The notes under the pieces: generated by a model
What the model was told of the DNA's origin: nothing
The model's database searches: none
What the model saw: only the letters and a program-made list of their open reading frames with translations
Shown: positions 1 through 64,000 of the stretch, one piece after another
Position numbering within the stretch: position 1 is the stretch's first letter
Layout of the letters: each line of letters begins with the position of its first letter
Program-made: the position numbers and the translations under genes
Source of the DNA: Rhodospirillaceae bacterium
GTDB taxonomy: Bacteria; Pseudomonadota; Gammaproteobacteria; Steroidobacterales; Rariloculaceae
Length of the DNA: 64,000 nt
Direction of reading: 5' to 3'
Assembly: GCA_002718345.1 (NCBI GenBank)
Contig: PBDA01000016.1
Coordinates: 1 to 64,000, forward strand

Positions 1-1
1 A

Positions 2-481
2 GATGAGGTGGCTCTAGTTCTAGCGCATGAGCTTAGTCACCACATTCTTAACCATATCAATGAAAGTGGAACTAATACTTTAGTAGGGAAACTAGTCGGG
101 GCTATGTTAGGGGCTGCTATAGCAGCATATGCTCTCGGAGATGTGAGTTGTAATCCTCAATTTGAAGACTGCAATCAAGTAACAGATGTCATTGGTGATA
201 CCGTAGAGACGGGAGCCAATGCTGGGGGATACATTGCCAACCAAACTTATTCTGTAGCACAGGAATCTGAAGCAGATCTTATTGCAGCTTACATTTTATT
301 CGATGCTAACTTTGACTTAAAAAAAGCGAGAGAAGTAATCTTACATTTGGCAGCAGAAAATGAAGTATCAAGAACTCGATCTTCTTTCTTCGATACTCAT
401 CCGGTTGGTCCTGAACGTCTAGCTCAATTTGATAATGCAATTAGGGAAGTTCTGTCTAACCCAGGAACACCTATTCAATAG
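2..481 (+). CDS. M48-family zinc metalloprotease, C-terminal part (5' end outside window)
   Basis: The frame is open from base 2 and continues upstream of the window, so the GTG at base 8 is not the true start. The visible part holds the HELSH zinc/catalytic motif (HExxH, bases 26-40) and the downstream QESEAD element that supplies the third zinc ligand. A conserved tail reads FFDTHPVGPERLAQFDNA. These features match M48 (BepA/LoiP/YcaL-like) periplasmic proteases, which degrade or refold outer-membrane proteins. The product is closely related to the complete gene at 10051-10821. It carries about 20 extra residues, including two cysteines, between the glycine-rich helix and the QESEAD element. 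Family assignment is firm; substrate is unknown. Confidence 0.9.
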   Translation, partial: DEVALVLAHELSHHILNHINESGTNTLVGKLVGAMLGAAIAAYALGDVSCNPQFEDCNQVTDVIGDTVETGANAGGYIANQTYSVAQESEADLIAAYILFDANFDLKKAREVILHLAAENEVSRTRSSFFDTHPVGPERLAQFDNAIREVLSNPGTPIQ

Positions 482-516
482 AAAATGTCTGCTTACTGTT
501 AACCATTAAAGAGTTT

Positions 517-1341
517 TCAAAGCCGTGGAAATTCAAAGGTAACCGAAAAATGGTATCCGTTCGTCGACGTGCCATTAAGACCTCCGATAAGAACTTCTGG
601 TTGAACTGTGTTGTCGAGTGTTGCAAGCCCTGTAAATGTTTGGCCGTTAATATATATCCACCAACCCGAGACACAATTAGAATATGTAACAGTTACATCA
701 TAGGCGTTGAAGGCTGTATCTATGATACTTACCTGACCATTGACTACACAGCCTGTTGAAGGGATTTGTTCAAAAATCGTACCATCACTATTAATGTTTA
801 GCGTATACGCACCGTCCAAGTAGTTTCCCGCGATAGTAGACAAACTAGAGTCGCGGTCATATAAGGAAAGATAGGCTAATGATACGGAGCTAGCCCAAGT
901 TGCGTTGGTTCCAGTATCAGTGCAATTCATAGTGGCGGCAAACGTTTGACGTTGCTGAATAGTTCCTGACCCATTACAAGCGCTGGATGCGCCTCCGCCT
1001 AACTGTGCAGTCAACGTGTACCCAACTGGAGGAATTAATGTGTAATTTATTGTCGCAGTATTTCCACTAACAGAACCAGTACCATGTCCTTGCTCACGTG
1101 TGTTAAGACTTATAAAACGGAATTTTCCATTATCAGTAGAAAGCGCGTACCATGTAATTCCATAAGGATCAGTACCTTTCCACGCTCCACCGAAAGCCTG
1201 GTTAGTCACTGCAGATGTAGAACTAGTGGAGCCACCTCCACCTCCACCTCCACCACCACATGCAGTTATGAACAGATAAAGACTAATAGTGACGAACTTA
1301 ATTGAACGTTTATTGAGAACAGCCGTTTGATTTTCTTTCAT
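517..1341 (-). CDS. Lipoprotein of unknown function with poly-glycine linker
   Basis: A 274-residue product begins with a lysine/arginine-containing n-region and a hydrophobic stretch ending in the lipobox ITAC (Cys at about residue 28). It is therefore predicted to be a lipid-anchored envelope protein. Nine glycines follow the cysteine directly, then a Ser/Thr linker. The rest is beta-rich with several Trp/Tyr and a few cysteines, and I recognise no domain. A purine-rich stretch lies just upstream of the ATG at 1341. It is convergent with the M48 fragment. The glycine run is typical of lipoproteins tethering a surface or periplasmic beta domain, but function is unknown. Confidence 0.75.
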   Translation of the reverse strand: MKENQTAVLNKRSIKFVTISLYLFITACGGGGGGGGGSTSSTSAVTNQAFGGAWKGTDPYGITWYALSTDNGKFRFISLNTREQGHGTGSVSGNTATINYTLIPPVGYTLTAQLGGGASSACNGSGTIQQRQTFAATMNCTDTGTNATWASSVSLAYLSLYDRDSSLSTIAGNYLDGAYTLNINSDGTIFEQIPSTGCVVNGQVSIIDTAFNAYDVTVTYSNCVSGWWIYINGQTFTGLATLDNTVQPEVLIGGLNGTSTNGYHFSVTFEFPRL

Positions 1342-1406
1342 AGCAACACTCCCCCAAGTTTACTGCTATTACTGGCTTAATTTTTTTTAAGCTCTTATTT
1401 GTAGTT

Positions 1407-1805
1407 TTAAGACTCGGTTTTCTGTTCTTTTTTTATATCACTATTAAATCTTACTGGGCATTTGTATACCTCTACAGAAACTACAGCAACATCTTGTTCA
1501 TATCCATAAGAGCTATAAGAATACTCATTTCTATAATTCCATTCTGTTGAATTATGAACATCCGTAACTCGTATAGCATTTCCATCAGTTAGAAGGGCTT
1601 GATTTTTTAATTCATTAATTGCATATGCTATTGCGTTAGTTGCGGTATATGCATCTTCTTCTAATTGTGTCGAATATAGATAAGTACAATTTCTAGCTTG
1701 ATATTGATCTATTGTCACGACAGGGTGAGGGCCTGGATCGGTAGTTTCTGTCGTCGCACATCCAGTAATAATAATTAGTAGGACAAGACAAATATAATTT
1801 TTCAT
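1407..1805 (-). CDS. Small lipoprotein, RcsF/DUF4156-like tail
   Basis: The 132-residue product has a short signal sequence ending in the lipobox ITGC (Cys 16). The mature part contains Cys near residue 40 and a second Cys in VEVYKCP near the C-terminus. It also has an ALLTDGNAIRVTDV segment that resembles the GAN/GGN-x-V strand of RcsF and DUF4156 lipoproteins. That resemblance is by eye only. If correct, it would be a small periplasm-facing envelope lipoprotein with one disulfide. It lies 65 bp upstream of, and co-directional with, the poly-glycine lipoprotein gene. Confidence 0.65.
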   Translation of the reverse strand: MKNYICLVLLIIITGCATTETTDPGPHPVVTIDQYQARNCTYLYSTQLEEDAYTATNAIAYAINELKNQALLTDGNAIRVTDVHNSTEWNYRNEYSYSSYGYEQDVAVVSVEVYKCPVRFNSDIKKEQKTES

Positions 1806-2030
1806 ATACCTAAAGTGTACTACTAAATAATATGTAATTTTGTAGAATTTAAAAAAAAAATAACCCTAAAAAAATTACTCTAATAAAAATATAAAGTGTT
1901 TGATATAATTGTGGTTTATTGTTTTAAATTCAAGAAAGCACCCCTTTTAACGGTCTCATTTCCTTTGATTTTTATAATTAGGAGTGGACACTCACAAGAA
2001 ATAGACAGAGATGTTTAGAAGTCTATTTTA

Positions 2031-2078
2031 TAGTTCTTAAAAGTACACCTAAGATTGGTTCCAGTCTCAATTCAGGCT
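2031..2078. repeat. Interspersed repeat, copy A
   Basis: About 48 bases beginning TAGTTCTTAAAAGTACAC and ending CTCAATTCAGGCT align, with a few substitutions and small gaps, to 4085-4130 on the same strand. Both copies are intergenic. The similarity was found by eye; copy number elsewhere in the genome cannot be judged. Confidence 0.5.
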
Positions 2079-2143
2079 GAAATGTCTGGGTAGGTGTTTA
2101 TATAAGAGAGTAGGGGTCTGGTCACCTGTCCAGGGGCTAAGAA

Positions 2144-2165
2144 CGTATACACAACCGTATACACA
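2144..2165. repeat. Direct repeat CGTATACACA x2
   Basis: CGTATACACA occurs at 2144-2153 and again at 2156-2165, a 12-bp period. Each copy contains the palindromic core GTATAC. Spacing near one helical turn is compatible with a cooperative protein binding site upstream of ald. No regulator is identified. Confidence 0.35.
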
Positions 2166-2221
2166 CAAGATCAAAGCTCTTACACACCCTTAACTTTAAA
2201 AAAGTCTTATACTATAGAGAG

Positions 2222-2234
2222 TTAAGTAACTTAA
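2222..2234. promoter_or_regulatory. Palindrome TTAAGT-A-ACTTAA upstream of ald
   Basis: A perfect 6+1+6 palindrome lies about 140 bp before the ald ATG. Alanine dehydrogenase genes are often controlled by Lrp/AsnC-type regulators (AldR), whose sites are AT-rich and symmetric. Linking this palindrome to such a regulator is inference. Confidence 0.3.
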
Positions 2235-2372
2235 ATTAAGACTAAAATGGAACTGATCTGAATCCTCTTCGGGGCGCATTCAAAAATAAAATATCCTTAT
2301 TTATCAGTAATTCAGAATTAGCGTATATTTGGAATAGAATCGTAAAGTGATAGAGTGTCTTAAATAAAATTT

Positions 2373-3467
2373 ATGATCATAGGTTTACCAAAAGAAATTA
2401 AAAACAATGAATACCGAGTTGGTCTTACTCCAGAATCTGTTAAAGAGTTAACCAATGATGGCCATAATGTTTTTGTTCAGGCAGATACTGGTAAAAATAT
2501 TGGCTTTCAGGATTCAGACTATCTTGAAAATGGTGCTGAGATTCTTAGTAGCGCTGAAGAGGTTTATAAAAATTCAGAACTCATTGTAATAGTCAAAGAA
2601 CCCATTAAAGAAGAATTTGCTTTTCTAAGAGATGATTTAACCTTATTTTCATATCTGCATCTGGCCGGAAACTCTGAAATTGCAAAAAAAATTATTAATA
2701 CAGGAGTTACAGGCATTGCTTATGAAACTGTAACTAATGCAAAAGGTGAGCTACCACTTTTAGCTCCTATGAGCTCTATTGCAGGTCAGATTAGTATAGT
2801 AGTCGGTTCGTATAATCTACTTAAACATAATAATGGAAAGGGTGTTTTGCTTGGATCATTTGACAATCTTGATTCTAGAGTAGTAACTGTAATTGGAGGG
2901 GGGGTCGCTGGTACACAAGCAATATCAAAAGCAATAGCTAATAAAGCCTTTGTAAATGTTATTGATCTTTCAGAAGATCGTCTCAGTGCCTTAATGGACA
3001 TGTTTGGTACAAATAATATTAAATATATAAAGTCCTCCCCTGATTCAATTCGTCAATCGATTAAGGGCTCAGATTTAATTGTTGGAGCAGTTTATGTCAT
3101 TGGTAAAGAAGCACCACAAGTTATCACCCAAAATATGATTGAAGAGATATCGCCAGGAACAGTCATGGTAGATATCTCCATTGATCAAGGTGGATGCTTT
3201 GAAACTAGTAAACCAACTACTCATGATAATCCTACTTTTTTAGTTAATGATGTTGTTCATTATTGCGTTACGAATATGCCTGGCGCTGTACCATTAACAG
3301 CTTCATTGGCATTAAATAAAGCGACACTTCCTTATGTTAAAACTATGGCCAACGAGGGAATTATTGCTGCGCTTGAGAAAAATCCTGGTTTAAAAAATGG
3401 TTTAAATATGTCTGCTGGAAAAGTAACTCATTCAGCCGTGAAAGAAGCTCTTGAGCTGTCCTTATAA
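2373..3467 (+). CDS. ald: Alanine dehydrogenase
   Basis: NAD-dependent, reversible oxidative deamination of L-alanine to pyruvate and ammonium in the cytoplasm. The 364 residues match the family length of about 370. Substrate-site residues are visible: Arg15 (EYRVGLTP), Lys75 (VKEPI) and His96 (LHLAG). The Rossmann loop GGGVAG lies at 175-180, Asp198 sits at the end of the second strand to bind the ribose, and the catalytic Asp is in the IDQGGCFE motif near 271. The gene is monocistronic, with a long upstream region holding candidate operators, and is convergent with a small lipoprotein gene. It probably serves alanine use as a carbon or nitrogen source. Confidence 0.96.
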   Translation: MIIGLPKEIKNNEYRVGLTPESVKELTNDGHNVFVQADTGKNIGFQDSDYLENGAEILSSAEEVYKNSELIVIVKEPIKEEFAFLRDDLTLFSYLHLAGNSEIAKKIINTGVTGIAYETVTNAKGELPLLAPMSSIAGQISIVVGSYNLLKHNNGKGVLLGSFDNLDSRVVTVIGGGVAGTQAISKAIANKAFVNVIDLSEDRLSALMDMFGTNNIKYIKSSPDSIRQSIKGSDLIVGAVYVIGKEAPQVITQNMIEEISPGTVMVDISIDQGGCFETSKPTTHDNPTFLVNDVVHYCVTNMPGAVPLTASLALNKATLPYVKTMANEGIIAALEKNPGLKNGLNMSAGKVTHSAVKEALELSL

Positions 3468-3475
3468 ACAAAGAT

Positions 3476-3739
3476 TTAGTCAACACATTGATAATAAGAA
3501 CGCATCGTGTTGTCGGGTCTGCTTGTTAAAACTGCACTTCTACCGTATTTCCGGCATTCAGCCACAGCAAGATCGTCGGATTTGCCTCTTGATAGGGGAT
3601 TATCCTGGATAATAACTGAACCTCTAGAACTGCTTACAACTTGCGAAGCACAACCCAGCAACAATATTGATAAAGCACCAACTACAAGCTGTTTGATAAT
3701 TAAATAATGTATGGGGGGAAGTTGACTTGGTTTTCTCAT
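3476..3739 (-). CDS. Small lipoprotein of unknown function
   Basis: The frame is open up to 3817, but the ATG at 3739 is preferred. It follows an AGAAGAGG ribosome-binding sequence at ideal spacing and does not overlap the next gene, which stops at 3750. The resulting 87-residue protein has an N-terminal basic region, a hydrophobic stretch and the lipobox LLGC. The mature part is hydrophilic with two further cysteines, near the middle (AECRKYG) and at the C-terminus (YYQCVD), which could form a disulfide. No family is recognised. It is probably co-transcribed with the small membrane protein at 3750-3965. Confidence 0.65.
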   Translation of the reverse strand: MRKPSQLPPIHYLIIKQLVVGALSILLLGCASQVVSSSRGSVIIQDNPLSRGKSDDLAVAECRKYGRSAVLTSRPDNTMRSYYQCVD

Positions 3740-3749
3740 ACCTCTTCTA

Positions 3750-3965
3750 CTATTTGCTTGTTGTATAAAGCTTTGCATAAAGCTTTGGAAAAGCAGACTT
3801 GGTAATGTAATCACCAATCGTCAGCATTAAAGCAATCGAAATACCAATCACCCAGTTTGATGAAAGATGATCGTATCCTAAAGCATTCAAAGCAAACCTT
3901 ACAAGAAAAGCACAAGGTATTAAAAAGGCAAAGCGCAGAGCAATGCGTAAAAAAATAATTTTCAC
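3750..3965 (-). CDS. Small two-helix membrane protein
   Basis: The 71-residue protein has two hydrophobic segments, about residues 3-28 and 37-56, separated by a short polar loop, and a basic C-terminal tail. It was not recognised as a named family. It starts with ATG at 3965 and ends 10 bp before the small lipoprotein gene, suggesting an operon. The coding sequence for the tail contains a short direct repeat (ATAAAGCTTTG twice). Confidence 0.55.
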   Translation of the reverse strand: MKIIFLRIALRFAFLIPCAFLVRFALNALGYDHLSSNWVIGISIALMLTIGDYITKSAFPKLYAKLYTTSK

Positions 3966-3999
3966 CAGATTTCTTCCCCATATTAGACATTAGTTAAAC

Positions 4000-4030
4000 G
4001 AATAGATAAATCTAGAAGAATAGATAAATC
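4000..4030. repeat. Direct repeat GAATAGATAAATC x2
   Basis: The 13-mer GAATAGATAAATC occurs at 4000-4012 and 4018-4030 (18-bp period). It lies between the divergent small membrane protein and MBL-fold genes. It could be a regulator site or simple slippage. Confidence 0.4.
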
Positions 4031-4084
4031 AAAAATCTTCCCAAGTCTGCTTAGTATAGTTTTATCTGTTCAAGCTTTTATTTA

Positions 4085-4130
4085 TAGCTCTTAAGAGTAC
4101 ACTTAGATTAGTTTAAGACTCAATTAGGCT
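4085..4130. repeat. Interspersed repeat, copy B
   Basis: Begins TAGCTCTTAAGAGTACACTT and ends CTCAATTAGGCT. It aligns to 2031-2078 with scattered substitutions and small gaps. It sits about 47 bp upstream of the MBL-fold gene start. The first part contains the self-complementary CTCTTAAGAG. Confidence 0.5.
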
Positions 4131-4176
4131 TTGATAATTAGAATCTTTGTAAAAATTTTAGCATTACTACTATTGT

Positions 4177-5166
4177 ATGGATAAAACTATGAATAAGAAT
4201 CTCGTTAGTTTCACCCAGCTGATTTTATTTGTTGTGATCTCACAGGTCTTGCATGCTCAGGTGCCTGATGTCGAAATGCCTAGACTCGAGCAGATTTCAG
4301 AAAGTGTGTTTCGCACAGTCCATCGGCCCGGTGCAGCAAACAGTAACGTAATTGTTACCGATGAAGGTCTTATTGTTTTTGACGGAACTTGTCGAGGAGC
4401 AGGAGATCCGACTTGGTTGAAGCAGGAGTTGGGTCGTCTCTACGACGTTCCCGTGAAATATGTCATTCTGAGCCATGATCATGAGGACCACATCTGCGAT
4501 CTTCATGTCTTCGATGATACTGCCGTGACAGTATCGCATGCCCTTACGAGACAGCATATTATTCGGGAAGGTCGCAACACTTCTGTGCCAGATGTTGTCT
4601 TTGATGAGGAGATGGAAATTCACCTCGGTGGTAAAAAGGTTGTGTTGTACTACTTCGGTCCTACGCATACCAATAACTTGATACAGGCTCATTTTCCAGA
4701 AGAAGGTGTTTTAATGGCGCCGGATATTGCGCGTGCGGAGAGATCGTTGGCATTGCCTGATTTTCGGGATGCTGATATTGATAATCTTATAGAGACACTT
4801 GGTGTGCTTGGGAAGCTAGATAATGTTGAGATTGTCATTCCTGGGCACTGGGGCGTTACTAATCAGGAGAGCTTTTTTCAGTACCGTGACTATGTTGTTG
4901 CTCTCAGAGATCGAGTGCTAGAAGAGATGATCGCAGGCGCTACAATTGAACAGATACTCGAGCGCGTTACGATGGACGATTTTTCTGACTATGGAAATTA
5001 CGATATCTGGCTTCGACCTAACATTATCTCAATGTGGGACAAGATGTACCGGTATCGGGAACCGAATCGAGATGGACCCGGAGGTGAAGACTCAGGTGGA
5101 GTATATCAGGACGCTTATCCGCTCGGATTTTCAGTCGGAGATAGCGGCGCAGGTGCGAACCAGTAG
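4177..5166 (+). CDS. Exported metallo-beta-lactamase-fold hydrolase
   Basis: A cleavable signal peptide ends near HAQ (residues 25-28), placing the enzyme in the periplasm. The dinuclear metal motif is His100-x-His102-x-Asp104-His105 (SHDHEDH). His164 (GPTHT), Asp183 and His224 (IPGHWG) supply the remaining ligands. This pattern matches MBL-superfamily hydrolases of the subclass B3/SoxH-like type. Substrate cannot be told from sequence; many such marine proteins are lactonases or esterases rather than beta-lactamases. ATG 4189 is an alternative start giving a tighter signal peptide. It is a single gene, convergent with the FN3 protein. It is paralogous in fold to 42020-42967. Confidence 0.85.
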   Translation: MDKTMNKNLVSFTQLILFVVISQVLHAQVPDVEMPRLEQISESVFRTVHRPGAANSNVIVTDEGLIVFDGTCRGAGDPTWLKQELGRLYDVPVKYVILSHDHEDHICDLHVFDDTAVTVSHALTRQHIIREGRNTSVPDVVFDEEMEIHLGGKKVVLYYFGPTHTNNLIQAHFPEEGVLMAPDIARAERSLALPDFRDADIDNLIETLGVLGKLDNVEIVIPGHWGVTNQESFFQYRDYVVALRDRVLEEMIAGATIEQILERVTMDDFSDYGNYDIWLRPNIISMWDKMYRYREPNRDGPGGEDSGGVYQDAYPLGFSVGDSGAGANQ

Positions 5167-5177
5167 CAAGTTCTGTC

Positions 5178-6395
5178 CTAATAGCCTGAGCCACTGCCGG
5201 TTGTAAATGAATAAGAGTAGTCAGAATTCATCTGATTCCCGTTAATGTCTCTAACCCATTCTTTATGTATCGTAACTGTGATCGTATCGTTAGAATTTAA
5301 TGTTTCTGCTGACCCTGCAAAGTTGCCAGTAAAGGATACCGATGAGTCGCCAGGGAATAAAAATATTCCATAATTCTTTCCGCTAGACCCAGTAACTGTC
5401 ATGGCCGACCCTGGAGTAGTACATGCTATACCAGAGGATGTGCTTCCATCTGCCGGGCAAATTACTTGTATGTTTTCAGAAAAAATAATACTTCCGGACC
5501 GACTAGTAGTTGTTACCTGCTGATTTGTTGTTGGTGTATGTGATATTACAGTTGGTTTGATGTTGTCTAAGGTTGCACTAGCTACTCCTGATTTAGATGA
5601 TTCTCCATTGGAGTTATAGGCTGAAACACGGTAATAAGCAGTTTGTCCTTCCGATAAACTGCTATCTATATAAGGACTAGCGGTAACAGCCGTAACAAGT
5701 TGTGTTTCTGAGGTTTCATTGGATAATCGCCGATATATTTTGAAGCCTGTTTCATCTGTACTTTGGTCGGTCCAGCTAACATTTACTGTTGTTTGTGCAT
5801 TTGTAGCTTTAGTACCTGTAGGTGCAGCAGGCACTGGTGTAGCAGAGTCACACACAATTAGATCTGGATAGTTTCCGCCATCGCTTAAAGAAGTCAGTAT
5901 GAAGCGATCATCACTCATTATGTCGATCTTAAATTTAGAGACGCCCGTAGCAGAGATAACGCCTTTCATAAGCAACATATTTCTATACAGTATGTAAGTG
6001 CCAGTTGAGGAGACACTAGCGTGTGAAAATCTAATAAGCGGAGAAGGATTAGAGGTAGAAAAAGAATACGCCTGACTAAGGCTTGTTGGCTGTGATGAGG
6101 CTGTCATATTTAACTGAGCATTTGATAATGTATCAATAAAATTATTTGTTACCCAGCCATTTGTATTCATATTATCAGTGCTGGAATGAACACTAGAGCA
6201 ACTCCAGGTTCCAACCAGGTCTGCATCAACCGGAGATCGATTAAGTTTTTGCAGGGTACTAAAAATCTGATTGAAGGTTGCTGCGGAAATAATATCGCCT
6301 TCCTGAAACTCTTCTCCCCATACATATTCTTCAGCTTGAGACACTAGGCTATATAGGCATAGATAAATGAGTAAAGACTTTGAGTATGTTCGCAT
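5178..6395 (-). CDS. Secreted protein with fibronectin type III and Ig-like (Big_5-type) domains
   Basis: The 405-residue product has a signal peptide ending near SQA (residue 21). Next comes a short element with the pattern GDIISAATFNQIF, seen in many secreted proteins and phage fibres. A Thr/Ser-rich beta domain follows. An FN3 domain lies at roughly 190-275 (APTGTKA...VSWTDQS, ETGFKIYRR). The C-terminal Ig-like domain at about 280-400 starts with KPTVISHTPTTNQ, typical of bacterial Big_5/SbsA domains. It is probably cell-surface or released and adhesive or structural. It ends 11 bp from the convergent MBL gene and lies 8 bp downstream of a small lipoprotein gene, suggesting an operon. Confidence 0.75.
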   Translation of the reverse strand: MRTYSKSLLIYLCLYSLVSQAEEYVWGEEFQEGDIISAATFNQIFSTLQKLNRSPVDADLVGTWSCSSVHSSTDNMNTNGWVTNNFIDTLSNAQLNMTASSQPTSLSQAYSFSTSNPSPLIRFSHASVSSTGTYILYRNMLLMKGVISATGVSKFKIDIMSDDRFILTSLSDGGNYPDLIVCDSATPVPAAPTGTKATNAQTTVNVSWTDQSTDETGFKIYRRLSNETSETQLVTAVTASPYIDSSLSEGQTAYYRVSAYNSNGESSKSGVASATLDNIKPTVISHTPTTNQQVTTTSRSGSIIFSENIQVICPADGSTSSGIACTTPGSAMTVTGSSGKNYGIFLFPGDSSVSFTGNFAGSAETLNSNDTITVTIHKEWVRDINGNQMNSDYSYSFTTGSGSGY

Positions 6396-6403
6396 TATGA
6401 TTC

Positions 6404-6652
6404 CTATTGAAATTTGCTCTCACCGAATATTGCAGTACCAAATTTCTGAAGCGCTTCTTCTTGGGCTTTATTATTAGCATCTTGTATGGCTATAGCTTGT
6501 TCTAATGCAGCAGCATTTTCTGCTGCAACTTTAACTGCGTCACTGTTTGTTTGGCTTGTTGGTGCACTCGTTACGGTATTTTTTTCTGTAGTAGAACTAC
6601 TATCACACCCAGCGAGCAGTAAAATGCCCATTATTAGTAATAATCTGAACAT
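6404..6652 (-). CDS. Small alanine-rich lipoprotein
   Basis: The 82-residue protein has a short hydrophobic signal ending in the lipobox LLAGC (Cys 16), a Ser/Thr linker and an Ala/Gln-rich helix (residues about 43-65). The helix may form a short coiled coil, reminiscent of Lpp-type lipoproteins without the heptad regularity. It is spaced 8 bp upstream of the FN3/Ig-like gene and probably co-transcribed, so it may anchor or assist that surface protein. No family is recognised. Confidence 0.65.
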   Translation of the reverse strand: MFRLLLIMGILLLAGCDSSSTTEKNTVTSAPTSQTNSDAVKVAAENAAALEQAIAIQDANNKAQEEALQKFGTAIFGESKFQ

Positions 6653-6718
6653 AAATTTTCCAAATTTCTAATTCAGGTTTGGTTTCTTTAGGTTTTTATT
6701 GTTAGTGTGAACTTGGCT

Positions 6719-7165
6719 TTATCTTTTTATTGCAATTCCTTGAACTTCAAATCTTGCATCAAACAATAAAGTTCCAGAGCCAATAAATGCGCGCGCTGGA
6801 TATTCCTGAGTAAAGAACGTCCGATATACATCATTAAATGCTTGGTAATGAGATACGTCAGAACAAAATACTTGAACGGATACAAGGTCATCCATTGTCA
6901 TGCCAATTGCTTCAAGATTGAGCTTAATTGTATTTAAAGCGTTACGTGCTTCATCTGCAGGGTCCTCTGGTATTTCTGAATTTTCATCAATACCAAGTGC
7001 TCCTGATAAATAGAGCGTATTCCCTACTAATACAGCACCACTGTATGGAGGAACATCTGTGTCAGCAGCGGTCCGTCCATTAATGTATGTCCGAGAGTCT
7101 TGTGCATGTATGTTGATTGAAATCAGCATTATTAATACAAGGACAGAAAATTTTGAGGTATTCAT
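6719..7165 (-). CDS. Exported RidA/YjgF-family protein
   Basis: The 148-residue protein is RidA-like in the mature part. It has strands around AVLVGNTLYLSGALG, a helix with ARNALNTIKLNLEAIG, the conserved Arg in YPARAFIGSG and the acidic FEVQGIAI near the C-terminus. Cytoplasmic RidA hydrolyses reactive enamines/imines. This one has an N-terminal signal peptide (cleavage near HAQ, residue 22) and should act in the periplasm. Periplasmic members are common in marine Gammaproteobacteria but their substrate is unknown. It is divergent from the cupin gene. A second, decayed exported RidA-like gene lies at 9469-9714. Confidence 0.88.
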   Translation of the reverse strand: MNTSKFSVLVLIMLISINIHAQDSRTYINGRTAADTDVPPYSGAVLVGNTLYLSGALGIDENSEIPEDPADEARNALNTIKLNLEAIGMTMDDLVSVQVFCSDVSHYQAFNDVYRTFFTQEYPARAFIGSGTLLFDARFEVQGIAIKR

Positions 7166-7341
7166 ATTAAGTTTCCCATTCGTACATTTGTTATAGGATG
7201 ATTCGATAGGTTTAATCTTTCATTGTCTTGGGTGCATTTGTACAGACTATTGGTCACATATACAAAAATTTATATATTAGGTTACTCTTGCCCCTAAATA
7301 CTTTAAGTAAGTACTGATGTTTAAACTTGGAAAAATTAACC

Positions 7342-7641
7342 ATGAATCAACAAGGTTCAAAAAATACTGCGGTAGCTACGATTCAAATTGATAATTCTAG
7401 GGTCCGAGTGACTGAATATAGGTTTTCCCCTGGAGCAGAAACTGAATTTCACGTGCACGAATTCGACTATATAGTCATCCCTCAGACAGATGGACTGCTG
7501 TTGCTAATAGGGCCGGAAGGCGTTGAAACTAAAGTAGAACTAACTAAAGGCATTGCTTATTTCAGAGAAGCAGGAGTACGTCACAATGTAATAAATGGTG
7601 GAAACGACGAGCTTATTTTTACTGAAGTAGAAATAAAATAG
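7342..7641 (+). CDS. Single-domain cupin protein
   Basis: The 99-residue protein (from ATG 7342; an upstream in-frame TTG at 7327 is less likely) is one small beta-barrel cupin. Motif 1 reads GAETEFHVHEFDYIVIP, with the HxH metal pair and a downstream acidic residue. Motif 2 contains RHNVINGG with the third His. It has no signal peptide and is therefore cytoplasmic. Small cupins of this form bind a metal and can be sensors, isomerases or dioxygenases, so no function is assigned. It is divergent from the exported RidA gene, sharing a 176-bp regulatory region. Confidence 0.75.
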   Translation: MNQQGSKNTAVATIQIDNSRVRVTEYRFSPGAETEFHVHEFDYIVIPQTDGLLLLIGPEGVETKVELTKGIAYFREAGVRHNVINGGNDELIFTEVEIK

Positions 7642-7840
7642 TTTAGGCTAATAAATTTTGAGCACTAGATTGACTGAAATACCTAAGTTTTTATTTTTAT
7701 CAGGTGTTAAAAAAATAGGGGCTGTCTGACCCTAGTAGCTTATGAATAAACTTATATACATTGAGTGCTATGCTATGTTTTTCTAGATTAAGATTATTTA
7801 GCATTCAGCCGGGATATTTGAAAAGAAAGAGGACTAAGCC

Positions 7841-8023
7841 ATAAAAAATACAATAATATTTTTCTTGGGATGCATGGTTATCTTTTATATATTCAGTGAA
7901 ATTCCAAATTATCTTGATTCCCCAACACAATTGGTGGCAGGGGGGTTTCTTCTTGGTTGGGTTTGCTGTTGGTGGGTTAGTTACTTTAGTAACTTACAAA
8001 AGAAACTAAAAGATGAGTATTAG
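7841..8023 (+). CDS. Putative 60-residue two-helix membrane protein with AUA start codon
   Basis: A frame runs from just after TAA at 7835-7837 to TAG at 8021-8023. It encodes two hydrophobic helices (about residues 4-19 and 31-49, the second with CCWW) and a basic tail (NLQKKLKDEY). A strong AAAGAGGA ribosome-binding sequence (about 7826-7833) sits 7-8 bases before ATA at 7841. No ATG, GTG or TTG lies at that spacing. The first in-frame alternatives are TTG 7865 and ATG 7874, both inside the first helix. Either the AUA is used (as AUU is in infC), the start codon has mutated from ATG, or the base is a sequence error. Function unknown. Confidence 0.45.
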   Translation: MKNTIIFFLGCMVIFYIFSEIPNYLDSPTQLVAGGFLLGWVCCWWVSYFSNLQKKLKDEY

Positions 8024-8037
8024 TTCTAATGCAAAAT

Positions 8038-8364
8038 TTAGTATTGTGCTTTATACAAGTTAACAATTGTGACCCCGATCACAATTAGAAATAATCCGGT
8101 AATGGTTTGCCAATTCAGTGCTTGTTTATAAAAAATATAACTCAATATTGCTACTGAAAATACTCCTATACCTGCCCAGGAAGCATACACAATAGACAGG
8201 GGTAGTTTTTGAGAAACAAGAGCAAGAAAATAAAAAGATAACCCATATGAGGCAAACAAAATAGAAGTCGGAAGTGGCTTTGTGAAATTTTGTGATGTAG
8301 GAAGTAACATTGTTCCCAACACCTCAAATGCAATTGCTGCGAAGAGTATTACATAGATATACAT
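8038..8364 (-). CDS. Small multidrug resistance (SMR) family transporter
   Basis: The 108-residue protein has four transmembrane helices and the essential membrane-embedded Glu14 (AFEVLGT). The Tyr/Trp-Gly pattern YASWAGIGVF in helix 3 is typical of the EmrE/QacE branch. These proteins work as antiparallel dimers, exchanging protons for cationic drugs, guanidinium or compatible solutes. It is monocistronic, so the paired Gdx/EbrAB heterodimer arrangement is not present. Substrate is uncertain. Confidence 0.9.
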   Translation of the reverse strand: MYIYVILFAAIAFEVLGTMLLPTSQNFTKPLPTSILFASYGLSFYFLALVSQKLPLSIVYASWAGIGVFSVAILSYIFYKQALNWQTITGLFLIVIGVTIVNLYKAQY

Positions 8365-8549
8365 TGGGTCTTGAAATAGTTAGATAGTTTTGTCATCTGC
8401 TCTTCCAGGGGGCGCTTTTAGCTATATCCCAATTTTATTGCTGTCACCTCTAAAGTTAATCAAGTAAAAAGAATAGTGTGTATTAGCCTGATAGCCAAAT
8501 TCTTTAATTCAACCTTTACTAAATAGCACTCTAATGTTTTTATACACAT

Positions 8550-9443
8550 ATGAATACGACTACAGAAAAGATACTTGTACTTAATGCTACGGGCAAGGCT
8601 GGAGGCAATGTTTGCCGTGCATTGATTGAATCAGGGTTTGATGTATATGGCACAACCAGGGCAAATAAAAAATCTCTGGTTGATAAGGGCATCAAACCGG
8701 TGTTGTGTAATTACACAGTAAGGTCCGATATTGAAAAAGCCCTTCAGCAGACTGGTGCTAAGAAAGTCTTTGCGATGACCGATTATTTTGGTGCGGCTAA
8801 ATCAAATGCTGATGAAGAGATTCGCCAGGGACAAAATGCTATTAATGCTGCCAAGGCTGCCGGTGTGGATCATTATATATTTATGAGTGTTGCAGATGCT
8901 GAATTTTTTAACGAGCATGTTAAACACTTAAAAGCAAAACCTATTTTAGAGCAATACCTGCATGATTCTGGTATTCCATATTCAATTCTTAGGCCCTGCG
9001 CATTTTTCGAGAATTTTGATGATCCCTCAAATTGGAATCCATTAAAAAAAGGTGTGGTTAAGTTTTTAACAGACAAAAATTGCAAATACTGCGCAACCTA
9101 TGACATTGGTCGTGCTGCGTCTATTTGCTTTAAAAATCCTAGTGATTGGCTTGGTAATACTCTTGACGTAATTGGTTGGCAAGGAAACTTGTCACAGGTG
9201 GCTGAAGCCTTGTCTAAGGTCAGTGGAATTCCTGTAAAAGCTAAATTGGTAATGCCAAAATTTTTACGTAGCTTATTTCTTAAAGATTTGCATCACATGT
9301 TTTTGTATTACGAGGTAGAAAAAGGACCGAGAGGAACTCCAGAGGATTTTAAAAAAATCTTACCAGATGCCTTATCAGCAGAAGATTGGTTTCGCTTTCA
9401 TGGACAATATTCAAATGGAGAAAAGATTATTGTTGAGAGGTAG
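8550..9443 (+). CDS. NmrA-like NAD(P)-binding protein
   Basis: The 297-residue cytoplasmic protein starts with a Rossmann motif, NATGKAGGNV, a variant of the GxxGxxG loop of atypical short-chain dehydrogenases. It is followed by YGTTRANKKS, where the arginine suggests NADP binding. Downstream, AAGVDHYIFMSVADA and YSILRPCAFFENF match the NmrA/HSCARG family, where the catalytic Tyr-x3-Lys is usually lost. Such proteins act as redox sensors or as reductases of small substrates. It is a lone gene, divergent from the SMR transporter. Confidence 0.8.
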   Translation: MNTTTEKILVLNATGKAGGNVCRALIESGFDVYGTTRANKKSLVDKGIKPVLCNYTVRSDIEKALQQTGAKKVFAMTDYFGAAKSNADEEIRQGQNAINAAKAAGVDHYIFMSVADAEFFNEHVKHLKAKPILEQYLHDSGIPYSILRPCAFFENFDDPSNWNPLKKGVVKFLTDKNCKYCATYDIGRAASICFKNPSDWLGNTLDVIGWQGNLSQVAEALSKVSGIPVKAKLVMPKFLRSLFLKDLHHMFLYYEVEKGPRGTPEDFKKILPDALSAEDWFRFHGQYSNGEKIIVER

Positions 9444-9468
9444 TACATATTAAGAGGGAAGAGGATTG

Positions 9469-9714
9469 TCATTCATTCACCCACTCTCTACAACCGCTAT
9501 TGCCGTTAACGTCAACAGTTGCTGTTTGACCAGCTAATCAAATTGTTCTCCCACCCTGTGTTGAGACGGCGCGTGAAAAAGCTGGTAATTCTCCACGTTC
9601 ATCGATGACATACTCCTTTTCTACAGGATCAGCAATGGCTATAACGGGAATAAATATCGCAATAAGAAGACAAGCTAATTTTTGTAGTTTTTCTTTAAGA
9701 TTTTCATAAGTCAC
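9469..9714 (-). pseudogene. Decayed exported RidA/YjgF-family gene
   Basis: Reading from GTG 9714 gives a hydrophobic signal sequence ending near AIAD. It continues as a typical exported RidA N-terminus, ending in PAFSRAVSTQGGRTI. The next codon, 9538-9540, is TGA where related proteins have Trp. The frame then continues LAGQTATVDVNGNSG, clearly still RidA family, and ends at 9469 after 22 further codons. The remaining two thirds of the domain is missing. It therefore has a nonsense mutation plus a 3' deletion. A functional exported RidA relative is present at 6719-7165. Family recognition rests on the GGRTI(W)LAGQTA strand pattern. Confidence 0.7.
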
Positions 9715-9842
9715 TCTTGGTTTGATAGTTATGAGTTTAATTTGTTAGTGATATCCTATAAATAGTATTGAATTAAGGTGTTTTAGTTTGAAGTTTTTCG
9801 AATATTAGTTGTTAGTCTGAGTAGTTATAGAACCAAAAAAAG

Positions 9843-10067
9843 ATGGAGAGTCTGATTTTTACTAAATTAATGAGAATGCTAGGGATTGTTTTTTTCTTTT
9901 CTGGCGTTTTTGTTGTTATTTTTTTTCTTGCGTTATGGGTTACAGGAAATTTAGCTTATGGTCTTCTTCTTGTAGCCATTTTATGCTGGATATTCGCTTT
10001 TTTTATATTTACGGTTCTACAAACTCAAATCAAAAAAGACTGTGTAGAAATTAAAGAGAAGATGTAG
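9843..10067 (+). CDS. Small two-helix membrane protein
   Basis: The 74-residue protein has hydrophobic helices at about 11-34 and 37-59 and a charged tail (QTQIKKDCVEIKEKM). The ATG at 9843 follows an A-rich stretch with no clear Shine-Dalgarno. Its last 17 bases overlap the end of the convergent M48 gene. No family is recognised. Confidence 0.5.
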   Translation: MESLIFTKLMRMLGIVFFFSGVFVVIFFLALWVTGNLAYGLLLVAILCWIFAFFIFTVLQTQIKKDCVEIKEKM

Positions 10068-10821
10068 ATTTTGTTTGAAGTTCCTTTATTGCATTATCAA
10101 ATTGAGCAAGACGTTCGGGGCCAACTGGATGAGTATCAAAAAAAGAAGATCTTGTTCTCGCGTCTTCATTATTTTTTGCCATATGCAATATTACTTCTCT
10201 AGCTTGAGTTAAATTAAAGTTGGCAGCTGAGAGTATGTGTATTGCAATAAGGTCTGCTTCTGATTCTTGTGCTACAGAATAGGTTTGGTTAGCAATGTAG
10301 CCACCTGCATTTGCCCCCGTATCAACATCACCAGCAATAACAGCACCTAAAACGGCACCTACCAATCGGCCTACTAAAATATTAGTGCTGCTTTCATTAA
10401 TATGATTGAGTATATGATGGCTCAGTTCATGTGCCAGGACCAAAGCGACTTCATCAATATACAAAGTTTGTTCAATTATTCCTTTATAAATAACTATCTT
10501 GTCCGATCCGGTAGCATAGGCGTTAAATTCGTTATTCTCTTCAACCGTTACTTGCCAGTTTCTGCATGATGCACTACTTCTTTCCGACAGGTCATTGCAC
10601 ATGGATTGTGCTTTTGGTTTTAATTGTTCCATCACGCGCTCAATAATAGCTCTTGCTTCAGGCATAGATACGCTTTTTGTTGGTCTGAGGCTCGCTGAGT
10701 TTATTTCATTAATAGCACTTGAGATGTTCTCGTTTGTAGGTGCAGGCAACCGATAAGATGGGGCGGTACAGGCAATTAAGAGCACAAATAATAGATAACA
10801 AAAAGTGTGTCTAAATTTCAT
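10051..10821 (-). CDS. M48-family lipoprotein metalloprotease
   Basis: From ATG 10821 (preferred over 10845 because it gives a compact signal with lipobox LLIAC, Cys18) the product is 256 residues. The zinc-protease signature is His131-Glu132-Leu-Ser-His135. The third ligand is Glu186 in QESEAD, and Arg/His residues of the C-terminal THPVGPERL complete the site. It is a periplasm-facing peptidase of the BepA/LoiP/YcaL type, likely acting in outer-membrane protein quality control. It is closely similar to the truncated gene at 2-481 but lacks about 20 residues in the linker. The copies lie on opposite strands. Confidence 0.92.
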   Translation of the reverse strand: MKFRHTFCYLLFVLLIACTAPSYRLPAPTNENISSAINEINSASLRPTKSVSMPEARAIIERVMEQLKPKAQSMCNDLSERSSASCRNWQVTVEENNEFNAYATGSDKIVIYKGIIEQTLYIDEVALVLAHELSHHILNHINESSTNILVGRLVGAVLGAVIAGDVDTGANAGGYIANQTYSVAQESEADLIAIHILSAANFNLTQAREVILHMAKNNEDARTRSSFFDTHPVGPERLAQFDNAIKELQTKSTSSL

Positions 10822-10887
10822 TTTTGTTTGAAATAGGAATCTCATATTATTTGTCAGATACGATTTAGCTTGAATAGCTAGTTAAAT

Positions 10888-11214
10888 TTACTGGGTAAGC
10901 AGTTCTGCAAATACCCAGTATTCAACGGCACTGACAACTAACCTATCTGGTTGTTGTTTGCATAGTCCCAGTACTGATGAGTACATCTCTTCATTAGAGA
11001 GTTCGGCCGCAATATCCCCTCTACCATATTCCCCGCTAATTCTTGTTAAAAACCCATGTATCCAACTGATATAACTAAATCTATCCAGTTGATCTCCTGA
11101 CAGATCATCTTCAATCATTTCTCCACACTGCCGGGTTCCATACCCAAATGCTGTTTGGCCTGAAGCGCTAATTGAAAATATCAGCAGTAAGAATATAACG
11201 AGTGTTTTTATCAT
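10888..11214 (-). CDS. Small secreted helical protein (Rap1a/HdeA-like pattern)
   Basis: The 108-residue protein has a signal peptide ending near ASG-Q (residue 20). The mature domain is all-helical with two cysteines (TRQCGEM and LGLCKQQP) that would form a disulfide. The spacing, with WIHGFLTRI between them and AVEYWVFAEL at the end, resembles Rap1a/HdeA-type small periplasmic proteins. The match is by eye. It is co-directional with, and 31 bp downstream of, the MORN-variant gene. Confidence 0.6.
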   Translation of the reverse strand: MIKTLVIFLLLIFSISASGQTAFGYGTRQCGEMIEDDLSGDQLDRFSYISWIHGFLTRISGEYGRGDIAAELSNEEMYSSVLGLCKQQPDRLVVSAVEYWVFAELLTQ

Positions 11215-11244
11215 TATTATGTTTTTTCAAGAATTAACTAGATC

Positions 11245-11757
11245 TTAAGGGTTTGTTATGTGAATTAATATTCCATTTTTGTAATGGCGTCTTTGTTGCA
11301 GAGCTCCTGTAACGGTAAATATATTTTCAAGGCCATCACGCTTACCCTCTATAAAATTTACTCTACTTAATAGTGTGCCATTTAGATGAAATATTTCACT
11401 TAAACCATGGGCTTCTCCGCCTTGATAATCTTGTGTTGACTGGACCTGACCTCCTTCATAAAACCATTTGTGCTTACCTTCCCTTACACCATCAATGTAA
11501 TGTCCTTTCGCGTACAAATAACCATTTTTATTAAATTTTTTTGAGAGTCCCTGTTTTTTTCCATTGATATAATTTTCTTCTGATTTTAGTTGACCATTTT
11601 CGTGAAAAGACAGGAGGATGCCTGAAAGAAGTTTGGTAGATAACTGATGGTAAACGAGGCCATTCCTAGTTATCGTTTCAATTTCAGATATAGCGTCTTG
11701 GGAGTAAATAATGTTACTCGCAAGCATCAATGAGAGAGTATGAATTAATTTAAGCAT
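11245..11757 (-). CDS. Exported MORN-variant (MORN_2/YwqK-like) repeat protein
   Basis: The frame opens at 11784, but ATG 11757 gives a clean signal peptide (LTLSLMLAS type, cleavage near IYS). The mature part contains about five repeats of 22-23 residues with the pattern (F/Y)-x-N-G-x-L-x3-x-x-Y-x-(N/D)-G-x-(K/R)-x-G, for example HENGQLKSEENYINGKKQGL. This is the MORN_2 family, a beta-hairpin solenoid. Members include antitoxin-like YwqK and many surface proteins, so function is unclear. No toxin gene is adjacent. Confidence 0.8.
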   Translation of the reverse strand: MLKLIHTLSLMLASNIIYSQDAISEIETITRNGLVYHQLSTKLLSGILLSFHENGQLKSEENYINGKKQGLSKKFNKNGYLYAKGHYIDGVREGKHKWFYEGGQVQSTQDYQGGEAHGLSEIFHLNGTLLSRVNFIEGKRDGLENIFTVTGALQQRRHYKNGILIHITNP

Positions 11758-11784
11758 CAGCTTTATTCGATGTGCTCTTATCAC

Positions 11785-12210
11785 TTCTAATTCTCGATTA
11801 GTACGAATAATAATTAACTATGCTCTAGTTTTCCCTATTAATCGCCGAATATGCAAAATTATTTATATTTCCAGCTAATATTCTCTATAAATAAAGCACC
11901 CCAATATTCACATAAACTCATATCTCGAGTAAGTTTTGTGTGTTATTTAGTTTTTGAGTAAGTCTGAATTAAACTAAATCTAAAGTTAACTTTTGTTGTT
12001 AAAACCATATAAGACAATAATTTATAAAAATATCTTTATGTTAATTATAAGTTTTTAGGAGATATCTTTTCAGGTTGTTTAATTTGGTTATTTTTAATTT
12101 GAAGTGATTACCCCATCTTTAATAAACAATTTTTCCTTTGGAATGGTATTCTCGAAGATACTAGACTGAACTAGAAAGAGTAAAAGCGGAACCTTTCAGG
12201 AGATTCATCA
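11785..12210. other. 426-bp AT-rich intergenic region
   Basis: No gene is visible on either strand. It separates the divergent MORN-variant and lipoprotein/secreted-protein genes and must contain both promoters. The only structured element seen is the perfect 12-bp palindrome AAAGTTAACTTT at 11982-11993. The lipoprotein at 12211 has a good AGGAG ribosome-binding site. Confidence 0.5.
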
Positions 12211-12681
12211 ATGGAGAAGAGCTTATTTTTAACCGGCCTTAGACCGTTCAAGTGGGGCATGGTATTCATGGGTATCATGTTGGCTGTTGGTTGCGGAGGT
12301 GGTAGTAGCGGTGGGGGAACTACTGCTTCATCAGATACAACGCCTACTGCATTTACATTTACGGACCAGACTGGGGTTGCAAAAAGCACAGAAGTAACCT
12401 CCGCGGCAATAACAGTAGCTGGTATAGATGCTGCTGCTGCTATTTCTATTACAGGTGGAACATATCAAATAGGTAGTGGTTCTTTTACCAGTTCTGCTGG
12501 CACTGTAACCAATGGTCAAACTGTCAAAGTTAAGCATACAAGTTCTAGTAGTGGCGGCACAGCTGTTAATACTGTGCTTACTATTGGCGGTGTTTCCGAC
12601 ACTTTTACTTCAACAACTGTCGCTGATCCTGTATCTGGTATAGCACTTCCAAGTGAAATAGATATTGTTGAAACAAGCTAA
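12211..12681 (+). CDS. Lipoprotein with a beta-sandwich repeat-like domain
   Basis: The 156-residue protein has a long n-region, a hydrophobic stretch and the lipobox AVGC followed by a Gly/Ser linker. The mature domain has the pattern PTAFTFTDQTGV, then TSAAITVAGI, AISITGGTY and NGQTVKVKH. I recognise this as a roughly 90-residue beta module found in secreted proteins of marine Gammaproteobacteria, but cannot name the family. AGGAG lies 9 bases before the ATG. It is 12 bp upstream of the 920-residue secreted protein, so the two form an operon and the lipoprotein may anchor or chaperone the larger product. Confidence 0.65.
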   Translation: MEKSLFLTGLRPFKWGMVFMGIMLAVGCGGGSSGGGTTASSDTTPTAFTFTDQTGVAKSTEVTSAAITVAGIDAAAAISITGGTYQIGSGSFTSSAGTVTNGQTVKVKHTSSSSGGTAVNTVLTIGGVSDTFTSTTVADPVSGIALPSEIDIVETS

Positions 12682-12693
12682 GGATTAAGTGAG

Positions 12694-15456
12694 ATGAAAA
12701 TGAAAATATTTATAGGATTGATAGCTTTATTTTCGCTATCGACTGGAGTGGTTTCAGCACAGACAGCCTTTGAAACTGACGAGACAGATTTCTATGTTGA
12801 TAACCAAACAAATGAATCTCTGGCTTTTGTAAACATGCTGATTTGTTACATGAAAGCAATGGCTCCTGACAAAATGGTCAATTTAGGGGCTTATATTGCT
12901 ACTGTTTATATGGATGAATGCGAAAAAGAGGATACCTCTTCCTCGGATCAGGCTTCGGCTACGCCAACCTCAGCCCAATCTGCCAGTAATGCGGGCTCTG
13001 AAGCGACGTCAGGCGGTCAAGGCAATCAAGGCAAGGATGTTGATACCAACACCGTAAATGTGACAAGAGCAGATAATAGCTCTCCGATGATTGCCAAAGT
13101 TTGGGTTAACATGGATGAAGAGGAAGCGCAGCAAGAAGGAGACTCGCCTGAACCTGCGATGAATATTTTCGTAAAAGCTGAACAATCAGAGGGACCATCT
13201 GATTCGAAAAGGTTTGGTGTCTTTAAGATGGTGGGCACCTATTTGATTGGCAAGGATTTTACGCCTGGACCTGGTATGGATGCTATACCTGCTGGTACCA
13301 AGATGGGTGGTATGTACCTGGAGGCCGATGGCAATACGGTAAAGTTTCGTGAGGAGACCATGATGGGTCCACCCGAGGCCCTCACAGCTACCTTTACAAC
13401 TGACGGGGTTAGTGGCGTCTATAACCAGGAAACAGAGGTTCCTTATGGTGGTGACTACGCTCAATTACAATTAGTCAGTAAATTTGCTATTAGCAATTCG
13501 GCAAAAGTTTACTGTTCAACGCTCCTTACCGCTAAACGAGTTGATTACGAAAATCCCGATTCCGATGGTCTGCCAGCGCTTATTGATTACACGCCGACAG
13601 GTAGTGATGGTCTGACAACTGATGAGGTTTGTTATTCAACAGCAATAGCGGATGCCAAGAGAAATGTCTGGCGATATGGTGTTTATAAACAGGATGGATC
13701 CAGATTCGAAGTAGGTCAGGGCGGTTTTCCGATGAAGGCTTCAGTGACAGTGGATGGTGCTCAGCAGACTATTCATGCATGGGCTGACTACTGGGGTGTG
13801 CATTTCGATGAGCGATACTCAAACGAAGTTAAGTTTATTGGTGATAGTAGTCCTACGACATTTACTAAGGAACAGTTTGCCGGAGAAACTGGGACTCCCC
13901 CGACCTATCAAATCAAGCGTGCCAATGCGAGGATTGAGAAGGTTGAGAAAAGTTATGTTGCGTTAGAGTCTTTACATAAGGCCAACGTTGTGATGTGGGT
14001 TGATAAGTGGGACACGAATTGGAATTCAAAATACGAAACATTAGGGTTTACAGGTTCTAGTGCTGAATATGCCGGTTCGTACAATAAAGATAATCAAACT
14101 TGGAGCTTTGATAAGAAAATAACCTTTGATTCTGGTTACAACGAAACAACTTTGGGTACCCCAATTACTTTTACTAATGCGCAGTGGGTGTCCACTATGG
14201 CAAGGACTTATGGTGGTGGAAGTGATACCTGGACTGAAAACAGGAGACTTTGGCTTTGGTCGCGAGATGAGCAAAAAGGTTATGAGGTAGGTAAAAAATC
14301 TCTTGAAAATCCTACAGATGGTACGTCAACAAATGGAATACCTGTAGAAACAGTGACCACACTGACGCCAGCTAATTTTCCAAGCACATTGTATTGTGTA
14401 GACCGTTGCACAACGGCTGCAAAATTAACTGCTACCGTCAATGCAGCAAAGGCTGCCAGCTCTGAAGGTTCAACAGTTGTCAGTCCATATGACGCAGATA
14501 ATTGGCAGATCATTCAAAGTGGTTCAGATGCAGGTAACTGGTTCCCAGGGATTCTCGCTACTAATGTCAAAACCTATACTATTTCTGGGGTTCAGGTTCT
14601 TGATAGCACGAACACTGAAATTATGTTTCCTGCAGATGTTACTAAACCAGAAGAACAGCTGAAGAAGTCGGTCTTTCAATGGCCATGGGGATCAACTAAC
14701 GAGCTTCAGTGGGGTGTTGGCACGGGCCGACTACTTGCCTCAACGACTGATCTTGACAAGCTAGAGTGTGAAAAAGATTCTGGTGGAGATTATAGGGATA
14801 CTCATCCGACGTTTTCTGCTTCAGCAAAGCGCTATTGCCCGGATAAGCTCTATGAAGATGGCAGCACAATCACTACTTGGTATAATCTTCGTTTCGGTGC
14901 TAACCGTTGGGATCGACAAAAGTATTTGACCGACCAAAGCACTAGCCAAGATGTTGTTTTTACTCCACCAACTACCCTTTACTATACAGTGCCTGATGAG
15001 GCTAAGTATGGTGATGATCGTGGTAAAAAAATTCGCCTCGACTATCAGGGTTTTGGCGAACTTCATGGTATTCCTGGTGAGGTTATTAATACCCTAACCG
15101 GTGAGAGCCTTGGTCAATACTATTCAGGTGAATGGAACGATAATTTACGTTATACGCATCGATTCATCATCGAGAAGGATGCCGCGGGTAATGACCCGAC
15201 TGTAACAACAGGTGGAGCTAGCCCAACAACCTATAAAGTTAAGGCTTTAGAAGGAGAGGAGTGGCTGACTCTTAAAACATCTGCTAAAGGCACTCTTACG
15301 TATACAGGTACAGCTTCAGATATGCCTGCTTCAAGTGTACTTGAAGATGTACACCCAGGTGCTACTGGTGGTGGTATAGGAGCTGAGCCAACTACAGGAT
15401 TGGTTAATGATGGTAAGGCAGCTGTTATTCATGGCACAAAGGTAATTGCTGATTAA
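12694..15456 (+). CDS. Large secreted protein of unknown function (920 aa)
   Basis: A signal peptide ends at VSAQ (residue 23). Residues about 85-125 form a Ser/Ala/Gly/Gln linker. The remaining 800 residues are acidic, beta-rich and aromatic, with many Thr/Gly/Asp/Tyr/Trp and only a few cysteines, some paired (LICYMK...MDECEK, LYCVDRC). I see no catalytic motif, repeat family, LPXTG or PEP-CTERM tail, so it is more likely a surface or released structural/binding protein than an enzyme. It is the second gene of a two-gene unit with the lipoprotein at 12211. A strong hairpin terminator follows at 15501-15533. Function is not assigned. Confidence 0.7.
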   Translation: MKMKIFIGLIALFSLSTGVVSAQTAFETDETDFYVDNQTNESLAFVNMLICYMKAMAPDKMVNLGAYIATVYMDECEKEDTSSSDQASATPTSAQSASNAGSEATSGGQGNQGKDVDTNTVNVTRADNSSPMIAKVWVNMDEEEAQQEGDSPEPAMNIFVKAEQSEGPSDSKRFGVFKMVGTYLIGKDFTPGPGMDAIPAGTKMGGMYLEADGNTVKFREETMMGPPEALTATFTTDGVSGVYNQETEVPYGGDYAQLQLVSKFAISNSAKVYCSTLLTAKRVDYENPDSDGLPALIDYTPTGSDGLTTDEVCYSTAIADAKRNVWRYGVYKQDGSRFEVGQGGFPMKASVTVDGAQQTIHAWADYWGVHFDERYSNEVKFIGDSSPTTFTKEQFAGETGTPPTYQIKRANARIEKVEKSYVALESLHKANVVMWVDKWDTNWNSKYETLGFTGSSAEYAGSYNKDNQTWSFDKKITFDSGYNETTLGTPITFTNAQWVSTMARTYGGGSDTWTENRRLWLWSRDEQKGYEVGKKSLENPTDGTSTNGIPVETVTTLTPANFPSTLYCVDRCTTAAKLTATVNAAKAASSEGSTVVSPYDADNWQIIQSGSDAGNWFPGILATNVKTYTISGVQVLDSTNTEIMFPADVTKPEEQLKKSVFQWPWGSTNELQWGVGTGRLLASTTDLDKLECEKDSGGDYRDTHPTFSASAKRYCPDKLYEDGSTITTWYNLRFGANRWDRQKYLTDQSTSQDVVFTPPTTLYYTVPDEAKYGDDRGKKIRLDYQGFGELHGIPGEVINTLTGESLGQYYSGEWNDNLRYTHRFIIEKDAAGNDPTVTTGGASPTTYKVKALEGEEWLTLKTSAKGTLTYTGTASDMPASSVLEDVHPGATGGGIGAEPTTGLVNDGKAAVIHGTKVIAD

Positions 15457-15500
15457 TAGTGATAAAAAGTTGATGAATTGACTTGTAATCAGTTCTTGGT

Positions 15501-15533
15501 AAAAAATTTGGCGCCTTTTTAGGCGCCAAATTT
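15501..15533. terminator. Bidirectional hairpin terminator
   Basis: A perfect 12-bp stem AAATTTGGCGCC / GGCGCCAAATTT has a 6-nt loop (TTTTTA). On the minus strand the stem runs into six T residues, an intrinsic terminator for the convergent gene ending at 15687. On the plus strand it lies 48 bp after the 920-residue protein stop and can also end that transcript. Confidence 0.75.
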
Positions 15534-15686
15534 GTATGGAGGTTCCAAGAAAGTAAATCAGAATATATATAATTTTTTATGTTCTCAGATTCTGAAAAAC
15601 TTTTTTGAACAAATGTATGTTTAATATAAATTCGACGGTATAGGATTAAGATTTAGTACTATGTCAAATTGGGTATGGTATTGAGT

Positions 15687-16484
15687 CTAGATTATTTCTA
15701 GTTTGACTAGCGCTTCACAGCCTAAAAATACTGATCCGTCACTATCAAATATCAGTCCATCGACATAACGTTCAACTGCACCAAGGACGTTAGCAGGGGC
15801 CGTTGACTCAAGTTGTTGAAGAATAAGTTCTCCATGATTATCGATATCAAATTTTACAGTTACATCATGCTTACCTATAGATGTTATTCGTTCAAGTTCT
15901 TTTTTTAGTTGTGTTAGTTTTTCTGCTCGATTTAACGCATCTATTGGGCAATGTTCAGAAATTATAGGTGAGACTTTTGATTGCATAAGATTATCGTCAT
16001 TATTAATGTTTGCATCAGTATCTGATCTAATTGCATATGCCAGTTGTGATTCAAGGTTATGTATGTCGGCTCTAAGAATCTCTAGTGGTTTGATTATTGA
16101 GTCAAGCTTACTTTCTAAAGTATTCACTTTTGTTTCTGCGGAAACTACCTGAGCGTTTGTTATTGTAGTTGAGTCAGAAAGTTCGTCTATAACAGTCCTA
16201 AATGATTCTAGCTCTGAATTTACGCTACTTATATTCAGTTGTTGTTTATTCTCAATTTCGATGAGCCTGCCTATATAAGAGTTAATTAAATTATTAGAAC
16301 CGAGAATTTGGTCTTCAACACTTTTCAGTGTACTTGATGTTTCTTGAGATGCTGTATTCAAATGCGAGAAAACCCGCTCTTGTAGCTCATTTATTGTAGT
16401 AGCTGTATTTATTTGCAATAGGTAATGCGTAACCGTATTAGTGACCAATGTTAAGGTAATTATTATTGATACTGCTTTAAACAT
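15687..16484 (-). CDS. Membrane-anchored coiled-coil protein with TonB-C-like tail
   Basis: The 265-residue protein has one N-terminal hydrophobic helix (about 4-24). A long heptad-rich region follows, about 30-155, with many Leu/Ile/Val and Ser/Glu/Asn. The C-terminal 65 residues (HDVTVKFDIDNHGELILQQL, then VERYVDGLIF and ALVKLEI) show the strand-helix-strand spacing seen in TonB/TolA C-terminal domains. Two cysteines occur (HCPID, GCEAL). I infer an inner-membrane protein projecting into the periplasm. It lies 25 bp downstream of the TPR-like gene and probably shares its promoter. Confidence 0.55.
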   Translation of the reverse strand: MFKAVSIIITLTLVTNTVTHYLLQINTATTINELQERVFSHLNTASQETSSTLKSVEDQILGSNNLINSYIGRLIEIENKQQLNISSVNSELESFRTVIDELSDSTTITNAQVVSAETKVNTLESKLDSIIKPLEILRADIHNLESQLAYAIRSDTDANINNDDNLMQSKVSPIISEHCPIDALNRAEKLTQLKKELERITSIGKHDVTVKFDIDNHGELILQQLESTAPANVLGAVERYVDGLIFDSDGSVFLGCEALVKLEII

Positions 16485-16509
16485 TATATTTCTCCCTTAT
16501 ATTTAGCAG

Positions 16510-17025
16510 CTAAAAAAGTTCGTAATAAGCGCCTGGGTATTCAGAATGTACTCTGTCTAACAGATCAAATGCGTCAGAGTTTCCGGGGCTTATAGATAGA
16601 GATTTGCCTGCCAATTTTTTTGCTTGCAAATATTCGCCAATATCGGCAAATGCAGCCGCCCTTGAATTTAAAAGTGGTACATAAGTGCTTCTTGCATACG
16701 GTTCAGTCCACTGTAATGCTTTATCTGGTTCGCCCAACTTTCGATAGAGGCAGCTAACGCGTGCAGCGACAAATATCTTTGAATCTGCTGTTTCATAGGC
16801 TTTACGTGCTAAAACTAGCGCTCTTAATAAATCTTTTCGTTTTTCTGCTAGTTTTGATGCTTCTAAAATCTCAGAAACCTCAGTGAGGTCTTCTTCCCAG
16901 GCATGGAGTTCATTTTCAACTTGGGAATTCAGTCTATCCTGAATATCCTGAGGGGCTTTTTTATAACCTAAGAACCAAATACCGTCGCGTAATTCATACT
17001 GTTTATCTTTGTAATGTATCTTCAT
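16510..17025 (-). CDS. TPR-like cytoplasmic protein
   Basis: ATG 17025 is chosen over 17052 because GAGGA lies at proper spacing just before it. The 171-residue product begins with a small domain (KIHYKDKQYELRDGIWFLG). Helical repeats then resemble tetratricopeptide units (LRALVLARKAYETAD, PDKALQWTEPYARST, GEYLQAKKLAGKSLSISPGN). There is no signal peptide. TPR arrays mediate protein-protein contacts; the partner is likely the coiled-coil membrane protein encoded next. No exact family is recognised. Confidence 0.6.
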   Translation of the reverse strand: MKIHYKDKQYELRDGIWFLGYKKAPQDIQDRLNSQVENELHAWEEDLTEVSEILEASKLAEKRKDLLRALVLARKAYETADSKIFVAARVSCLYRKLGEPDKALQWTEPYARSTYVPLLNSRAAAFADIGEYLQAKKLAGKSLSISPGNSDAFDLLDRVHSEYPGAYYELF

Positions 17026-17245
17026 AAGGTCCTCATTTGTTAGTCTGTTCAAATGCTAGCTCCGGTTTTTTATGCTAAAAAATTGAAAGCCTATTTTTGT
17101 GGCGTAATTGGGCAATTGAAAGATAAAAAATGATGAAAAATGTACTCTTCAATAGAAGTGAGATAGACATTCAATAAGTTAATAATTGTGGCAAACTGAT
17201 CATTAAAAATTAGTTTGAAAGCGAAAAGCTCCAGGGAATAACGTA

Positions 17246-18682
17246 ATGAACATACCGAAAAAGTGGTTTACAGCTTTTATTTTTTCAGTGAATGGAATGG
17301 GTTTTATTGTTAATGCTAATGAGGCTCTTAATATTGAGCTTGTTGGGTACCATCATTTGCAGGGACGTCAAGCTTTGCAGGTAACTACAAAATCAGATAC
17401 AACAAATGGTAATTGGGTCTACATTGGACATGTTCCGAATACACGTACTCAAGAGGCCACGATGAATCCGATTACCGGTCAAAATGAATGGAACGGTACA
17501 TCTATTCTAGATATATCAGACCCTAAAAATCCTGAGCTTGTATGGCATATACCTAATGAGAGACATGCAAACTCACGTTTTGTTAGCGTTGTATATGACT
17601 ATGAGTTTGATTCAGAGCCAGCAGGAAGGGACTACTTAATACGAAATTCAGAAATTGGCGAAGACTTAAGGTTTCAGATTTTTGATATTACCGATAGATC
17701 CTCAAATCCATCAGCTATTTCATTAGTTTCAGAAATTTCAGCAACACCTGAAAACTCCTGTGGTATTGGTTGTGGGGGCAAGCTCATTAATCGTGCTCAT
17801 AAAGGTCATTGGTCGCCAGAAAGTGGTCTCTTCTACAGTGCTTCAGGTGAACCAGGATTTCGTACGACAATTATTCATATATGGAATCTAAGAGATCCTA
17901 GCGATCCTCAGTTTGTTGGTAGGGCTTGGTTGCCTGGACAGAAAGACGAGGAGGAGGGGTTTGAGGAACAGTATGTACATCATCCCATTGTCGATGAGGA
18001 AAATAATCGAATGTATGCAGGTTTCAGAATTGGTAGTGGGCATGTTGCTTCTTGGGATATCTCAGACCCATCTGAACCCTCCTTAGTTTGGTCCTATGAT
18101 ACTTCTCCACCGGGTAGAGGCCCTCACACAGTATCACCCATTCAATACAATGAAGTTCCTAATGTAACAGCTGCTGATGGCGAGTTACCAAGAACCTACG
18201 CTTTAGTGACAGATGAGTATGACGGATTAGAATGTCCACATGGCATGAAAAGCCGTGTTTATATGTTTGATATTACACATGAAAGCAATCCTATGCCCGT
18301 ATCTACATGGCAAGTTCCTATAGGTAAGTTTTGCGAAATTGGTGGCAATTTTGGGCCTCATCAACATGCCGAAACGGTTAATGGACAGATCAACCGGTTT
18401 GAGGATAAGATCGCTTGGATCGCGTACCTCAATGCAGGCATTAGGGTTCTAGACCTCTCAGATCCACAAAACCTTCAAGAGCTTGGTTATTACATTCCAA
18501 TTACGAATGCCACACCACGTCCTTCAATGGCAAGGCCAGTACCGATTCAGCTGACCGATGTTGATATTGATCATCGAGGCCTTGCGTATGCAACAGATCG
18601 TTCGGGGGAATCGTGTGTTGGGCAAGTGACCTCGTGTGTGGGAACGGGATTGTTTGTTTTAAAATATATAGGTAGAAATTAA
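17246..18682 (+). CDS. Exported LVIVD-repeat beta-propeller protein
   Basis: The 478-residue protein has a signal peptide (cleavage near VNA-NE) and repeated blades of the form (T)SILDISDPKNPELV, VASWDISDPSEPSLV and IRVLDLSDPQNLQEL, the LVIVD signature. It contains the conserved metal-rich stretches GPHTVSPIQ and GPHQHAETVNG. LVIVD proteins are periplasmic or surface propellers of unknown activity. It is paralogous to 51736-53193: both open with the pattern L-x-G-Y-x-x-LQGR and share NPITG-x-x-E-x-NGTSI. It is probably in an operon with the DUF3187 and cytochrome c genes downstream. Confidence 0.85.
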   Translation: MNIPKKWFTAFIFSVNGMGFIVNANEALNIELVGYHHLQGRQALQVTTKSDTTNGNWVYIGHVPNTRTQEATMNPITGQNEWNGTSILDISDPKNPELVWHIPNERHANSRFVSVVYDYEFDSEPAGRDYLIRNSEIGEDLRFQIFDITDRSSNPSAISLVSEISATPENSCGIGCGGKLINRAHKGHWSPESGLFYSASGEPGFRTTIIHIWNLRDPSDPQFVGRAWLPGQKDEEEGFEEQYVHHPIVDEENNRMYAGFRIGSGHVASWDISDPSEPSLVWSYDTSPPGRGPHTVSPIQYNEVPNVTAADGELPRTYALVTDEYDGLECPHGMKSRVYMFDITHESNPMPVSTWQVPIGKFCEIGGNFGPHQHAETVNGQINRFEDKIAWIAYLNAGIRVLDLSDPQNLQELGYYIPITNATPRPSMARPVPIQLTDVDIDHRGLAYATDRSGESCVGQVTSCVGTGLFVLKYIGRN

Positions 18683-18761
18683 AAACATAATAAATACATA
18701 TATATAAATATTTATTTTAATGTGAAATATTGCTATGGATGGCTTTGAAGGCTCTGGATAG

Positions 18762-19730
18762 TTGATAGTGCGAATCATTAATGTACTAGCAGTAATGATA
18801 GTGCTGGTTACTGGGAGCGCAAAAGCACAGGAGGCTGCCCCCTTTAGAACTCGTAACCTTAGTCCCTTGATATCAGTATTTGGGTTACCAGTATGGGAAA
18901 GTAGTTTGCCTGGTGAGGGCCCTACATTCGGTTTTGTTAGTGATATCGCAAACCACTATAGCCTCTCAAGAAAAGGTAATGAAGAATTAATTCTTGATGG
19001 TGAGACATGGAAAAATAGCGTCTTTTACCGCTATAAAATCCTTGATGAAGTAAATATTGGTATAGAGCTGCCTTTCTATGAAATTTCTGGTGGATTTCTT
19101 GATGATACCGTTGATGCATGGCACTCATTTTTTGGTATGCCTGATGGTAAACGGAATCTCAGGGAGGAAGATGGATTACGCTACCTTTATAAGGATGTTG
19201 GTACATCTTCTTACTTTCTCGACCAACGAAGTAGCGGGATAGGTGATATACAGATCAGCTTTTCTAGGAAGTTCAATGGATTAATATTGAAGGGAACATT
19301 TAAGCTGCCTACAGGTGATAAAAATATACTTACAGGGAGTGGCAGTACAGATATTTCTATTAGTGTATTTAATCAGAAGCAGATAATGTTTGCAGGTGAC
19401 CCTGCAGGGATCTTTTGGGGCGCAGGATTGATAGTGATGAATGAGCCCAAGCTCTTTACAGATCGTGTAAAGGACTGGGCGGGTTTTGGTACTTTAGGGA
19501 TGGGGTGGCGAGTATTACCGAGGGTAGGATTAAAATTGCAATTTGATTTTCATAGCCGTTTTTATGAAAGCGAACTTGATGAAATGGGAATATCCTCAAT
19601 TCAAGTTAATACTGGTGGCTGGTGGGAAATAGATGAACGTCGTAGATTGAATATAGCAATAGGGGAAGATCTTATGGTCAGAACGGCTCCAGATATTACA
19701 ATCCATTTTGACTTTAGCTGGGACTTTTAA
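18762..19730 (+). CDS. DUF3187-family outer-membrane beta-barrel protein
   Basis: The 322-residue protein has a signal peptide ending in AKAQ (about residue 23). Alternating amphipathic strands (FYRYKILDEVNIGIELPFY, GDIQISFSRKFNGLILKGTF, GWRVLPRVGLKLQFDFHSRF) follow and it ends with an aromatic residue (DFSWDF), the usual outer-membrane barrel signature. The N-terminal RTRNLSPLISVFGLP is typical of DUF3187. The start is TTG 18762 or GTG 18768. It lies 80 bp after the LVIVD gene and 5 bp before the cytochrome gene. The family is associated with the envelope but has no assigned function. Confidence 0.8.
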   Translation: MIVRIINVLAVMIVLVTGSAKAQEAAPFRTRNLSPLISVFGLPVWESSLPGEGPTFGFVSDIANHYSLSRKGNEELILDGETWKNSVFYRYKILDEVNIGIELPFYEISGGFLDDTVDAWHSFFGMPDGKRNLREEDGLRYLYKDVGTSSYFLDQRSSGIGDIQISFSRKFNGLILKGTFKLPTGDKNILTGSGSTDISISVFNQKQIMFAGDPAGIFWGAGLIVMNEPKLFTDRVKDWAGFGTLGMGWRVLPRVGLKLQFDFHSRFYESELDEMGISSIQVNTGGWWEIDERRRLNIAIGEDLMVRTAPDITIHFDFSWDF

Positions 19731-19735
19731 GAGAA

Positions 19736-20206
19736 ATGCCTGCTTTACTCAGTGTTAGGAATTTGGTTTTACTAACAGTTTTTAGTTCGATATATGTATA
19801 TCTATCTGGTTGTAATCAACAAGATGTGCCTTCATCTGTTATATCGAATCAACCTGTTGAGTCACTTGAGCAAAGATTGCTGGGTGCTGATGTAGAAAGA
19901 GGTGAGCTATTATCATTTGCCTGCAGGGCTTGCCATACCCTAGGTTTGGGTGAAGATCATATGATTGGGCCAAACCTATATGGCATTTTTCAACGAGATG
20001 TTGCTAGTAGTATTGGGTTTGAGTATTCAGGAATTTTGCTTGGAGAAGATTTTATATGGGAGCCTGAGATATTAGACCAGTGGTTAGCTGATCCTGATGA
20101 TTTTTTGGCGGGTAATAATATGCTTTTTGCTGGTTTTAGTGCTGCTGAAGATAGAGCTGATGTAATCAAGTATCTTATGGAGATTACGTTGGATGAGTCG
20201 TTATAG
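19736..20206 (+). CDS. Lipoprotein class I c-type cytochrome
   Basis: The 156-residue protein has a hydrophobic leader ending in the lipobox YLSGC, a linker, then one haem-binding CRACH motif. GPNLYGIFQRDV is typical of class I cytochromes c. An axial Met is expected in NNMLFAG near the end. It is a small membrane-tethered periplasmic electron carrier. It is only 5 bp behind the DUF3187 gene, so it is translated from the same message. The association with LVIVD and DUF3187 proteins suggests an electron-transfer function in the outer periplasm. Confidence 0.88.
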   Translation: MPALLSVRNLVLLTVFSSIYVYLSGCNQQDVPSSVISNQPVESLEQRLLGADVERGELLSFACRACHTLGLGEDHMIGPNLYGIFQRDVASSIGFEYSGILLGEDFIWEPEILDQWLADPDDFLAGNNMLFAGFSAAEDRADVIKYLMEITLDESL

Positions 20207-20273
20207 TTGAGAGACTTAGTTTAATTTGTCATGTTTATGGGGATGAAAAAATCCTGAATTTAGTGCAAAGATT

Positions 20274-21704
20274 ATGAGTGAAAATAAATTTGATGTTGTT
20301 GTCATTGGTGCTGGCCCAGCTGGTTATCCAGCAGCGATCAGAGCTGCACAAAACGGATTATCAGTTGCTTGTGTAGATAGCTGGGAAAATCGTGATGGCA
20401 CTAGAGCTTTTGGAGGCACATGTCTCAATGCTGGGTGTATTCCTTCTAAGGCTTTGTTGGAATCTACAGAGCTATTTCACAGAGCAGAAACTGAATTTAA
20501 GGAACACGGAATTAGTGTTAAGGATTTGATTTTAGATCTTGGCAAAATGCAAAACCGCAAGCAAAAAATTGTCAAGGAGTTAACCGGAGGAATTGAAGCG
20601 CTGTTTAGATCTAATGGAGTGGCTTCTTTTTTTGGTCGCGGCCGGCTTATCTCTGATAATCGCGTTGAGGTAAAAAACCCTGATGGTCAAGTTTTAAGCC
20701 TTACTGCAAATCACATAATCCTTGCAACGGGATCCATACCTATAGAGCTTTCTTCTGCACCTTTTGATCATGAGTTTATTGTTGATTCTTGGGGGGCATT
20801 AGATTTTACGTCTGTTCCAAAAAAACTTGGAATTGTTGGTGCCGGTGTCATAGGTCTTGAGCTTGGAAGTGTCTGGCAACGTCTGGGATCAGAGGTTGTC
20901 ATGATTGAAGCCTTTGAGAGCTTTTTGCCTATGGCTGATGAGCAAATAGCAAAAGAGGCACACCGTTCATTTAAACGTCAGGGATTAGATATTTGTCTAG
21001 CCTCCAAATTAACTGATGCGGTAATTAAAGATGATGGTGTTGCATTGACTTTTGAAAGTACTAACGGATTAACAACTTTAGAAGTTGATAAAGTAATTGT
21101 TTGCGTAGGGCGCAAACCTTTTACTGATGGTTTGCTTGCCTCTGAAGTTAAAGTTTCACTTGATGCCAATGGGTTTATTGAAGTAGATGAACATTGTCGT
21201 ACAAATGTGTCCGGGGTTTGGGCTGTTGGCGATGTAGTAAGAGGGCCAATGTTGGCACATAAAGGTATGGACGAGGGTATTATGGTTGCTGATTTGATTG
21301 CAGGAAAAACTAGCGAGATGAACTACGAAGCCATTCCCTCCGTTATTTATACCTCGCCTGAGATAGCGTGGATAGGAAAAACAGAAGCCGAAGTGAGGGG
21401 TACAGGCAGGCCTTATAAAACCGGTACTTTTAATTTTTCTGCCAATGGTAGGGCCAAGGGCATGGGTCAGACGCAGGGCCTAGTAAAGGTGGTTACAGCG
21501 GAATCTGATGATGAATTATTGGGGGTTCATATAATGGGCCCTATGGCAGGTGAGCTGATTGCGGAAGCTGTATTAGCAATGGAATTTTCTGGTTCTGGTG
21601 AGGACATTCAGCGTATTTGTCACGCGCATCCAACACTTTCAGAGGCTGTTCATGAGGCTGCTCTAGCAGCTGATGGACGAGCAGTTCATGCTATTAACCG
21701 TTAA
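20274..21704 (+). CDS. lpdA: Dihydrolipoamide dehydrogenase (E3)
   Basis: FAD-dependent reoxidation of the lipoyl group of 2-oxoacid dehydrogenase complexes or the glycine cleavage system, cytoplasmic. The 476 residues match family length. The FAD loop GAGPAGYPAA lies at 12-21 and the redox disulfide Cys50-x4-Cys55 in GGTCLNAGCIPSKA. The NAD loop is VGAGVIGLELGS, the second FAD motif is GVWAVGDVVRGPML, and the catalytic His-Glu is in HAHPTLSEAVHEA. No E1/E2 genes are adjacent, so this is a stand-alone E3 shared by several complexes. Confidence 0.95.
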   Translation: MSENKFDVVVIGAGPAGYPAAIRAAQNGLSVACVDSWENRDGTRAFGGTCLNAGCIPSKALLESTELFHRAETEFKEHGISVKDLILDLGKMQNRKQKIVKELTGGIEALFRSNGVASFFGRGRLISDNRVEVKNPDGQVLSLTANHIILATGSIPIELSSAPFDHEFIVDSWGALDFTSVPKKLGIVGAGVIGLELGSVWQRLGSEVVMIEAFESFLPMADEQIAKEAHRSFKRQGLDICLASKLTDAVIKDDGVALTFESTNGLTTLEVDKVIVCVGRKPFTDGLLASEVKVSLDANGFIEVDEHCRTNVSGVWAVGDVVRGPMLAHKGMDEGIMVADLIAGKTSEMNYEAIPSVIYTSPEIAWIGKTEAEVRGTGRPYKTGTFNFSANGRAKGMGQTQGLVKVVTAESDDELLGVHIMGPMAGELIAEAVLAMEFSGSGEDIQRICHAHPTLSEAVHEAALAADGRAVHAINR

Positions 21705-21922
21705 AACTTAATGCGCTAATTTCTCCATAGGGAAAAACTAATGCACGAAATGTATGCTCGACTCCCACGCTTGCAAAAATGTCGCTATGATAGGCACTAG
21801 CAGTGGCTTGGGGGTCACTGTTTATGTAATAACGGAGTTAAATTTCTGACTGACATAATTGCGGGATAAGTTTTGTTTCGTATAAAAAATGTCATTTCAG
21901 ATGCCTATGAGGAGCATTGTCT

Positions 21923-22669
21923 ATGGCCGGACATAGCAAATGGGCAAATATTAGGTTTCGAAAAGGTGCGCAAGATGCAAAGCGCGGAAAGCTTTTTACT
22001 AAGCTAATCCGAGAGATTACAGTTGCAGCACGTGAAGCTGGGGGTGACCCTGCCTCTAATCCACGCCTGCGAACTGCTATTGAAAAAGCAAAATCGCAAA
22101 GTATGCCGAAAGATAATATCGACCGTGCTGTTAAACGCGGAACCGGTGATATGGACGGCGCTGTATACGAGGAGGTTCGCTATGAAGGCTACGGTCCGGG
22201 TGGTGCAGCTGTCATGGTTGATTGCCTTACAGATAATCGTAATCGAACTGTAGCAGAGGTGCGTCATGCATTTACCAAGTTTGGTGGAAACTTGGGGGCA
22301 GATGGATCGGTTTCATACCTTTTTGAGAAAGTAGGGTTTATGGCATATGCAGCTGATGTAGAGGAAGAACAGCTTATGGAGGCTGCAATAGATGCAGGAG
22401 CTCAAGATGTGCTTTCACAGCGTGATGGCTCAGTAGAGGTATTATGCATTCCAGAAGAATTTGAATCAGTAAGAGATTCTATGATTGCTGTTGGTTTAAT
22501 CCCCGAGCATGCTGAAGTAACAATGAAAGCTTCTACTCAGGCGCAATTGGAAGCCAAACAGGCAGAGAGTATGCTGAAACTGTTAGATACTTTAGATGAG
22601 CTAGATGATACACAGCAAGTTTATTCTAATGCAGATTTGCCAGGTGATTTACTTGAGGATGAAAGTTGA
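21923..22669 (+). CDS. yebC: YebC/PmpR-family DNA-binding regulator
   Basis: ATG 21923 is preferred over the TTG at 21917. It has a GAGGAG ribosome-binding site 9 bases upstream and yields the canonical MAGHSKWANIRFRKG N-terminus. The 248 residues match the family (about 246). YebC-family proteins act as transcription regulators and, in recent work, as ribosome-associated factors relieving stalling. It overlaps the start of ruvC by four bases, the standard yebC-ruvCAB order. Confidence 0.95.
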   Translation: MAGHSKWANIRFRKGAQDAKRGKLFTKLIREITVAAREAGGDPASNPRLRTAIEKAKSQSMPKDNIDRAVKRGTGDMDGAVYEEVRYEGYGPGGAAVMVDCLTDNRNRTVAEVRHAFTKFGGNLGADGSVSYLFEKVGFMAYAADVEEEQLMEAAIDAGAQDVLSQRDGSVEVLCIPEEFESVRDSMIAVGLIPEHAEVTMKASTQAQLEAKQAESMLKLLDTLDELDDTQQVYSNADLPGDLLEDES

Positions 22670-23181
22670 CTGATGTGACTAGAGTTCTAGGAATTGACCC
22701 AGGATCACAGATTACGGGTTATGGTGTCATTGATATACAGCAAAAATTGGATAAAACTGTTTTAATAAATTCGGGTGAAGTCCGAACAAAAGGGGAGCAT
22801 AGAGATCGACTTCGTCAGATTTTTACCAACATAGGTGAAGTAGTTAAGCAGTTTCAGCCTGATGAGGTATCTGTTGAGCGTGTATTTGTGCATCGCAATG
22901 CTGATAGCGCACTGAAACTTGGACAAGCACGCGCAGCGGCATTATGTGCAACTTTTGAGGCAGATTTGCCAATTTATGAGTACGCGGCACGACAAATAAA
23001 GAAGGCCATTGTTGGACGAGGTAGCGCTGATAAAACTCAGGTGCAGCATATGGTAAAACTAGTGCTAAGTATGGAGTCTCCGCCAAACTTTGATGAGGCA
23101 GATGCGCTTGCAGCTGCTTTGTGTCATGCGCATGTCCGAGGAACAAGATCCTTACTCAAGGAGGCCATGGTTAGTTCATGA
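22666..23181 (+). CDS. ruvC: Holliday junction resolvase RuvC
   Basis: The 171-residue endonuclease introduces symmetric nicks in Holliday junctions bound by RuvAB. The catalytic acidic residues are in LGIDPGSQITGYG (first Asp), VSVERVFVHRNAD (Glu) and FDEADALAAAL (last Asp pair). The start is TTG 22666, overlapping the yebC stop; GTG 22675 is possible. Length matches the E. coli protein (173). It overlaps ruvA by 4 bp, so translation is coupled. Confidence 0.96.
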   Translation: MTDVTRVLGIDPGSQITGYGVIDIQQKLDKTVLINSGEVRTKGEHRDRLRQIFTNIGEVVKQFQPDEVSVERVFVHRNADSALKLGQARAAALCATFEADLPIYEYAARQIKKAIVGRGSADKTQVQHMVKLVLSMESPPNFDEADALAAALCHAHVRGTRSLLKEAMVSS

Positions 23182-23765
23182 TAGGTTTTTTGAAAGGAAA
23201 GCTTATTTCAAAACATCCTCCAGGAATTGTTATTGATGTGGGAGGTGTTGGTTATGAATTAGAAGCGCCAATGTCTACCTTCTATCAGCTGCCAGACACT
23301 GGTGAGCAAATTACAATTCTTACTCATTTTTTGGTTAGAGAAGATGCTCAGCTTCTATATGGTTTCTCAACTGAGCCTGAACGTGCGCTATTTCGAAATT
23401 TACTAAAAGTTTCAGGGGTTGGTGGACGAGTCGCGCTTGGGATACTTTCTGGTATAAGCGTTGAAGGTTTTCGCCGTTGTGTTTTGGAGCAAGATCTTGT
23501 CACACTTACTCGAATTCCGGGTATAGGCCGAAAGACTGGTGAGCGTCTATTGGTGGAAATGAAAGACCGGTTAGATAAATCTGATATTCAGGGGTTTGAA
23601 ATATTAGTAGGAGACAAAGGAGCGGAAGGTGAAGCCCAGGGAGCACTTATTGCTTTAGGTTACAAACCTGCTGAGGTTAGTCGTATGTTGGCAGAGATAG
23701 ATACAACAGATATGGAACCGGAAGAACTCATACGTGAGGCGCTTAAAAGAGTGCATTCAGGGTAA
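23178..23765 (+). CDS. ruvA: Holliday junction branch-migration subunit RuvA
   Basis: The 195-residue protein has the N-terminal OB-fold (MIGFLKGKLISKHPPGIVID), two helix-hairpin-helix motifs (VSGVGGRVALGILSG and IPGIGRKTGERLLVEMKD) and the small C-terminal RuvB-contacting domain (GALIALGYKPAEVSRML). RuvA tetramers bind the four-way junction and load RuvB. The start overlaps the ruvC stop (ATGA). No LexA-type palindrome is evident upstream of ruvC or ruvA. Confidence 0.96.
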   Translation: MIGFLKGKLISKHPPGIVIDVGGVGYELEAPMSTFYQLPDTGEQITILTHFLVREDAQLLYGFSTEPERALFRNLLKVSGVGGRVALGILSGISVEGFRRCVLEQDLVTLTRIPGIGRKTGERLLVEMKDRLDKSDIQGFEILVGDKGAEGEAQGALIALGYKPAEVSRMLAEIDTTDMEPEELIREALKRVHSG

Positions 23766-23768
23766 AAA

Positions 23769-24800
23769 ATGTCTGAGCAGATTTTAACTACAAGCAGCAA
23801 CCAAGAAGATGAGGTCTTTGATCGTAAGGTTAGACCGCAGACCCTTGATGATAATGAGTATATTGGTCAAGAAAGCGTCAAGCGACAGATGCGTATTTTT
23901 ATTGCTGCTGCTCGTAATAGGACCGAAGCACTTGATCACACGCTGATTTTTGGACCACCAGGTCTTGGTAAAACAACATTGGCCCATATCATAGCTCACG
24001 AAATTGGTGTGAATTTAAAGCAAACTTCAGGCCCCGTACTTGAAAGGCCAGGTGATTTAGCAGCACTACTTACCAATCTTGAGCCGAGAGATGTTTTGTT
24101 TGTTGATGAAATTCATAGGCTAAGCCCAGTTGTAGAAGAGGTGTTGTATCCAGCAATGGAGGATTTCCAGCTAGATATTATGATAGGTGAGGGTCCTGGA
24201 GCTAGGTCTATAAAGTTGGATTTACCTCCTTTTACGTTGGTGGGAGCTACTACTAGAGCAGGGCTATTAACTTCGCCTCTAAGAGACCGTTTTGGGATTG
24301 TTCAGCGATTGGAGTTCTATGACACGTTAGAGCTTTCAAAAATAGTCAGCAGAACTGCTTCAATTTTTAAATTATCGATTAATGAAGAGGGGGCCAAAGA
24401 GATTGCGAGACGTTCTCGTGGTACGGCTAGAGTTGCAAACAGATTGCTCCGTCGGGTAAGAGATTATGCGGAGGTCGAGGCAGATGGATCTGTTAATCTG
24501 GAGGTTGCACGTGAAGCAATGAATCTTCTGGAAGTTGATCCGCATGGTCTTGATATGATGGATCGTAAGTTTATAAGGACAGTAATTGAAAAGTTTGAAG
24601 GAGGACCTGTTGGTATTGAAAGCCTAGCAGCTGCAATAGGCGAAGAACGAGGCACTCTTGAGGATGTGGTTGAGCCTTATCTAATTCAAGAAGGGTTTCT
24701 ACAAAGAACTTCACGCGGAAGAGTGGCAACTCGTAATGCTTATCAGTATTTTGGTTTTAATATCGAGACTGCAGGAAAAACCCCAGAACTCTTTGATTGA
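23769..24800 (+). CDS. ruvB: Holliday junction helicase motor RuvB
   Basis: The 343-residue AAA+ ATPase drives branch migration. Visible motifs are the N-terminal [15 protein letters not shown], Walker [10 protein letters not shown], Walker [10 protein letters not shown], sensor 1 [10 protein letters not shown], the arginine finger region SPLRDRFGI, sensor 2 [12 protein letters not shown], and the winged-helix C-terminus ([16 protein letters not shown]). It starts 3 bp after ruvA. Confidence 0.97.
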
Positions 24801-24811
24801 GTCAAAAAGAC

Positions 24812-25240
24812 ATGAGCATGATAAGTTTTGTTTTGCCTGTCAGAGTTTATTTGGAAGATACTGATGCCCAAGGTCGTGTCTACAATGCAAGTTACATGCG
24901 GTTTTTTGAACGCGCAAGAACGGAATGGCTCAGATCGCAGGGATTAGATCATGTCACATTGCAAGAATCAGAGAGGATTTCTCTAGTATTATCTGATATA
25001 CGTATCAACTTTTTAGGCCCAGCTTGGCTAGATGATCAATTGCATGTAAGCGCAGAGTTGACCAAGGTTAGTAGCGTAAGATTCTTTTTCAATCAATCTG
25101 TTAGGCGTAAATCTATACATGGGGAGATTGTGTGCCAAGCAATTGCAAAAGTCGCTTGTGTAGATACCTTAACAGGAAAACCCAAGCGTTTTTCGTCAGG
25201 CCTTTTTAACGATTTGAGAATAGACGAGCGACAAGTATGA
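24812..25240 (+). CDS. ybgC: Acyl-CoA thioesterase YbgC (Tol-Pal associated)
   Basis: This 4-hydroxybenzoyl-CoA-thioesterase-like hotdog enzyme has about 142 residues. The catalytic Asp is in YLEDTDAQGRVYNASYMRFFER, matching the YbgC signature D-x2-G-x-V-Y-x-x-x-Y. ATG 24812 or 24818 is a better start than TTG 24797, which lies inside the ruvB stop. YbgC hydrolyses acyl-CoA thioesters and is invariably linked to tol-pal genes. It overlaps tolQ by four bases. Confidence 0.93.
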   Translation: MSMISFVLPVRVYLEDTDAQGRVYNASYMRFFERARTEWLRSQGLDHVTLQESERISLVLSDIRINFLGPAWLDDQLHVSAELTKVSSVRFFFNQSVRRKSIHGEIVCQAIAKVACVDTLTGKPKRFSSGLFNDLRIDERQV

Positions 25241-25935
25241 ATACAGACTTATCACTTCTGACGCTAATAATGGATGCAAGCATTGTAGTAAAGCTTGTGA
25301 TGCTCATTCTTTTGGCTGCTTCAATTGCCTCTTGGGCAGTCATAATAGAAAAAAGAAAACTATTGAAGCACGCTACAGAGGCTGCAGATGATTTTGAAGA
25401 AGCATTTTGGTCAGGTGGAGACCTTTCCACTATGTATTTAGAGATAACTAATGATGATTCTAATCAGTTAGGAATGGCAGGTATTTTTGAGTCTGGTTTC
25501 AGGGAGTTTGGTCGACTTCAGCAAGAAACCGTGATCAGTTCCGAACAAATAGTTGAAGGTTCGCGGCGTTCTATGCGAGTTTCGCAACTAAGAGAGGTTG
25601 ATCGTTTAGAGCATCATTTGGCCTTTCTCGCTACGGTAGGTTCAACAAGTCCCTACATTGGTTTGTTCGGTACTGTATGGGGAATTATGAATTCTTTTCA
25701 ATCATTGGGTAATGTACAAAGTGCTACGCTAGCTCTTGTAGCTCCAGGTATAGCCGAAGCTCTTATTGCTACAGCAATGGGTTTATTTGCAGCTATTCCT
25801 GCAGTTATCGCATTCAACCGTTATGCGGATGAAGTTGGGCGATTAGAAGTGCGTTACGATACTTTTATGGAGGAATTCTCAGCGATACTTCAGAGACAAG
25901 CTACAAGAAGTAATAAAAAGGACTCAGAGTCATGA
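25237..25935 (+). CDS. tolQ: Tol-Pal system proton channel subunit TolQ
   Basis: The 232-residue inner-membrane protein has an N-terminal helix (residues about 14-35) and a helical cytoplasmic domain. Two closely spaced C-terminal helices carry TVGSTSPYIGLFGTVWGIM and the GIAEALIATAMGLFAAIPA signature of the MotA/TolQ/ExbB family. With TolR it forms the proton-motive stator that energises TolA during outer-membrane constriction at division. It overlaps tolR by four bases. Confidence 0.96.
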   Translation: MNTDLSLLTLIMDASIVVKLVMLILLAASIASWAVIIEKRKLLKHATEAADDFEEAFWSGGDLSTMYLEITNDDSNQLGMAGIFESGFREFGRLQQETVISSEQIVEGSRRSMRVSQLREVDRLEHHLAFLATVGSTSPYIGLFGTVWGIMNSFQSLGNVQSATLALVAPGIAEALIATAMGLFAAIPAVIAFNRYADEVGRLEVRYDTFMEEFSAILQRQATRSNKKDSES

Positions 25936-26378
25936 GTCGAATTAGGCAACGAGGACTTATGGGGGAAATCAATGTTGTGCCTTATATTGATGTGATGTTG
26001 GTATTGCTTATTATCTTTATGATAACAGCGCCACTATTAACTCAGGGAATTAAGGTAGATTTACCCCAGGCAGCTTCTGAACCATTACCTCCAGAACTTA
26101 TGGAGGGGAATGAGCCGTTAGTGTTGAGTATTAATCAGAGCGGGGAATTATTTTTAAATATTGGGGGTGATGAGGAGGTTCCAGTTGATGAGCAGACCGT
26201 ATTGAATAGAACAGCAGCGGTACTGCGAAGAAATTCTCAAACTCCCGTTTTAGTTAAAGCTGATGAAGCAGTTCCATACGGTAGAGTAGTAACAGGGATG
26301 GTCATTCTTCAACAGGCTGGTGCTGAACAGATAGGTTTTATAACTGATCCGTTAGACTTTTCACAGGATGAACAATAG
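25932..26378 (+). CDS. tolR: Tol-Pal system stator subunit TolR
   Basis: The 148-residue protein has one transmembrane helix (VVPYIDVMLVLLIIFMITAP) containing the conserved proton-carrying Asp. The periplasmic ExbD/TolR domain follows, ending in QIGFITDPL. It partners with TolQ. GTGA/ATGA-type overlap with tolQ and an 18-21 bp gap to tolA indicate one operon. Confidence 0.95.
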   Translation: MSRIRQRGLMGEINVVPYIDVMLVLLIIFMITAPLLTQGIKVDLPQAASEPLPPELMEGNEPLVLSINQSGELFLNIGGDEEVPVDEQTVLNRTAAVLRRNSQTPVLVKADEAVPYGRVVTGMVILQQAGAEQIGFITDPLDFSQDEQ

Positions 26379-26399
26379 AAGTTCTAGGTAAGAGAATTG

Positions 26400-27257
26400 A
26401 TGGGCTCTTTCGTTCAAAAGCATAAAATTCCGGTGCTTATTTCTACGTTGTGCCATATAGCATTGGGCGCCATTTTAGCTATCGGTTTTGATCCATCGAG
26501 TCGTCAACGTGCTGCTATGCCCTCAAATCAAGTGGCTATTGAAGCGACAGTAGTAGATGAAGCATGGGTTCAACAAGAACTTGAGCGTCTGGAGCAACTT
26601 GAACAAGCCGAGTTATTAAGACAACAAAATGAGGAACGTCAGGCCCGAGAACAAGCAGAGCAGGCACGCCGGGAACGAGAAAATGAAGAACGTCGTCTAG
26701 AAGCAGCACGCGAAGAAGCAGCTGAGGCTGCCAGGCAAGAAGAACTACGTCTTACTAATTTGCGTCGACAGAGAGAGGAAGAGGAAGAACGATTACGGCA
26801 ACAAGAAGAGGCAGAAGCTCGTCGGGAGGCCGAACGAATTGCTGAGTTAGAGCGCCAGAGGGCAGAAGAAGAGCAACGTCGACGTCAGGAGGCCGCAGCT
26901 GCGGCACAACGAGCAGAAATGGAAGCAGAACTTCAAAGAGCTCTTGCTGTCGAAGATGAACGACGTCGGGCACAAGAAGCAGGCTTATTAGATGAGTATA
27001 TTCTTTTAATTGAAAATCGTATTCAGCAAAATTGGATTCCTCCAGCTACGGCGATAGCTGGTTTGGAATGTATTGTTAATGTTACCCAGATTCCTAGTGG
27101 AGATGTTATCGATGTTCAGGTGGGTCGCTGTACAGGTGATGCTGCTGTAGTGAGGTCAATAGAGGCTGCTGTCCTACGTTCATCACCCCTACCAAGGCCA
27201 CCAATACCATCTTTATTCGAAAGAAATCTTGAAGTGGTATTTAATCCAAGCATGTAG
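26400..27257 (+). CDS. tolA: Tol-Pal system protein TolA
   Basis: From ATG 26400 the 285-residue protein has a TM helix at about 10-30 and a long Glu/Arg/Ala/Gln coiled-coil region (about 50-190) that spans the periplasm. The C-terminal TonB-like domain begins DEYILLIENRIQQNWIPP with the conserved Cys pair in GLECIVNV and VGRCTGD. TolA carries energy from TolQR to Pal. The coiled coil is shorter than in E. coli TolA (421 aa). Confidence 0.93.
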   Translation: MGSFVQKHKIPVLISTLCHIALGAILAIGFDPSSRQRAAMPSNQVAIEATVVDEAWVQQELERLEQLEQAELLRQQNEERQAREQAEQARRERENEERRLEAAREEAAEAARQEELRLTNLRRQREEEEERLRQQEEAEARREAERIAELERQRAEEEQRRRQEAAAAAQRAEMEAELQRALAVEDERRRAQEAGLLDEYILLIENRIQQNWIPPATAIAGLECIVNVTQIPSGDVIDVQVGRCTGDAAVVRSIEAAVLRSSPLPRPPIPSLFERNLEVVFNPSM

Positions 27258-27276
27258 TAAAGGCATACTAGTACTT

Positions 27277-28605
27277 GTGAGGATAAGATTTTTAAAACCA
27301 AAGATAACAGCAACAGCATTAGTGTGTTTGCTTAGTGCGTTAGTTGTTTCTAAATCTTTTGGTCAGTTAAGGGTTGAAATACGGCGTGGTGTGGAACGAC
27401 CAGTGCCAATGGCCATAGTGCCCTTTTCTTGGGATGGTTTTGGTTCCGTGTCACCTTTTGATGTTTCCGGGTTGGTTACGGCTGACTTGGTTTCAAGTGG
27501 ACGTTTTGTTCCAATGGAAGTGCGGGACATGGTTTCTCTGCCTTCTCTACCAGAAGATGTTCGTTTTCAGGACTGGCGTATTTCTGAGGTAGATTACTTA
27601 GTTATAGGTCGTGTTATTGAAGATTCTTTTGATGCATATACGATTGTTTTTCAGCTCTATGATGTTTTGCGGGGCGAGCCCATTGTTGGGTATCGTTTAA
27701 CAGCATCTGGTGCTGAGTTGCGAACTGCTAGTCACCGTATATCAGACATGATTTATGAGGAATTGACGGGGCTTCAGGGAGTGTTTGGTACGCAAATAGC
27801 ATATGTTAGTGAACAGCAGGAAGGTGGAGAGGCTAGGTTTCGATTAATTGTTTCTGATGCTGATGGAGCTAACCCTATTGTTGTTGCAGATTCTCCTGAT
27901 CCTTTGATGTCACCAGCGTGGTCTCCTGATGGAAGGAGAATTGCTTATGTTTCCTTTGAAGGATCTCAATCTTCTGTCTATATTCAAACTTTGAGAACTG
28001 GGGTAAGGGAAAGAGTATCAGCGAGGGCTGGAATTAATGGAGCACCGGTATTTTCTCCTGATGGGAGGTACTTAGCGCTCACGTTATCACGGGATGAAGG
28101 CAACTCTGATATATACATGTTAGAAATTGCGACGCAGGCATTGACAAGATTAACCCAACATTCTGCAATTGATACAGAAGCAGTGTGGGCTCCTGATGGC
28201 CAGAGTATTTATTTTACATCGGGTCGCGCAGGCGGACCTCAAATCTATCAAGTTGCTGCTAGAGCTGGAGCAAGAGCGCAAAGAGTTACATTTGAAGGTA
28301 GTTATAACGCACGTCCTCGAATTTCGCCAGGTGGAGATAGATTAGCTGTTGTTCATGAAGATAGAGGAAACTATCGCATTGCACTTGTTGATCCAGAGAC
28401 TGGTTTAACGCAGGTTTTGAGTAGTGGACGTCAAGATGAGTCCCCAAGTTTTGCACCCAATGGAGCCTTAATTATTTATGCTTCTCAGGAAGGTGGACGC
28501 GGGGTATTGGCTTCTGTGAGTACAGATGGGAGAATTCATCAGCAGATTGTTTCTGTTGCAGGTCAGGTAAGAGAGCCGGCTTGGTCTCCCTTTCCAAGAA
28601 TTTAA
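27277..28605 (+). CDS. tolB: Tol-Pal system beta-propeller TolB
   Basis: The frame opens at 27229 inside tolA, but GTG 27277 is the likely start because the hydrophobic signal peptide follows it directly (cleavage near SFG-Q). The 442-residue product has the TolB N-terminal domain (RPVPMAIVPFSWDG, YLVIGRVIED). Six WD40-like PD40 blades follow, with the repeated motifs SPAWSPDGRRIAYVS, PVFSPDGRYLALT and AVWAPDGQSIYFTS. Periplasmic TolB binds Pal and is recycled by TolA. Confidence 0.95.
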   Translation: MRIRFLKPKITATALVCLLSALVVSKSFGQLRVEIRRGVERPVPMAIVPFSWDGFGSVSPFDVSGLVTADLVSSGRFVPMEVRDMVSLPSLPEDVRFQDWRISEVDYLVIGRVIEDSFDAYTIVFQLYDVLRGEPIVGYRLTASGAELRTASHRISDMIYEELTGLQGVFGTQIAYVSEQQEGGEARFRLIVSDADGANPIVVADSPDPLMSPAWSPDGRRIAYVSFEGSQSSVYIQTLRTGVRERVSARAGINGAPVFSPDGRYLALTLSRDEGNSDIYMLEIATQALTRLTQHSAIDTEAVWAPDGQSIYFTSGRAGGPQIYQVAARAGARAQRVTFEGSYNARPRISPGGDRLAVVHEDRGNYRIALVDPETGLTQVLSSGRQDESPSFAPNGALIIYASQEGGRGVLASVSTDGRIHQQIVSVAGQVREPAWSPFPRI

Positions 28606-28674
28606 CTTAGTGTGAATTAGGTTTATATTGTTTTTTGGTTTTATTGATTTGGTTTATAGGACGAGGATTTAGCA

Positions 28675-29211
28675 ATGACCCGAACATTTGCAGTGATTGC
28701 AATATTAGTACTAGCAGGTTGCGGTGGCGACAATGCCACACTTCCAGATTCCGAAACAGGATCTCAGGCAGGTGCGGCTTCAAATACAAGTGGTTCTTCT
28801 ACAGGGGCGACAACCACAGGTACAGGCGCAATGGGTGGCCCTAATGTTGTTAGAGAGATGCCAGGAGAAGGAACTGGGCCTTTATCCAGGCTTGTGATTT
28901 ATTTCGACTATGATCGGAGTGAAATTCGTTCAGATTTTAATAGTATGTTGGCGGCACATGGCGAGTATTTGGCGACTAATAACGGCGCTCAAGTTAGGCT
29001 AGAAGGACATGCGGATGAGCGTGGTAGCCGCGAGTACAATATAGGTCTTGGTGAACAGCGCGCTCAGGCAGTTCGTCGGATATTACTCCTTCAAGGCGCC
29101 ACGGCAAGTCAGCTAGGTACTGTTAGTTATGGCGAGGAACGTCCTGCTATGAGTGGAAGTAATGATGAAGCATATAGTTTGAATAGGCGTGTTGAACTGG
29201 TCTATCAATAG
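28675..29211 (+). CDS. pal: Peptidoglycan-associated lipoprotein Pal
   Basis: The 178-residue outer-membrane lipoprotein has lipobox VLAGC (Cys 15), a Gly/Ser/Thr linker and a C-terminal OmpA-like peptidoglycan-binding domain (VIYFDYDRSEIR, LEGHADERGSREYNIGLGEQRA). It is preceded by an ACGAGGA ribosome-binding site. Pal binds diaminopimelate in peptidoglycan and TolB/TolA. The 69-bp spacer after tolB may allow a separate promoter. Confidence 0.97.
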   Translation: MTRTFAVIAILVLAGCGGDNATLPDSETGSQAGAASNTSGSSTGATTTGTGAMGGPNVVREMPGEGTGPLSRLVIYFDYDRSEIRSDFNSMLAAHGEYLATNNGAQVRLEGHADERGSREYNIGLGEQRAQAVRRILLLQGATASQLGTVSYGEERPAMSGSNDEAYSLNRRVELVYQ

Positions 29212-29215
29212 CTAC

Positions 29216-30031
29216 ATGTTTTTTAATTTTAAAAGTTGTCATCTGAAATTAGCAATAAAATCGGTGTTGCTAATGTTAAATGCTATGCTGATTGCATGCA
29301 CAACAGCTCCTAGTACCCAGAATCCTATCTATCTGAAAATGACTGATATGGAGGCAAGGCTTATACGTATGGAGCGTGTAATTGACAATCAAAGTCTAAT
29401 TGCACTCGCTGCAAGCGTAGACCAGCTTCGTACTGAGACACAGGCATTGCGTGGAGATGTCGAGACCCTAGCATTTCAAAGCGAGGGCGCAGCTGGCCGT
29501 CAACGAGAGTTATATGTCGATATTGATACTCGTCTGCGGGCTCTAGAAGATGCTCAAAGTCAGATCCTAAGTTTGCAATCAACTATCAGTGAACTTGATC
29601 TTTCGACATCTCAGGCTGTGACTGCATCTAGCAGTACTTCAATGGAAAGTGAGCAGGATTCTTACCAGAGAGCATTTAATTTGTTAAGAGATGGCAGTTA
29701 CGCTGAATCTGCAGCAGCTTTCGATGAATTTCTTGCTAGATTTTCTGAGAGTTCCTTAGCGGGTAATGCTCAATATTGGTTAGCTGAAACTTACTATGTT
29801 CAGCGCCAATTTGATGCTGCCTTACCTGTTTTCCAAGGTGTTGTCGATCGATATCCCGGGTCAGCAAAGCTGCCTGATGCTATGTTAAAAATTGGCTATT
29901 GCAATTATGAGCTTCAACAGTTTGGTGTGGCAGAGAACGTCTTGCAGCGTGTTGCCCGAGAATTTCCCGCTACAACTGCAGCACGTTTGGCTACACAGAG
30001 ACTTGAAACAATGATCCAGGAGCAGGGTTGA
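29216..30031 (+). CDS. cpoB: Tol-Pal accessory protein CpoB (YbgF)
   Basis: The frame opens at GTG 29189 inside pal, but ATG 29216 just after pal gives a normal leader. The 271-residue product has a trimerising coiled coil (MTDMEARLIRMERVIDNQ to about 150) and C-terminal TPRs (YQRAFNLLRDGSYAESAAAF, GNAQYWLAETYYVQRQFDAAL, LPDAMLKIGYCNYELQQF). CpoB couples peptidoglycan synthesis by PBP1B to Tol constriction. The leader ends MLIACTT, a lipobox, so this copy may be lipid-anchored; E. coli CpoB is soluble. Confidence 0.92.
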   Translation: MFFNFKSCHLKLAIKSVLLMLNAMLIACTTAPSTQNPIYLKMTDMEARLIRMERVIDNQSLIALAASVDQLRTETQALRGDVETLAFQSEGAAGRQRELYVDIDTRLRALEDAQSQILSLQSTISELDLSTSQAVTASSSTSMESEQDSYQRAFNLLRDGSYAESAAAFDEFLARFSESSLAGNAQYWLAETYYVQRQFDAALPVFQGVVDRYPGSAKLPDAMLKIGYCNYELQQFGVAENVLQRVAREFPATTAARLATQRLETMIQEQG

Positions 30032-30077
30032 GGAGCTTAGCTGCCAATTCTAGTTTTGACTGGCCGAAAGATATGAA

Positions 30078-30761
30078 GTGAGCCTTGTGTCTAGGGCGAT
30101 TGTACTTTTGTCAGGCGGTTTAGATTCGGCCACGCTACTTGCCATTGCAAAGAAGCAAAATTTTTCTTGTTATACCCTTAGTTTTGATTATGGGCAAATA
30201 CATAGATCAGAATTAACTGCTGCTGCCAAAATAGCGAAACAACTAAATGTTGAAGAACATAAGGTGATGAAGGTTCCTATCGGAACGCTCGGTGGCTCAG
30301 CGCTTACTGATACGGATATCCCTATTCCTAATGAATCTGTTGCGGGAATTCCCGTTACCTATGTGCCTGCAAGAAACACGATATTTTTATCTCTTGCTTT
30401 GGCCTGGGCTGAAGTTTTGGATGCTAAAGCCATATTTATTGGAGTTAATGCAATCGATTACTCAGGGTATCCAGACTGTCGTCCAGAATTTGTATCTGCA
30501 TTTCAATTGCTAGTAAATATCGCTACAAAACAAGGGCTAGAGGGAGATTTTATTGAAATAAAGACCCCGCTAATAGATATGACGAAGGCAGAAATTATTT
30601 CTAAAGGCGTAAATCTGGGATTAGACTATTCAATTACTGTATCGTGTTATAAAGCTGATACTCTGGGTCGCGCATGTGGCGGGTGTGATGCATGTAGATT
30701 CAGAAAGGAAGGATTTAAAGCTGCCGGATTAGTAGATCCTACGCAATATCAACCAGTATAG
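30078..30761 (+). CDS. queC: 7-cyano-7-deazaguanine synthase QueC
   Basis: ATP-dependent conversion of 7-carboxy-7-deazaguanine to preQ0 in queuosine biosynthesis. The 227-residue protein has the PP-loop SGGLDSAT near the N-terminus, [15 protein letters not shown], and the C-terminal zinc site C-x8-CGGC-x2-C ([17 protein letters not shown]). The start is GTG 30078, 46 bp after cpoB. queE, which usually lies between cpoB and queC in pseudomonads, is absent. Confidence 0.95.
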
Positions 30762-30775
30762 AAATTAAAAGAGGT

Positions 30776-30803
30776 TTGTCCAACTGTGGACATCCGGTAT
30801 TAT
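30776..30803 (+). promoter_or_regulatory. Candidate promoter for tRNA-Lys
   Basis: TTGTCC (30776-30781), 16 bases, then TATTAT (30798-30803) fits a sigma-70 promoter about 57 bp before the tRNA. The -35 region overlaps a small inverted repeat TGTCCA-ACTG-TGGACA (30777-30792). Confidence 0.4.
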
Positions 30804-30860
30804 CCTGCCGATAAATTCATGGTCACAAAACTAGTGCCAATATTTTTAAACGATTGCAAC

Positions 30861-30936
30861 GGGGGTATAGCTCAGTTGGCAGAGCATCGGCCTTTTAAGC
30901 CGCTGGTCCCAGGTTCGAGTCCTGGTGCCCCCACCA
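30861..30936 (+). tRNA. tRNA-Lys (anticodon UUU)
   Basis: A 76-nt cloverleaf starts GGGGGTA and ends with the complementary TGCCCCC, discriminator A and an encoded CCA. The D-arm reads GCTCAGTTGGCAGAGC, the anticodon loop is CTTTTAA, and the T-arm has GGTTCGAGTCC. The first pair of the anticodon stem appears mismatched. Location after queC is as in Pseudomonas. Confidence 0.97.
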
Positions 30937-31015
30937 TCCTTGATCCCTAGTTTTTCTAGAGGATCTGGCTCAATATATTCATAGAGTATGCTGCACTGAC
31001 TTAGAGAGATAAATA

Positions 31016-31723
31016 ATGAAACTTATAGCTTCGAAATTTTTGGTTAAAGGGTTGTTTGCTGTAGCTGTTACGTTCGTGGGTTCATCACTTGTTTTAGGTG
31101 AAACGATAGCGGTAATAGGAACGGGTAATGTAGGTGGTGCGTTGGGTCCTCGATTTGCAACGCTTGGCCACAACATAATATATGGTTCACGTGAACCAGA
31201 TCGTCAGGATGTTCAGGCGCTTGTTACAAAGACAGGACATAACGCAACGGCAATGCTTCCAGCTGCTGCAGCTGCGGAAGCCGATATTGTTGTCATGGCC
31301 ACGAAGTGGGCCCAGGCGGAAGTAGCTCTTAAAAGCCTCGGTGATTTAGCCGGTAAAATTATTCTTGATCCTAATAATGCAGTACGCGTTGATAGTTCCG
31401 GTAAGCGTCATCATGACGTTGAAACCTCGGCTGGACAAATGATACAGAATTGGGTGCCGAACGCGATGGTGGTTAAAGCATTCAATACTCTTGCAGCAGG
31501 TACCATGGCTAATCCAGCTAGCGCTGGCGGTCCAGTAACAATCCCAATTGCAGGGAATAATCCAGATGCTAAGGCAACTATATCAAGTTTAATAACTGGT
31601 ATAGGCTTTGAGGTTGTTGATATGGGAAATATTTCTGCATCACAAGTTCTTGAGAAAATGCTTGTTGAGCGTGGTAACGCAAACATAACTTTTAATTACT
31701 ACTTCCGTCCTGTTCCTCAATAG
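31016..31723 (+). CDS. Exported F420-dependent NADP oxidoreductase-like protein
   Basis: The 235-residue protein has an N-terminal hydrophobic segment (about 8-28). It is followed by a Rossmann dinucleotide motif IAVIGTGNVGGALG, then IIYGSREPDR, ADIVVMATKW, KIILDPNNAV, VVKAFNTLAAGTM and IPIAGNNPDAK. This is the NADP-oxidoreductase/coenzyme-F420-dependent family, also found in organisms lacking F420. The signal sequence would put a nucleotide-binding enzyme in the periplasm, which is unusual unless the protein uses Tat/other routes or the leader is a membrane anchor. It lies upstream of the Tat amidohydrolase gene. Confidence 0.8.
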   Translation: MKLIASKFLVKGLFAVAVTFVGSSLVLGETIAVIGTGNVGGALGPRFATLGHNIIYGSREPDRQDVQALVTKTGHNATAMLPAAAAAEADIVVMATKWAQAEVALKSLGDLAGKIILDPNNAVRVDSSGKRHHDVETSAGQMIQNWVPNAMVVKAFNTLAAGTMANPASAGGPVTIPIAGNNPDAKATISSLITGIGFEVVDMGNISASQVLEKMLVERGNANITFNYYFRPVPQ

Positions 31724-31773
31724 TACGAGTAGGTTAGTAACACTATATAAATTTTGCTAATGGAGAGAGCTTT

Positions 31774-32904
31774 ATGAAAGTTTCTGGTCATCCTTTGAAT
31801 CGAAGAAGATTTTTGCAAACCATGGGTATGGCTGCAGGGACTTTAACACTTCAACCTATAGCCTGGGCGCAGGGACGTAAGGAAGTATTTATAGCGGGTA
31901 AGCGTATTAAGACGGTTGATATACATGCCCATGCCTCGATAAAGGATGTAGAGGAAGTTATCAATGGAACAGCTCTAGAGAGAAATATTGGAGGTCCAAG
32001 ACTGCTTGACCCATCTCGCCTAGTCATGATGAATGAATGGGGAATAGATGTTGCTGTTATAAGTGCAAATCAGTATTGGTGGTACCGTACCGATGACCGA
32101 TCACTAGCAAGTGACATTATTCGCGTACAGGATGAAGGTTTTCAAGCTTGGTGCAGTGAATACCCTGATCGATTTGTTGCGCTTACATCCCCAACTATTC
32201 AATTTCCAGACCTAGCTGCTGAGCAGTTAGATTATGCGGTTAATGAGCTTGGTTTTAGAGGCGCCTCTATGGCTGGCCACGTTAATGGTGTGGTGCCGGC
32301 AGGCCCTGAATATGATGAGTTCTGGGCAAAAGCAGAAGAGCTGGACGTTCCTATTTTTGTTCACCCTGCTGGTTCAGATAACATAATCGAGGAGGGGGCA
32401 CTGGACTATCCCGGGGACCTTGGAAATATTATAGGTAACCCATTGGAGACGACCTTCTTTTTATCAAGGCTGATACTTGACGGGACCTTTGACCGTTTCC
32501 CTGGTTTGAAAATCTGTGGAGCTCATGGCGGAGGATATTTGCCATCCTATTTTGGTCGCACGGACGTAGCTTGTGATGCTGCTGGTGGCCCATCAATTAA
32601 TTCCGATGGTGAGTTTATTGGTAATGCTCCTATACAAGCTGACAATTGTCGTAACCAAAAACCACCCAGAGAGTACTTAAGAACGCAGATTTTTGCGGAT
32701 TCAATGGTGTTCTCTGATGAGGGGCTTCGCCATCTTGTTGCTGAAATGGGTCCAAGTCAGGTTGTGTATGGAACTGATATGCCATTAGGTTGGCCTGACA
32801 CAATGGATTTGATTATTAATTCTTCCTATCTTAATAATTCTGAAAAGGAGGCAATTCTTGGAGGGAACCTTATAAGGATGTTGAAGATAGATAGGGCTAT
32901 TTAA
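31774..32904 (+). CDS. Tat-exported amidohydrolase family 2 (ACMSD-like)
   Basis: The 376-residue protein has a twin-arginine signal (NRRRFLQTMG, cleavage near AWAQ). Its TIM-barrel metal motifs are DIHAHAS (His-x-His), IFVHPAG, GAHGGGYLPSYFGR and YGTDMPLGW (the last metal/catalytic Asp). This is the amidohydrolase-2 family, including 2-amino-3-carboxymuconate-semialdehyde decarboxylase and aromatic decarboxylases. Periplasmic members are common in marine Gammaproteobacteria and have unknown substrates. It has a GGAGAG ribosome-binding site. It lies 50 bp after the F420-reductase-like gene and upstream of a VOC gene. Confidence 0.88.
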   Translation: MKVSGHPLNRRRFLQTMGMAAGTLTLQPIAWAQGRKEVFIAGKRIKTVDIHAHASIKDVEEVINGTALERNIGGPRLLDPSRLVMMNEWGIDVAVISANQYWWYRTDDRSLASDIIRVQDEGFQAWCSEYPDRFVALTSPTIQFPDLAAEQLDYAVNELGFRGASMAGHVNGVVPAGPEYDEFWAKAEELDVPIFVHPAGSDNIIEEGALDYPGDLGNIIGNPLETTFFLSRLILDGTFDRFPGLKICGAHGGGYLPSYFGRTDVACDAAGGPSINSDGEFIGNAPIQADNCRNQKPPREYLRTQIFADSMVFSDEGLRHLVAEMGPSQVVYGTDMPLGWPDTMDLIINSSYLNNSEKEAILGGNLIRMLKIDRAI

Positions 32905-32973
32905 CTTTGCAAACCTATCAGGTGTTTAGCCTAGAGTTGTAATTGTTAATATTTGGTTTGCGAAGGAATAAAA

Positions 32974-33345
32974 ATGTTTAATCACGTTATGGTTGGTGCT
33001 GACGATATAGAAGCATCTAAAAAGTTCTACGATGCAGCATTAGGTGCGCTTGGATATCCTCCTGGGCATGTAGATAAAAAGGGAAGAGTTTGGTGGCGTA
33101 CGGAAACAGGAGTTTTTGGTATAACAAAACCTATCGATGGTGAGCCAGCCTCTCACGGAAATGGTAGCACTATAGCTTTCTTAGTTAATACCACTGAACT
33201 AGGAGATAACTGGCATGCAGCCGGTATAGCTAATGGAGGTTCATCTTGTGAGGATCCTCCCGGTATTAGAGAGAATGGCTATTATCTTGCTTATCTGCGT
33301 GATCCTTCCGGGAATAAAGTTTGTGCATTAAAAAAGCCTGATTGA
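32974..33345 (+). CDS. VOC-family (glyoxalase/bleomycin-resistance fold) protein
   Basis: ATG 32974, preceded by GAAGGA at proper spacing, gives 123 residues; the frame opens earlier at 32953. The sequence has paired beta-alpha-beta modules: FNHVMVGADDIEASKKFYDAAL, then HGNGSTIAFLV and GYYLAYLRDPSGNKVCAL. First-module His and terminal acidic ligands of VOC metalloenzymes are only partly visible, so it may be a non-metal or binding member. It is cytoplasmic. Confidence 0.85.
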   Translation: MFNHVMVGADDIEASKKFYDAALGALGYPPGHVDKKGRVWWRTETGVFGITKPIDGEPASHGNGSTIAFLVNTTELGDNWHAAGIANGGSSCEDPPGIRENGYYLAYLRDPSGNKVCALKKPD

Positions 33346-33370
33346 AACTACATTTGAGGGGAGAGGTGAT

Positions 33371-34636
33371 ATGAATAATGTTCTGGTTCATAACAGATTA
33401 AATAGCCTTCTAATTACGCTGGCGATATGTTTGTGTTTATTTCTTTTCTTAAGTAATGGTTTTGCACAAGCTTTACCGAAGTCATCGCCTGAATCAGTTG
33501 GATTGTCAACTCAGCGGCTCTTACGTGTTGATGCACTATTTGAAGGTTATATCGCAAATGGTTTAATGGCAGGTGCTGTTGTAGCAATAGCCCGCGATGG
33601 TCGATTAGCTCACTTTGAAGCACTTGGTGGCGTAGACATGGATCATTCAAGACCAATGACTACAGATGCTATTTTTCGAATGGCTTCGATGACTAAACCG
33701 ATAACCAGTACGGCTATTTTGATGCTCTATGAAGAAGGGCATTTTCAGCTTGAGGACCCAGTTTCTTGGTATATACCTGAGCTTGCTGGAATGACTATTG
33801 AGTCAGATGATGGTGCTGGTCGTGAGATGAGCATTAGAGATTTGTTGATGCATACTTCCGGTTTGCCTGGAAATGGACAAGACCCCAGACATAACGAAAT
33901 CTGGACTAATCTTGAAGTAACTCTTCAGGAGCAAATGGAAATATTAGGTGATCAGCCACTAGCTTATCAGCCTGGAACAGATTGGCGTTATAGCGAGGCA
34001 ACCAATGTACTGGGATATCTGGTTGAGGTGCTTTCTAAGAAGCCTTTCAATGTTTTTTTAGAGGAAAGAATATTTAGTCCACTAGGGATGCTGGATACAG
34101 ATTTTTATGTGCCAAGATTGAAGGCTCATAGACTTCCAGCGGTTTATGGTGGAACGGAAGAGGGTACTGTAGAAGAGCTTTGGGTGGAGCCCAGAGAAAG
34201 AGAGCTCCGTATGCCTAAAGCACCGCGTGGTACTGGAGGGCTTTTTTCTACTGCACATGACTATTTGCGTTTTTCTCAGATGCTGTTAAATGGTGGAGAG
34301 CTTGATGGAGTCCGACTGCTTAGTCCCAAAACAGTTGAGCTTATGGTAACCAATCATCTTCCATCACACATTGAACTTCCTGAAAACTATAGCCCTCGTT
34401 ATGGTCTGAATGGTTATGGCTGGGGTTTGGGAGTGCGTGTTAGAACTAGCTTGTCAGAGTCACAGTTATTGGGGAGTGTTGGTGAATATGGTTGGGCCGG
34501 TGCATATGGCACCTATTTCTTTGTAGACCCTCATGAAGACTTAGTTGCAATATTTTTAGTTCAACTAAGAAACTCTAATGTTTTCCCTATACGCAGGCAG
34601 TTTAATAATATGGTTTATCAATCCATAGTGAATTAA
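33371..34636 (+). CDS. Exported serine hydrolase, class C beta-lactamase/esterase family
   Basis: The 421-residue protein has a signal peptide (cleavage near GFAQ, residue 33). The nucleophile motif is S106-M-T-K109 in RMASMTKPITSTA, the Tyr motif is at Y207 (WRYSEATN), and the third motif lies in GWAGAYGTYFFVDP. This matches family VIII carboxylesterases/penicillin-binding-like hydrolases rather than true AmpC. It has a GAGGGGAGAG ribosome-binding region. It is the last gene of the plus-strand cluster beginning at 31016 and is followed by a 16-bp hairpin. Confidence 0.88.
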   Translation: MNNVLVHNRLNSLLITLAICLCLFLFLSNGFAQALPKSSPESVGLSTQRLLRVDALFEGYIANGLMAGAVVAIARDGRLAHFEALGGVDMDHSRPMTTDAIFRMASMTKPITSTAILMLYEEGHFQLEDPVSWYIPELAGMTIESDDGAGREMSIRDLLMHTSGLPGNGQDPRHNEIWTNLEVTLQEQMEILGDQPLAYQPGTDWRYSEATNVLGYLVEVLSKKPFNVFLEERIFSPLGMLDTDFYVPRLKAHRLPAVYGGTEEGTVEELWVEPRERELRMPKAPRGTGGLFSTAHDYLRFSQMLLNGGELDGVRLLSPKTVELMVTNHLPSHIELPENYSPRYGLNGYGWGLGVRVRTSLSESQLLGSVGEYGWAGAYGTYFFVDPHEDLVAIFLVQLRNSNVFPIRRQFNNMVYQSIVN

Positions 34637-34645
34637 TACATAGCG

Positions 34646-34683
34646 CTATAAACGTCTGCAGTAGGGTCTGCAGACGTTTATAG
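34646..34683. terminator. Perfect 16-bp hairpin between convergent genes
   Basis: CTATAAACGTCTGCAG and its exact reverse complement are separated by the 6-nt loop TAGGGT. It lies 9 bp after the serine hydrolase stop and 27 bp before the end of the convergent NHL gene. There is no U-tract on either side, so it may be an atypical bidirectional terminator or a 3'-end stabiliser. Confidence 0.6.
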
Positions 34684-34710
34684 CTAAATAGTTTACTGAT
34701 AAACGTCGAG

Positions 34711-35838
34711 CTATCTTGGTTCAAATCCAGTAAATAAAAGTCTTTGATAGCCCGAACCAGTAGCAGCTATATAAAGATTTCCGTCTGCATCAGTTCTGGT
34801 TTGATGCCCGGGTCCAATTATTCCGTCACCTTCAATAGTTGTAATAATCTCAAGAGTTTGACGGTCAACCACCTTGTAGCCTGTACCACCACCAACGTAT
34901 AAGAATTGTTGTTCAGGATCATGAGACAGGGCTAAGTTTCGTGCAAATGGGGCTTCTAACCAAACGAGTTGATCAATAAATTCACCTTCGAGTGTAAAGA
35001 CCTGAACGCGTCTGTGTTCCCGGTCTGCTACATAAACCATTCCATCGTTAGAAACACGGATAGCATGCACAATGCTTAGTTGATCTGGCCCCGGTCCAGG
35101 TTGAACCTCAACAGGGAGGTTTGGACATTCGTCTTTATCAACTGGGATATTACCGAAGGCGCCCCACATACGTTTGAAAGCTCCCGTGTCAGCATCAAAA
35201 ACTATGACTCTATGGTTTCCATAACCATCAGCTACAAATATCTCATTAGTAGCAGCGTGTACAAATGAATCTGCAGGTTCATGTAAGTTTCTGGTGTCGG
35301 AGTTTCCACCACTCGCATTACTCTGACCAATTTGCATTACTAGTTGGCCATTAAGATTGAACTTTAATAATTGATCATCTGCTTCGGGCTCAAGTCCAGG
35401 CAGGTTGCGAGCAGGACAATTGTTCCCGCCTAGCCAAGCATGGTCTTGATCATCAATATGTAATCCATGCTCACGTTGTGGCCAGTCATAGCCATTTCCA
35501 TCGCCACCCCAAGCCCTGTAAAAACTGCCATCTGGGCTAAAACCAATAACTGGAGGTGCTGCCATATGGGCTTGTTCTGGAGGAAGTGTTCTTGGGCGGT
35601 GCAGCAGCCATGCATTCCCTTCAGAATCAATGTCTACACTTGAAACATCACCTAACATCCAACCTTCAGGTACTTGTGGCCAGTCTGGGTCTACCCGAAA
35701 TGTGGGTATTACTCCCATTGTCTCCGTCACCCCCATAGCCTCGGTTTCGCTATTGGACTGTCCACTTGGCTGACACCCAGAGATGCCCATGACGCCTAAG
35801 CCCATAAAAGCAGTAACTCTCAGACAATTGAATTTCAT
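34711..35838 (-). CDS. NHL-repeat beta-propeller lipoprotein
   Basis: The 375-residue protein has lipobox GISGC (Cys 22) and a Ser/Glu/Thr linker. NHL-type blades follow, with patterns VDIDSEGNAWLLHRP, IFVADGYGNHRVIVFD, VYVADREHRRVQVFTLEG, LYVGGGTGYKVVDRQ and DADGNLYIAATGSGYQRLLF. Such periplasmic six-bladed propellers include peptidyl-hydroxyglycine lyase-like and sensor domains. A GGAG ribosome-binding site precedes the ATG. It lies 33 bp from the HbpS-like gene upstream, so the two are probably one operon. Confidence 0.82.
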   Translation of the reverse strand: MKFNCLRVTAFMGLGVMGISGCQPSGQSNSETEAMGVTETMGVIPTFRVDPDWPQVPEGWMLGDVSSVDIDSEGNAWLLHRPRTLPPEQAHMAAPPVIGFSPDGSFYRAWGGDGNGYDWPQREHGLHIDDQDHAWLGGNNCPARNLPGLEPEADDQLLKFNLNGQLVMQIGQSNASGGNSDTRNLHEPADSFVHAATNEIFVADGYGNHRVIVFDADTGAFKRMWGAFGNIPVDKDECPNLPVEVQPGPGPDQLSIVHAIRVSNDGMVYVADREHRRVQVFTLEGEFIDQLVWLEAPFARNLALSHDPEQQFLYVGGGTGYKVVDRQTLEIITTIEGDGIIGPGHQTRTDADGNLYIAATGSGYQRLLFTGFEPR

Positions 35839-35871
35839 GATTATCTCCAGATTAATTTTGTTGAGTTCTTC

Positions 35872-36417
35872 TTATTCTAATTCGCTAGCAATTGAAGCAA
35901 TGCCTAATTCAGCACAGACTGTATCCGCTTCCTGTCCAGTCCCTGCACTTTGGTAGAGCTCAGGAAAGCTAGCGCCAGCACCTGAGACCCCTACAGCCCC
36001 GACAGGTATTTCACCTGACATGATTGGTGCTCCACCTCCTAATGGTACGACATTACTCAAGGCACGTTGACCAGAGAGGTTAGTTCCCTCAGAGGTACGG
36101 TCACGCCAATCAATGGAGTTTCTTTGAAACGTGCGTGCGGTATAAGCTTTACGATAGGCTAATTCCCAGTTATGTGGGGAAGCTGTGTCTGCTCGAACTT
36201 GCATTACTGGTTGCCCAGATCGGTCAACTACAGCAACGGTTACAGTTACTAAGTCGCCAGGAAGGCTACATTCAGAAATTATAGTATCAATTATTTGTCT
36301 AGCCTGAGAGACAGAGATATTTGGTTGCATAAGCAATTGAGCATGAACAGCTCTTACACTAGTAAGTAATGTAACTGTCACTATAAGAGCATAACAGAGG
36401 GTTTTTTGGGTTAACAT
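35872..36417 (-). CDS. Exported GlcG/HbpS-family protein
   Basis: The 181-residue protein has a signal peptide (cleavage near VHAQ, residue 26). The DUF336/GlcG fold reads SVSQARQIIDTII, VTVAVVDRSGQPVMQVR, AYRKAYTARTF, GGGAPIMSGEIPVGAVGVSGAG. HbpS is an extracellular haem-binding member; GlcG-type proteins are linked to small-molecule catabolism. Two cysteines (SECSLPG and VCAELG) may form a periplasmic disulfide. It is the first gene of a two-gene unit with the NHL lipoprotein. Confidence 0.87.
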   Translation of the reverse strand: MLTQKTLCYALIVTVTLLTSVRAVHAQLLMQPNISVSQARQIIDTIISECSLPGDLVTVTVAVVDRSGQPVMQVRADTASPHNWELAYRKAYTARTFQRNSIDWRDRTSEGTNLSGQRALSNVVPLGGGAPIMSGEIPVGAVGVSGAGASFPELYQSAGTGQEADTVCAELGIASIASELE

Positions 36418-36584
36418 TATTAGCCTCTAATTTTTTATTTTATTTATTATATGTTTAATTCTACCTACACTTTTGTAGATAGATAATAATATTTTATATA
36501 CTCATATAGGCGTAAGTGCTCGTGATTCTGAGCATAATACGATGATACCAATGAGGGACTAGCCGACAGATCAAGTAACGTAAG

Positions 36585-37577
36585 TTAGCTAACGGTCCAG
36601 GTATCCGTCTTCCGGAGTATATCGGCGACACTTCTTTTGCGTTCTAGTCCTTTTCCTCTGGCAGCGTACCAGGATTGCTCAAAGCTATCAGCTGGATTCT
36701 TGTAGATGACTCCCAATGCCATCGGCGATGTTATGTCCAATAATAACTGTGCAATTACCTTGTTCGTCTCGTTGTGTACGAGAACCTGGTCCGGATACTC
36801 CGTCGCATCGATAACCTCGAGCGAGAATGTATCCGGATTGAAGCGCATACCTTTTTTATTCTCGGTGCCGAATAGCATTGGTTCGTCATGCTTCAATTGC
36901 AACTGCTTCTCGGCAGCGGTTTTTCGATCGGTGAAACTTGCGAATACGTCCTGGTTATAGACGATGCAATTTTGGAAAATTTCCGTAAAAGCGGCACCCT
37001 CAAATTCATGTGCCTGACGCAATACGTCACCGAGCCCAACTTTGTCGGTATCAATCGCACGGGCGAAGAATCTTCCGCCCGCACCGAGGGCAAAGTGACC
37101 GGGCGAGAGTGGTGCGTCTATAGAACCATCAGGGCTTGACGGTGATCTGGTGCCAAGCCGAGAGGTCGGTGAATACTGGCCCTTGGTCAGCCCATAGATC
37201 TCATTATTGAAAAGAAGAATGTTCAACCCAACATTGCGTCGTAATGCATGTAGGAGATGATTACCCCCAATCGAAAGTCCGTCGCCGTCACCGGTGACGA
37301 CCCAGACATCCAATTCCGGCCGCGCCAGTTTTAGGCCGGTGGCTACGGCAGGCGCACGACCATGAATCGTATGGAAGCCGTAGGTCTCCATATAATAGGG
37401 GAAGCGTGATGCGCAACCGATGCCGGAAACGAACACGGTCTCCTCGGGCTTAACGCCGAGCTTTGCGAGCGTCTGCGTCATGGTTTTAAGAATCGCGTAG
37501 TCGCCACAGCCGGGGCACCAGCGTACTTCTTGCGATGACGTAAAGTCTTTTGCTGTAAGGTCAGGTTGGGTGCTCAC
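36585..37577 (-). CDS. korB: 2-oxoacid:ferredoxin oxidoreductase, beta subunit
   Basis: The 330-residue subunit carries thiamine diphosphate and one [4Fe-4S] cluster. Signatures are WCPGCGDYAILKTM (two Cys), GIGCASRFPYY (third Cys), IFQNCIVYNQDVF (fourth Cys) and the TPP motif GDGDGLSIGGNHLLHALRRN with NNEIYGLTKGQYSPT. It is KorB-like and oxidises 2-oxoglutarate or a related 2-oxoacid to the acyl-CoA with ferredoxin reduction. The gene is clearly GC-richer than its neighbours and overlaps korA by four bases. No ferredoxin gene is adjacent. Confidence 0.93.
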   Translation of the reverse strand: MSTQPDLTAKDFTSSQEVRWCPGCGDYAILKTMTQTLAKLGVKPEETVFVSGIGCASRFPYYMETYGFHTIHGRAPAVATGLKLARPELDVWVVTGDGDGLSIGGNHLLHALRRNVGLNILLFNNEIYGLTKGQYSPTSRLGTRSPSSPDGSIDAPLSPGHFALGAGGRFFARAIDTDKVGLGDVLRQAHEFEGAAFTEIFQNCIVYNQDVFASFTDRKTAAEKQLQLKHDEPMLFGTENKKGMRFNPDTFSLEVIDATEYPDQVLVHNETNKVIAQLLLDITSPMALGVIYKNPADSFEQSWYAARGKGLERKRSVADILRKTDTWTVS

Positions 37578-39466
37578 TCGCGATCTCCCTGTGTAACGGA
37601 CAGAGTTGCCTTAACGTTCGGCCCCGGTAGCTGCTTGCGAATCGCGGCGATAAGCTCGTTAATAAGAAACGGTTGGCCGGTAACCTTCGGAAGCGAAATT
37701 GGTTCGATTCCAAGCTTGTCCCTGAGTACGGTCGAGAGCTGGCCCATATTCATCTCCGGCACGAGTACGTGGTCGAAGCCGGCGAGTAGCTCGCCGAGAT
37801 TTTTAGGCAGCGGACTTAGGTGACGAATATGGATGTGACTGACTCTTGTGTCGCCGAGTCTACGAACGGCCTGGTATAGAGCGCCATGAGTCGATCCCCA
37901 GCCAACGACAGCTACACTGCCTTGTGCAAGACCTATCTCGGTATCCTGATCAGGAATGAAGTCGGCGACACGAACGACTTTGTCAGCTCGAAGTTTTGTC
38001 ATGAGCTGATGATTCTCGGCGTCATAGGAGATGTTTCCTGTCCGAATGTCCTTTTCGAGGCCGCCAACACGGTACATGCGCCGAGGTTCGCCGGGAGCGA
38101 TCCACGGTCGACCCAAGGTCTCCGTGTTACGCTGGAACGCTACCATTCCCCCGTTCTGATCTTCTGCCGCGGAGTCGAGCTCGTTAGATTCGATCGCCTT
38201 ATAGCTCGTTATCTCGGGAAGTAGCCAGGGTTCTGCAGCATTTGCCAGATAGCCGTCGGTTAGCAAAATAACCGGCGTCATATGTCGTATGGCAATTCGT
38301 ACGGCCTCAATAGCCGTATCAAAGCAGTCACTCGGAGAACTTGCCGCGATCACCGGCAGCGGTGCATCTGCATTGCGTCCGTAGACGGCCTGGTATAAAT
38401 CGGATTGCTCTGTCTTCGTCGGCAATCCGGTCGATGGACCGCCACGTTGTGAGTTAACTATGACGAGCGGCAGTTCCGCGTTAATCGCGAGACCGATGGC
38501 TTCAGTCTTGAGTGCGATACCTGGCCCAGAACTTGAGGTTACACCGATAGCACCACCGTAGGAGGCACCGATCGCAGCGCAAACAGCTGCTATTTCGTCC
38601 TCTGCCTGCATGACACCAACGCCGAGATCTTCTAGCCGAGCGAGCCGGTGCAATAGTGGTGAAGCGGGCGTAATCGGATAGGAATAGAACATCAGCGGCC
38701 GGTCGGCGAGTTCACCGGCTGCCGCCAGGCCGAGAGCTAAAGCCTCACTGCCGCTAATGCCTCGATATTCGCCCGGCGGTAGTTCTGCCACGTTTACATT
38801 GAAGCGGGGTATCGCTTCTGAAAGCTCAGCTGTCTCGCCATAGGCATGCCCGGAATGTAAGGCTTCGAGATTGGCGTCGCGGACAACATCAAGCTTTGCG
38901 AACTTTGTTCTAATCCATTGTTCTATCGGGGCCAGATCTCGATCGAACATCCACATCAGCATTCCGAGTGCCCAGAAGTTTTTACTGCGGCCGCCGTCGC
39001 TCTTGCTCAGCCCGAACGGCTTCACGGCTTCCAGATTCAAACGGCCGATATCTGCCGAGACCACCTGATAGCCATCGAGTTCACCAGTCTCACGTGGATC
39101 TTTCTCGTAGCCTGCCTTCGTAAGATTTCGAGCGACAAAACTGTCGCTGTTTAGAATCAACAGAGCGCCTTTATCGAGCAACGGTAGACTAACCTTTAAC
39201 GCGGCAGGATTAAACGCAATCAGCACGTCAGGCGCATCACCCGCAGTTGTGATCGGATTTGCGCCTATATTCATCTGATAGGCGGAAACACCAAAAGTTG
39301 TCCCGACGGGCGCCCGAATTTCGGCTGGGTAATCGGGAAACGTCGAGAAGTCTTCTCCGCTCAATGCGGTAGAGGCTATGAACTGTGACCCCATCAACTG
39401 TACGCCATCTCCGGAATCACCGGCGAGTCGGACGACAATCGAATTCATTACTACTTCGTTGGACAT
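37574..39466 (-). CDS. korA: 2-oxoacid:ferredoxin oxidoreductase, fused gamma-alpha subunit
   Basis: In this 630-residue protein the N-terminal gamma domain (VRLAGDSGDGVQLMGSQF, PDYPAEIRAPVGTTFG) is fused to the alpha subunit (GSEALALGLAAAGELADRP, YPITPASPLLHRLARLED, SSGPGIALKTEAIGLAI, GGPSTGLPTKTEQSDLYQA). This fused form is typical of the two-subunit KorAB of aerobes such as Mycobacterium, halophiles and marine Bacteroidetes/Proteobacteria, often oxygen-tolerant. The start is either ATG 39466 or the internal Met7. It is GC-rich relative to the window, suggesting acquisition. Confidence 0.93.
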   Translation of the reverse strand: MSNEVVMNSIVVRLAGDSGDGVQLMGSQFIASTALSGEDFSTFPDYPAEIRAPVGTTFGVSAYQMNIGANPITTAGDAPDVLIAFNPAALKVSLPLLDKGALLILNSDSFVARNLTKAGYEKDPRETGELDGYQVVSADIGRLNLEAVKPFGLSKSDGGRSKNFWALGMLMWMFDRDLAPIEQWIRTKFAKLDVVRDANLEALHSGHAYGETAELSEAIPRFNVNVAELPPGEYRGISGSEALALGLAAAGELADRPLMFYSYPITPASPLLHRLARLEDLGVGVMQAEDEIAAVCAAIGASYGGAIGVTSSSGPGIALKTEAIGLAINAELPLVIVNSQRGGPSTGLPTKTEQSDLYQAVYGRNADAPLPVIAASSPSDCFDTAIEAVRIAIRHMTPVILLTDGYLANAAEPWLLPEITSYKAIESNELDSAAEDQNGGMVAFQRNTETLGRPWIAPGEPRRMYRVGGLEKDIRTGNISYDAENHQLMTKLRADKVVRVADFIPDQDTEIGLAQGSVAVVGWGSTHGALYQAVRRLGDTRVSHIHIRHLSPLPKNLGELLAGFDHVLVPEMNMGQLSTVLRDKLGIEPISLPKVTGQPFLINELIAAIRKQLPGPNVKATLSVTQGDRE

Positions 39467-39920
39467 GTTAGGTTATTGATCTAGATTGGCGAACGAAGGA
39501 GCTCTAAATTCATCGATGAAGCTATTCTTGCCCTGGATTCGTAAATTATCCGGTCTCCAATCGGACTATCAAATTCGGAATTAGACGAACAGCCTATTGC
39601 CAGTGAAAAATCAAATTCATTTGAATCCATTTTGATAGCGTCCTTGCTTACCGGAGTGCTTTACCGTTGTATTGTTAGAGCCTACTGATACTCTGGGGGC
39701 GCTATGGTACCAAAGATGGATATAATCATCCCTATAGACCTAAGAATTAGCTAAAGTTTAATCTGATATTAGTGCTTGCAAGGGCTAAGCGTTTAGACGT
39801 GGTCTAAGCAAATATATTATAGTTCTGATATCAAAAACGTTAGAATTGTCCGGACAAGAATGTAAGCTATCATAGAAATGTAAGTAATCCATTACCTAAA
39901 TTACTGTGTAAGAAAATTAA
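39467..39920. other. 454-bp intergenic region with palindrome
   Basis: It contains no supported gene. It separates divergent korA and the 39921 gene and falls off in GC from the korA side. The perfect 12-bp palindrome TTGTCCGGACAA lies at 39846-39857, 64 bp before the 39921 gene. Confidence 0.5.
39846..39857. promoter_or_regulatory. Palindrome TTGTCCGGACAA
   Basis: Exact 12-bp inverted repeat. It is a candidate operator for the divergent korAB or the DUF6152-linked cluster. The binding protein is unknown. Confidence 0.35.
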
Positions 39921-40727
39921 ATGTTGACAAAAGGCCGTCTAAAAATGATGACTCGTTCAGTTTTTACCTTAAGTTTGAGCCTGCTATTTGTACAGGCATG
40001 CGATGCACAAGCACCGAATATAGATGAAACTATAGAGGATGTTGCTTATGCCCTAGGTACCCTAAGAGGTGTTCAGCGCCGTATGGATTCAATGAATACT
40101 CTGCAATTTTCTGGTCATGGCACTTCAAATATCCTAGGAGATGATGGTCAGTGGACTAGTTATGAAATCACATCAGCAACCATCGGAATTAATTACTTTA
40201 TACCTGCTGTCCGTTCGGATGTAACTCGTATAGCGGAAGATGGAAACGAGGAACGTATAATTGAGGTGGCTCGTGCAGATCGTGCCTGGAATGAGCGGTT
40301 ACCTGGAGTTGATCCTACAGAAGTAAACGGCGAAGTAGCTGAAAGAACACAACAGATTTGGTTAACGCCTCATGGGGTTATTACTGCCGCTGTTCATAAT
40401 CCGAATAGCGTTACAGTTGATAATGTATCTGGTCAAACCATATTATCGGTGGAGGTAGATGGTTTGTCAGTTGTTGCTAGGTTGGATGAAAATTCTAGGC
40501 CTGCAGTAGTAGAAATGATGATTGATCATCCTGTCTTAGGGGAAACTTTACTTGAGGCTGAATATACAGGCTATATTGATTGGCCTATATTGGACGTTTA
40601 TTTCCCTTCAAATATAGTGCACCGTTTAGGCGGTGAGGTAGTGCTTGAAATGACGGTTTCAGATTTTTATCAAAATCCTTATGTCATTTTCCCAACACCC
40701 GAATTATTAAGCCGGAGCTTACAATGA
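39921..40727 (+). CDS. Exported protein of unknown function, DUF6152-cluster
   Basis: The 268-residue protein has a signal peptide (from Met 10, about SLSLLFVQACDAQ; ATG 39945/39948 are likelier starts than 39921). The mature domain is beta-rich with a strand series typical of LolA/outer-membrane-lipoprotein folds (TLQFSGHGTSNIL, RSDVTRIAE, TILSVEVDGLSVVARLDENSRPAVVEMMI). That resemblance is by eye. It overlaps the DUF6152 gene by 4 bp, so it is translationally coupled and likely serves the same pathway. Confidence 0.6.
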   Translation: MLTKGRLKMMTRSVFTLSLSLLFVQACDAQAPNIDETIEDVAYALGTLRGVQRRMDSMNTLQFSGHGTSNILGDDGQWTSYEITSATIGINYFIPAVRSDVTRIAEDGNEERIIEVARADRAWNERLPGVDPTEVNGEVAERTQQIWLTPHGVITAAVHNPNSVTVDNVSGQTILSVEVDGLSVVARLDENSRPAVVEMMIDHPVLGETLLEAEYTGYIDWPILDVYFPSNIVHRLGGEVVLEMTVSDFYQNPYVIFPTPELLSRSLQ

Positions 40728-41110
40728 TGAAGTTATTGAGAATCCCTTTTACTCTAATCACCACAGTTTTTCTTTGTGGTATGTCTGCTTCTGCCCATCA
40801 TGCGGTTCAAGCGCAGTTTGATGTGAATAGCATAGACACTTTTACAGGAATGATGACTAAAGTGGAATTTATTAACCCACATCCTTATTTTTACTTAGAT
40901 GTAGAAGGGGATGATGGACAGATAACTAACTGGGAAATAGAGTCTGTTGCATTGAACGCTTTGCGACGTATGGGTCTTGTTAAAGAACTTCGTGTAGGCC
41001 TTGAATACACCGTTGAATATCACCCTGCTCGTAATGGAGAATCGCAGGGATTAATGATGGCGATTACTCTTCCAGGCGGAAATCGTCTTCTGATGCGTAA
41101 TGCAGAGTGA
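40724..41110 (+). CDS. DUF6152-family exported protein
   Basis: The 128-residue protein has a signal peptide ending SASA (residue 24). The mature protein starts HHAVQAQFDVNS and carries VEFINPHPYFYLDVEGDDG, NWEIESVALNALRRMG and YTVEYHPARNG, the DUF6152 pattern with histidines at the new N-terminus and in NPH. This may bind a metal. It is the middle gene of a three-gene overlapping unit 39921-41997. A related domain is fused to a C-terminal partner in 46585-47661. Confidence 0.82.
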   Translation: MMKLLRIPFTLITTVFLCGMSASAHHAVQAQFDVNSIDTFTGMMTKVEFINPHPYFYLDVEGDDGQITNWEIESVALNALRRMGLVKELRVGLEYTVEYHPARNGESQGLMMAITLPGGNRLLMRNAE

Positions 41111-41178
41111 CTGTTTTTCTTAAATCTATAGGTGATATTAAATTCCCCTTCTTGGGACTGCTATTGAGGGAGTATCGT

Positions 41179-41997
41179 ATGAAAAGGCAGGTTTCGTTAT
41201 TTAGTCGTGCAGTGGCTGCGTTACTAACATTAATTTTATATGTTGGTACGGTTGCTGCTCAGGAAACACCTAGGACTGCTGATGGGCATCCGGATTTGAC
41301 AGGTTTTTGGCATGCAGGCGCAATGGGTTTTCGTGGATTTGAGAATGAGGATGGAGACATTGTGCTTAATCTGGAAGGTCGTGATAACAGTTTGACTAAC
41401 TTCGAGACAGATTTTGCAGTGCTTGAGAGGTCCAAGGCCAATAAGCCAATGTATAAGCCAGAGTACTGGGATAGGATTCAGGATTTAGATTGGAATGGTT
41501 TAGCTTTAGATCCTGTTTTTGGATGTAAACCCGCATCAATACCTCGTGTGGGGCCGCCTCATAAGATCGTACAAACACCTACGGAAATAATATTTATGTA
41601 CGATACTAGAAACATTAATGCATATCGAATTATTCCAATGGATGGGCGGGAGCATCTTGATATACAGGTCAATGATACGACCTGGATGGGTTACTCAGTG
41701 GGTCGTTGGGAAGGTGATACGCTGGTAGTTGATTCGGTTGGTTTCAATGATGAGAGCTGGTTGGGTTGGATGGGCTATATCCATAGTTGGGATATGACTG
41801 TTACAGAGAGAATTCGTCGTGAAGGAAATACTCTTTACTGGGAAGCTACTGTGGACGATACCATGCTTCTAGAACCATGGACTGTTGATCCAATTCAAAG
41901 ACAACTAAACGAAGACCCTGACGCCTTCTTTTTTGGAGACACAGGGTGTGAGGAGCGGGACGCAGACCGTATTGTTGATCCAACTGTTCGAGGATAA
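41179..41997 (+). CDS. Exported DUF6152-partner protein
   Basis: ATG 41179 has a strong GAGGGAG site and a signal peptide (cleavage near VAAQ). The frame opens at 41107, which overlaps DUF6152 by four bases. The 272-residue product contains TADGHPDLTGFWHAG, DPVFGCKPASIPRVGPP, AYRIIPMDGREH and the diagnostic MGYSVGRWEGDTLVVDSVGF, then TVTERIRREGNTLYWEATVDD. The region around the last two motifs matches the C-terminal half of 46585-47661. It is secreted and of unknown function, and associated with DUF6152 and exported hydrolases in this window. Confidence 0.75.
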   Translation: MKRQVSLFSRAVAALLTLILYVGTVAAQETPRTADGHPDLTGFWHAGAMGFRGFENEDGDIVLNLEGRDNSLTNFETDFAVLERSKANKPMYKPEYWDRIQDLDWNGLALDPVFGCKPASIPRVGPPHKIVQTPTEIIFMYDTRNINAYRIIPMDGREHLDIQVNDTTWMGYSVGRWEGDTLVVDSVGFNDESWLGWMGYIHSWDMTVTERIRREGNTLYWEATVDDTMLLEPWTVDPIQRQLNEDPDAFFFGDTGCEERDADRIVDPTVRG

Positions 41998-42019
41998 TAA
42001 TTAGAAGATTGTGTTGTAT

Positions 42020-42967
42020 CTAGGGGGTCTGTATAGCCCTTAATACGTTATCTTCCGCTCTCTCAAGGTAGTCAAGAAAAACACTGGGATCATCAACTAA
42101 GGGATGTGGGTCTGATGGGCCCCTGTCTAAAAATAGATTATGAAGTCCCTGAACTCCTCCTGGCGTATTTACATGGGTAGGTAATCGAACCTGTATTGGG
42201 GGTGATTGCTGAGCTAGCAGTTCAAACCGGCGTATATTTCCCAAAACGGTTTGGTTTTTCCAGAAGTCATTCCCTTGTGCACCACCACCCCCAAAAATTA
42301 CCGCACGATAGTCTTCTCCGCTGTCAGATACAGTGAACTCCATGGATAGTACTCCCTCAGTATGCCCAGGTGTGATATAGAACTTCATAACCTGATCACC
42401 TAGTTCTAGGGTGTCTCCATCCTGTATAACCATGTCCACCTCAGCAACGTCCATGATAAATTCATTTGGTATGTCTGTTTGGGCTCTTTTCCAATCACCA
42501 GCGGTTAGGGCGACACGAGTGTCAAAGTTGTCTTGGTAATAGGCATGACCAGCCATATGATCAAAATGTCCATGTACCCCAAGCACATACTTAATATCCA
42601 TGGGGTCGAATCCGAGTGTCCTTATATGCTCAACGCCAGTTTCTATATAAGGTGGGTGAAGAGAGTCTATAAGGATTAATCCCTCATCAGTAACAATCAG
42701 ATATGAGGATACCCATTCAATACCTACATAGTAGAGATTATCAAAAATTTTAAAAGGTTCTGTGCTCTTTTGTAACTCTTCATTTGCAAATATTTCACGT
42801 CTTTCTCGGGACACATAACTAAAATCAGTTAGCTCTAGTTCAGGAAAGTCTTCGACAGTGAGCTGAGCATTAGCGCTTTGCCAATTAAAGGTAAGTATTA
42901 CCGATAACGATATAAGCCAGGATATCAGTGCACGTTTTAAATTTTTTAAATTATTTTTAAAAGGCAT
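42020..42967 (-). CDS. Exported subclass-B3-like metallo-beta-lactamase-fold hydrolase
   Basis: The 315-residue protein has a signal peptide (cleavage near ANAQ, residue 35). Dinuclear zinc ligands are His132-x-His134-x-Asp136-His137 (VHGHFDHMAGH), His202 (ITPGHTEG) and a C-terminal His (LPTHVNTPGG). This matches B3/SoxH-type enzymes, with unknown substrate. It lies 17 bp after the alpha/beta hydrolase gene on the same strand, so the two likely act together on a periplasmic substrate. Confidence 0.87.
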   Translation of the reverse strand: MPFKNNLKNLKRALISWLISLSVILTFNWQSANAQLTVEDFPELELTDFSYVSRERREIFANEELQKSTEPFKIFDNLYYVGIEWVSSYLIVTDEGLILIDSLHPPYIETGVEHIRTLGFDPMDIKYVLGVHGHFDHMAGHAYYQDNFDTRVALTAGDWKRAQTDIPNEFIMDVAEVDMVIQDGDTLELGDQVMKFYITPGHTEGVLSMEFTVSDSGEDYRAVIFGGGGAQGNDFWKNQTVLGNIRRFELLAQQSPPIQVRLPTHVNTPGGVQGLHNLFLDRGPSDPHPLVDDPSVFLDYLERAEDNVLRAIQTP

Positions 42968-42984
42968 TTGTATTTTCCTTTACT

Positions 42985-44976
42985 CTAATTTTCTATGTTC
43001 ATTCTGTGGTCCCAATGTTTACCTGCTGACTCAAGAATCACTGAAAGGTCTTGGTTCAATAGGTATCCATCGCTGATGAGCTTCATGGTGGATTCCGCAA
43101 CTAATCCTAAATACTCGGCACGACTCGAGTAGCGTTCTTCGATAGATGGACGAGGGTCTCTTTGAGCTTCACGCTCAGTAAGTGTTCGGGCGAAAGGTAT
43201 GTAAAGCCCTGCTCCTGAGACCGGGTTTGTCGGTCTCCACCCAGTATAAGTCGCAAGAGGTACAGCAATATCTGGGGATCGCAATCCATCAATTTCATTA
43301 CCGCTGGCATCCACTTGAGGAACCATAAATGGGTAGGGGTGACTTGCATTAGGGGGCTCTTGGCTAATAATCCCGCTACTCCCTAACTCTGGTCCAAAAT
43401 CAAGCGCATAGGCTGTACTAACCTCTTTTAGCACATTTAAACCCGGTATCTCGGGAAATTGAAAATCTGTCATCTCAACCAATGTATCTTGCTCTAGGGT
43501 AGAGTAACGACTAGGGGGTGGTTGGTTGTCATTGGTTATCCATCGATCCATAGCAACTAATAAACCGCGAAGAAACCAACGGTAATCGTTAGGGTTTGGC
43601 TGAAGATCCTCATGTCCAGACATAGATAGCAAAGTTGCTGGGTAGTGCTGAGTACCTGCAAAATCGTAGGTGCGTACGTTGTCCATAAGTGGCAGGTCTT
43701 TTCTCCCATCTAAAGAGATGTGAGTTAATGCGCCAACAGACCGCCAATATTCAGTAGATGAGTTTGTATAGAAAATTTTTGGCATAGCGTTTGATGGAAT
43801 GCTTGCCAAGAGACCATCAGAGTTGCCAGTAGCGGGGTCTGTTTGGGTAATATCAGCAAATGGGAAGACCCTATTAGGATATTCAAAAGCTCCTCCTGGG
43901 GCCCGAGATGCTTGTGCAAATCGTTGGTTAAAACTTCCCCGTGCTGCCCCAGCAACATGAGCAATGATTCCATCAAAGACTTTGCGATTTTGTGTGTCTT
44001 CATTAAATCCATCATGAAGAAATGTTCTTAATAAACGTCCGCTTTGGGATGAGCCAAAAGTAATGGCACGATTAATATCTCCACTTGATATACCTAGTTC
44101 GCTGGTTGAACCATACTTAAGTTGTGAGATGGTTTCGCGGATCGCTGAAAGACCCAGACCTGCTAGTGGAGGGTCTTCAGACACATAGATAACATCATAG
44201 ATTTTACCGGGCTCAAATCCTGTTTCTAGATAGACCATGGTAGGATCTAGAATTATTTCTTCTCCTGCTTGACGAGCGAATTGCCAATCGTTCCGGGAGA
44301 TGTTTTGACGCGGCCCTGATATTCCATCACGGACTGTCATTTTATTTCGAGGGTCCAAAGGGTTACTTACTGGGTATGCAATATGATTTCGGTTTCCAAG
44401 GGAGTGCGAGTAGGTTTTTTCGGAAACAATAATATCGCTTCTTACTATGCCCTCTATTACTTTGCCATTATCTGTAGCTATAGGTGGATAGGTACGTAAT
44501 TGATTTTCTATTAGAGGCGTATCGTGTTGCCAACCTACCCACAGTAAAGTGAAACCTTCCCTCAGTAGAAATCCATCACCCATCTCATCAGCCGTTGTTG
44601 GTTGGAGTGAACTTATAGCCCTGTTAAAACGATTTAAGGCGCCAGGCCTGCCTCTATTTGCCACTTCAAAAAAAACTGCACCATTTCCAGATTTCATGTC
44701 TTTGGGTTTTATTAGGTAGAAATCAGCCGAAAATTCCACCATCCCATCTGAGTTAGTAGCTGTTTTATCAATATCAATAATAATTTTATTAGCAGAGATT
44801 TTTGGATCTATAGCGTAGTGAATTTTGCCGGATAGGGCCTCATAGGGACCAGCTAGCCCATACCTCGTCCCATTTGCTATGTCATTGCTTTGGTTAATAT
44901 CAATATTGACAATATTTGCTGTGGCTAAGGAGGCAGCTAGAAAAAACGGTGCAAATAGATAATGTGTAGCCTTCAT
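42985..44976 (-). CDS. Exported alpha/beta hydrolase domain protein (Abhydrolase_10-like)
   Basis: The 663-residue protein has a signal peptide (cleavage near ATAN). The N-terminal beta domain (TRYGLAGPYEALSGKIHYAIDP) precedes a hydrolase core with nucleophile elbow FGSSQSGRLLRTFLHDGF. A C-terminal domain ends in SVILESAGKHWDHR. The family is large secreted hydrolases of unknown substrate often near amidohydrolases and MBL enzymes in marine Gammaproteobacteria. The catalytic Ser is in GSSQSG; the His is probably in STEYWRSVGALTHIS or AGTQHYPATL. Confidence 0.82.
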   Translation of the reverse strand: MKATHYLFAPFFLAASLATANIVNIDINQSNDIANGTRYGLAGPYEALSGKIHYAIDPKISANKIIIDIDKTATNSDGMVEFSADFYLIKPKDMKSGNGAVFFEVANRGRPGALNRFNRAISSLQPTTADEMGDGFLLREGFTLLWVGWQHDTPLIENQLRTYPPIATDNGKVIEGIVRSDIIVSEKTYSHSLGNRNHIAYPVSNPLDPRNKMTVRDGISGPRQNISRNDWQFARQAGEEIILDPTMVYLETGFEPGKIYDVIYVSEDPPLAGLGLSAIRETISQLKYGSTSELGISSGDINRAITFGSSQSGRLLRTFLHDGFNEDTQNRKVFDGIIAHVAGAARGSFNQRFAQASRAPGGAFEYPNRVFPFADITQTDPATGNSDGLLASIPSNAMPKIFYTNSSTEYWRSVGALTHISLDGRKDLPLMDNVRTYDFAGTQHYPATLLSMSGHEDLQPNPNDYRWFLRGLLVAMDRWITNDNQPPPSRYSTLEQDTLVEMTDFQFPEIPGLNVLKEVSTAYALDFGPELGSSGIISQEPPNASHPYPFMVPQVDASGNEIDGLRSPDIAVPLATYTGWRPTNPVSGAGLYIPFARTLTEREAQRDPRPSIEERYSSRAEYLGLVAESTMKLISDGYLLNQDLSVILESAGKHWDHRMNIEN

Positions 44977-45165
44977 TAGGATCCTATTATTATTCGTAGG
45001 CTTAATTTAAGACTCAAGATAGGTCTTGTAGGGACTAACGTCCAGTTATTACAGTAAGAATTTGGCATTATTAGTTATTAATCTAAATCTTGTGATTATC
45101 CGTAATTAGCCCATCTCCCTTATACTAGGGATATTAATACCGTAGAGCTAAAGGATCATCAAAAA

Positions 45166-45576
45166 GTGGTTTTTAGACATAAAAAAGAAGTTTTCAGTCA
45201 ATACATGAAACTCAAAGTCTGCTTTATTCTAAGCATCTGTTTTTGCTGTATTTATTTTATCCAGATTGCTAATGCAGCTAAAAATCCTTATTTAGAGAAG
45301 GGGGAGCCAATTCGTACACTTGCAACCATAGATGGACGTATTACAGACACGAATAATGGACGAACTGTGTATGAGGCTACCTGTGCCTTTTGTCACGGAC
45401 TGCAAGGCGAAGGAGGATTGGGTGGCGGAATCTCGCTTTTTTCCGCTACAAATATAGAGGTTGTAATGGATCGCGTGAGGAATGGGCTTGAAATAATGCC
45501 AGGTTTTGGAGGTTCATTAACTGAGGAGGAAATCCAGGACGTTAGTGCTTATGTGGTAGAAGAGCTTCCTCATTAA
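45166..45576 (+). CDS. Exported c-type cytochrome
   Basis: The 136-residue product has a signal peptide (about residues 14-37, ending IANAA); the start is GTG 45166 after AAGGA, or ATG 45205. The single haem motif is CAFCHG followed by LQGEGGLGG, with axial Met in IMPGFGGSLTEEEI. It resembles small soluble class I cytochromes c (XoxG/c550-like length). It is a plus-strand gene upstream of DUF2905 and the FAH-family gene. Confidence 0.87.
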   Translation: MVFRHKKEVFSQYMKLKVCFILSICFCCIYFIQIANAAKNPYLEKGEPIRTLATIDGRITDTNNGRTVYEATCAFCHGLQGEGGLGGGISLFSATNIEVVMDRVRNGLEIMPGFGGSLTEEEIQDVSAYVVEELPH

Positions 45577-45648
45577 TACAATAAAAACAGTAATATAAAT
45601 TAATAAATTAATGTAATTTATACAAAATAAGATCTTTAATAAAAAATT

Positions 45649-45849
45649 ATGCAGCGCACAGTAATAATTATAGGCTTAGTCGTTTTAGTGGCTGGGCTTC
45701 TTTGGCCATGGATTAGCAGGATTCCGCTTGGAAGGTTGCCTGGCGATCTAATCATGGAAAGATCTTCTTTTCGAATTTACTTTCCCCTAACTACAATGAT
45801 CTTAGTCAGTGTAGTGATATCACTGATTCTGTGGTTATTACGCCGTTAA
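45649..45849 (+). CDS. DUF2905-family small membrane protein
   Basis: The 66-residue protein has two helices (residues 4-24 and 44-64) separated by RIPLGRLPGDLIMERSSFRIYFPL, the DUF2905 signature with the GRLPGD motif. Function is unknown. It is conserved across many bacteria. Confidence 0.85.
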   Translation: MQRTVIIIGLVVLVAGLLWPWISRIPLGRLPGDLIMERSSFRIYFPLTTMILVSVVISLILWLLRR

Positions 45850-45914
45850 AAGCGGTTAATTAGTTTGTAAAGACCTAATTACTGATATTTAATAGGTTAG
45901 TAATTTTTTCTAAT

Positions 45915-46598
45915 ATGTCCTACTTAAATCAGCCGGTAACGCCAGCGGTTAAAATTGCAGGTAGACAGGAAAAGTTTGCGGTTCGTCGTGTCTATTGTGT
46001 TGGATGGAACTACGAAGAACATATACGTGAGATGGGGCAGGAACCTGAGAGAGAGCCCCCAGTTTTCTTTATGAAACCTCCTGATGCTCTGGTGCCAAAC
46101 GGTGGTTTAATTCCGTATCCAACGGCTACACAGAATTTACACTATGAAGTTGAGTTGGTTGTCGCGATTGGTAGGTCAGCAAAAGATATTGCTACGTCGG
46201 CAGCTAAGGAGATCATCTATGGGTATGCTGTGGGACTTGATATGACAAGGCGAGACTTGCAAGCCCATGCTAAAAAGAATGGGCAACCCTGGGCCTTAGC
46301 TAAAGGATTTGATCATTCTGCTCCAATTAGCGCTATTCATCCTGCCCGCGATATTGGGCATCCATTAAGTGGCAGTATTTGGCTTGAGGTGAATGGTAAG
46401 AGACGCCAGGACGGTGACTTATCCAGAATGATCTGGTCCGTGCCAGAAATCATTCAACACCTGTCGGGATACTTTGAACTTTTTCCGGGAGATTTGATCT
46501 TTACAGGGACACCTGCAGGTGTAGGTGCTGTTGTCCAAGGGGATCAGTTACGGGGTGGAATAGAGATGATTGATACGCTTGAAATTACCCTAGGCTAG
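45915..46598 (+). CDS. Fumarylacetoacetate hydrolase family protein
   Basis: The 227-residue cytoplasmic enzyme has the FAH signature VGWNYEEHIREMG, FFMKPPDALVP, LHYEVELVVAIG (metal Glu pair), YAVGLDMTRRDLQ, WALAKGFDHSAP and FTGTPAGVGAV. It acts on fumarylpyruvate, fumarylacetoacetate or similar beta-diketo acids at the end of aromatic or tyrosine degradation, or is an oxaloacetate decarboxylase/tautomerase. Length suits fumarylpyruvate hydrolase (NagK-like). Its stop overlaps the DUF6152-fusion gene stop region. Confidence 0.88.
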   Translation: MSYLNQPVTPAVKIAGRQEKFAVRRVYCVGWNYEEHIREMGQEPEREPPVFFMKPPDALVPNGGLIPYPTATQNLHYEVELVVAIGRSAKDIATSAAKEIIYGYAVGLDMTRRDLQAHAKKNGQPWALAKGFDHSAPISAIHPARDIGHPLSGSIWLEVNGKRRQDGDLSRMIWSVPEIIQHLSGYFELFPGDLIFTGTPAGVGAVVQGDQLRGGIEMIDTLEITLG

Positions 46599-47661
46599 GA
46601 TCCATTTGAGCGCCATGCCCTATGCCTGGCGCGCAGTCATATCGGCCCATTGGAAGTGATGTTCTTACTAGAATACGTGACCCATAAAGATTCTCCGTGT
46701 AGTAATCTGGATCTTCAGCCTCCCAGGTGACCTCAAGGTCACCGTTATCTTTATTGATGCGCAGACGTTCGGTTAGTTTAAAGTTTGTTGTACGCACAAA
46801 GTCAGATCGTACAACACCCTCTGAAAACATGGCTGTCTCAATAATTATTTCGTCTTCTTCATAACGACCAATTGAATGGCCCATTTCACTAGGTGCCACG
46901 TTGGCGGGATGATTATCCAGATTCATGTGTATTACACGTTCTGTATCCATAAACTCATGATGAATAATAATACGATCGCCTTCCTCTCTTATTTCGGTTG
47001 GAAGTCCGGGTTGAGACCAGGCACGGATAGGACTTATTGGACTGCATCTGTAGACTGGATTTGATGTTAGAGGGTTATTTGATGCGGATGCTCTTGCGCC
47101 TAACTCTGTTAAATACTGAAATGAGTCCGGGTCGATTCCAGCTCCAGGAAATGATTTTCTATACCAAACGCCAAAAATTGTTTGAGAAGCTCCTTGATCC
47201 AGTAGGGGAGAGTGCATACTTTGACCACTGCCAGTCCTTAGACTTAATACGCTCCCATCAGCCAGGTATCCTGTGCCAAACTCACATCCGAGCGGGTCTC
47301 GGCGTGCCTGAAAGCCTTCTATTCGGATGCGGTCTCCTACCTGTAAAGAACTTTCATTAATGCCTTTGATGCGCAACTGGGAACTTGCTTGCATTTCACA
47401 CCACCGGGTTTCTTGCTCTCCATCAGCATTTGTAGTTTCAACATATACAAATGAATGAGGGTTTATGTACCGGAATTCCTTAATTGTTCCCTCAATAAAT
47501 ACTGAGTTAGACACATCATAATGAGCATTAAAGCCGTGATGAGAAAAGGCTAACCCCAGTTGGAAATAGCCTAGTATAAAAACAATGAATATGAGGGGTT
47601 GGTTCATAGTAATGGACTGAGTTTGAAGTATGGGTTTGTTGATTTGGATCATATTAGTCAC
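46585..47661 (-). CDS. Exported fusion of DUF6152 and DUF6152-partner domains
   Basis: The 358-residue product has a signal-like stretch (PLIFIVFILGYFQLGLAF) followed by HHGFNAHYDVSNS, EGTIKEFRYINPHSFVYVE and RWCEMQASSQLRIKG, the DUF6152 domain. The C-terminal half has MGHSIGRYEEDEIIIETAMFSEG and LTERLRINKDNGDLEVTWEAEDP, matching the separate protein 41179-41997. Starts are GTG 47661 (after AAGG), ATG 47652 or ATG 47607. The fusion indicates that the two domains work together. Function is unknown. Confidence 0.78.
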   Translation of the reverse strand: MTNMIQINKPILQTQSITMNQPLIFIVFILGYFQLGLAFSHHGFNAHYDVSNSVFIEGTIKEFRYINPHSFVYVETTNADGEQETRWCEMQASSQLRIKGINESSLQVGDRIRIEGFQARRDPLGCEFGTGYLADGSVLSLRTGSGQSMHSPLLDQGASQTIFGVWYRKSFPGAGIDPDSFQYLTELGARASASNNPLTSNPVYRCSPISPIRAWSQPGLPTEIREEGDRIIIHHEFMDTERVIHMNLDNHPANVAPSEMGHSIGRYEEDEIIIETAMFSEGVVRSDFVRTTNFKLTERLRINKDNGDLEVTWEAEDPDYYTENLYGSRILVRTSLPMGRYDCAPGIGHGAQMDPSLG

Positions 47662-47710
47662 TACTTAACCTTTTATGTAAGGATTAACACCAATCAATTA
47701 AATGGTCACT

Positions 47711-47887
47711 TTAGTCAGAAGATTCCTTATTTGGAGAAAGAGGTATCAAAATTTGATTTGAGTAAACTCTCTTGGAAACGATTAAACAATGACCTTCACT
47801 AACGGGATATCTATCCAAAATTACAAACCCAACAGAATTCTCAAAAATGTGTTCCCTGTCATCAAAAAATGGACTGTCATTCGTCAT
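47711..47887 (-). pseudogene. Truncated HIT-family gene
   Basis: From ATG 47887 the 58-residue product has FFDDREHIFENSVGFVILDRYPVSEGHCLIVSKR, the N-terminal half of a HIT (nucleotide-hydrolase/transferase) domain. The sequence then diverges and stops; the histidine triad HxHxHxx that defines the active site is missing. It overlaps the end of the DUF3427-HNH gene by 11 bases. I regard it as a decayed gene rather than a functional short form. Confidence 0.5.
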
Positions 47888-48835
47888 TGTTTTCAGATAA
47901 CTCCTCAAACTTCTTTCTGTGTTTTTTGAGATATTTTTTCATACCTTTTGAGATCTCAATTTTTATGTGATCATTTAATCCAAGTCTTTCTAAATTATCT
48001 TTATTTACATTTTTAGAAACTAAAATTTCTCCGGTATCCCTAAAAGATATAATGTGTCTGTCAAATAATGAATCAAATAAAGGTGACAACAAGATACCAT
48101 TTTCAACATCTAATCGTTCCTCGTCATTAGATTCTGACCAGGGAACAATATGAGATGAAATCAAAATAGATTTAATGTTAATACCTGTTACAGGACATTT
48201 CCCTCCCCATTTCTCAATAATTTGTTGTCTGTAATATCCTTGACCAACTCTAGAGGTTACTAATCCTTTTCTTTCTGTAGTGTTTGGTTTTTTATAATTC
48301 TTTTTTCTTTTTTTAGAAATAACACCTTGGTTTGATATTTTTGATCTTGTGGTCTTTCCAATAGAAGAAGGTTTCCATAAATAAATGTCCATGAGGTCAT
48401 CGTTTTCGGTGTAATCATCATAATCAACGTTCTGATATATCATATGAACAGGTCTAGAGGTCCCTATCTCATATGACAAGTAGGTCAACCTTCCACAATA
48501 TACAAAAGGTTGAGTAACGTTTTTTATTTTGGGTGAAATTCTAACGAAAAGATGTGGAATCAAATTACCGTTTACAATTTCTTTTATTTTTGGACTTTCA
48601 ATATGTTGGGTTGTTTGGGAATCCCAATGAAAAAATCACCTTCAAAAAAGTCATCAAAATGAAACCGTGACTCCTTACCTTTCTTTTCTAAATCAACAAA
48701 AAATAAAGAGGAATTAGAGTTTTTTAAATTATAAATTCCCTCTCTGACCAAAGAAATATTTGGTTGATCTAATAAGGTTGATAGATCTTTTTTGGAATAT
48801 TTATCTCCGACTTTTAATTCTTGATAGGGATCCAT
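47877..48835 (-). pseudogene. Frameshifted DUF3427 + HNH endonuclease gene
   Basis: The first part (48584-48835) reads DPYQELKVGDKYSKKDLSTLL to HFDDFFEGDFF, then goes out of frame at a run of six T (48630-48635 in plus coordinates). Adding one T restores HWDSQTTQHIESPKIKE joined to the downstream ORF (48563). This gives a 319-residue protein: DUF3427-like N-terminus (YTRxD-type start, F-x-W-x-SQ, LFVRI, PFVYCGRLTY) and a C-terminal HNH nuclease (WGGKCPVTG, ILISSHIVPW, NGILLSPLFDSLFDRHIISF). It is either a real frameshift or a sequence error. Confidence 0.75.
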
Positions 48836-48908
48836 TATTTTAATACGGGGACAAAGTAATCTTATTCAACTGTAGTGGGTTTCGTTAGATAAAGCTTAAA
48901 GGTCTGTC

Positions 48909-50189
48909 TTACTCTTTAGATAGGTAAGCAGTGGTTCCCTCTGGTGATTCATACCAGCCCGGGTCACTGTAATCGTTATGAGATTGTTCAGCACGAACTT
49001 TAAAAACTGTAAACATGCCGCCCATTCCTATTGGCCCATAAGGCCCTTCACCTGACATCATGGGAAGGGTATTTTCAGGGAGCTCCATGTTCATGGAAGC
49101 CATTTCAGCCATGCCCTTGTCTCCCATAACCATATACCCTGGTATAAGACCCCTGAGTTTTTTTGCAGCCTCTTCAAAGTTAACGCCAATAGAGGTTAAA
49201 ACATCATGGCTCATTGCGTTCATTGTGTGATGTGTTTTATGACAGTGAAAGGCCCAGTCTCCCTCTGAATCAGCAATTAGTTCAATTACACGTACTTGTC
49301 CCACACCGATATCAATTGTGGCTTCTGGCCATCGTGCAGTTTCCGGAACCCATCCCCCATCAGTGCCCGTGACTTCAAAAGAGTGACCATGTAGATGTAT
49401 AGGGTGATTCGTCATTGTTAAATTGCCAATGCGTATTCGTACCCGGTCTCCTTGTCGTACGTTTAGCGAAGAAATGCCAGGAAATACACGGCTATTCCAT
49501 GTCCATAAATTAAAATCTGTATGAGTATTTACACGCGGTGTATAGCTACCCGGCTCTATGTTGTATGCACTCATTAGGAAGGCAAAGTCTCTATCAACAG
49601 ATAGAGTGTTGGGGTCTTTGGGATGGACTATGATTAGCCCCATCATGCCCATAGCCATTTGGACCATCTCATCCGCATGAGGATGGTACATAAAGGTCCC
49701 GGCATGATTCATATCGAATTCATATATCCATGTTTCTCCAGGACGGATGGCAGGCTGCGTAAGACCTGCTACCCCATCCATGCCATTCGGTACACGAACT
49801 CCATGCCAGTGAATTGTTGTGTACTCAGGTAGTTTGTTGGTAACAAAGATACGTACACGGTCGCCTTCTACACATTCAATTGTTGGCCCTGGTGATTGTC
49901 CGTTATATCCCCAAAAATGTGCTGCCATGCCTGAAGCAATTTCGCGCTCAACTGGTTCTGCTACAAGATGAAATTCTTTGATCCCATCGTTCAAGCGCCA
50001 TGGTAATGACCAGCCATTTAGTGTTACTACAGGTTTGAACGGGCTACCATTTGGAGGAGAGGAGGGTGGTGCTGTTACTGGGGACGTTGAGGATGTGGGT
50101 TCTGGTATCTGACCAAGAGCCCCACGGGGTACTGCACTAGCACTTACAAGCGCAGTAGCACCGGAGAGAAAACTCCGACGAGATATCAT
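48909..50189 (-). CDS. Tat-exported multicopper oxidase
   Basis: The 426-residue protein has a twin-arginine signal (ISRRSFLSGATAL). Copper motifs are TTIHWHGVRVPNG and FMYHPHADEMV (trinuclear site, domain 1), and NHPIHLHGHSFEV and FHCHKTHHTMNAM (domain 3, with the HCH and Met of the type 1 site). It oxidises phenols or metals using O2 in the periplasm. It is the last gene of the operon 48909-53193. Additional Met-rich sequence (MVMGDKGMAEMASMNMELPENTLPMM) near the C-terminus suggests copper handling. Confidence 0.92.
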   Translation of the reverse strand: MISRRSFLSGATALVSASAVPRGALGQIPEPTSSTSPVTAPPSSPPNGSPFKPVVTLNGWSLPWRLNDGIKEFHLVAEPVEREIASGMAAHFWGYNGQSPGPTIECVEGDRVRIFVTNKLPEYTTIHWHGVRVPNGMDGVAGLTQPAIRPGETWIYEFDMNHAGTFMYHPHADEMVQMAMGMMGLIIVHPKDPNTLSVDRDFAFLMSAYNIEPGSYTPRVNTHTDFNLWTWNSRVFPGISSLNVRQGDRVRIRIGNLTMTNHPIHLHGHSFEVTGTDGGWVPETARWPEATIDIGVGQVRVIELIADSEGDWAFHCHKTHHTMNAMSHDVLTSIGVNFEEAAKKLRGLIPGYMVMGDKGMAEMASMNMELPENTLPMMSGEGPYGPIGMGGMFTVFKVRAEQSHNDYSDPGWYESPEGTTAYLSKE

Positions 50190-50216
50190 TTAAAGTGCTG
50201 CCTAGATTTAATTAAT

Positions 50217-51446
50217 TTAGTGCACATGATAGGTCGCTACTGGCCGAAAACCATTCTGTTGCCCTTGTTGTATTGAAACGGCCGATACTCCAACACCAGC
50301 CATGGCTCTTTGTAATTCTACTTCGGCAAGCCAAAAAACTTTCATTGCTTCTAGTGCAGAATTTACGGCATCAATTCTTTCAGTAGCATCTGTTACCAAG
50401 TCAAACACCCCGACGAGCATGCCGTTATATAGTTTAAGTTGTTCTTCTGATCTACGATTAGCCAGTGGTACTATTTCATTAATTGAAAGTGTTGCTAGAT
50501 CATATGCTCCACGATAAGCCAACCAGGCAGTACGCACATCAGCGCGTGCATTTACCCCTGCTTCCCCTGATAAACCTTCTAACCTTCCTGCATGAACATC
50601 AAAACGTTGAGAAACAGCTCGAGCCTCTAACCCTTCTGGACCTATGACGGAACGTGGAATTTCTGGAAGTCTATCGGGTAGCTTTACAGAATCAGCATCA
50701 TCGCCCCAAAGACCAAGCACTTGAACAAAGCGTTCATATTCGACAGCAGCAGTGATTTCGAGAGTCACTAGAGTTGTAACAGCATCAGCATAAAGTGTTT
50801 GTGCACGAAGTAGTTCTAACTCGGTTGCATTACCAACTTGACGCATGCTCTCCATGATTTCACGACCAGCTTCCAAGGCAGTCACTACATCTTTGTAATA
50901 CTGCACGGCTTGTTTGGCTGCTACAGCATTAACCCAGGATCTTTTTGCAAGAAACAGTAGTGCAACTATTTCATCTGCTGCCCGAATGCGGCCAGAACGT
51001 TCTTCTAATGTTCCAATAGGATTTAGAGCCGGCATAATTACCCATGTCATTGCGTTCACAGAGCTCATGCGCTCAATTCTTGTTTCCATGGTGCTTGGTG
51101 GCCGACCTCTGTTGAAATTTGGGTTAGTGATATGCACAAGTTGTAGACGATCAAATCCAGGCATGCCGAGGGTTTCAAGAGCACGCTCTATAAGAGGATT
51201 ATGGAGTAGTGCTAGTTCTGCAGCTGACTCAGCATTTAGTTCTGAGCTAAGTATTTCTTGTTCCCTTTGTGTTCGACGAATAATCAGAGCTTCTTGTTCT
51301 GGACTAAGTTCAGGCCGCTCTTCAAATCGAATACCAGTCGGATTACTTTCAACAGACATCGGTGGAGATACTGAGACACAACCGGAGATGAGTAAAAAAC
51401 CGATTATGCTCAGATTAAAAAATGCGCGGATTTCGCGCACCTTCAT
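50217..51446 (-). CDS. TolC-like outer-membrane factor lipoprotein
   Basis: The 409-residue protein has lipobox LLISGC (Cys 22) and a TolC/OprM-type helical barrel pattern with two repeat halves (SAAELALLHNPLIERALE, then QVGNATELELLRAQTLYADA; second half DVRTAWLAYRGAYDLATLS, LKLYNGMLVGVFDLVTDATER). The NPLI/Asn-Pro and GNATELE patterns are characteristic of outer-membrane efflux proteins. It forms a trimeric outer-membrane channel. No RND or MFP subunit is adjacent. It is coupled to the upstream gene by a 4-bp overlap. Confidence 0.88.
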   Translation of the reverse strand: MKVREIRAFFNLSIIGFLLISGCVSVSPPMSVESNPTGIRFEERPELSPEQEALIIRRTQREQEILSSELNAESAAELALLHNPLIERALETLGMPGFDRLQLVHITNPNFNRGRPPSTMETRIERMSSVNAMTWVIMPALNPIGTLEERSGRIRAADEIVALLFLAKRSWVNAVAAKQAVQYYKDVVTALEAGREIMESMRQVGNATELELLRAQTLYADAVTTLVTLEITAAVEYERFVQVLGLWGDDADSVKLPDRLPEIPRSVIGPEGLEARAVSQRFDVHAGRLEGLSGEAGVNARADVRTAWLAYRGAYDLATLSINEIVPLANRRSEEQLKLYNGMLVGVFDLVTDATERIDAVNSALEAMKVFWLAEVELQRAMAGVGVSAVSIQQGQQNGFRPVATYHVH

Positions 51447-51736
51447 TGTTCAATCTCAGTCGTATGCCCTTCGTGAGTACTCTCATGATCCATATTAGAA
51501 TGGTCCGGCTGGACTTGATCAGTATCATGACTTGAAATAATAGGCCAAGAAACCGTTATATCTTCTAAGTTCTTGTAGTGACCCATCAAGCTGTCATATC
51601 TAAGTATTGCAGATGGGGTAGAGGGATCAGCAGCCTCAAAACCCTCCCAATGCGCTATGGAGGGGAAGGGTGCCAGGATACCGCCAAAGAGAATCATAAT
51701 CTTAAAGCTGATATTTTTTGTTGATCTCAGTCTCAC
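51443..51736 (-). CDS. Histidine-rich exported small protein
   Basis: The 97-residue protein has an N-terminal hydrophobic signal (ISFKIMILFGGILAPFPSIA). The C-terminal tail is rich in His/Asp/Glu: SSHDTDQVQPDHSNMDHEST and HEGHTTE. That tail suggests metal (copper) binding. The start overlaps the LVIVD gene stop by one base and its end overlaps the TolC-like gene by four, so it is in the operon. No known family. Confidence 0.7.
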   Translation of the reverse strand: MRLRSTKNISFKIMILFGGILAPFPSIAHWEGFEAADPSTPSAILRYDSLMGHYKNLEDITVSWPIISSHDTDQVQPDHSNMDHESTHEGHTTEIEQ

Positions 51737-53193
51737 TAGAATTCCGCAATATCACGAGCTGAACCTGTTAACTCAACAATATGAAGCCCCGTATTAGCTC
51801 TGTCTACTGCATAAACATAGCCTCTATCATCGACCTCTAGATTGTTTGTTTGAATAGCTCTTTTACAACGTTCAGCACCATCTACATTAATACAGCGCTG
51901 AGTGGTTCGTTCGTTGATTGCAGGAATGTAGTACCCAATTTCTTGTGGTGACCATGGATCCCTTATATCTACTGCACGTATACCGCCATTGAAATAGGCA
52001 AGAAAGACAATTTTTCCATAATAAATTGGCGTCATATTTTCATTTGATGAATGGGTACCAAATCGACCGCCACGCTCACAGAAATTCCCACTTTCTTCTG
52101 GAACCTGGAAATTCCCAACTGGCCATGGTTTTGTTTCATCTGTGATATCAACCATGTACATCATTTGCCGATTTTCTAGGCATTCATTGCGTAGTGACTC
52201 ACCAACGACTAAAAGCATGTCTCGAGTTCGACCTTCAGAGTTATCAGCAAATTCAGGAATATCCATACCTAAAACAGGGAATGCAGTGTGTGCGCCCAGA
52301 CGAGGACCAGTGAACATAGTAGTAATTACTGGATACTCTAGGTTTTCATCTGTCGGCTCAAAAGGATTATCGATAGCCGGGTTGCCACGAAGGAGTCTCT
52401 CTCTGTCTACTATCTGGATAACCCCATCAAGAAATGTGCCATAACCAAAATAAATTCGATCATCAACCACTATTGGACCATGAAGATCATATTTAGCCAT
52501 TTCATCAAATTCTGGTGCTCCTGGTTGTTGTCCGGGGAGACCAAAATTTCTAATAAACTGTGGCTCAGCTGGATTTGATAAATCATAAACCTGAGTCATA
52601 CGGCGTGTGGCCCAGGTTTCCACCCCTGAGACTAGATAGGCAATTCCGGTATTACATTCCCACCAATTTTTATGTGTATCTATAAGACCAGTTTCTTCCA
52701 TTGATGAAACAAGAGTTGGCGCCTCTGGAGCAGTGACATTCCAGACTTGGTGACCATTAGATCCAACAGCACGCAATAAGTATGTTTCAGTGTCAATTCC
52801 ATCAGGAAGATCGCTACCCAAGCATGTCCGTACCATTTGCGCTTCACTTACTTCGCCTTCAATGTTTGTTCCTGGGATATGAGCAAGATATTCGGGATTA
52901 CCTGGGTCGGTAACATCAACGATAGATGTGCCATTGCCCTCTTGCCTACCTGTTATTGGGTTTTCATGATTACCAACATGATGACCAATATAAGCGATCC
53001 AGCGATCACCCTGCTGTTGAATTATCGGTTGATAGGCGCTACGCCCTTGCAGGTCGTTATAACCAATGAGCTGCATGTTTAGAGCTTCTTCTCCCTCAGT
53101 TGGGTCCTGAGCCAGTACATAACTGCCTGTAGATACCAGTATGATTACCAAGCTGCTTAGAAATAAGCGTTCAAAACATTGTGATTGCAGCAT
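51736..53193 (-). CDS. Exported LVIVD-repeat beta-propeller protein
   Basis: The 485-residue protein has a signal peptide (cleavage near VLAQ). LVIVD blades include TSIVDVTDPGNPEYL, TQVYDLSNPAEPQFI, YMVDITDETKPWPV and IRAVDIRDPWSPQEI. Conserved histidines appear in HHVGNHENPITG, LHGPIVVDD and FGTHSSNEN. It is the first gene of the four-gene operon down to the multicopper oxidase and is paralogous to 17246-18682. The family has no proven activity; here the context suggests a metal/redox-related surface role. Confidence 0.87.
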   Translation of the reverse strand: MLQSQCFERLFLSSLVIILVSTGSYVLAQDPTEGEEALNMQLIGYNDLQGRSAYQPIIQQQGDRWIAYIGHHVGNHENPITGRQEGNGTSIVDVTDPGNPEYLAHIPGTNIEGEVSEAQMVRTCLGSDLPDGIDTETYLLRAVGSNGHQVWNVTAPEAPTLVSSMEETGLIDTHKNWWECNTGIAYLVSGVETWATRRMTQVYDLSNPAEPQFIRNFGLPGQQPGAPEFDEMAKYDLHGPIVVDDRIYFGYGTFLDGVIQIVDRERLLRGNPAIDNPFEPTDENLEYPVITTMFTGPRLGAHTAFPVLGMDIPEFADNSEGRTRDMLLVVGESLRNECLENRQMMYMVDITDETKPWPVGNFQVPEESGNFCERGGRFGTHSSNENMTPIYYGKIVFLAYFNGGIRAVDIRDPWSPQEIGYYIPAINERTTQRCINVDGAERCKRAIQTNNLEVDDRGYVYAVDRANTGLHIVELTGSARDIAEF

Positions 53194-53382
53194 TCCCCAC
53201 TCCTAAATCATTAGTTTTTATGTGATACGACTTTCGAACAGTGAATCCCACATGTCAAGCCATGATGAGTTTAAATGTTATGTTTCATTGCAACATTATT
53301 TTGTCATAAGGCATAGTTTCTGTCCGGTCTTGATATAATTTAGAGTATCAATAGTCTTCCTAATACCTATAAGACACATGTT

Positions 53383-53670
53383 ATGAGTAGCGATCTAGTT
53401 GCCCGCTTACGCGAGAGTAAGTCTTCTCTATCTAATGATAGCGATTCACTTAATCAAGTTGCTGATGCAATCCAACTTTTAGAGGCAAAAGTTGAGCGAT
53501 ATGAAAATGCACTTGAAATGATTCGCGATCAAACTTTCGAGCACTCCAACTCTCCCCGTCTGATTGACCAACTTTGGCATTTTGTTCGGTGGACAAAGTC
53601 TGTGGCTCGTGATGCTTTGGAAGCGACTAATACTCGTGAGAAAAAAGGTTCAGGTAGCAATAGGAAGTGA
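53383..53670 (+). CDS. Small soluble coiled-coil protein
   Basis: The 95-residue protein has a helical heptad-rich middle (VADAIQLLEAKVERYENALEMIRDQ) and a basic C-terminus (EKKGSGSNRK). There is no signal. It is not recognised as a known family. It overlaps the downstream XdhC-like gene by four bases (GTGA), so it is translated with it. Confidence 0.55.
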   Translation: MSSDLVARLRESKSSLSNDSDSLNQVADAIQLLEAKVERYENALEMIRDQTFEHSNSPRLIDQLWHFVRWTKSVARDALEATNTREKKGSGSNRK

Positions 53671-54020
53671 AAGAGAGTTTTTTAATAGAAGATCGTTACC
53701 TGCGTAGTCCAAATGATGTGCTACGTATTGCACTGGCATGGCACGAGAATGGTAAAGAAATAGCCTTGGCTACGGTAATAGGAACTTGGGGTTCCTCACC
53801 TCGTCCCATAGGTAGTAATCTTGTTATTGCAAAAAATGGTGAGTTTGAAGGTTCTGTATCTGGTGGTTGTGTTGAGGGAGCAGTGATAAGTGCTGCTAAA
53901 GAAGTTATTGAAACAGGCCAACAACAGTTATTGAAGTTTGGTGTCACTAATGATGAGGCATGGGAGGTCGGTTTAGCCTGTGGCGGAGAGATAGAGGTGT
54001 TGTTGGAAAAAGTCAGGTGA
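53667..54020 (+). CDS. XdhC/CoxI-family protein, N-terminal half
   Basis: The 117-residue protein has the XdhC_CoxI signature LATVIGTWGSSPRPIGSNLVI, FEGSVSGGCVEGAVI and VGLACGGEIEVLLE. XdhC binds and sulfurates molybdenum cofactor for insertion into xanthine dehydrogenase-like enzymes. The C-terminal Rossmann part is encoded separately in the next gene (54017). The start is GTG 53667 overlapping the previous stop. Confidence 0.85.
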   Translation: MKESFLIEDRYLRSPNDVLRIALAWHENGKEIALATVIGTWGSSPRPIGSNLVIAKNGEFEGSVSGGCVEGAVISAAKEVIETGQQQLLKFGVTNDEAWEVGLACGGEIEVLLEKVR

Positions 54021-54739
54021 AGAAAAATATACTTTCTGCCTTGGTTGAAGCTGGGTCTTGCTCTCGTAGTATTGTGCTTTTGCGTGAGCTTGGAGGAGAA
54101 CAGTTTTTATTTGACCATGAAGGTGCCTATACATTCGAAGATGATCACCGGATCAATCTTCATGAAACACTTCCTGAGAGCGTATCAAGTCTATGTAAAG
54201 AAGCGTTGATGCATGATGGCGCCCAGACTGCTGAAATAGAAGGCAGACGTTATTTAGTGCAAACACTTTGCCCGAAACCCAGACTTTTTATTGTGGGGGC
54301 TGTGCATATTGCTCAGACATTAGCTCCTATGGCTCATCTTGCTGGCTATGAAGTGCTTCTATTTGATCCGCGGTCAGCATTTGCTTCTGAGAGGCGATTC
54401 CCAGATGTAAAGATAATTAATGATTGGCCTCATGAGGTGATAAAAAAATTTTCTCTTGACTCTCGTAGTGCTTTAGTAACGCTTAGCCACGATGCGAAAA
54501 TTGATGAGCCAGCAATTATAGAAGCCCTTAATTCTGATGCGTTTTATATTGGGGCTTTGGGTAGTAAAAAGAATCATAAGAAACGCTTAGAGCGTCTTGC
54601 CAGCGAAGGTTTTGGTGAAACTCAATTATCTAGGGTTCATGGCCCAGTCGGGCTATTTTTGGGAGGTAGATCACCAGCGGAAATTGCAATTGCAATAATT
54701 GCACAGATAACCCAGGCTCGTTATAAAACAGATAAGTAA
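54017..54739 (+). CDS. XdhC-family protein, C-terminal Rossmann half
   Basis: GTG 54017, overlapping the previous stop as GTGA, is preferred over the frame's opening at 53960 inside the partner. The 240-residue product has the XdhC_C Rossmann pattern LFIVGAVHIAQTLAPMAHLAGYEVLLFDPR, ALVTLSHDAKIDEP, YIGALGSKKNHKKRLERL and VHGPVGLFLGGRSPAEIAIAI. It presumably works as a complex with the CoxI-like half. No xanthine dehydrogenase or MobA gene is adjacent. Confidence 0.85.
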   Translation: MKKNILSALVEAGSCSRSIVLLRELGGEQFLFDHEGAYTFEDDHRINLHETLPESVSSLCKEALMHDGAQTAEIEGRRYLVQTLCPKPRLFIVGAVHIAQTLAPMAHLAGYEVLLFDPRSAFASERRFPDVKIINDWPHEVIKKFSLDSRSALVTLSHDAKIDEPAIIEALNSDAFYIGALGSKKNHKKRLERLASEGFGETQLSRVHGPVGLFLGGRSPAEIAIAIIAQITQARYKTDK

Positions 54740-55038
54740 GCTAATAAAGCCCTTAAGAAGAGTAGATATAAATAGATGTATGGTTCAGGATTAGTACTTG
54801 TTCTAATGGTATTCAGTTTGGCGCTACCAGATATCGGTGGCTTTAGCCCTCAGATATTGATGTCCCGTTTTGACTTTCTATCAGATCAAGAGATGTCAGT
54901 CCTTTTACATACGTACGACAAACGTTTGGCGAAGATGGACCAACCATTTCAACAGATCAAGTGGCTCGTATACGCTTAGAAATTAATGTTTTGAGTTAAT
55001 TTCTAACTCAACAAAAATCGATGAAGAATGCATTGATT
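54740..55038. other. 299-bp region between XdhC and diheme cytochrome genes
   Basis: A 67-codon frame (54776-54979) has no recognised family and no ribosome-binding site. The other frames give short pieces such as FGEDGPTISTDQVARIRLEI, which may be a decayed tail of a lost gene (a MobA-like gene would be expected here). No promoter or hairpin is evident. Confidence 0.4.
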
Positions 55039-56004
55039 TTATGGGTCCAGCGAACCCAAATAGGCTGCAAGGGCAACTATATCTTCATCAGTTAAGTTTG
55101 CTACAGCTAAGGTCATTAATGAGGCTAGAGTTCCGGCACGTTCGCCACTTCTAAAATCATTTAATTGTCTTACTGTATACAATGGTGAGATGCCAGCAAG
55201 TCTTGGTACATCACCAAGTCCATTTAAATCCTGACCATGACAGGTAGAACAAGCAAAAGTTGTTCCATTTGCGCCAGTGGTAGCAAGGTCTTCACCACGA
55301 GCTAGGCTGCCAGCGGGAGCGTAGACTGTAAAACCAGAGTAGGGATGTCGGGCTGTTGCAAGTTCACGGTCTTGGGGTACCTCAATAATACGTCCATTAA
55401 TTGGTTCCGTCCCACCATCAGGATGTATATGACGCATCCTTCCATCACCAATATAGGTTTTAGGTACTATATCTCCTTCAATAACTTCATCAATCCAGTC
55501 GATAACTTCTACACCCGCATACCATTCTGCGGCTTCTTGAATCTGCTCATCGGTAGGATCAAATCGGTTCATCCAGCTACGATCTCGACGCATAGCATTT
55601 GAACCTGATGGAGACCGAGTTGCACCGCTTCTAAAATCAGCCATCTGCCTAGTGATATATCCAACCGTTAATCCCGCTAGGTGAGCTGATTCTGGGTGAC
55701 CGGCGCCCGTAAAGCCGTGGCATGCTGCACATGCTCTGACATTCTCTCCCGCGCCTCGTGCCACTACTTCGGGTACTGGGGCATGATGACTATTAGGAAA
55801 CCAATCAGGTGGGTTCCAGTGATCATCAATTTCATCCTGAGAGCGTTGTAAGCTGCTGCCGGGTACCATTCTTGGTGCGTGCAAGTCGATATCAAGATCA
55901 CGCTGAGGTAGCAAAGATTCGTCCATAACCTGATAGGCCCACTCTAAATCCGCTCGAGCGGCAAACGTGGTTACAAGCGTTAGCAGTACTATCAACAATC
56001 TCAC
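55039..56004 (-). CDS. Exported diheme c-type cytochrome (c4-like)
   Basis: The 321-residue protein has a signal peptide (cleavage near AARAD) and two haem motifs, CAACHGFTGAGH (residue about 91) and CSTCHGQDLNG (about 250). Each is followed by a conserved LAG-x-TVG/TVRQ-(M)-x-DFRSG helix that supplies distal contacts (LAGLTVGYITRQMADFRSG, LAGISPLYTVRQLNDFRSG). This is a duplicated c4-type domain. It probably shuttles electrons between periplasmic dehydrogenases and an oxidase. Confidence 0.9.
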   Translation of the reverse strand: MRLLIVLLTLVTTFAARADLEWAYQVMDESLLPQRDLDIDLHAPRMVPGSSLQRSQDEIDDHWNPPDWFPNSHHAPVPEVVARGAGENVRACAACHGFTGAGHPESAHLAGLTVGYITRQMADFRSGATRSPSGSNAMRRDRSWMNRFDPTDEQIQEAAEWYAGVEVIDWIDEVIEGDIVPKTYIGDGRMRHIHPDGGTEPINGRIIEVPQDRELATARHPYSGFTVYAPAGSLARGEDLATTGANGTTFACSTCHGQDLNGLGDVPRLAGISPLYTVRQLNDFRSGERAGTLASLMTLAVANLTDEDIVALAAYLGSLDP

Positions 56005-56200
56005 GATTATGTCTCCTAGGCGTTTAAAAGAACGCTATTAGTCAAGTTTTGTATAAGATACCGTATTCTACACATCAGTCTACTGCCAATATGTCAAAGT
56101 CCGCTATAACTTAAATAATATTTAAAGTATGTGGTTAGGCAAATCACCTTAATCACAACGTATTATGTTGTTCTCAGTCTGTAAATCACCATAAATTTAT

Positions 56201-58696
56201 ATGAAACATCGAACTCAATGGGGTCTAGCAATTCGTCTTTTTCTGCGCGATTGGAAAGGTGGGGAGACTGGCGTTCTTTTAGGTGCATTAATTGTTTCGG
56301 TGGCAGCAATGAGTGCCGTTGGGTTATTTACTGATCGCGTGATGCAGGCTGTGACACAGCAAGCAGGAGAGATGCTAGCTGCTGACTTAAGGCTTGAGTC
56401 AAGCTACCCATTGCCTGAGCAATATGAAGATCAAGCTAATGAACTCAGCTTAAGTACTGCTGAAGTCATTCAATTTAGAAGTGTTGTATTAGCTGGAGAT
56501 TTAAGTTCTCTTTCCGATATTCGTGGTGTTTCAGCTGGTTATCCATTAAGAGGGGAGGTTCGTATTGCGGATCAATTAGCTGATGTTCCTTATGTTGCAT
56601 CAGGTATTCCTCTTCCCGGTGAAGTATGGGCTGAACCGTCACTTTTAGTACGTCTCAATCTTATGGTTGGCGATACAGTGCAAGTTGGAGATCTGGCTTT
56701 GCGCGTGAGTAAAACATTAGAGTTTCGTCCAGATGAGGGCTGGAGGTTAATGGAGCTTGCGCCAACCCTTTTATTAAATATTAGTGACATTGAAAAAACC
56801 GGGCTTATTCAGCCCGGTAGTAGAGTGGAATATGAATTGCTTTTCGCTGGGAACCAAAGGGAAGTAAATTCTTTTCGTGGGGTTCTTGAAGAGTTAATGG
56901 GACCAGATGAGTCACTTGATGACATAAGTGATGGTCGACCAGAGGTTCGATCATCAATTACTCAAGCGGAACGTTTTTTGACATTATCTGCTTTGGTCAG
57001 CGTGCTTCTTGGTGGAGTTGCGGTGGCTATGTCTGCAAGGAGATATCTGGTTCGGCATTTGGATGATGTGGCCTTGATGAAATGCTTAGGTGCTCAGCAC
57101 TCAGATGTTCTCAATCTTATTCTTGCTCAATTTATGATTCTAACTATTATTGCTGCCATTCTAGGGAGCCTAGTAGGGTTCCTAGCTCAGCATGGATTAA
57201 CATTTTTGCTTGATGGTTTAGTTGAAGCAGAACTTCCTAATCCTGTAATTAGTAGTTTTTTTATGGGACCAATTACAGCATTGACTGTGGCTTTTGGGTT
57301 CGCATTACCTCCTTTACTACAACTCAAAAATGTTCCTCCAGTGCGTGTCTTACGTAATGATTTAGAAATATCTCCAATGAGTTATATGCTGGTTTATGGA
57401 ACTGCAATTGCAACCGTGGTGGTTATGCTTTGCTGGCTTTTCCGTGATATCCGGTTGATTGGTTATCTATTTCTAGGAACTCTTGGGACATTAGCTGCAT
57501 TATATTTTTCTGGGTACTTGTTGGTTTCTGGAGCTCAACGTTTTCGTGGCAGTGTAGGTATTGCATGGCGTTATGGTATTGCAAATGTTGCGCGTAGAGG
57601 AAAAGAGAGCAGCATTCAAATTGTTGCTTTTGGCGTTGGCTTAACGGTATTGCTTCTTCTTACTATTGTTCGTACTGAGTTAATGACGGAATGGCAATCA
57701 ACTCTTCCCGAAGCCGCTCCAAACCATTTTGCAATAAATATTCAACCGAACGAACGTGAGACCTTTGAGCGTGTGCTAATGGAGAATGGGATTGAAAGCC
57801 CTGTATTTGCTCCTTTAGTCCGGGCACGTATTAGTCATGTAAATGGAGTGCCGCTATCTCAATATGAAGCTAAAGATGAGGCAGCTGAAGAAGAGTTAAA
57901 CGATGATCTCAACGTTTCTTGGTCAGCTACATTAAATCCAGATAATGAGCTTGTAGACGGAGAGTGGTGGGATGAATCAACTAGCGAGCCACAGCTATCA
58001 CTTGAATGGGAAGAGCTAGAAGACATGGGATTGTTGCTTGGTGATCGGCTTACCTTTTCAGTTGCTGGTGAAAGCGTAACGGCTCGTATTACTAGTACAA
58101 GACGTATTAATTGGGACTCCTTTAGCCCAAATTTCTTTATGGTAGTTAATCCTGGGTTGATGGAAGGATTTGCACATACATATATAACAAGCTTTTATCT
58201 CGAACCAGAAAAAAGAGCTACAGCTCTTAGCTTAGCATCGGCAATGCCTGGGGTTTCCGTAATTGATATTGATGCTGTTCTAGATCAGGTAAAAAGAGCA
58301 ATGGGTAGTGCAGCACTAGCTGTTCAGTATGTGTTTCTTTTTACACTTGCAGCTGGTGTGATGGTCTTGTTAGCAGCTATTCAGTCAACTCGTGATGAGC
58401 GAATGTATGAAAGTGCTGTGTTAAGAACATTAGGTGCTGGTAGAAAGGTAATTCTTCAGGGGGTAGCAGCTGAATTCGTTGCTCTTGGGGTAATTGCTGG
58501 AATTTTAGCCGCAACTAGTGCTGGCGCCTTGGGTATATTTCTCTCCCGAGAGTTTTTCGATCTTGTATACCTGCCAGGACCATTGCTTGGTCTGTATGGC
58601 CTTCTAATTGGAGCGGTAGTTGTAGGTGTAAGCGGCACACTAGCCACACGTTCAGTTGTTAGTGAACCGCCTGTTTCAACTCTTAGAAGTATTTGA
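56201..58696 (+). CDS. FtsX-family ABC transporter permease (YbbP-like)
   Basis: The 831-residue protein is an inner-membrane permease with an N-terminal helix (LGALIVSVAAMSAVGLFTDRV), a large periplasmic domain, and FtsX cores at about 260-370 (VSVLLGGVAVAMSARRYLVRHLDDVALMKCLGA) and 700-825 (LFTLAAGVMVLLAAIQSTRDERMYESAVLRTLGA). The duplicated FtsX arrangement matches YbbP/LolCE-like type VII permeases. The ATPase partner (YbbA) is not adjacent. Confidence 0.85.
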   Translation: MKHRTQWGLAIRLFLRDWKGGETGVLLGALIVSVAAMSAVGLFTDRVMQAVTQQAGEMLAADLRLESSYPLPEQYEDQANELSLSTAEVIQFRSVVLAGDLSSLSDIRGVSAGYPLRGEVRIADQLADVPYVASGIPLPGEVWAEPSLLVRLNLMVGDTVQVGDLALRVSKTLEFRPDEGWRLMELAPTLLLNISDIEKTGLIQPGSRVEYELLFAGNQREVNSFRGVLEELMGPDESLDDISDGRPEVRSSITQAERFLTLSALVSVLLGGVAVAMSARRYLVRHLDDVALMKCLGAQHSDVLNLILAQFMILTIIAAILGSLVGFLAQHGLTFLLDGLVEAELPNPVISSFFMGPITALTVAFGFALPPLLQLKNVPPVRVLRNDLEISPMSYMLVYGTAIATVVVMLCWLFRDIRLIGYLFLGTLGTLAALYFSGYLLVSGAQRFRGSVGIAWRYGIANVARRGKESSIQIVAFGVGLTVLLLLTIVRTELMTEWQSTLPEAAPNHFAINIQPNERETFERVLMENGIESPVFAPLVRARISHVNGVPLSQYEAKDEAAEEELNDDLNVSWSATLNPDNELVDGEWWDESTSEPQLSLEWEELEDMGLLLGDRLTFSVAGESVTARITSTRRINWDSFSPNFFMVVNPGLMEGFAHTYITSFYLEPEKRATALSLASAMPGVSVIDIDAVLDQVKRAMGSAALAVQYVFLFTLAAGVMVLLAAIQSTRDERMYESAVLRTLGAGRKVILQGVAAEFVALGVIAGILAATSAGALGIFLSREFFDLVYLPGPLLGLYGLLIGAVVVGVSGTLATRSVVSEPPVSTLRSI

Positions 58697-58704
58697 TCCT
58701 AGCT

Positions 58705-58947
58705 CTAATGCCAGTGTTGATGTTCCTCTGACCATACACGACCAGCAGTAGCGGATGATGATGCGCCGGGGTCGTATTCATCAACAGAAGTAAGAAAAAC
58801 GATTAGTCCGCCTGTTAGTATTGTTGCTACTACACCAACAACAATACGCATGCCAATAGACATATTGTCTCGCTTTAAAAAACAACACTTTTTATATTTT
58901 TTTTTGCTGCCGCATGGACAAGACTGATTACGTCCTATAGTCGCCAT
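58705..58947 (-). CDS. SEC-C motif protein with transmembrane anchor
   Basis: The 80-residue protein has an N-terminal zinc-binding SEC-C motif (GRNQSCPCGSKKKYKKCCF), one transmembrane helix (about 32-54, RIVVGVVATILTGGLIVFL) and a tail ending RVWSEEHQHWH. SEC-C motifs bind zinc and contact SecB or ribosomal proteins when part of SecA; single small proteins have no assigned function. Here the zinc domain is predicted to lie in the cytoplasm with the His-rich tail outside. The stop is 8 bp from the convergent permease gene. Confidence 0.8.
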   Translation of the reverse strand: MATIGRNQSCPCGSKKKYKKCCFLKRDNMSIGMRIVVGVVATILTGGLIVFLTSVDEYDPGASSSATAGRVWSEEHQHWH

Positions 58948-59014
58948 AACTAGTTGCTTCCTAAACTATGATATTTGATAGTAAACCAGTTTCTATCAGC
59001 ATATGCCAGTCATA

Positions 59015-61270
59015 TCAGAATCGAAACGTATAGTTTAATTTTAAGGCTAAGTCAGCCGAAACGGAGCTATATCTATTATCTCTGTCAAAATCTTGTAAGT
59101 TATGATTTAGCACTATGTATGCTTCTCTGCCTGCTTCAGGTATCCAGTGTAATCTTGCATTGATACCCATGGTTTCACTTATATCATCGTACTGAAGGAG
59201 GGTTACCCAAGAAAGTGTTGAGGAGAAAATTACATCGCTTCTTAGTTGTACGAGCCGAGTAGTAAAATCACCATGAGGTAGTTTGACATCATTCAGTGTG
59301 TAATTAAGAGTTGTTCGGAATCGTATTGATGGCCGCCATCCCAAACCAATGCTGCTACGTTCGCGTTCACCATCATAAAAATCTCCCGATTGGTAGTTGA
59401 TGCTGCCCCAAAATGTTTTAGTGTGATCGCTTTGAAGTTGGAGCTCAGTTTCATTAAAAGAGTAATTGCCTGTAGGGATTACGACTGATTCAAGCCCTCT
59501 TTCCCAAATTTTATATGTCTCTGTAAGCGCTTCTTGAGTTGCATGAAAATAAAGGTACCCTCGGGTTCGGGCTGAGCTATCTATCTCAAGCGCCCTAAGA
59601 GTGACTACTTGTGTCTGTAATCCTCCAGTGATTAGCTCGATTCGCTGAGCATCTATGCCAGAGTATATTGCCGTATATCGACCTCCAGGTGGTCGTTTCG
59701 TATAGCCTAGTTTAAAAGTTTGATCTCTGACGCCTGATCGATTGACATAGCCTAATGCAGGAAAAAAATTTTCTTCAATTTCCTTGAAGCCTATTTGTCC
59801 ACGAAAACCTGTTGAGTTTGGGGCTCGAAGCCGAAAACCGTACGCTCTATCCTTTTCATCAATTCCATCTGTATTTGACTGTTGATACCAAAGGTCTGCT
59901 TCTAGTGCACGTCCTCCTGCTAAGCGTGTATTGGCATAGCGAAAATCGGCGCCAATAAGGGAGTTATCTTTATTTGAACGTGGGTCACCATCAGTGACTA
60001 TCATGCCAATGGTAGATTCTTCTAGTATGTTCATAGCGGCACGGCCAACAAAAATATCTGTGGCTGTTACATCTCCATGCTCGGCTTGCTGGATAGCTAA
60101 GGCTCCCAGGTTCCAGCCTCCGACACGTCCAGCCAGTTTTCCCCCTATGTCGAGATCAACAGGTTGACCATTTGCACTAAGTCCAATACGTCGCGAGAAG
60201 AAGGGTTGGGCGCTCTGAAGGTCTGGGCGTGAAAAAGTGTCATTTTGCCCAGCACTATAACCATCTAGACTACCGATTCGGCCAAATTGAAAAATATCTG
60301 AATCTCGAAGAAAAAAATCTCGTTTTTCAGGAAAGAAAAGATTGAAGCGAGTGAGCTCAACCTGTCGATCATCTACTTCTGTCGCCGAAAAATCGGTATT
60401 AAAGGTAAGCGCTGAATTTAACGATGGCGTTATTTTGTAATAGATGTCGAGTGAGGGGGCAGTATCGTCGTTATTTGCTCCGGGGCTAGCGTGGGTTTTT
60501 TGGGTATTTAGCACCACCGACGGCACGACATCTAAACCACGCCCAAGTTGAAGATCTTCAAAACCTACGGCAATCCCTGCAATACTTGGATTGGTTGTTT
60601 GGTTTCGAGATACCCATGCAATTCCTTCTTCACCCCGACTAATATCTCGTTCAAAATTAATGCCCCAGGTATCATTGTTAGGATCAAAGGAAAGGGTTTT
60701 GAATGGAATTAGCATTTCTGCACTCCAACCATCGTTGTTAGTAGTAGCTGCTGCTTGCCAAATCCCATTCCAATTCATGTCTGTATTAGTGGTGTTGACA
60801 AAAATTCCCTCCATTCTGAGTCCGTTAGGATTTACCTGAAATCTATACCCATTTCTTTTGTCATTGAATGTATCAATAATCACGGCAAACAACTCATCAC
60901 TCCAGAATGCTTCTCCTTGTCTTAGTACATTCGCAACCATTGCATCTGGATTAGAATCAAAAAGACGTGCGCCTATATATAAAGATTCATCATCGTAATA
61001 GACTTAAACCAAGGTTTCTTGAGTTGGTTGAATATATTCTGTTGGTTCCACTTGATGCATGTCATTTATTTGAGTGGCTTCATACCAAATAGGTTCATCT
61101 AGAATGCCATCGAGAGTCGGTGGTGTATTAAGTTTATTTATATTTAGAGATTTCATCTGTGCGCCATTGGGCACAATGTCTTGTGTATTCCCCACGTTCA
61201 ATGCAAGGGTTATAAGTACACAAAAACTGGTGCGCAGTAGAGTACAGAGATTGTTAAATGTGTTTATCAA
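59015..61270 (-). pseudogene. DUF5916-like outer-membrane protein gene, broken by in-frame TAA
   Basis: Two co-linear frames (61270-61004 and 60940-59015) are in the same frame. They join as ETLV-TAA-VYYDDESLYIGARLFD, where TAA (61004-61006) stands where family members usually have a Lys/Arg-type residue. The joined product of about 750 residues has a signal peptide, an N-terminal CBM9-like domain (LNTPPTLDGILDEPIWYEA, WGINFERDISRGEEGIAWVSR) and a DUF5916-type outer-membrane barrel (FFPEKRDFFLRDSDIFQFGRIG, ending KLNYTFRF). It is either a pseudogene or a sequence error. Confidence 0.72.
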
Positions 61271-61426
61271 AATGACTGCTAAATTTTCTCTTAGTTTCTA
61301 TTTAATAAAAGGTACAAACGCTCACATTGTGCAACAAAGAAAAATATTTACTAATTACATTTTTGATAGTTACTCAAATTGAAAGGGTTTGAAAAAATTT
61401 ATAGTTTTTTGCTTTATTAAAAAATA

Positions 61427-61451
61427 CAATAATGTATAAAAACATATATTG
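61427..61451. promoter_or_regulatory. Imperfect inverted repeat upstream of TetR gene
   Basis: CAATAATGTATAAAAACATATATTG reads as an imperfect inverted repeat with CAATA and TATTG ends, 15 bp before the tetR-like ATG. It is a candidate autoregulatory operator for the TetR/MFS pair. Symmetry is weak in this AT-rich DNA. Confidence 0.3.
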
Positions 61452-61465
61452 TTATATTATTCGTT

Positions 61466-62068
61466 ATGAGCTTCGAAAATCCAATAAATTACGTAGCTAA
61501 GGAACCTACAAGTAGAGTGGCTAGACGTAGGTTGAGAATGCGAGAGACATTATTAGAAGTTGGAGCAAGACAATTCTGCGCCAGGGGTATTTCATCTGTT
61601 AGCGTGGAAGATTTGCTTATAGAAGCTGATATATCACGAGCGACATTTTATAGTATTTTCTCTAGTAAAAACAATTTATTAGAATTTATACTTAATCCTT
61701 TGTTTGATATATTAGTGCGGAAAATTACTCCACTGGTTAATCTTCCGGCGAAAAAAGCCTTTGATTCAATTACTGAGATTTATATTGATGTATGGCTAAC
61801 CAATCGCGATGGATTGTTATTGATTTCATTAGAAGATATAGAAGCTTGTGAGCAATTCAGTAGTAAATATACCGGTTTATATGAGGGACTATTATCAGTT
61901 CTAGTAAACGCGGAAAAAGAGAATTTGCTGCTGAATGGTAGTGCACATTACTCTATGCGGATCTTGGTGACTACAGCAATTCAACTTTTGAAGATTTATG
62001 AGGATCATCCTGATGGTGAGACGTTGTTTCGAAATACGATGAGAAAACTAATTTTTGGTAGAGACTAG
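61466..62068 (+). CDS. TetR-family transcriptional regulator
   Basis: The 200-residue protein has an N-terminal HTH (LRMRETLLEVGARQFCARGISSVSVEDLLIEADISRATFYSIFSSKNNLLEFI), the TetR signature. The C-terminal ligand domain is helical. It is divergent from the DUF5916-like gene and followed directly by the MFS exporter gene, so it probably represses that pump and itself. Confidence 0.92.
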   Translation: MSFENPINYVAKEPTSRVARRRLRMRETLLEVGARQFCARGISSVSVEDLLIEADISRATFYSIFSSKNNLLEFILNPLFDILVRKITPLVNLPAKKAFDSITEIYIDVWLTNRDGLLLISLEDIEACEQFSSKYTGLYEGLLSVLVNAEKENLLLNGSAHYSMRILVTTAIQLLKIYEDHPDGETLFRNTMRKLIFGRD

Positions 62069-62075
62069 ATACGGC

Positions 62076-63464
62076 GTGACTTCATTTTCAAAACATTTCT
62101 ATGGTGATCAGGTTGCATTGTTAACAGTCCTGTTTGCAGGGGTACTGGTGGCAGCATTAGACATTGCTATTGTAGGGCCGGCTTTACCAGCTATTCAAAA
62201 TCAATTTGGAGTTAATGGAAGGGAGATTTCATGGGTATTTAGCAGTTATATACTTTCAGGATTAATAAGTGCGCCATTAATGGCAAAACTTTCTGACAGG
62301 TATGGTCGCCGAAACGTATATCTCTTTGATATTTTAATTTTTGGAGCTGGTTCTTTGTTAGTGGCAGCTTCAACTAATTTTGAATTACTTCTATTTGGTA
62401 GGGTTGTTCAAGCAATTGGAGCTGGGGGTATTCTTCCTGTCGCAAGTGCTGTAATCGGGGATACTTTTCCAGAAAAGAGCCGAGGACCAGCATTGGGTTT
62501 AATTGGAGCTGTATTCGGTATTGCATTTTTATTAGGCCCTTTGTTTGGTGGGGTATTGCTCCAGTGGAGTTGGCGTTGGTTATTTTTAATAAACCTACCC
62601 ATAGTATTACTGGTCTTCTGGAAAGCAAGACTTCTACTACCCTCGGTGTCTAAAGATGAAAAGCTTCCTTTCGATTGGATTGGCACCTCATTTTTGAGCA
62701 TTTCTCTTCTTTCACTGTCAATAAGTATTAGTTGGATTGATGTAGACAATATTTTATTAGGTCTTAAAAACCCTAAAGTTTCTGTCTTACTGATTGTTAC
62801 GTTAGTTAGTATTTGCTTTTTTTGGCTTGCAGAAAATCGAGCTGTGGACCCAATTTTGCCTCCAAACCTATTTCTTAAGCGTGAACTAAGACTTTTAGGT
62901 GTGATAGCAATAGGAACAGGTCTTGTTGAGGCAGGTATGATTTTTTTGCCATCATTTGCGGTAGTTGCATTCAATGTAGAAGAAGCTACTGCTAGCTTCA
63001 TGTTAGTGCCTTTAGTATTTTCAATGATTCTTGGCGCACCTCTTGCTGGGTCATTAATCCCACGCATGGGGGTCAATAGGGTTATACAAGTAGGGCTGCT
63101 ATTTGTCATTTTTGGTACATTTATTTTTTCAATTAATAATTTTAATACGATCATTTTTTATCTGGCTGGATTTTTAATAGGTGTGGGTCTATCGGGTATT
63201 TTGGGAGCACCTTTGCGTTTTATAATTATTAAAGAAGTGCCAGTTAATCAAAGTGGCGCTGGGCAGGGGTTATTGACAACCTTTTTAAGTATTGGACGTA
63301 TATTAGGCGCGGCCGGCATTGGCGGTTTAATCTCTGTCAAGGCTGACGCATTAGACGGATATAAGTCAGCTTATCTGGTAGTTGGGATGATAATGATTAT
63401 GATTTTTTTCTGTAGTTTATTTTTACGGTCATACAAACATGCAAATTCTGCTCAGAAAAACTAA
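62076..63464 (+). CDS. MFS drug/solute exporter, DHA2 (14-TM) family
   Basis: GTG 62076 is chosen; TTG 62055, overlapping the tetR stop, is possible. The 462-residue inner-membrane protein has 14 hydrophobic helices, the inter-helix motif A LSDRYGRRNVYLFD, and the antiporter motif C (LIGAVFGIAFLLGPLFGGVLL) in helix 5. The DHA2 family exports drugs or organic compounds in exchange for protons. It is probably regulated by the TetR protein upstream. Substrate unknown. Confidence 0.9.
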   Translation: MTSFSKHFYGDQVALLTVLFAGVLVAALDIAIVGPALPAIQNQFGVNGREISWVFSSYILSGLISAPLMAKLSDRYGRRNVYLFDILIFGAGSLLVAASTNFELLLFGRVVQAIGAGGILPVASAVIGDTFPEKSRGPALGLIGAVFGIAFLLGPLFGGVLLQWSWRWLFLINLPIVLLVFWKARLLLPSVSKDEKLPFDWIGTSFLSISLLSLSISISWIDVDNILLGLKNPKVSVLLIVTLVSICFFWLAENRAVDPILPPNLFLKRELRLLGVIAIGTGLVEAGMIFLPSFAVVAFNVEEATASFMLVPLVFSMILGAPLAGSLIPRMGVNRVIQVGLLFVIFGTFIFSINNFNTIIFYLAGFLIGVGLSGILGAPLRFIIIKEVPVNQSGAGQGLLTTFLSIGRILGAAGIGGLISVKADALDGYKSAYLVVGMIMIMIFFCSLFLRSYKHANSAQKN

Positions 63465-63552
63465 AAATTCAATAAGGCTTTATAGTGCTAGCGCTTCAGC
63501 CAATCGAAGTGCAGAATAACGAGTTCACGTAATGAGTTAATAAGGTGGAATC

Positions 63553-64000
63553 ATGAGAGATGATTGGATCGCACCATCAATTTTATCTGCTGATTTTGCA
63601 CGCTTGGGTGATGAGGTTGAAAGTGTATTAAAGGCTGGAGCAGATCTTGTTCACTTTGATGTGATGGATAATCATTATGTGCCAAACCTTACCATTGGCC
63701 CTATGGTTTGCGAGGCTTTGCGTGGTCACGGTATTACGGCACCTATTGATGTACATCTTATGGTGAGCCCGGTTGATAGGCTGGTAGAAGATTTTGCAAA
63801 GGCAGGCGCGAGCTATATTAGCTTTCATCCAGAGGCTAGTGACCATCCAGACCGTACTCTTCAGCTAATTAGGGATGTTGGATGTAAAAGTGGTTTGGTC
63901 TTTAATCCTGCAACAACAACAAGTTGGTTGGACCATGTGATTGATAAGGTAGACATGGTTTTACTCATGTCGGTTAACCCAGGGTTTGGGGGTCAAGAAT
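63553..64000 (+). CDS. rpe: Ribulose-phosphate 3-epimerase, 5' part (3' end outside window)
   Basis: The reading frame starts at ATG 63553 after AAGGTGG and stays open to the window end, about 149 codons. It reads [34 protein letters not shown] (metal and catalytic Asp), [17 protein letters not shown] (metal His), FNPATT and [10 protein letters not shown] (phosphate-binding loop). It interconverts ribulose-5-phosphate and xylulose-5-phosphate in the pentose phosphate pathway. It is about two thirds complete. Confidence 0.95.

Follow-up and report, generated by a model that had tools for sequence, protein, structure and literature searches.

A probably barrel-less TolC-like lipoprotein and an LVIVD propeller in a lineage-specific variant of a widespread copper-detoxification cassette

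RESULTS

The locus and its source genome

The window, by which we mean the whole 64 000-nucleotide stretch of DNA that was analysed, is part of contig 7 of a gammaproteobacterial MAG (2.29 Mb, 86% complete), whose closest relative is the public MAG UBA6522 with a protein identity of 96–100%. Four genes on the minus strand, together with a promoter-like site, make up the locus under study:

51736..53193, minus strand: LVIVD/phosphotriesterase-like seven-bladed β-propeller, 485 aa, predicted signal peptide
51443..51736, minus strand: small exported protein, 97 aa, GTG start
50217..51446, minus strand: TolC-derived lipoprotein, 409 aa, lipobox Cys23
48909..50189, minus strand: two-cupredoxin-domain multicopper oxidase, 426 aa, twin-arginine signal
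53230..53258, minus strand: promoter-like site TTGACA-N17-GAAAGT, upstream of the LVIVD gene

All four open reading frames have the coordinates given in the original prediction, which described the genes as overlapping or abutting. This is correct for two junctions, namely the 1-bp overlap of the LVIVD and small-protein genes and the 4-bp overlap of the small-protein and TolC-like genes, but the TolC-like and oxidase genes are separated by a 27-bp gap.

Beyond the oxidase, a DUF3427 fragment and an HNH_2 open reading frame (window positions 47877–48835) precede a DUF6152 gene. In the relative G019 (locus L078) the DUF6152 gene follows ∼40 nt after the oxidase, so that ∼1.2 kb was either inserted in the window or lost in G019. 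Three relatives of the same genus carry a calcineurin-like phosphoesterase gene 3′ of the oxidase on the same strand (L080, positions 9290–10150, with homologues at L081 and L082), which might be a fifth operon gene in those genomes.

The four genes form one conserved unit

We searched 22 genomes of the source's GTDB family and found the order LVIVD, small protein, TolC-like protein, oxidase in 10/10 genomes that have the TolC-like gene (source genome included); outside this family, one Arenicellaceae genome shows the same order. The genes flanking the operon differ between genera and are common only to close relatives, so a linkage of the four genes by chance is out of the question. Together they form a real, single conserved unit on the minus strand, in line with the single transcription unit proposed originally. 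A scan of named genomes placed the operon at ten loci, nine of the source lineage and one of Arenicellaceae, which are exactly the ten where the LVIVD protein is at least 74% identical. At 70 other LVIVD loci (identity of at most 61%), neither TolC nor the oxidase was found within up to 8 kb on each side. Occurrence of the genes apart in most relatives, which had been named as evidence against the unit, is therefore confined to LVIVD proteins outside the operon clade. Misassembly was excluded, the TolC-like gene having the same length in ten genomes and at locus L101, and a phage origin was set aside because the oxidase is not covered to 80% by any phage record.

Comparison of the relatives also revealed the promoter-like site, which a consensus promoter scan had passed over because of its weak −10 element. 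The pattern TTGACA-N17-RAVAKT lies upstream of LVIVD in 9/9 family members with upstream sequence and is absent at the Arenicellaceae locus; it occurs in 0.06% of shuffles, a rate that serves as a guide only, as these very sequences had served to define the pattern and close relatives are non-independent. With its 17-bp spacer the site is not of the CueR type, so copper induction of the operon is only putative.

The oxidase belongs to a widespread copper cassette

Pfam confirms the multicopper oxidase, with Cu-oxidase_3 at residues 82–192, Cu-oxidase_2 at 217–333 and no middle domain. The Tat signal that had been predicted for it is visible by eye as SRRSFL, although the Pfam TAT_signal match falls below its cut-off. 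The copper-ligand motifs HWHG, HPH, HPIHLHG and HCHxxxHxxxxM are intact and invariant in the clade, giving a complete type 1 and trinuclear set. The C-terminal part is Met-rich and resembles CopA-type proteins (the best NCBIfam match is TIGR01480, far below cut-off), while the nearest solved relatives include laccases. In a tree of 69 oxidases the operon clade falls inside a 48-row group with 100/100 support.

Plasmids of Burkholderia, Massilia, Bradyrhizobium and Pseudoalteromonas carry 'copper oxidases' that are 66–69% identical to the oxidase of the operon; in each case the gene immediately upstream encodes a TolC protein, and genes for cupredoxin, CopC or CopD are close by. In a survey of the phylum and the order, nearly all of 54 loci had TolC as the next gene upstream of the oxidase, and members of the oxidase subfamily are found in copper islands alongside genes for CopC, CopD, cupredoxin, P-type ATPase and CusA. 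On plasmid pSymA of Sinorhizobium meliloti (CP140936.1), the gene order is small protein, TolC, oxidase, azurin-like protein and copper-binding protein, and the oxidase there is 63% identical to ours over 422 aa. This S. meliloti 'MCO operon' (Omp, CueO, azurin-like protein, chaperone) is reported to be highly expressed on copper, and oxidation of Cu(I) followed by export across the outer membrane has been proposed for it (review, PMC6266702). A transposon screen for copper tolerance in Bradyrhizobium likewise found a tolC and a multicopper oxidase (PMC5057107), which may be the same pair. The small protein, TolC and two-domain copper oxidase are thus an already known cassette found across Pseudomonadota, of which the window operon is a variant, and the earlier statement that no system of this composition had been described does not hold, given the copper-induced S. 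meliloti operon.

The small exported protein has a conserved core (EAADPxTPxAxL) and a variable His-rich tail. The tail had been called His/Met-rich; its last 45 residues contain six His, in agreement with the first half of that description, but only one Met. The small proteins upstream of TolC in the wider cassette have weak sequence similarity to the window's protein and share with it a loose DPxxP...Y.S...W pattern, from which the latter appears to be their counterpart. In genome G128 this region is fused with the N-terminus of the TolC-like protein.

The TolC-like protein has lost membrane-spanning structure

Between residues 290 and 300 there are 11 residues in the TolC-like protein, against 68–88 in more than 50 homologous partners, and no member of the clade has the ∼65 residues that bear the second membrane β-hairpin. 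Within the missing stretch lies the 'GYEIELALPIFDWGG' motif, which the profile of full-length partners aligns with the CmeC channel (4mt4), in the region that forms strands S3–S4 in this family. This match came from a PDB sequence search with the full-length partner profile; the short TolC profile had returned designed-protein noise only. Pfam OEP gives one partial match, covering profile positions 104–186 of 187 (the helical half of one repeat), whereas full partners have two repeats. The first β-hairpin is retained in the sequence. An AlphaFold2 model, calculated for the window protein as a single chain, consists entirely of helices with no strand (pLDDT 81, pTM 0.79), and its nearest folds in Foldseek are VceC, OprM, TolC and CusC with E-values of about 1e-6.

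The gene is not a decaying remnant. A frame-broken TolC gene was excluded, as the reading frame is intact in all members and under purifying selection (dN/dS ∼0.15), and the lipobox cysteine (Cys23) is invariant. Genomes G128 (L255, 3126–4295) and G1006 (L259, 5533–6720) encode a TolC-like partner of the same oxidase that is without both hairpins and the lipobox. The oxidase tree sets the operon clade apart from the G128/G1006 pair, with 100% support for each of the two, and both lie among oxidases whose TolC partner is full-length. The loss of both hairpins in this second lineage was independent.

The TolC-like protein has therefore lost most or all of its membrane-spanning part, and from the model it is probably an outer-membrane-anchored helical lipoprotein rather than a channel. 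The operon also contains no pump partner (RND, MFS or ABC plus adaptor). An outer-membrane channel, and with it an outer-membrane exit of the operon's own, had been part of the original prediction. This exit is unsupported because the second membrane hairpin is missing and the protein is predicted to be all-helical, and it is the least likely part of that interpretation.

The LVIVD propeller resembles a metal-dependent phosphotriesterase

To our knowledge, hardly any functions have been described for the LVIVD family, one phosphotriesterase being the exception. The window protein scores 20.0 bits against the LVIVD Pfam model, just under the 20.2 cut-off, and its AlphaFold2 model is a confident seven-bladed β-propeller (pLDDT 88). 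The top Foldseek match is the Sphingobium TCM1 phosphotriesterase 5hrm (E 1.7e-19; next unrelated match 1.4e-9), an enzyme that sequence profile searches also find. By VIA, the model matches 5hrm with a Z of 30, covering 377 residues with 21% identity; generic propellers give the same Z over ∼320 residues at 8–10% identity.

We take the metal ligands of 5hrm to be H258, H389, H475, E201 and E407, and residue types at these positions agree with the phosphotriesterase sequence used for alignment, a plasmid homologue that is 99% identical to the 5hrm protein over the 102-residue fragment searched. Four alignment methods match H258, H389 and H475 to H174, H302 and H381 of the LVIVD protein, all three of which are invariant in 27 LVIVD homologues. 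The glutamates are less clear: a single method pairs E117 with E201, the position holds Glu in the operon clade alone, and E332 was placed near E407 by hand. Six Cys and four inner-strand His (H174, H238, H302 and H381) are invariant in the operon clade. In the DSSP string these histidines begin the inner strands of successive blades, which in the predicted model suggests a metal site in the central channel. The protein had earlier been considered a possible surface partner; given the 5hrm fold and the ligand-position histidines, an enzyme-like propeller that binds metal is the likelier reading.

The LVIVD gene was added to the cassette in this lineage specifically, and the protein is as conserved as the oxidase. 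Two further paralogues are found in the source genome, one in the window (17315–18607) and one elsewhere (G000:C15:47337–48713), with 39% and 46% identity to the operon protein; they were recovered with the protein as query, while the short Pfam profile found nothing. A Betaproteobacteria MAG has four LVIVD propeller genes close together (L099, 8001–15499).

Other copper genes of the source genome

Searches of the 86% complete source MAG found no second multicopper oxidase (PF07732 matches only the operon gene), no P-type ATPase (PF00122) in its 2.29 Mb, and no RND pump above cut-off (one PF00873 match of 26.2 bits, below the 28-bit cut-off); one other TolC-family gene is present. The absence of a P-type ATPase is unusual in that all 14 control genomes have one. 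A CusCBA/CopAB locus elsewhere, which would have offered another explanation of the genes, was accordingly not found among the RND, multicopper oxidase (PF07732) and P-type ATPase families searched. As no other copper system was found, the results are suggestive of the operon being the main recognisable copper defence of the source MAG, though at 86% completeness other copper genes may be missing.

DISCUSSION

A model for the operon

A periplasmic role in copper oxidation and detoxification, as first proposed for these genes, is still the best reading, considering the identity to the S. meliloti copper oxidase and the shared gene order. By this analogy the most likely role of the operon is periplasmic Cu(I) oxidation on a TolC-derived scaffold. 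We propose that the oxidase would be exported folded through Tat and turn Cu(I) to Cu(II) in the periplasm, where the small protein, and perhaps also the C-terminal His of the TolC-like protein, may hand over or buffer copper. The TolC-like lipoprotein would export nothing; it would be a helical scaffold, anchored in the outer membrane, on which the oxidase or the small protein docks. The LVIVD propeller would be a periplasmic metalloprotein, hydrolase-like or copper-using, whose gene may have joined the unit in the ancestor of the source lineage. Taken as a whole, a lineage-specific variant of the copper-induced MCO operon with a lipoprotein scaffold and a periplasmic metalloprotein is our best explanation, and we give it roughly an even chance. 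Several points count against it. LVIVD relatives in other settings show no linkage to copper genes, so the role of LVIVD may be unrelated to copper; the site in front of LVIVD is not CueR-like; and the window operon has neither the azurin-like nor the copper-chaperone gene of the S. meliloti operon.

The TolC-like protein could instead act in a classical copper exit, still forming an outer-membrane pore for oxidised copper by way of one hairpin, a larger oligomer or another partner. The retained first hairpin and lipobox would fit such a pore, as would the full-length homologues in the cassette, which look like true TolC-type channels, and the Omp/CueO proposal for S. meliloti is a precedent (PMC6266702). 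Against this stand the loss of the second hairpin region throughout the clade, the strandless model, a sister lineage that does without both hairpins and the lipobox, and the lack of a linked pump gene or of any RND match above cut-off in the source MAG; we consider a surviving exit quite improbable. A different reading makes the oxidase a laccase acting on organic substrates and the propeller a hydrolase of an organic ester, with copper tolerance secondary. Laccases among the solved relatives, a propeller with the fold and metal-ligand histidines of a hydrolase, and other hydrolases nearby in genus relatives all point this way, but the oxidase subfamily resides in copper islands and the Met-rich C-terminus is reminiscent of CopA-type proteins, even if the TIGR01480 match is far below cut-off. 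We regard this pathway as unlikely, if slightly less so than the exit.

LVIVD may also be a mere passenger, brought by chance under the same promoter with no functional link to the copper cassette. Relatives that occur alone in other genomes, and the two paralogues elsewhere in the source genome, are compatible with this. Selection on the linkage is suggested, however, by the 1-bp overlap, by the unvarying first position and by conservation of the operon in 11 genomes, which span several genera and one other family. The protein is also conserved as strongly as the oxidase, leaving chance association about as improbable as a surviving exit. Returning to the scaffold model, the broader possibility is that on two or more independent occasions a TolC-family channel was stripped of its barrel and put to use as the helical partner of a periplasmic copper oxidase, and that in the source lineage a metallo-propeller of phosphotriesterase fold also joined the complex, as a new subunit for catalysis or metal delivery. 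We hold this tentatively, at a little under an even chance. In the open-licence literature searched, we found no description of repeated TolC barrel loss beside this oxidase or of a recruited phosphotriesterase-fold propeller. Should this prove right, the TolC-family protein encoded next to this copper oxidase throughout Pseudomonadota might not serve, or not only serve, as an exit duct, and a subgroup of LVIVD propellers would gain its first functional setting. With barrel-less versions available in nature, one can ask directly by experiment if copper oxidation and tolerance need no more than the helical part.

Comparison with known systems

E. coli CueO and Pseudomonas CopA are periplasmic Cu(I) oxidases. 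The window oxidase shares with them the multicopper oxidase family, complete copper-ligand motifs, a Tat-type signal and a Met-rich region, but has two cupredoxin domains rather than three and lies far below the cut-offs of the CueO and CopA models. The TolC-like protein is akin to the outer-membrane factors TolC, OprM, CusC and CmeC in its Foldseek neighbours, its OEP match and a lipobox as in NodT-type members; it differs from them in having one partial OEP repeat, a deleted second hairpin, an all-helical model and no linked pump. For the propeller, the Sphingobium TCM1 phosphotriesterase (haloalkylphosphorus hydrolase, 5hrm/5ioj) is the best match in both sequence and fold, with three ligand His conserved, and Pfam assigns both proteins, weakly, to the LVIVD family. 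The structural identity is nevertheless ∼21%, and the Glu ligands are not securely mapped in the window protein.

At the level of the gene cluster, plasmid copper-resistance islands (hypothetical protein, TolC, copper oxidase, cupredoxin/CopC/CopD) resemble the operon in their oxidase and in the TolC gene directly upstream of it, whereas their TolC is full-length (∼30% identical), LVIVD is absent and extra copper genes are present. In the S. meliloti MCO operon the genes for the small protein, TolC and the two-domain copper oxidase follow one another as they do in the window. In the window, by comparison, the place of the azurin-like and chaperone genes is taken by DUF3427/HNH fragments and the DUF6152 gene, TolC is without its second membrane hairpin, and an LVIVD propeller gene leads the operon.
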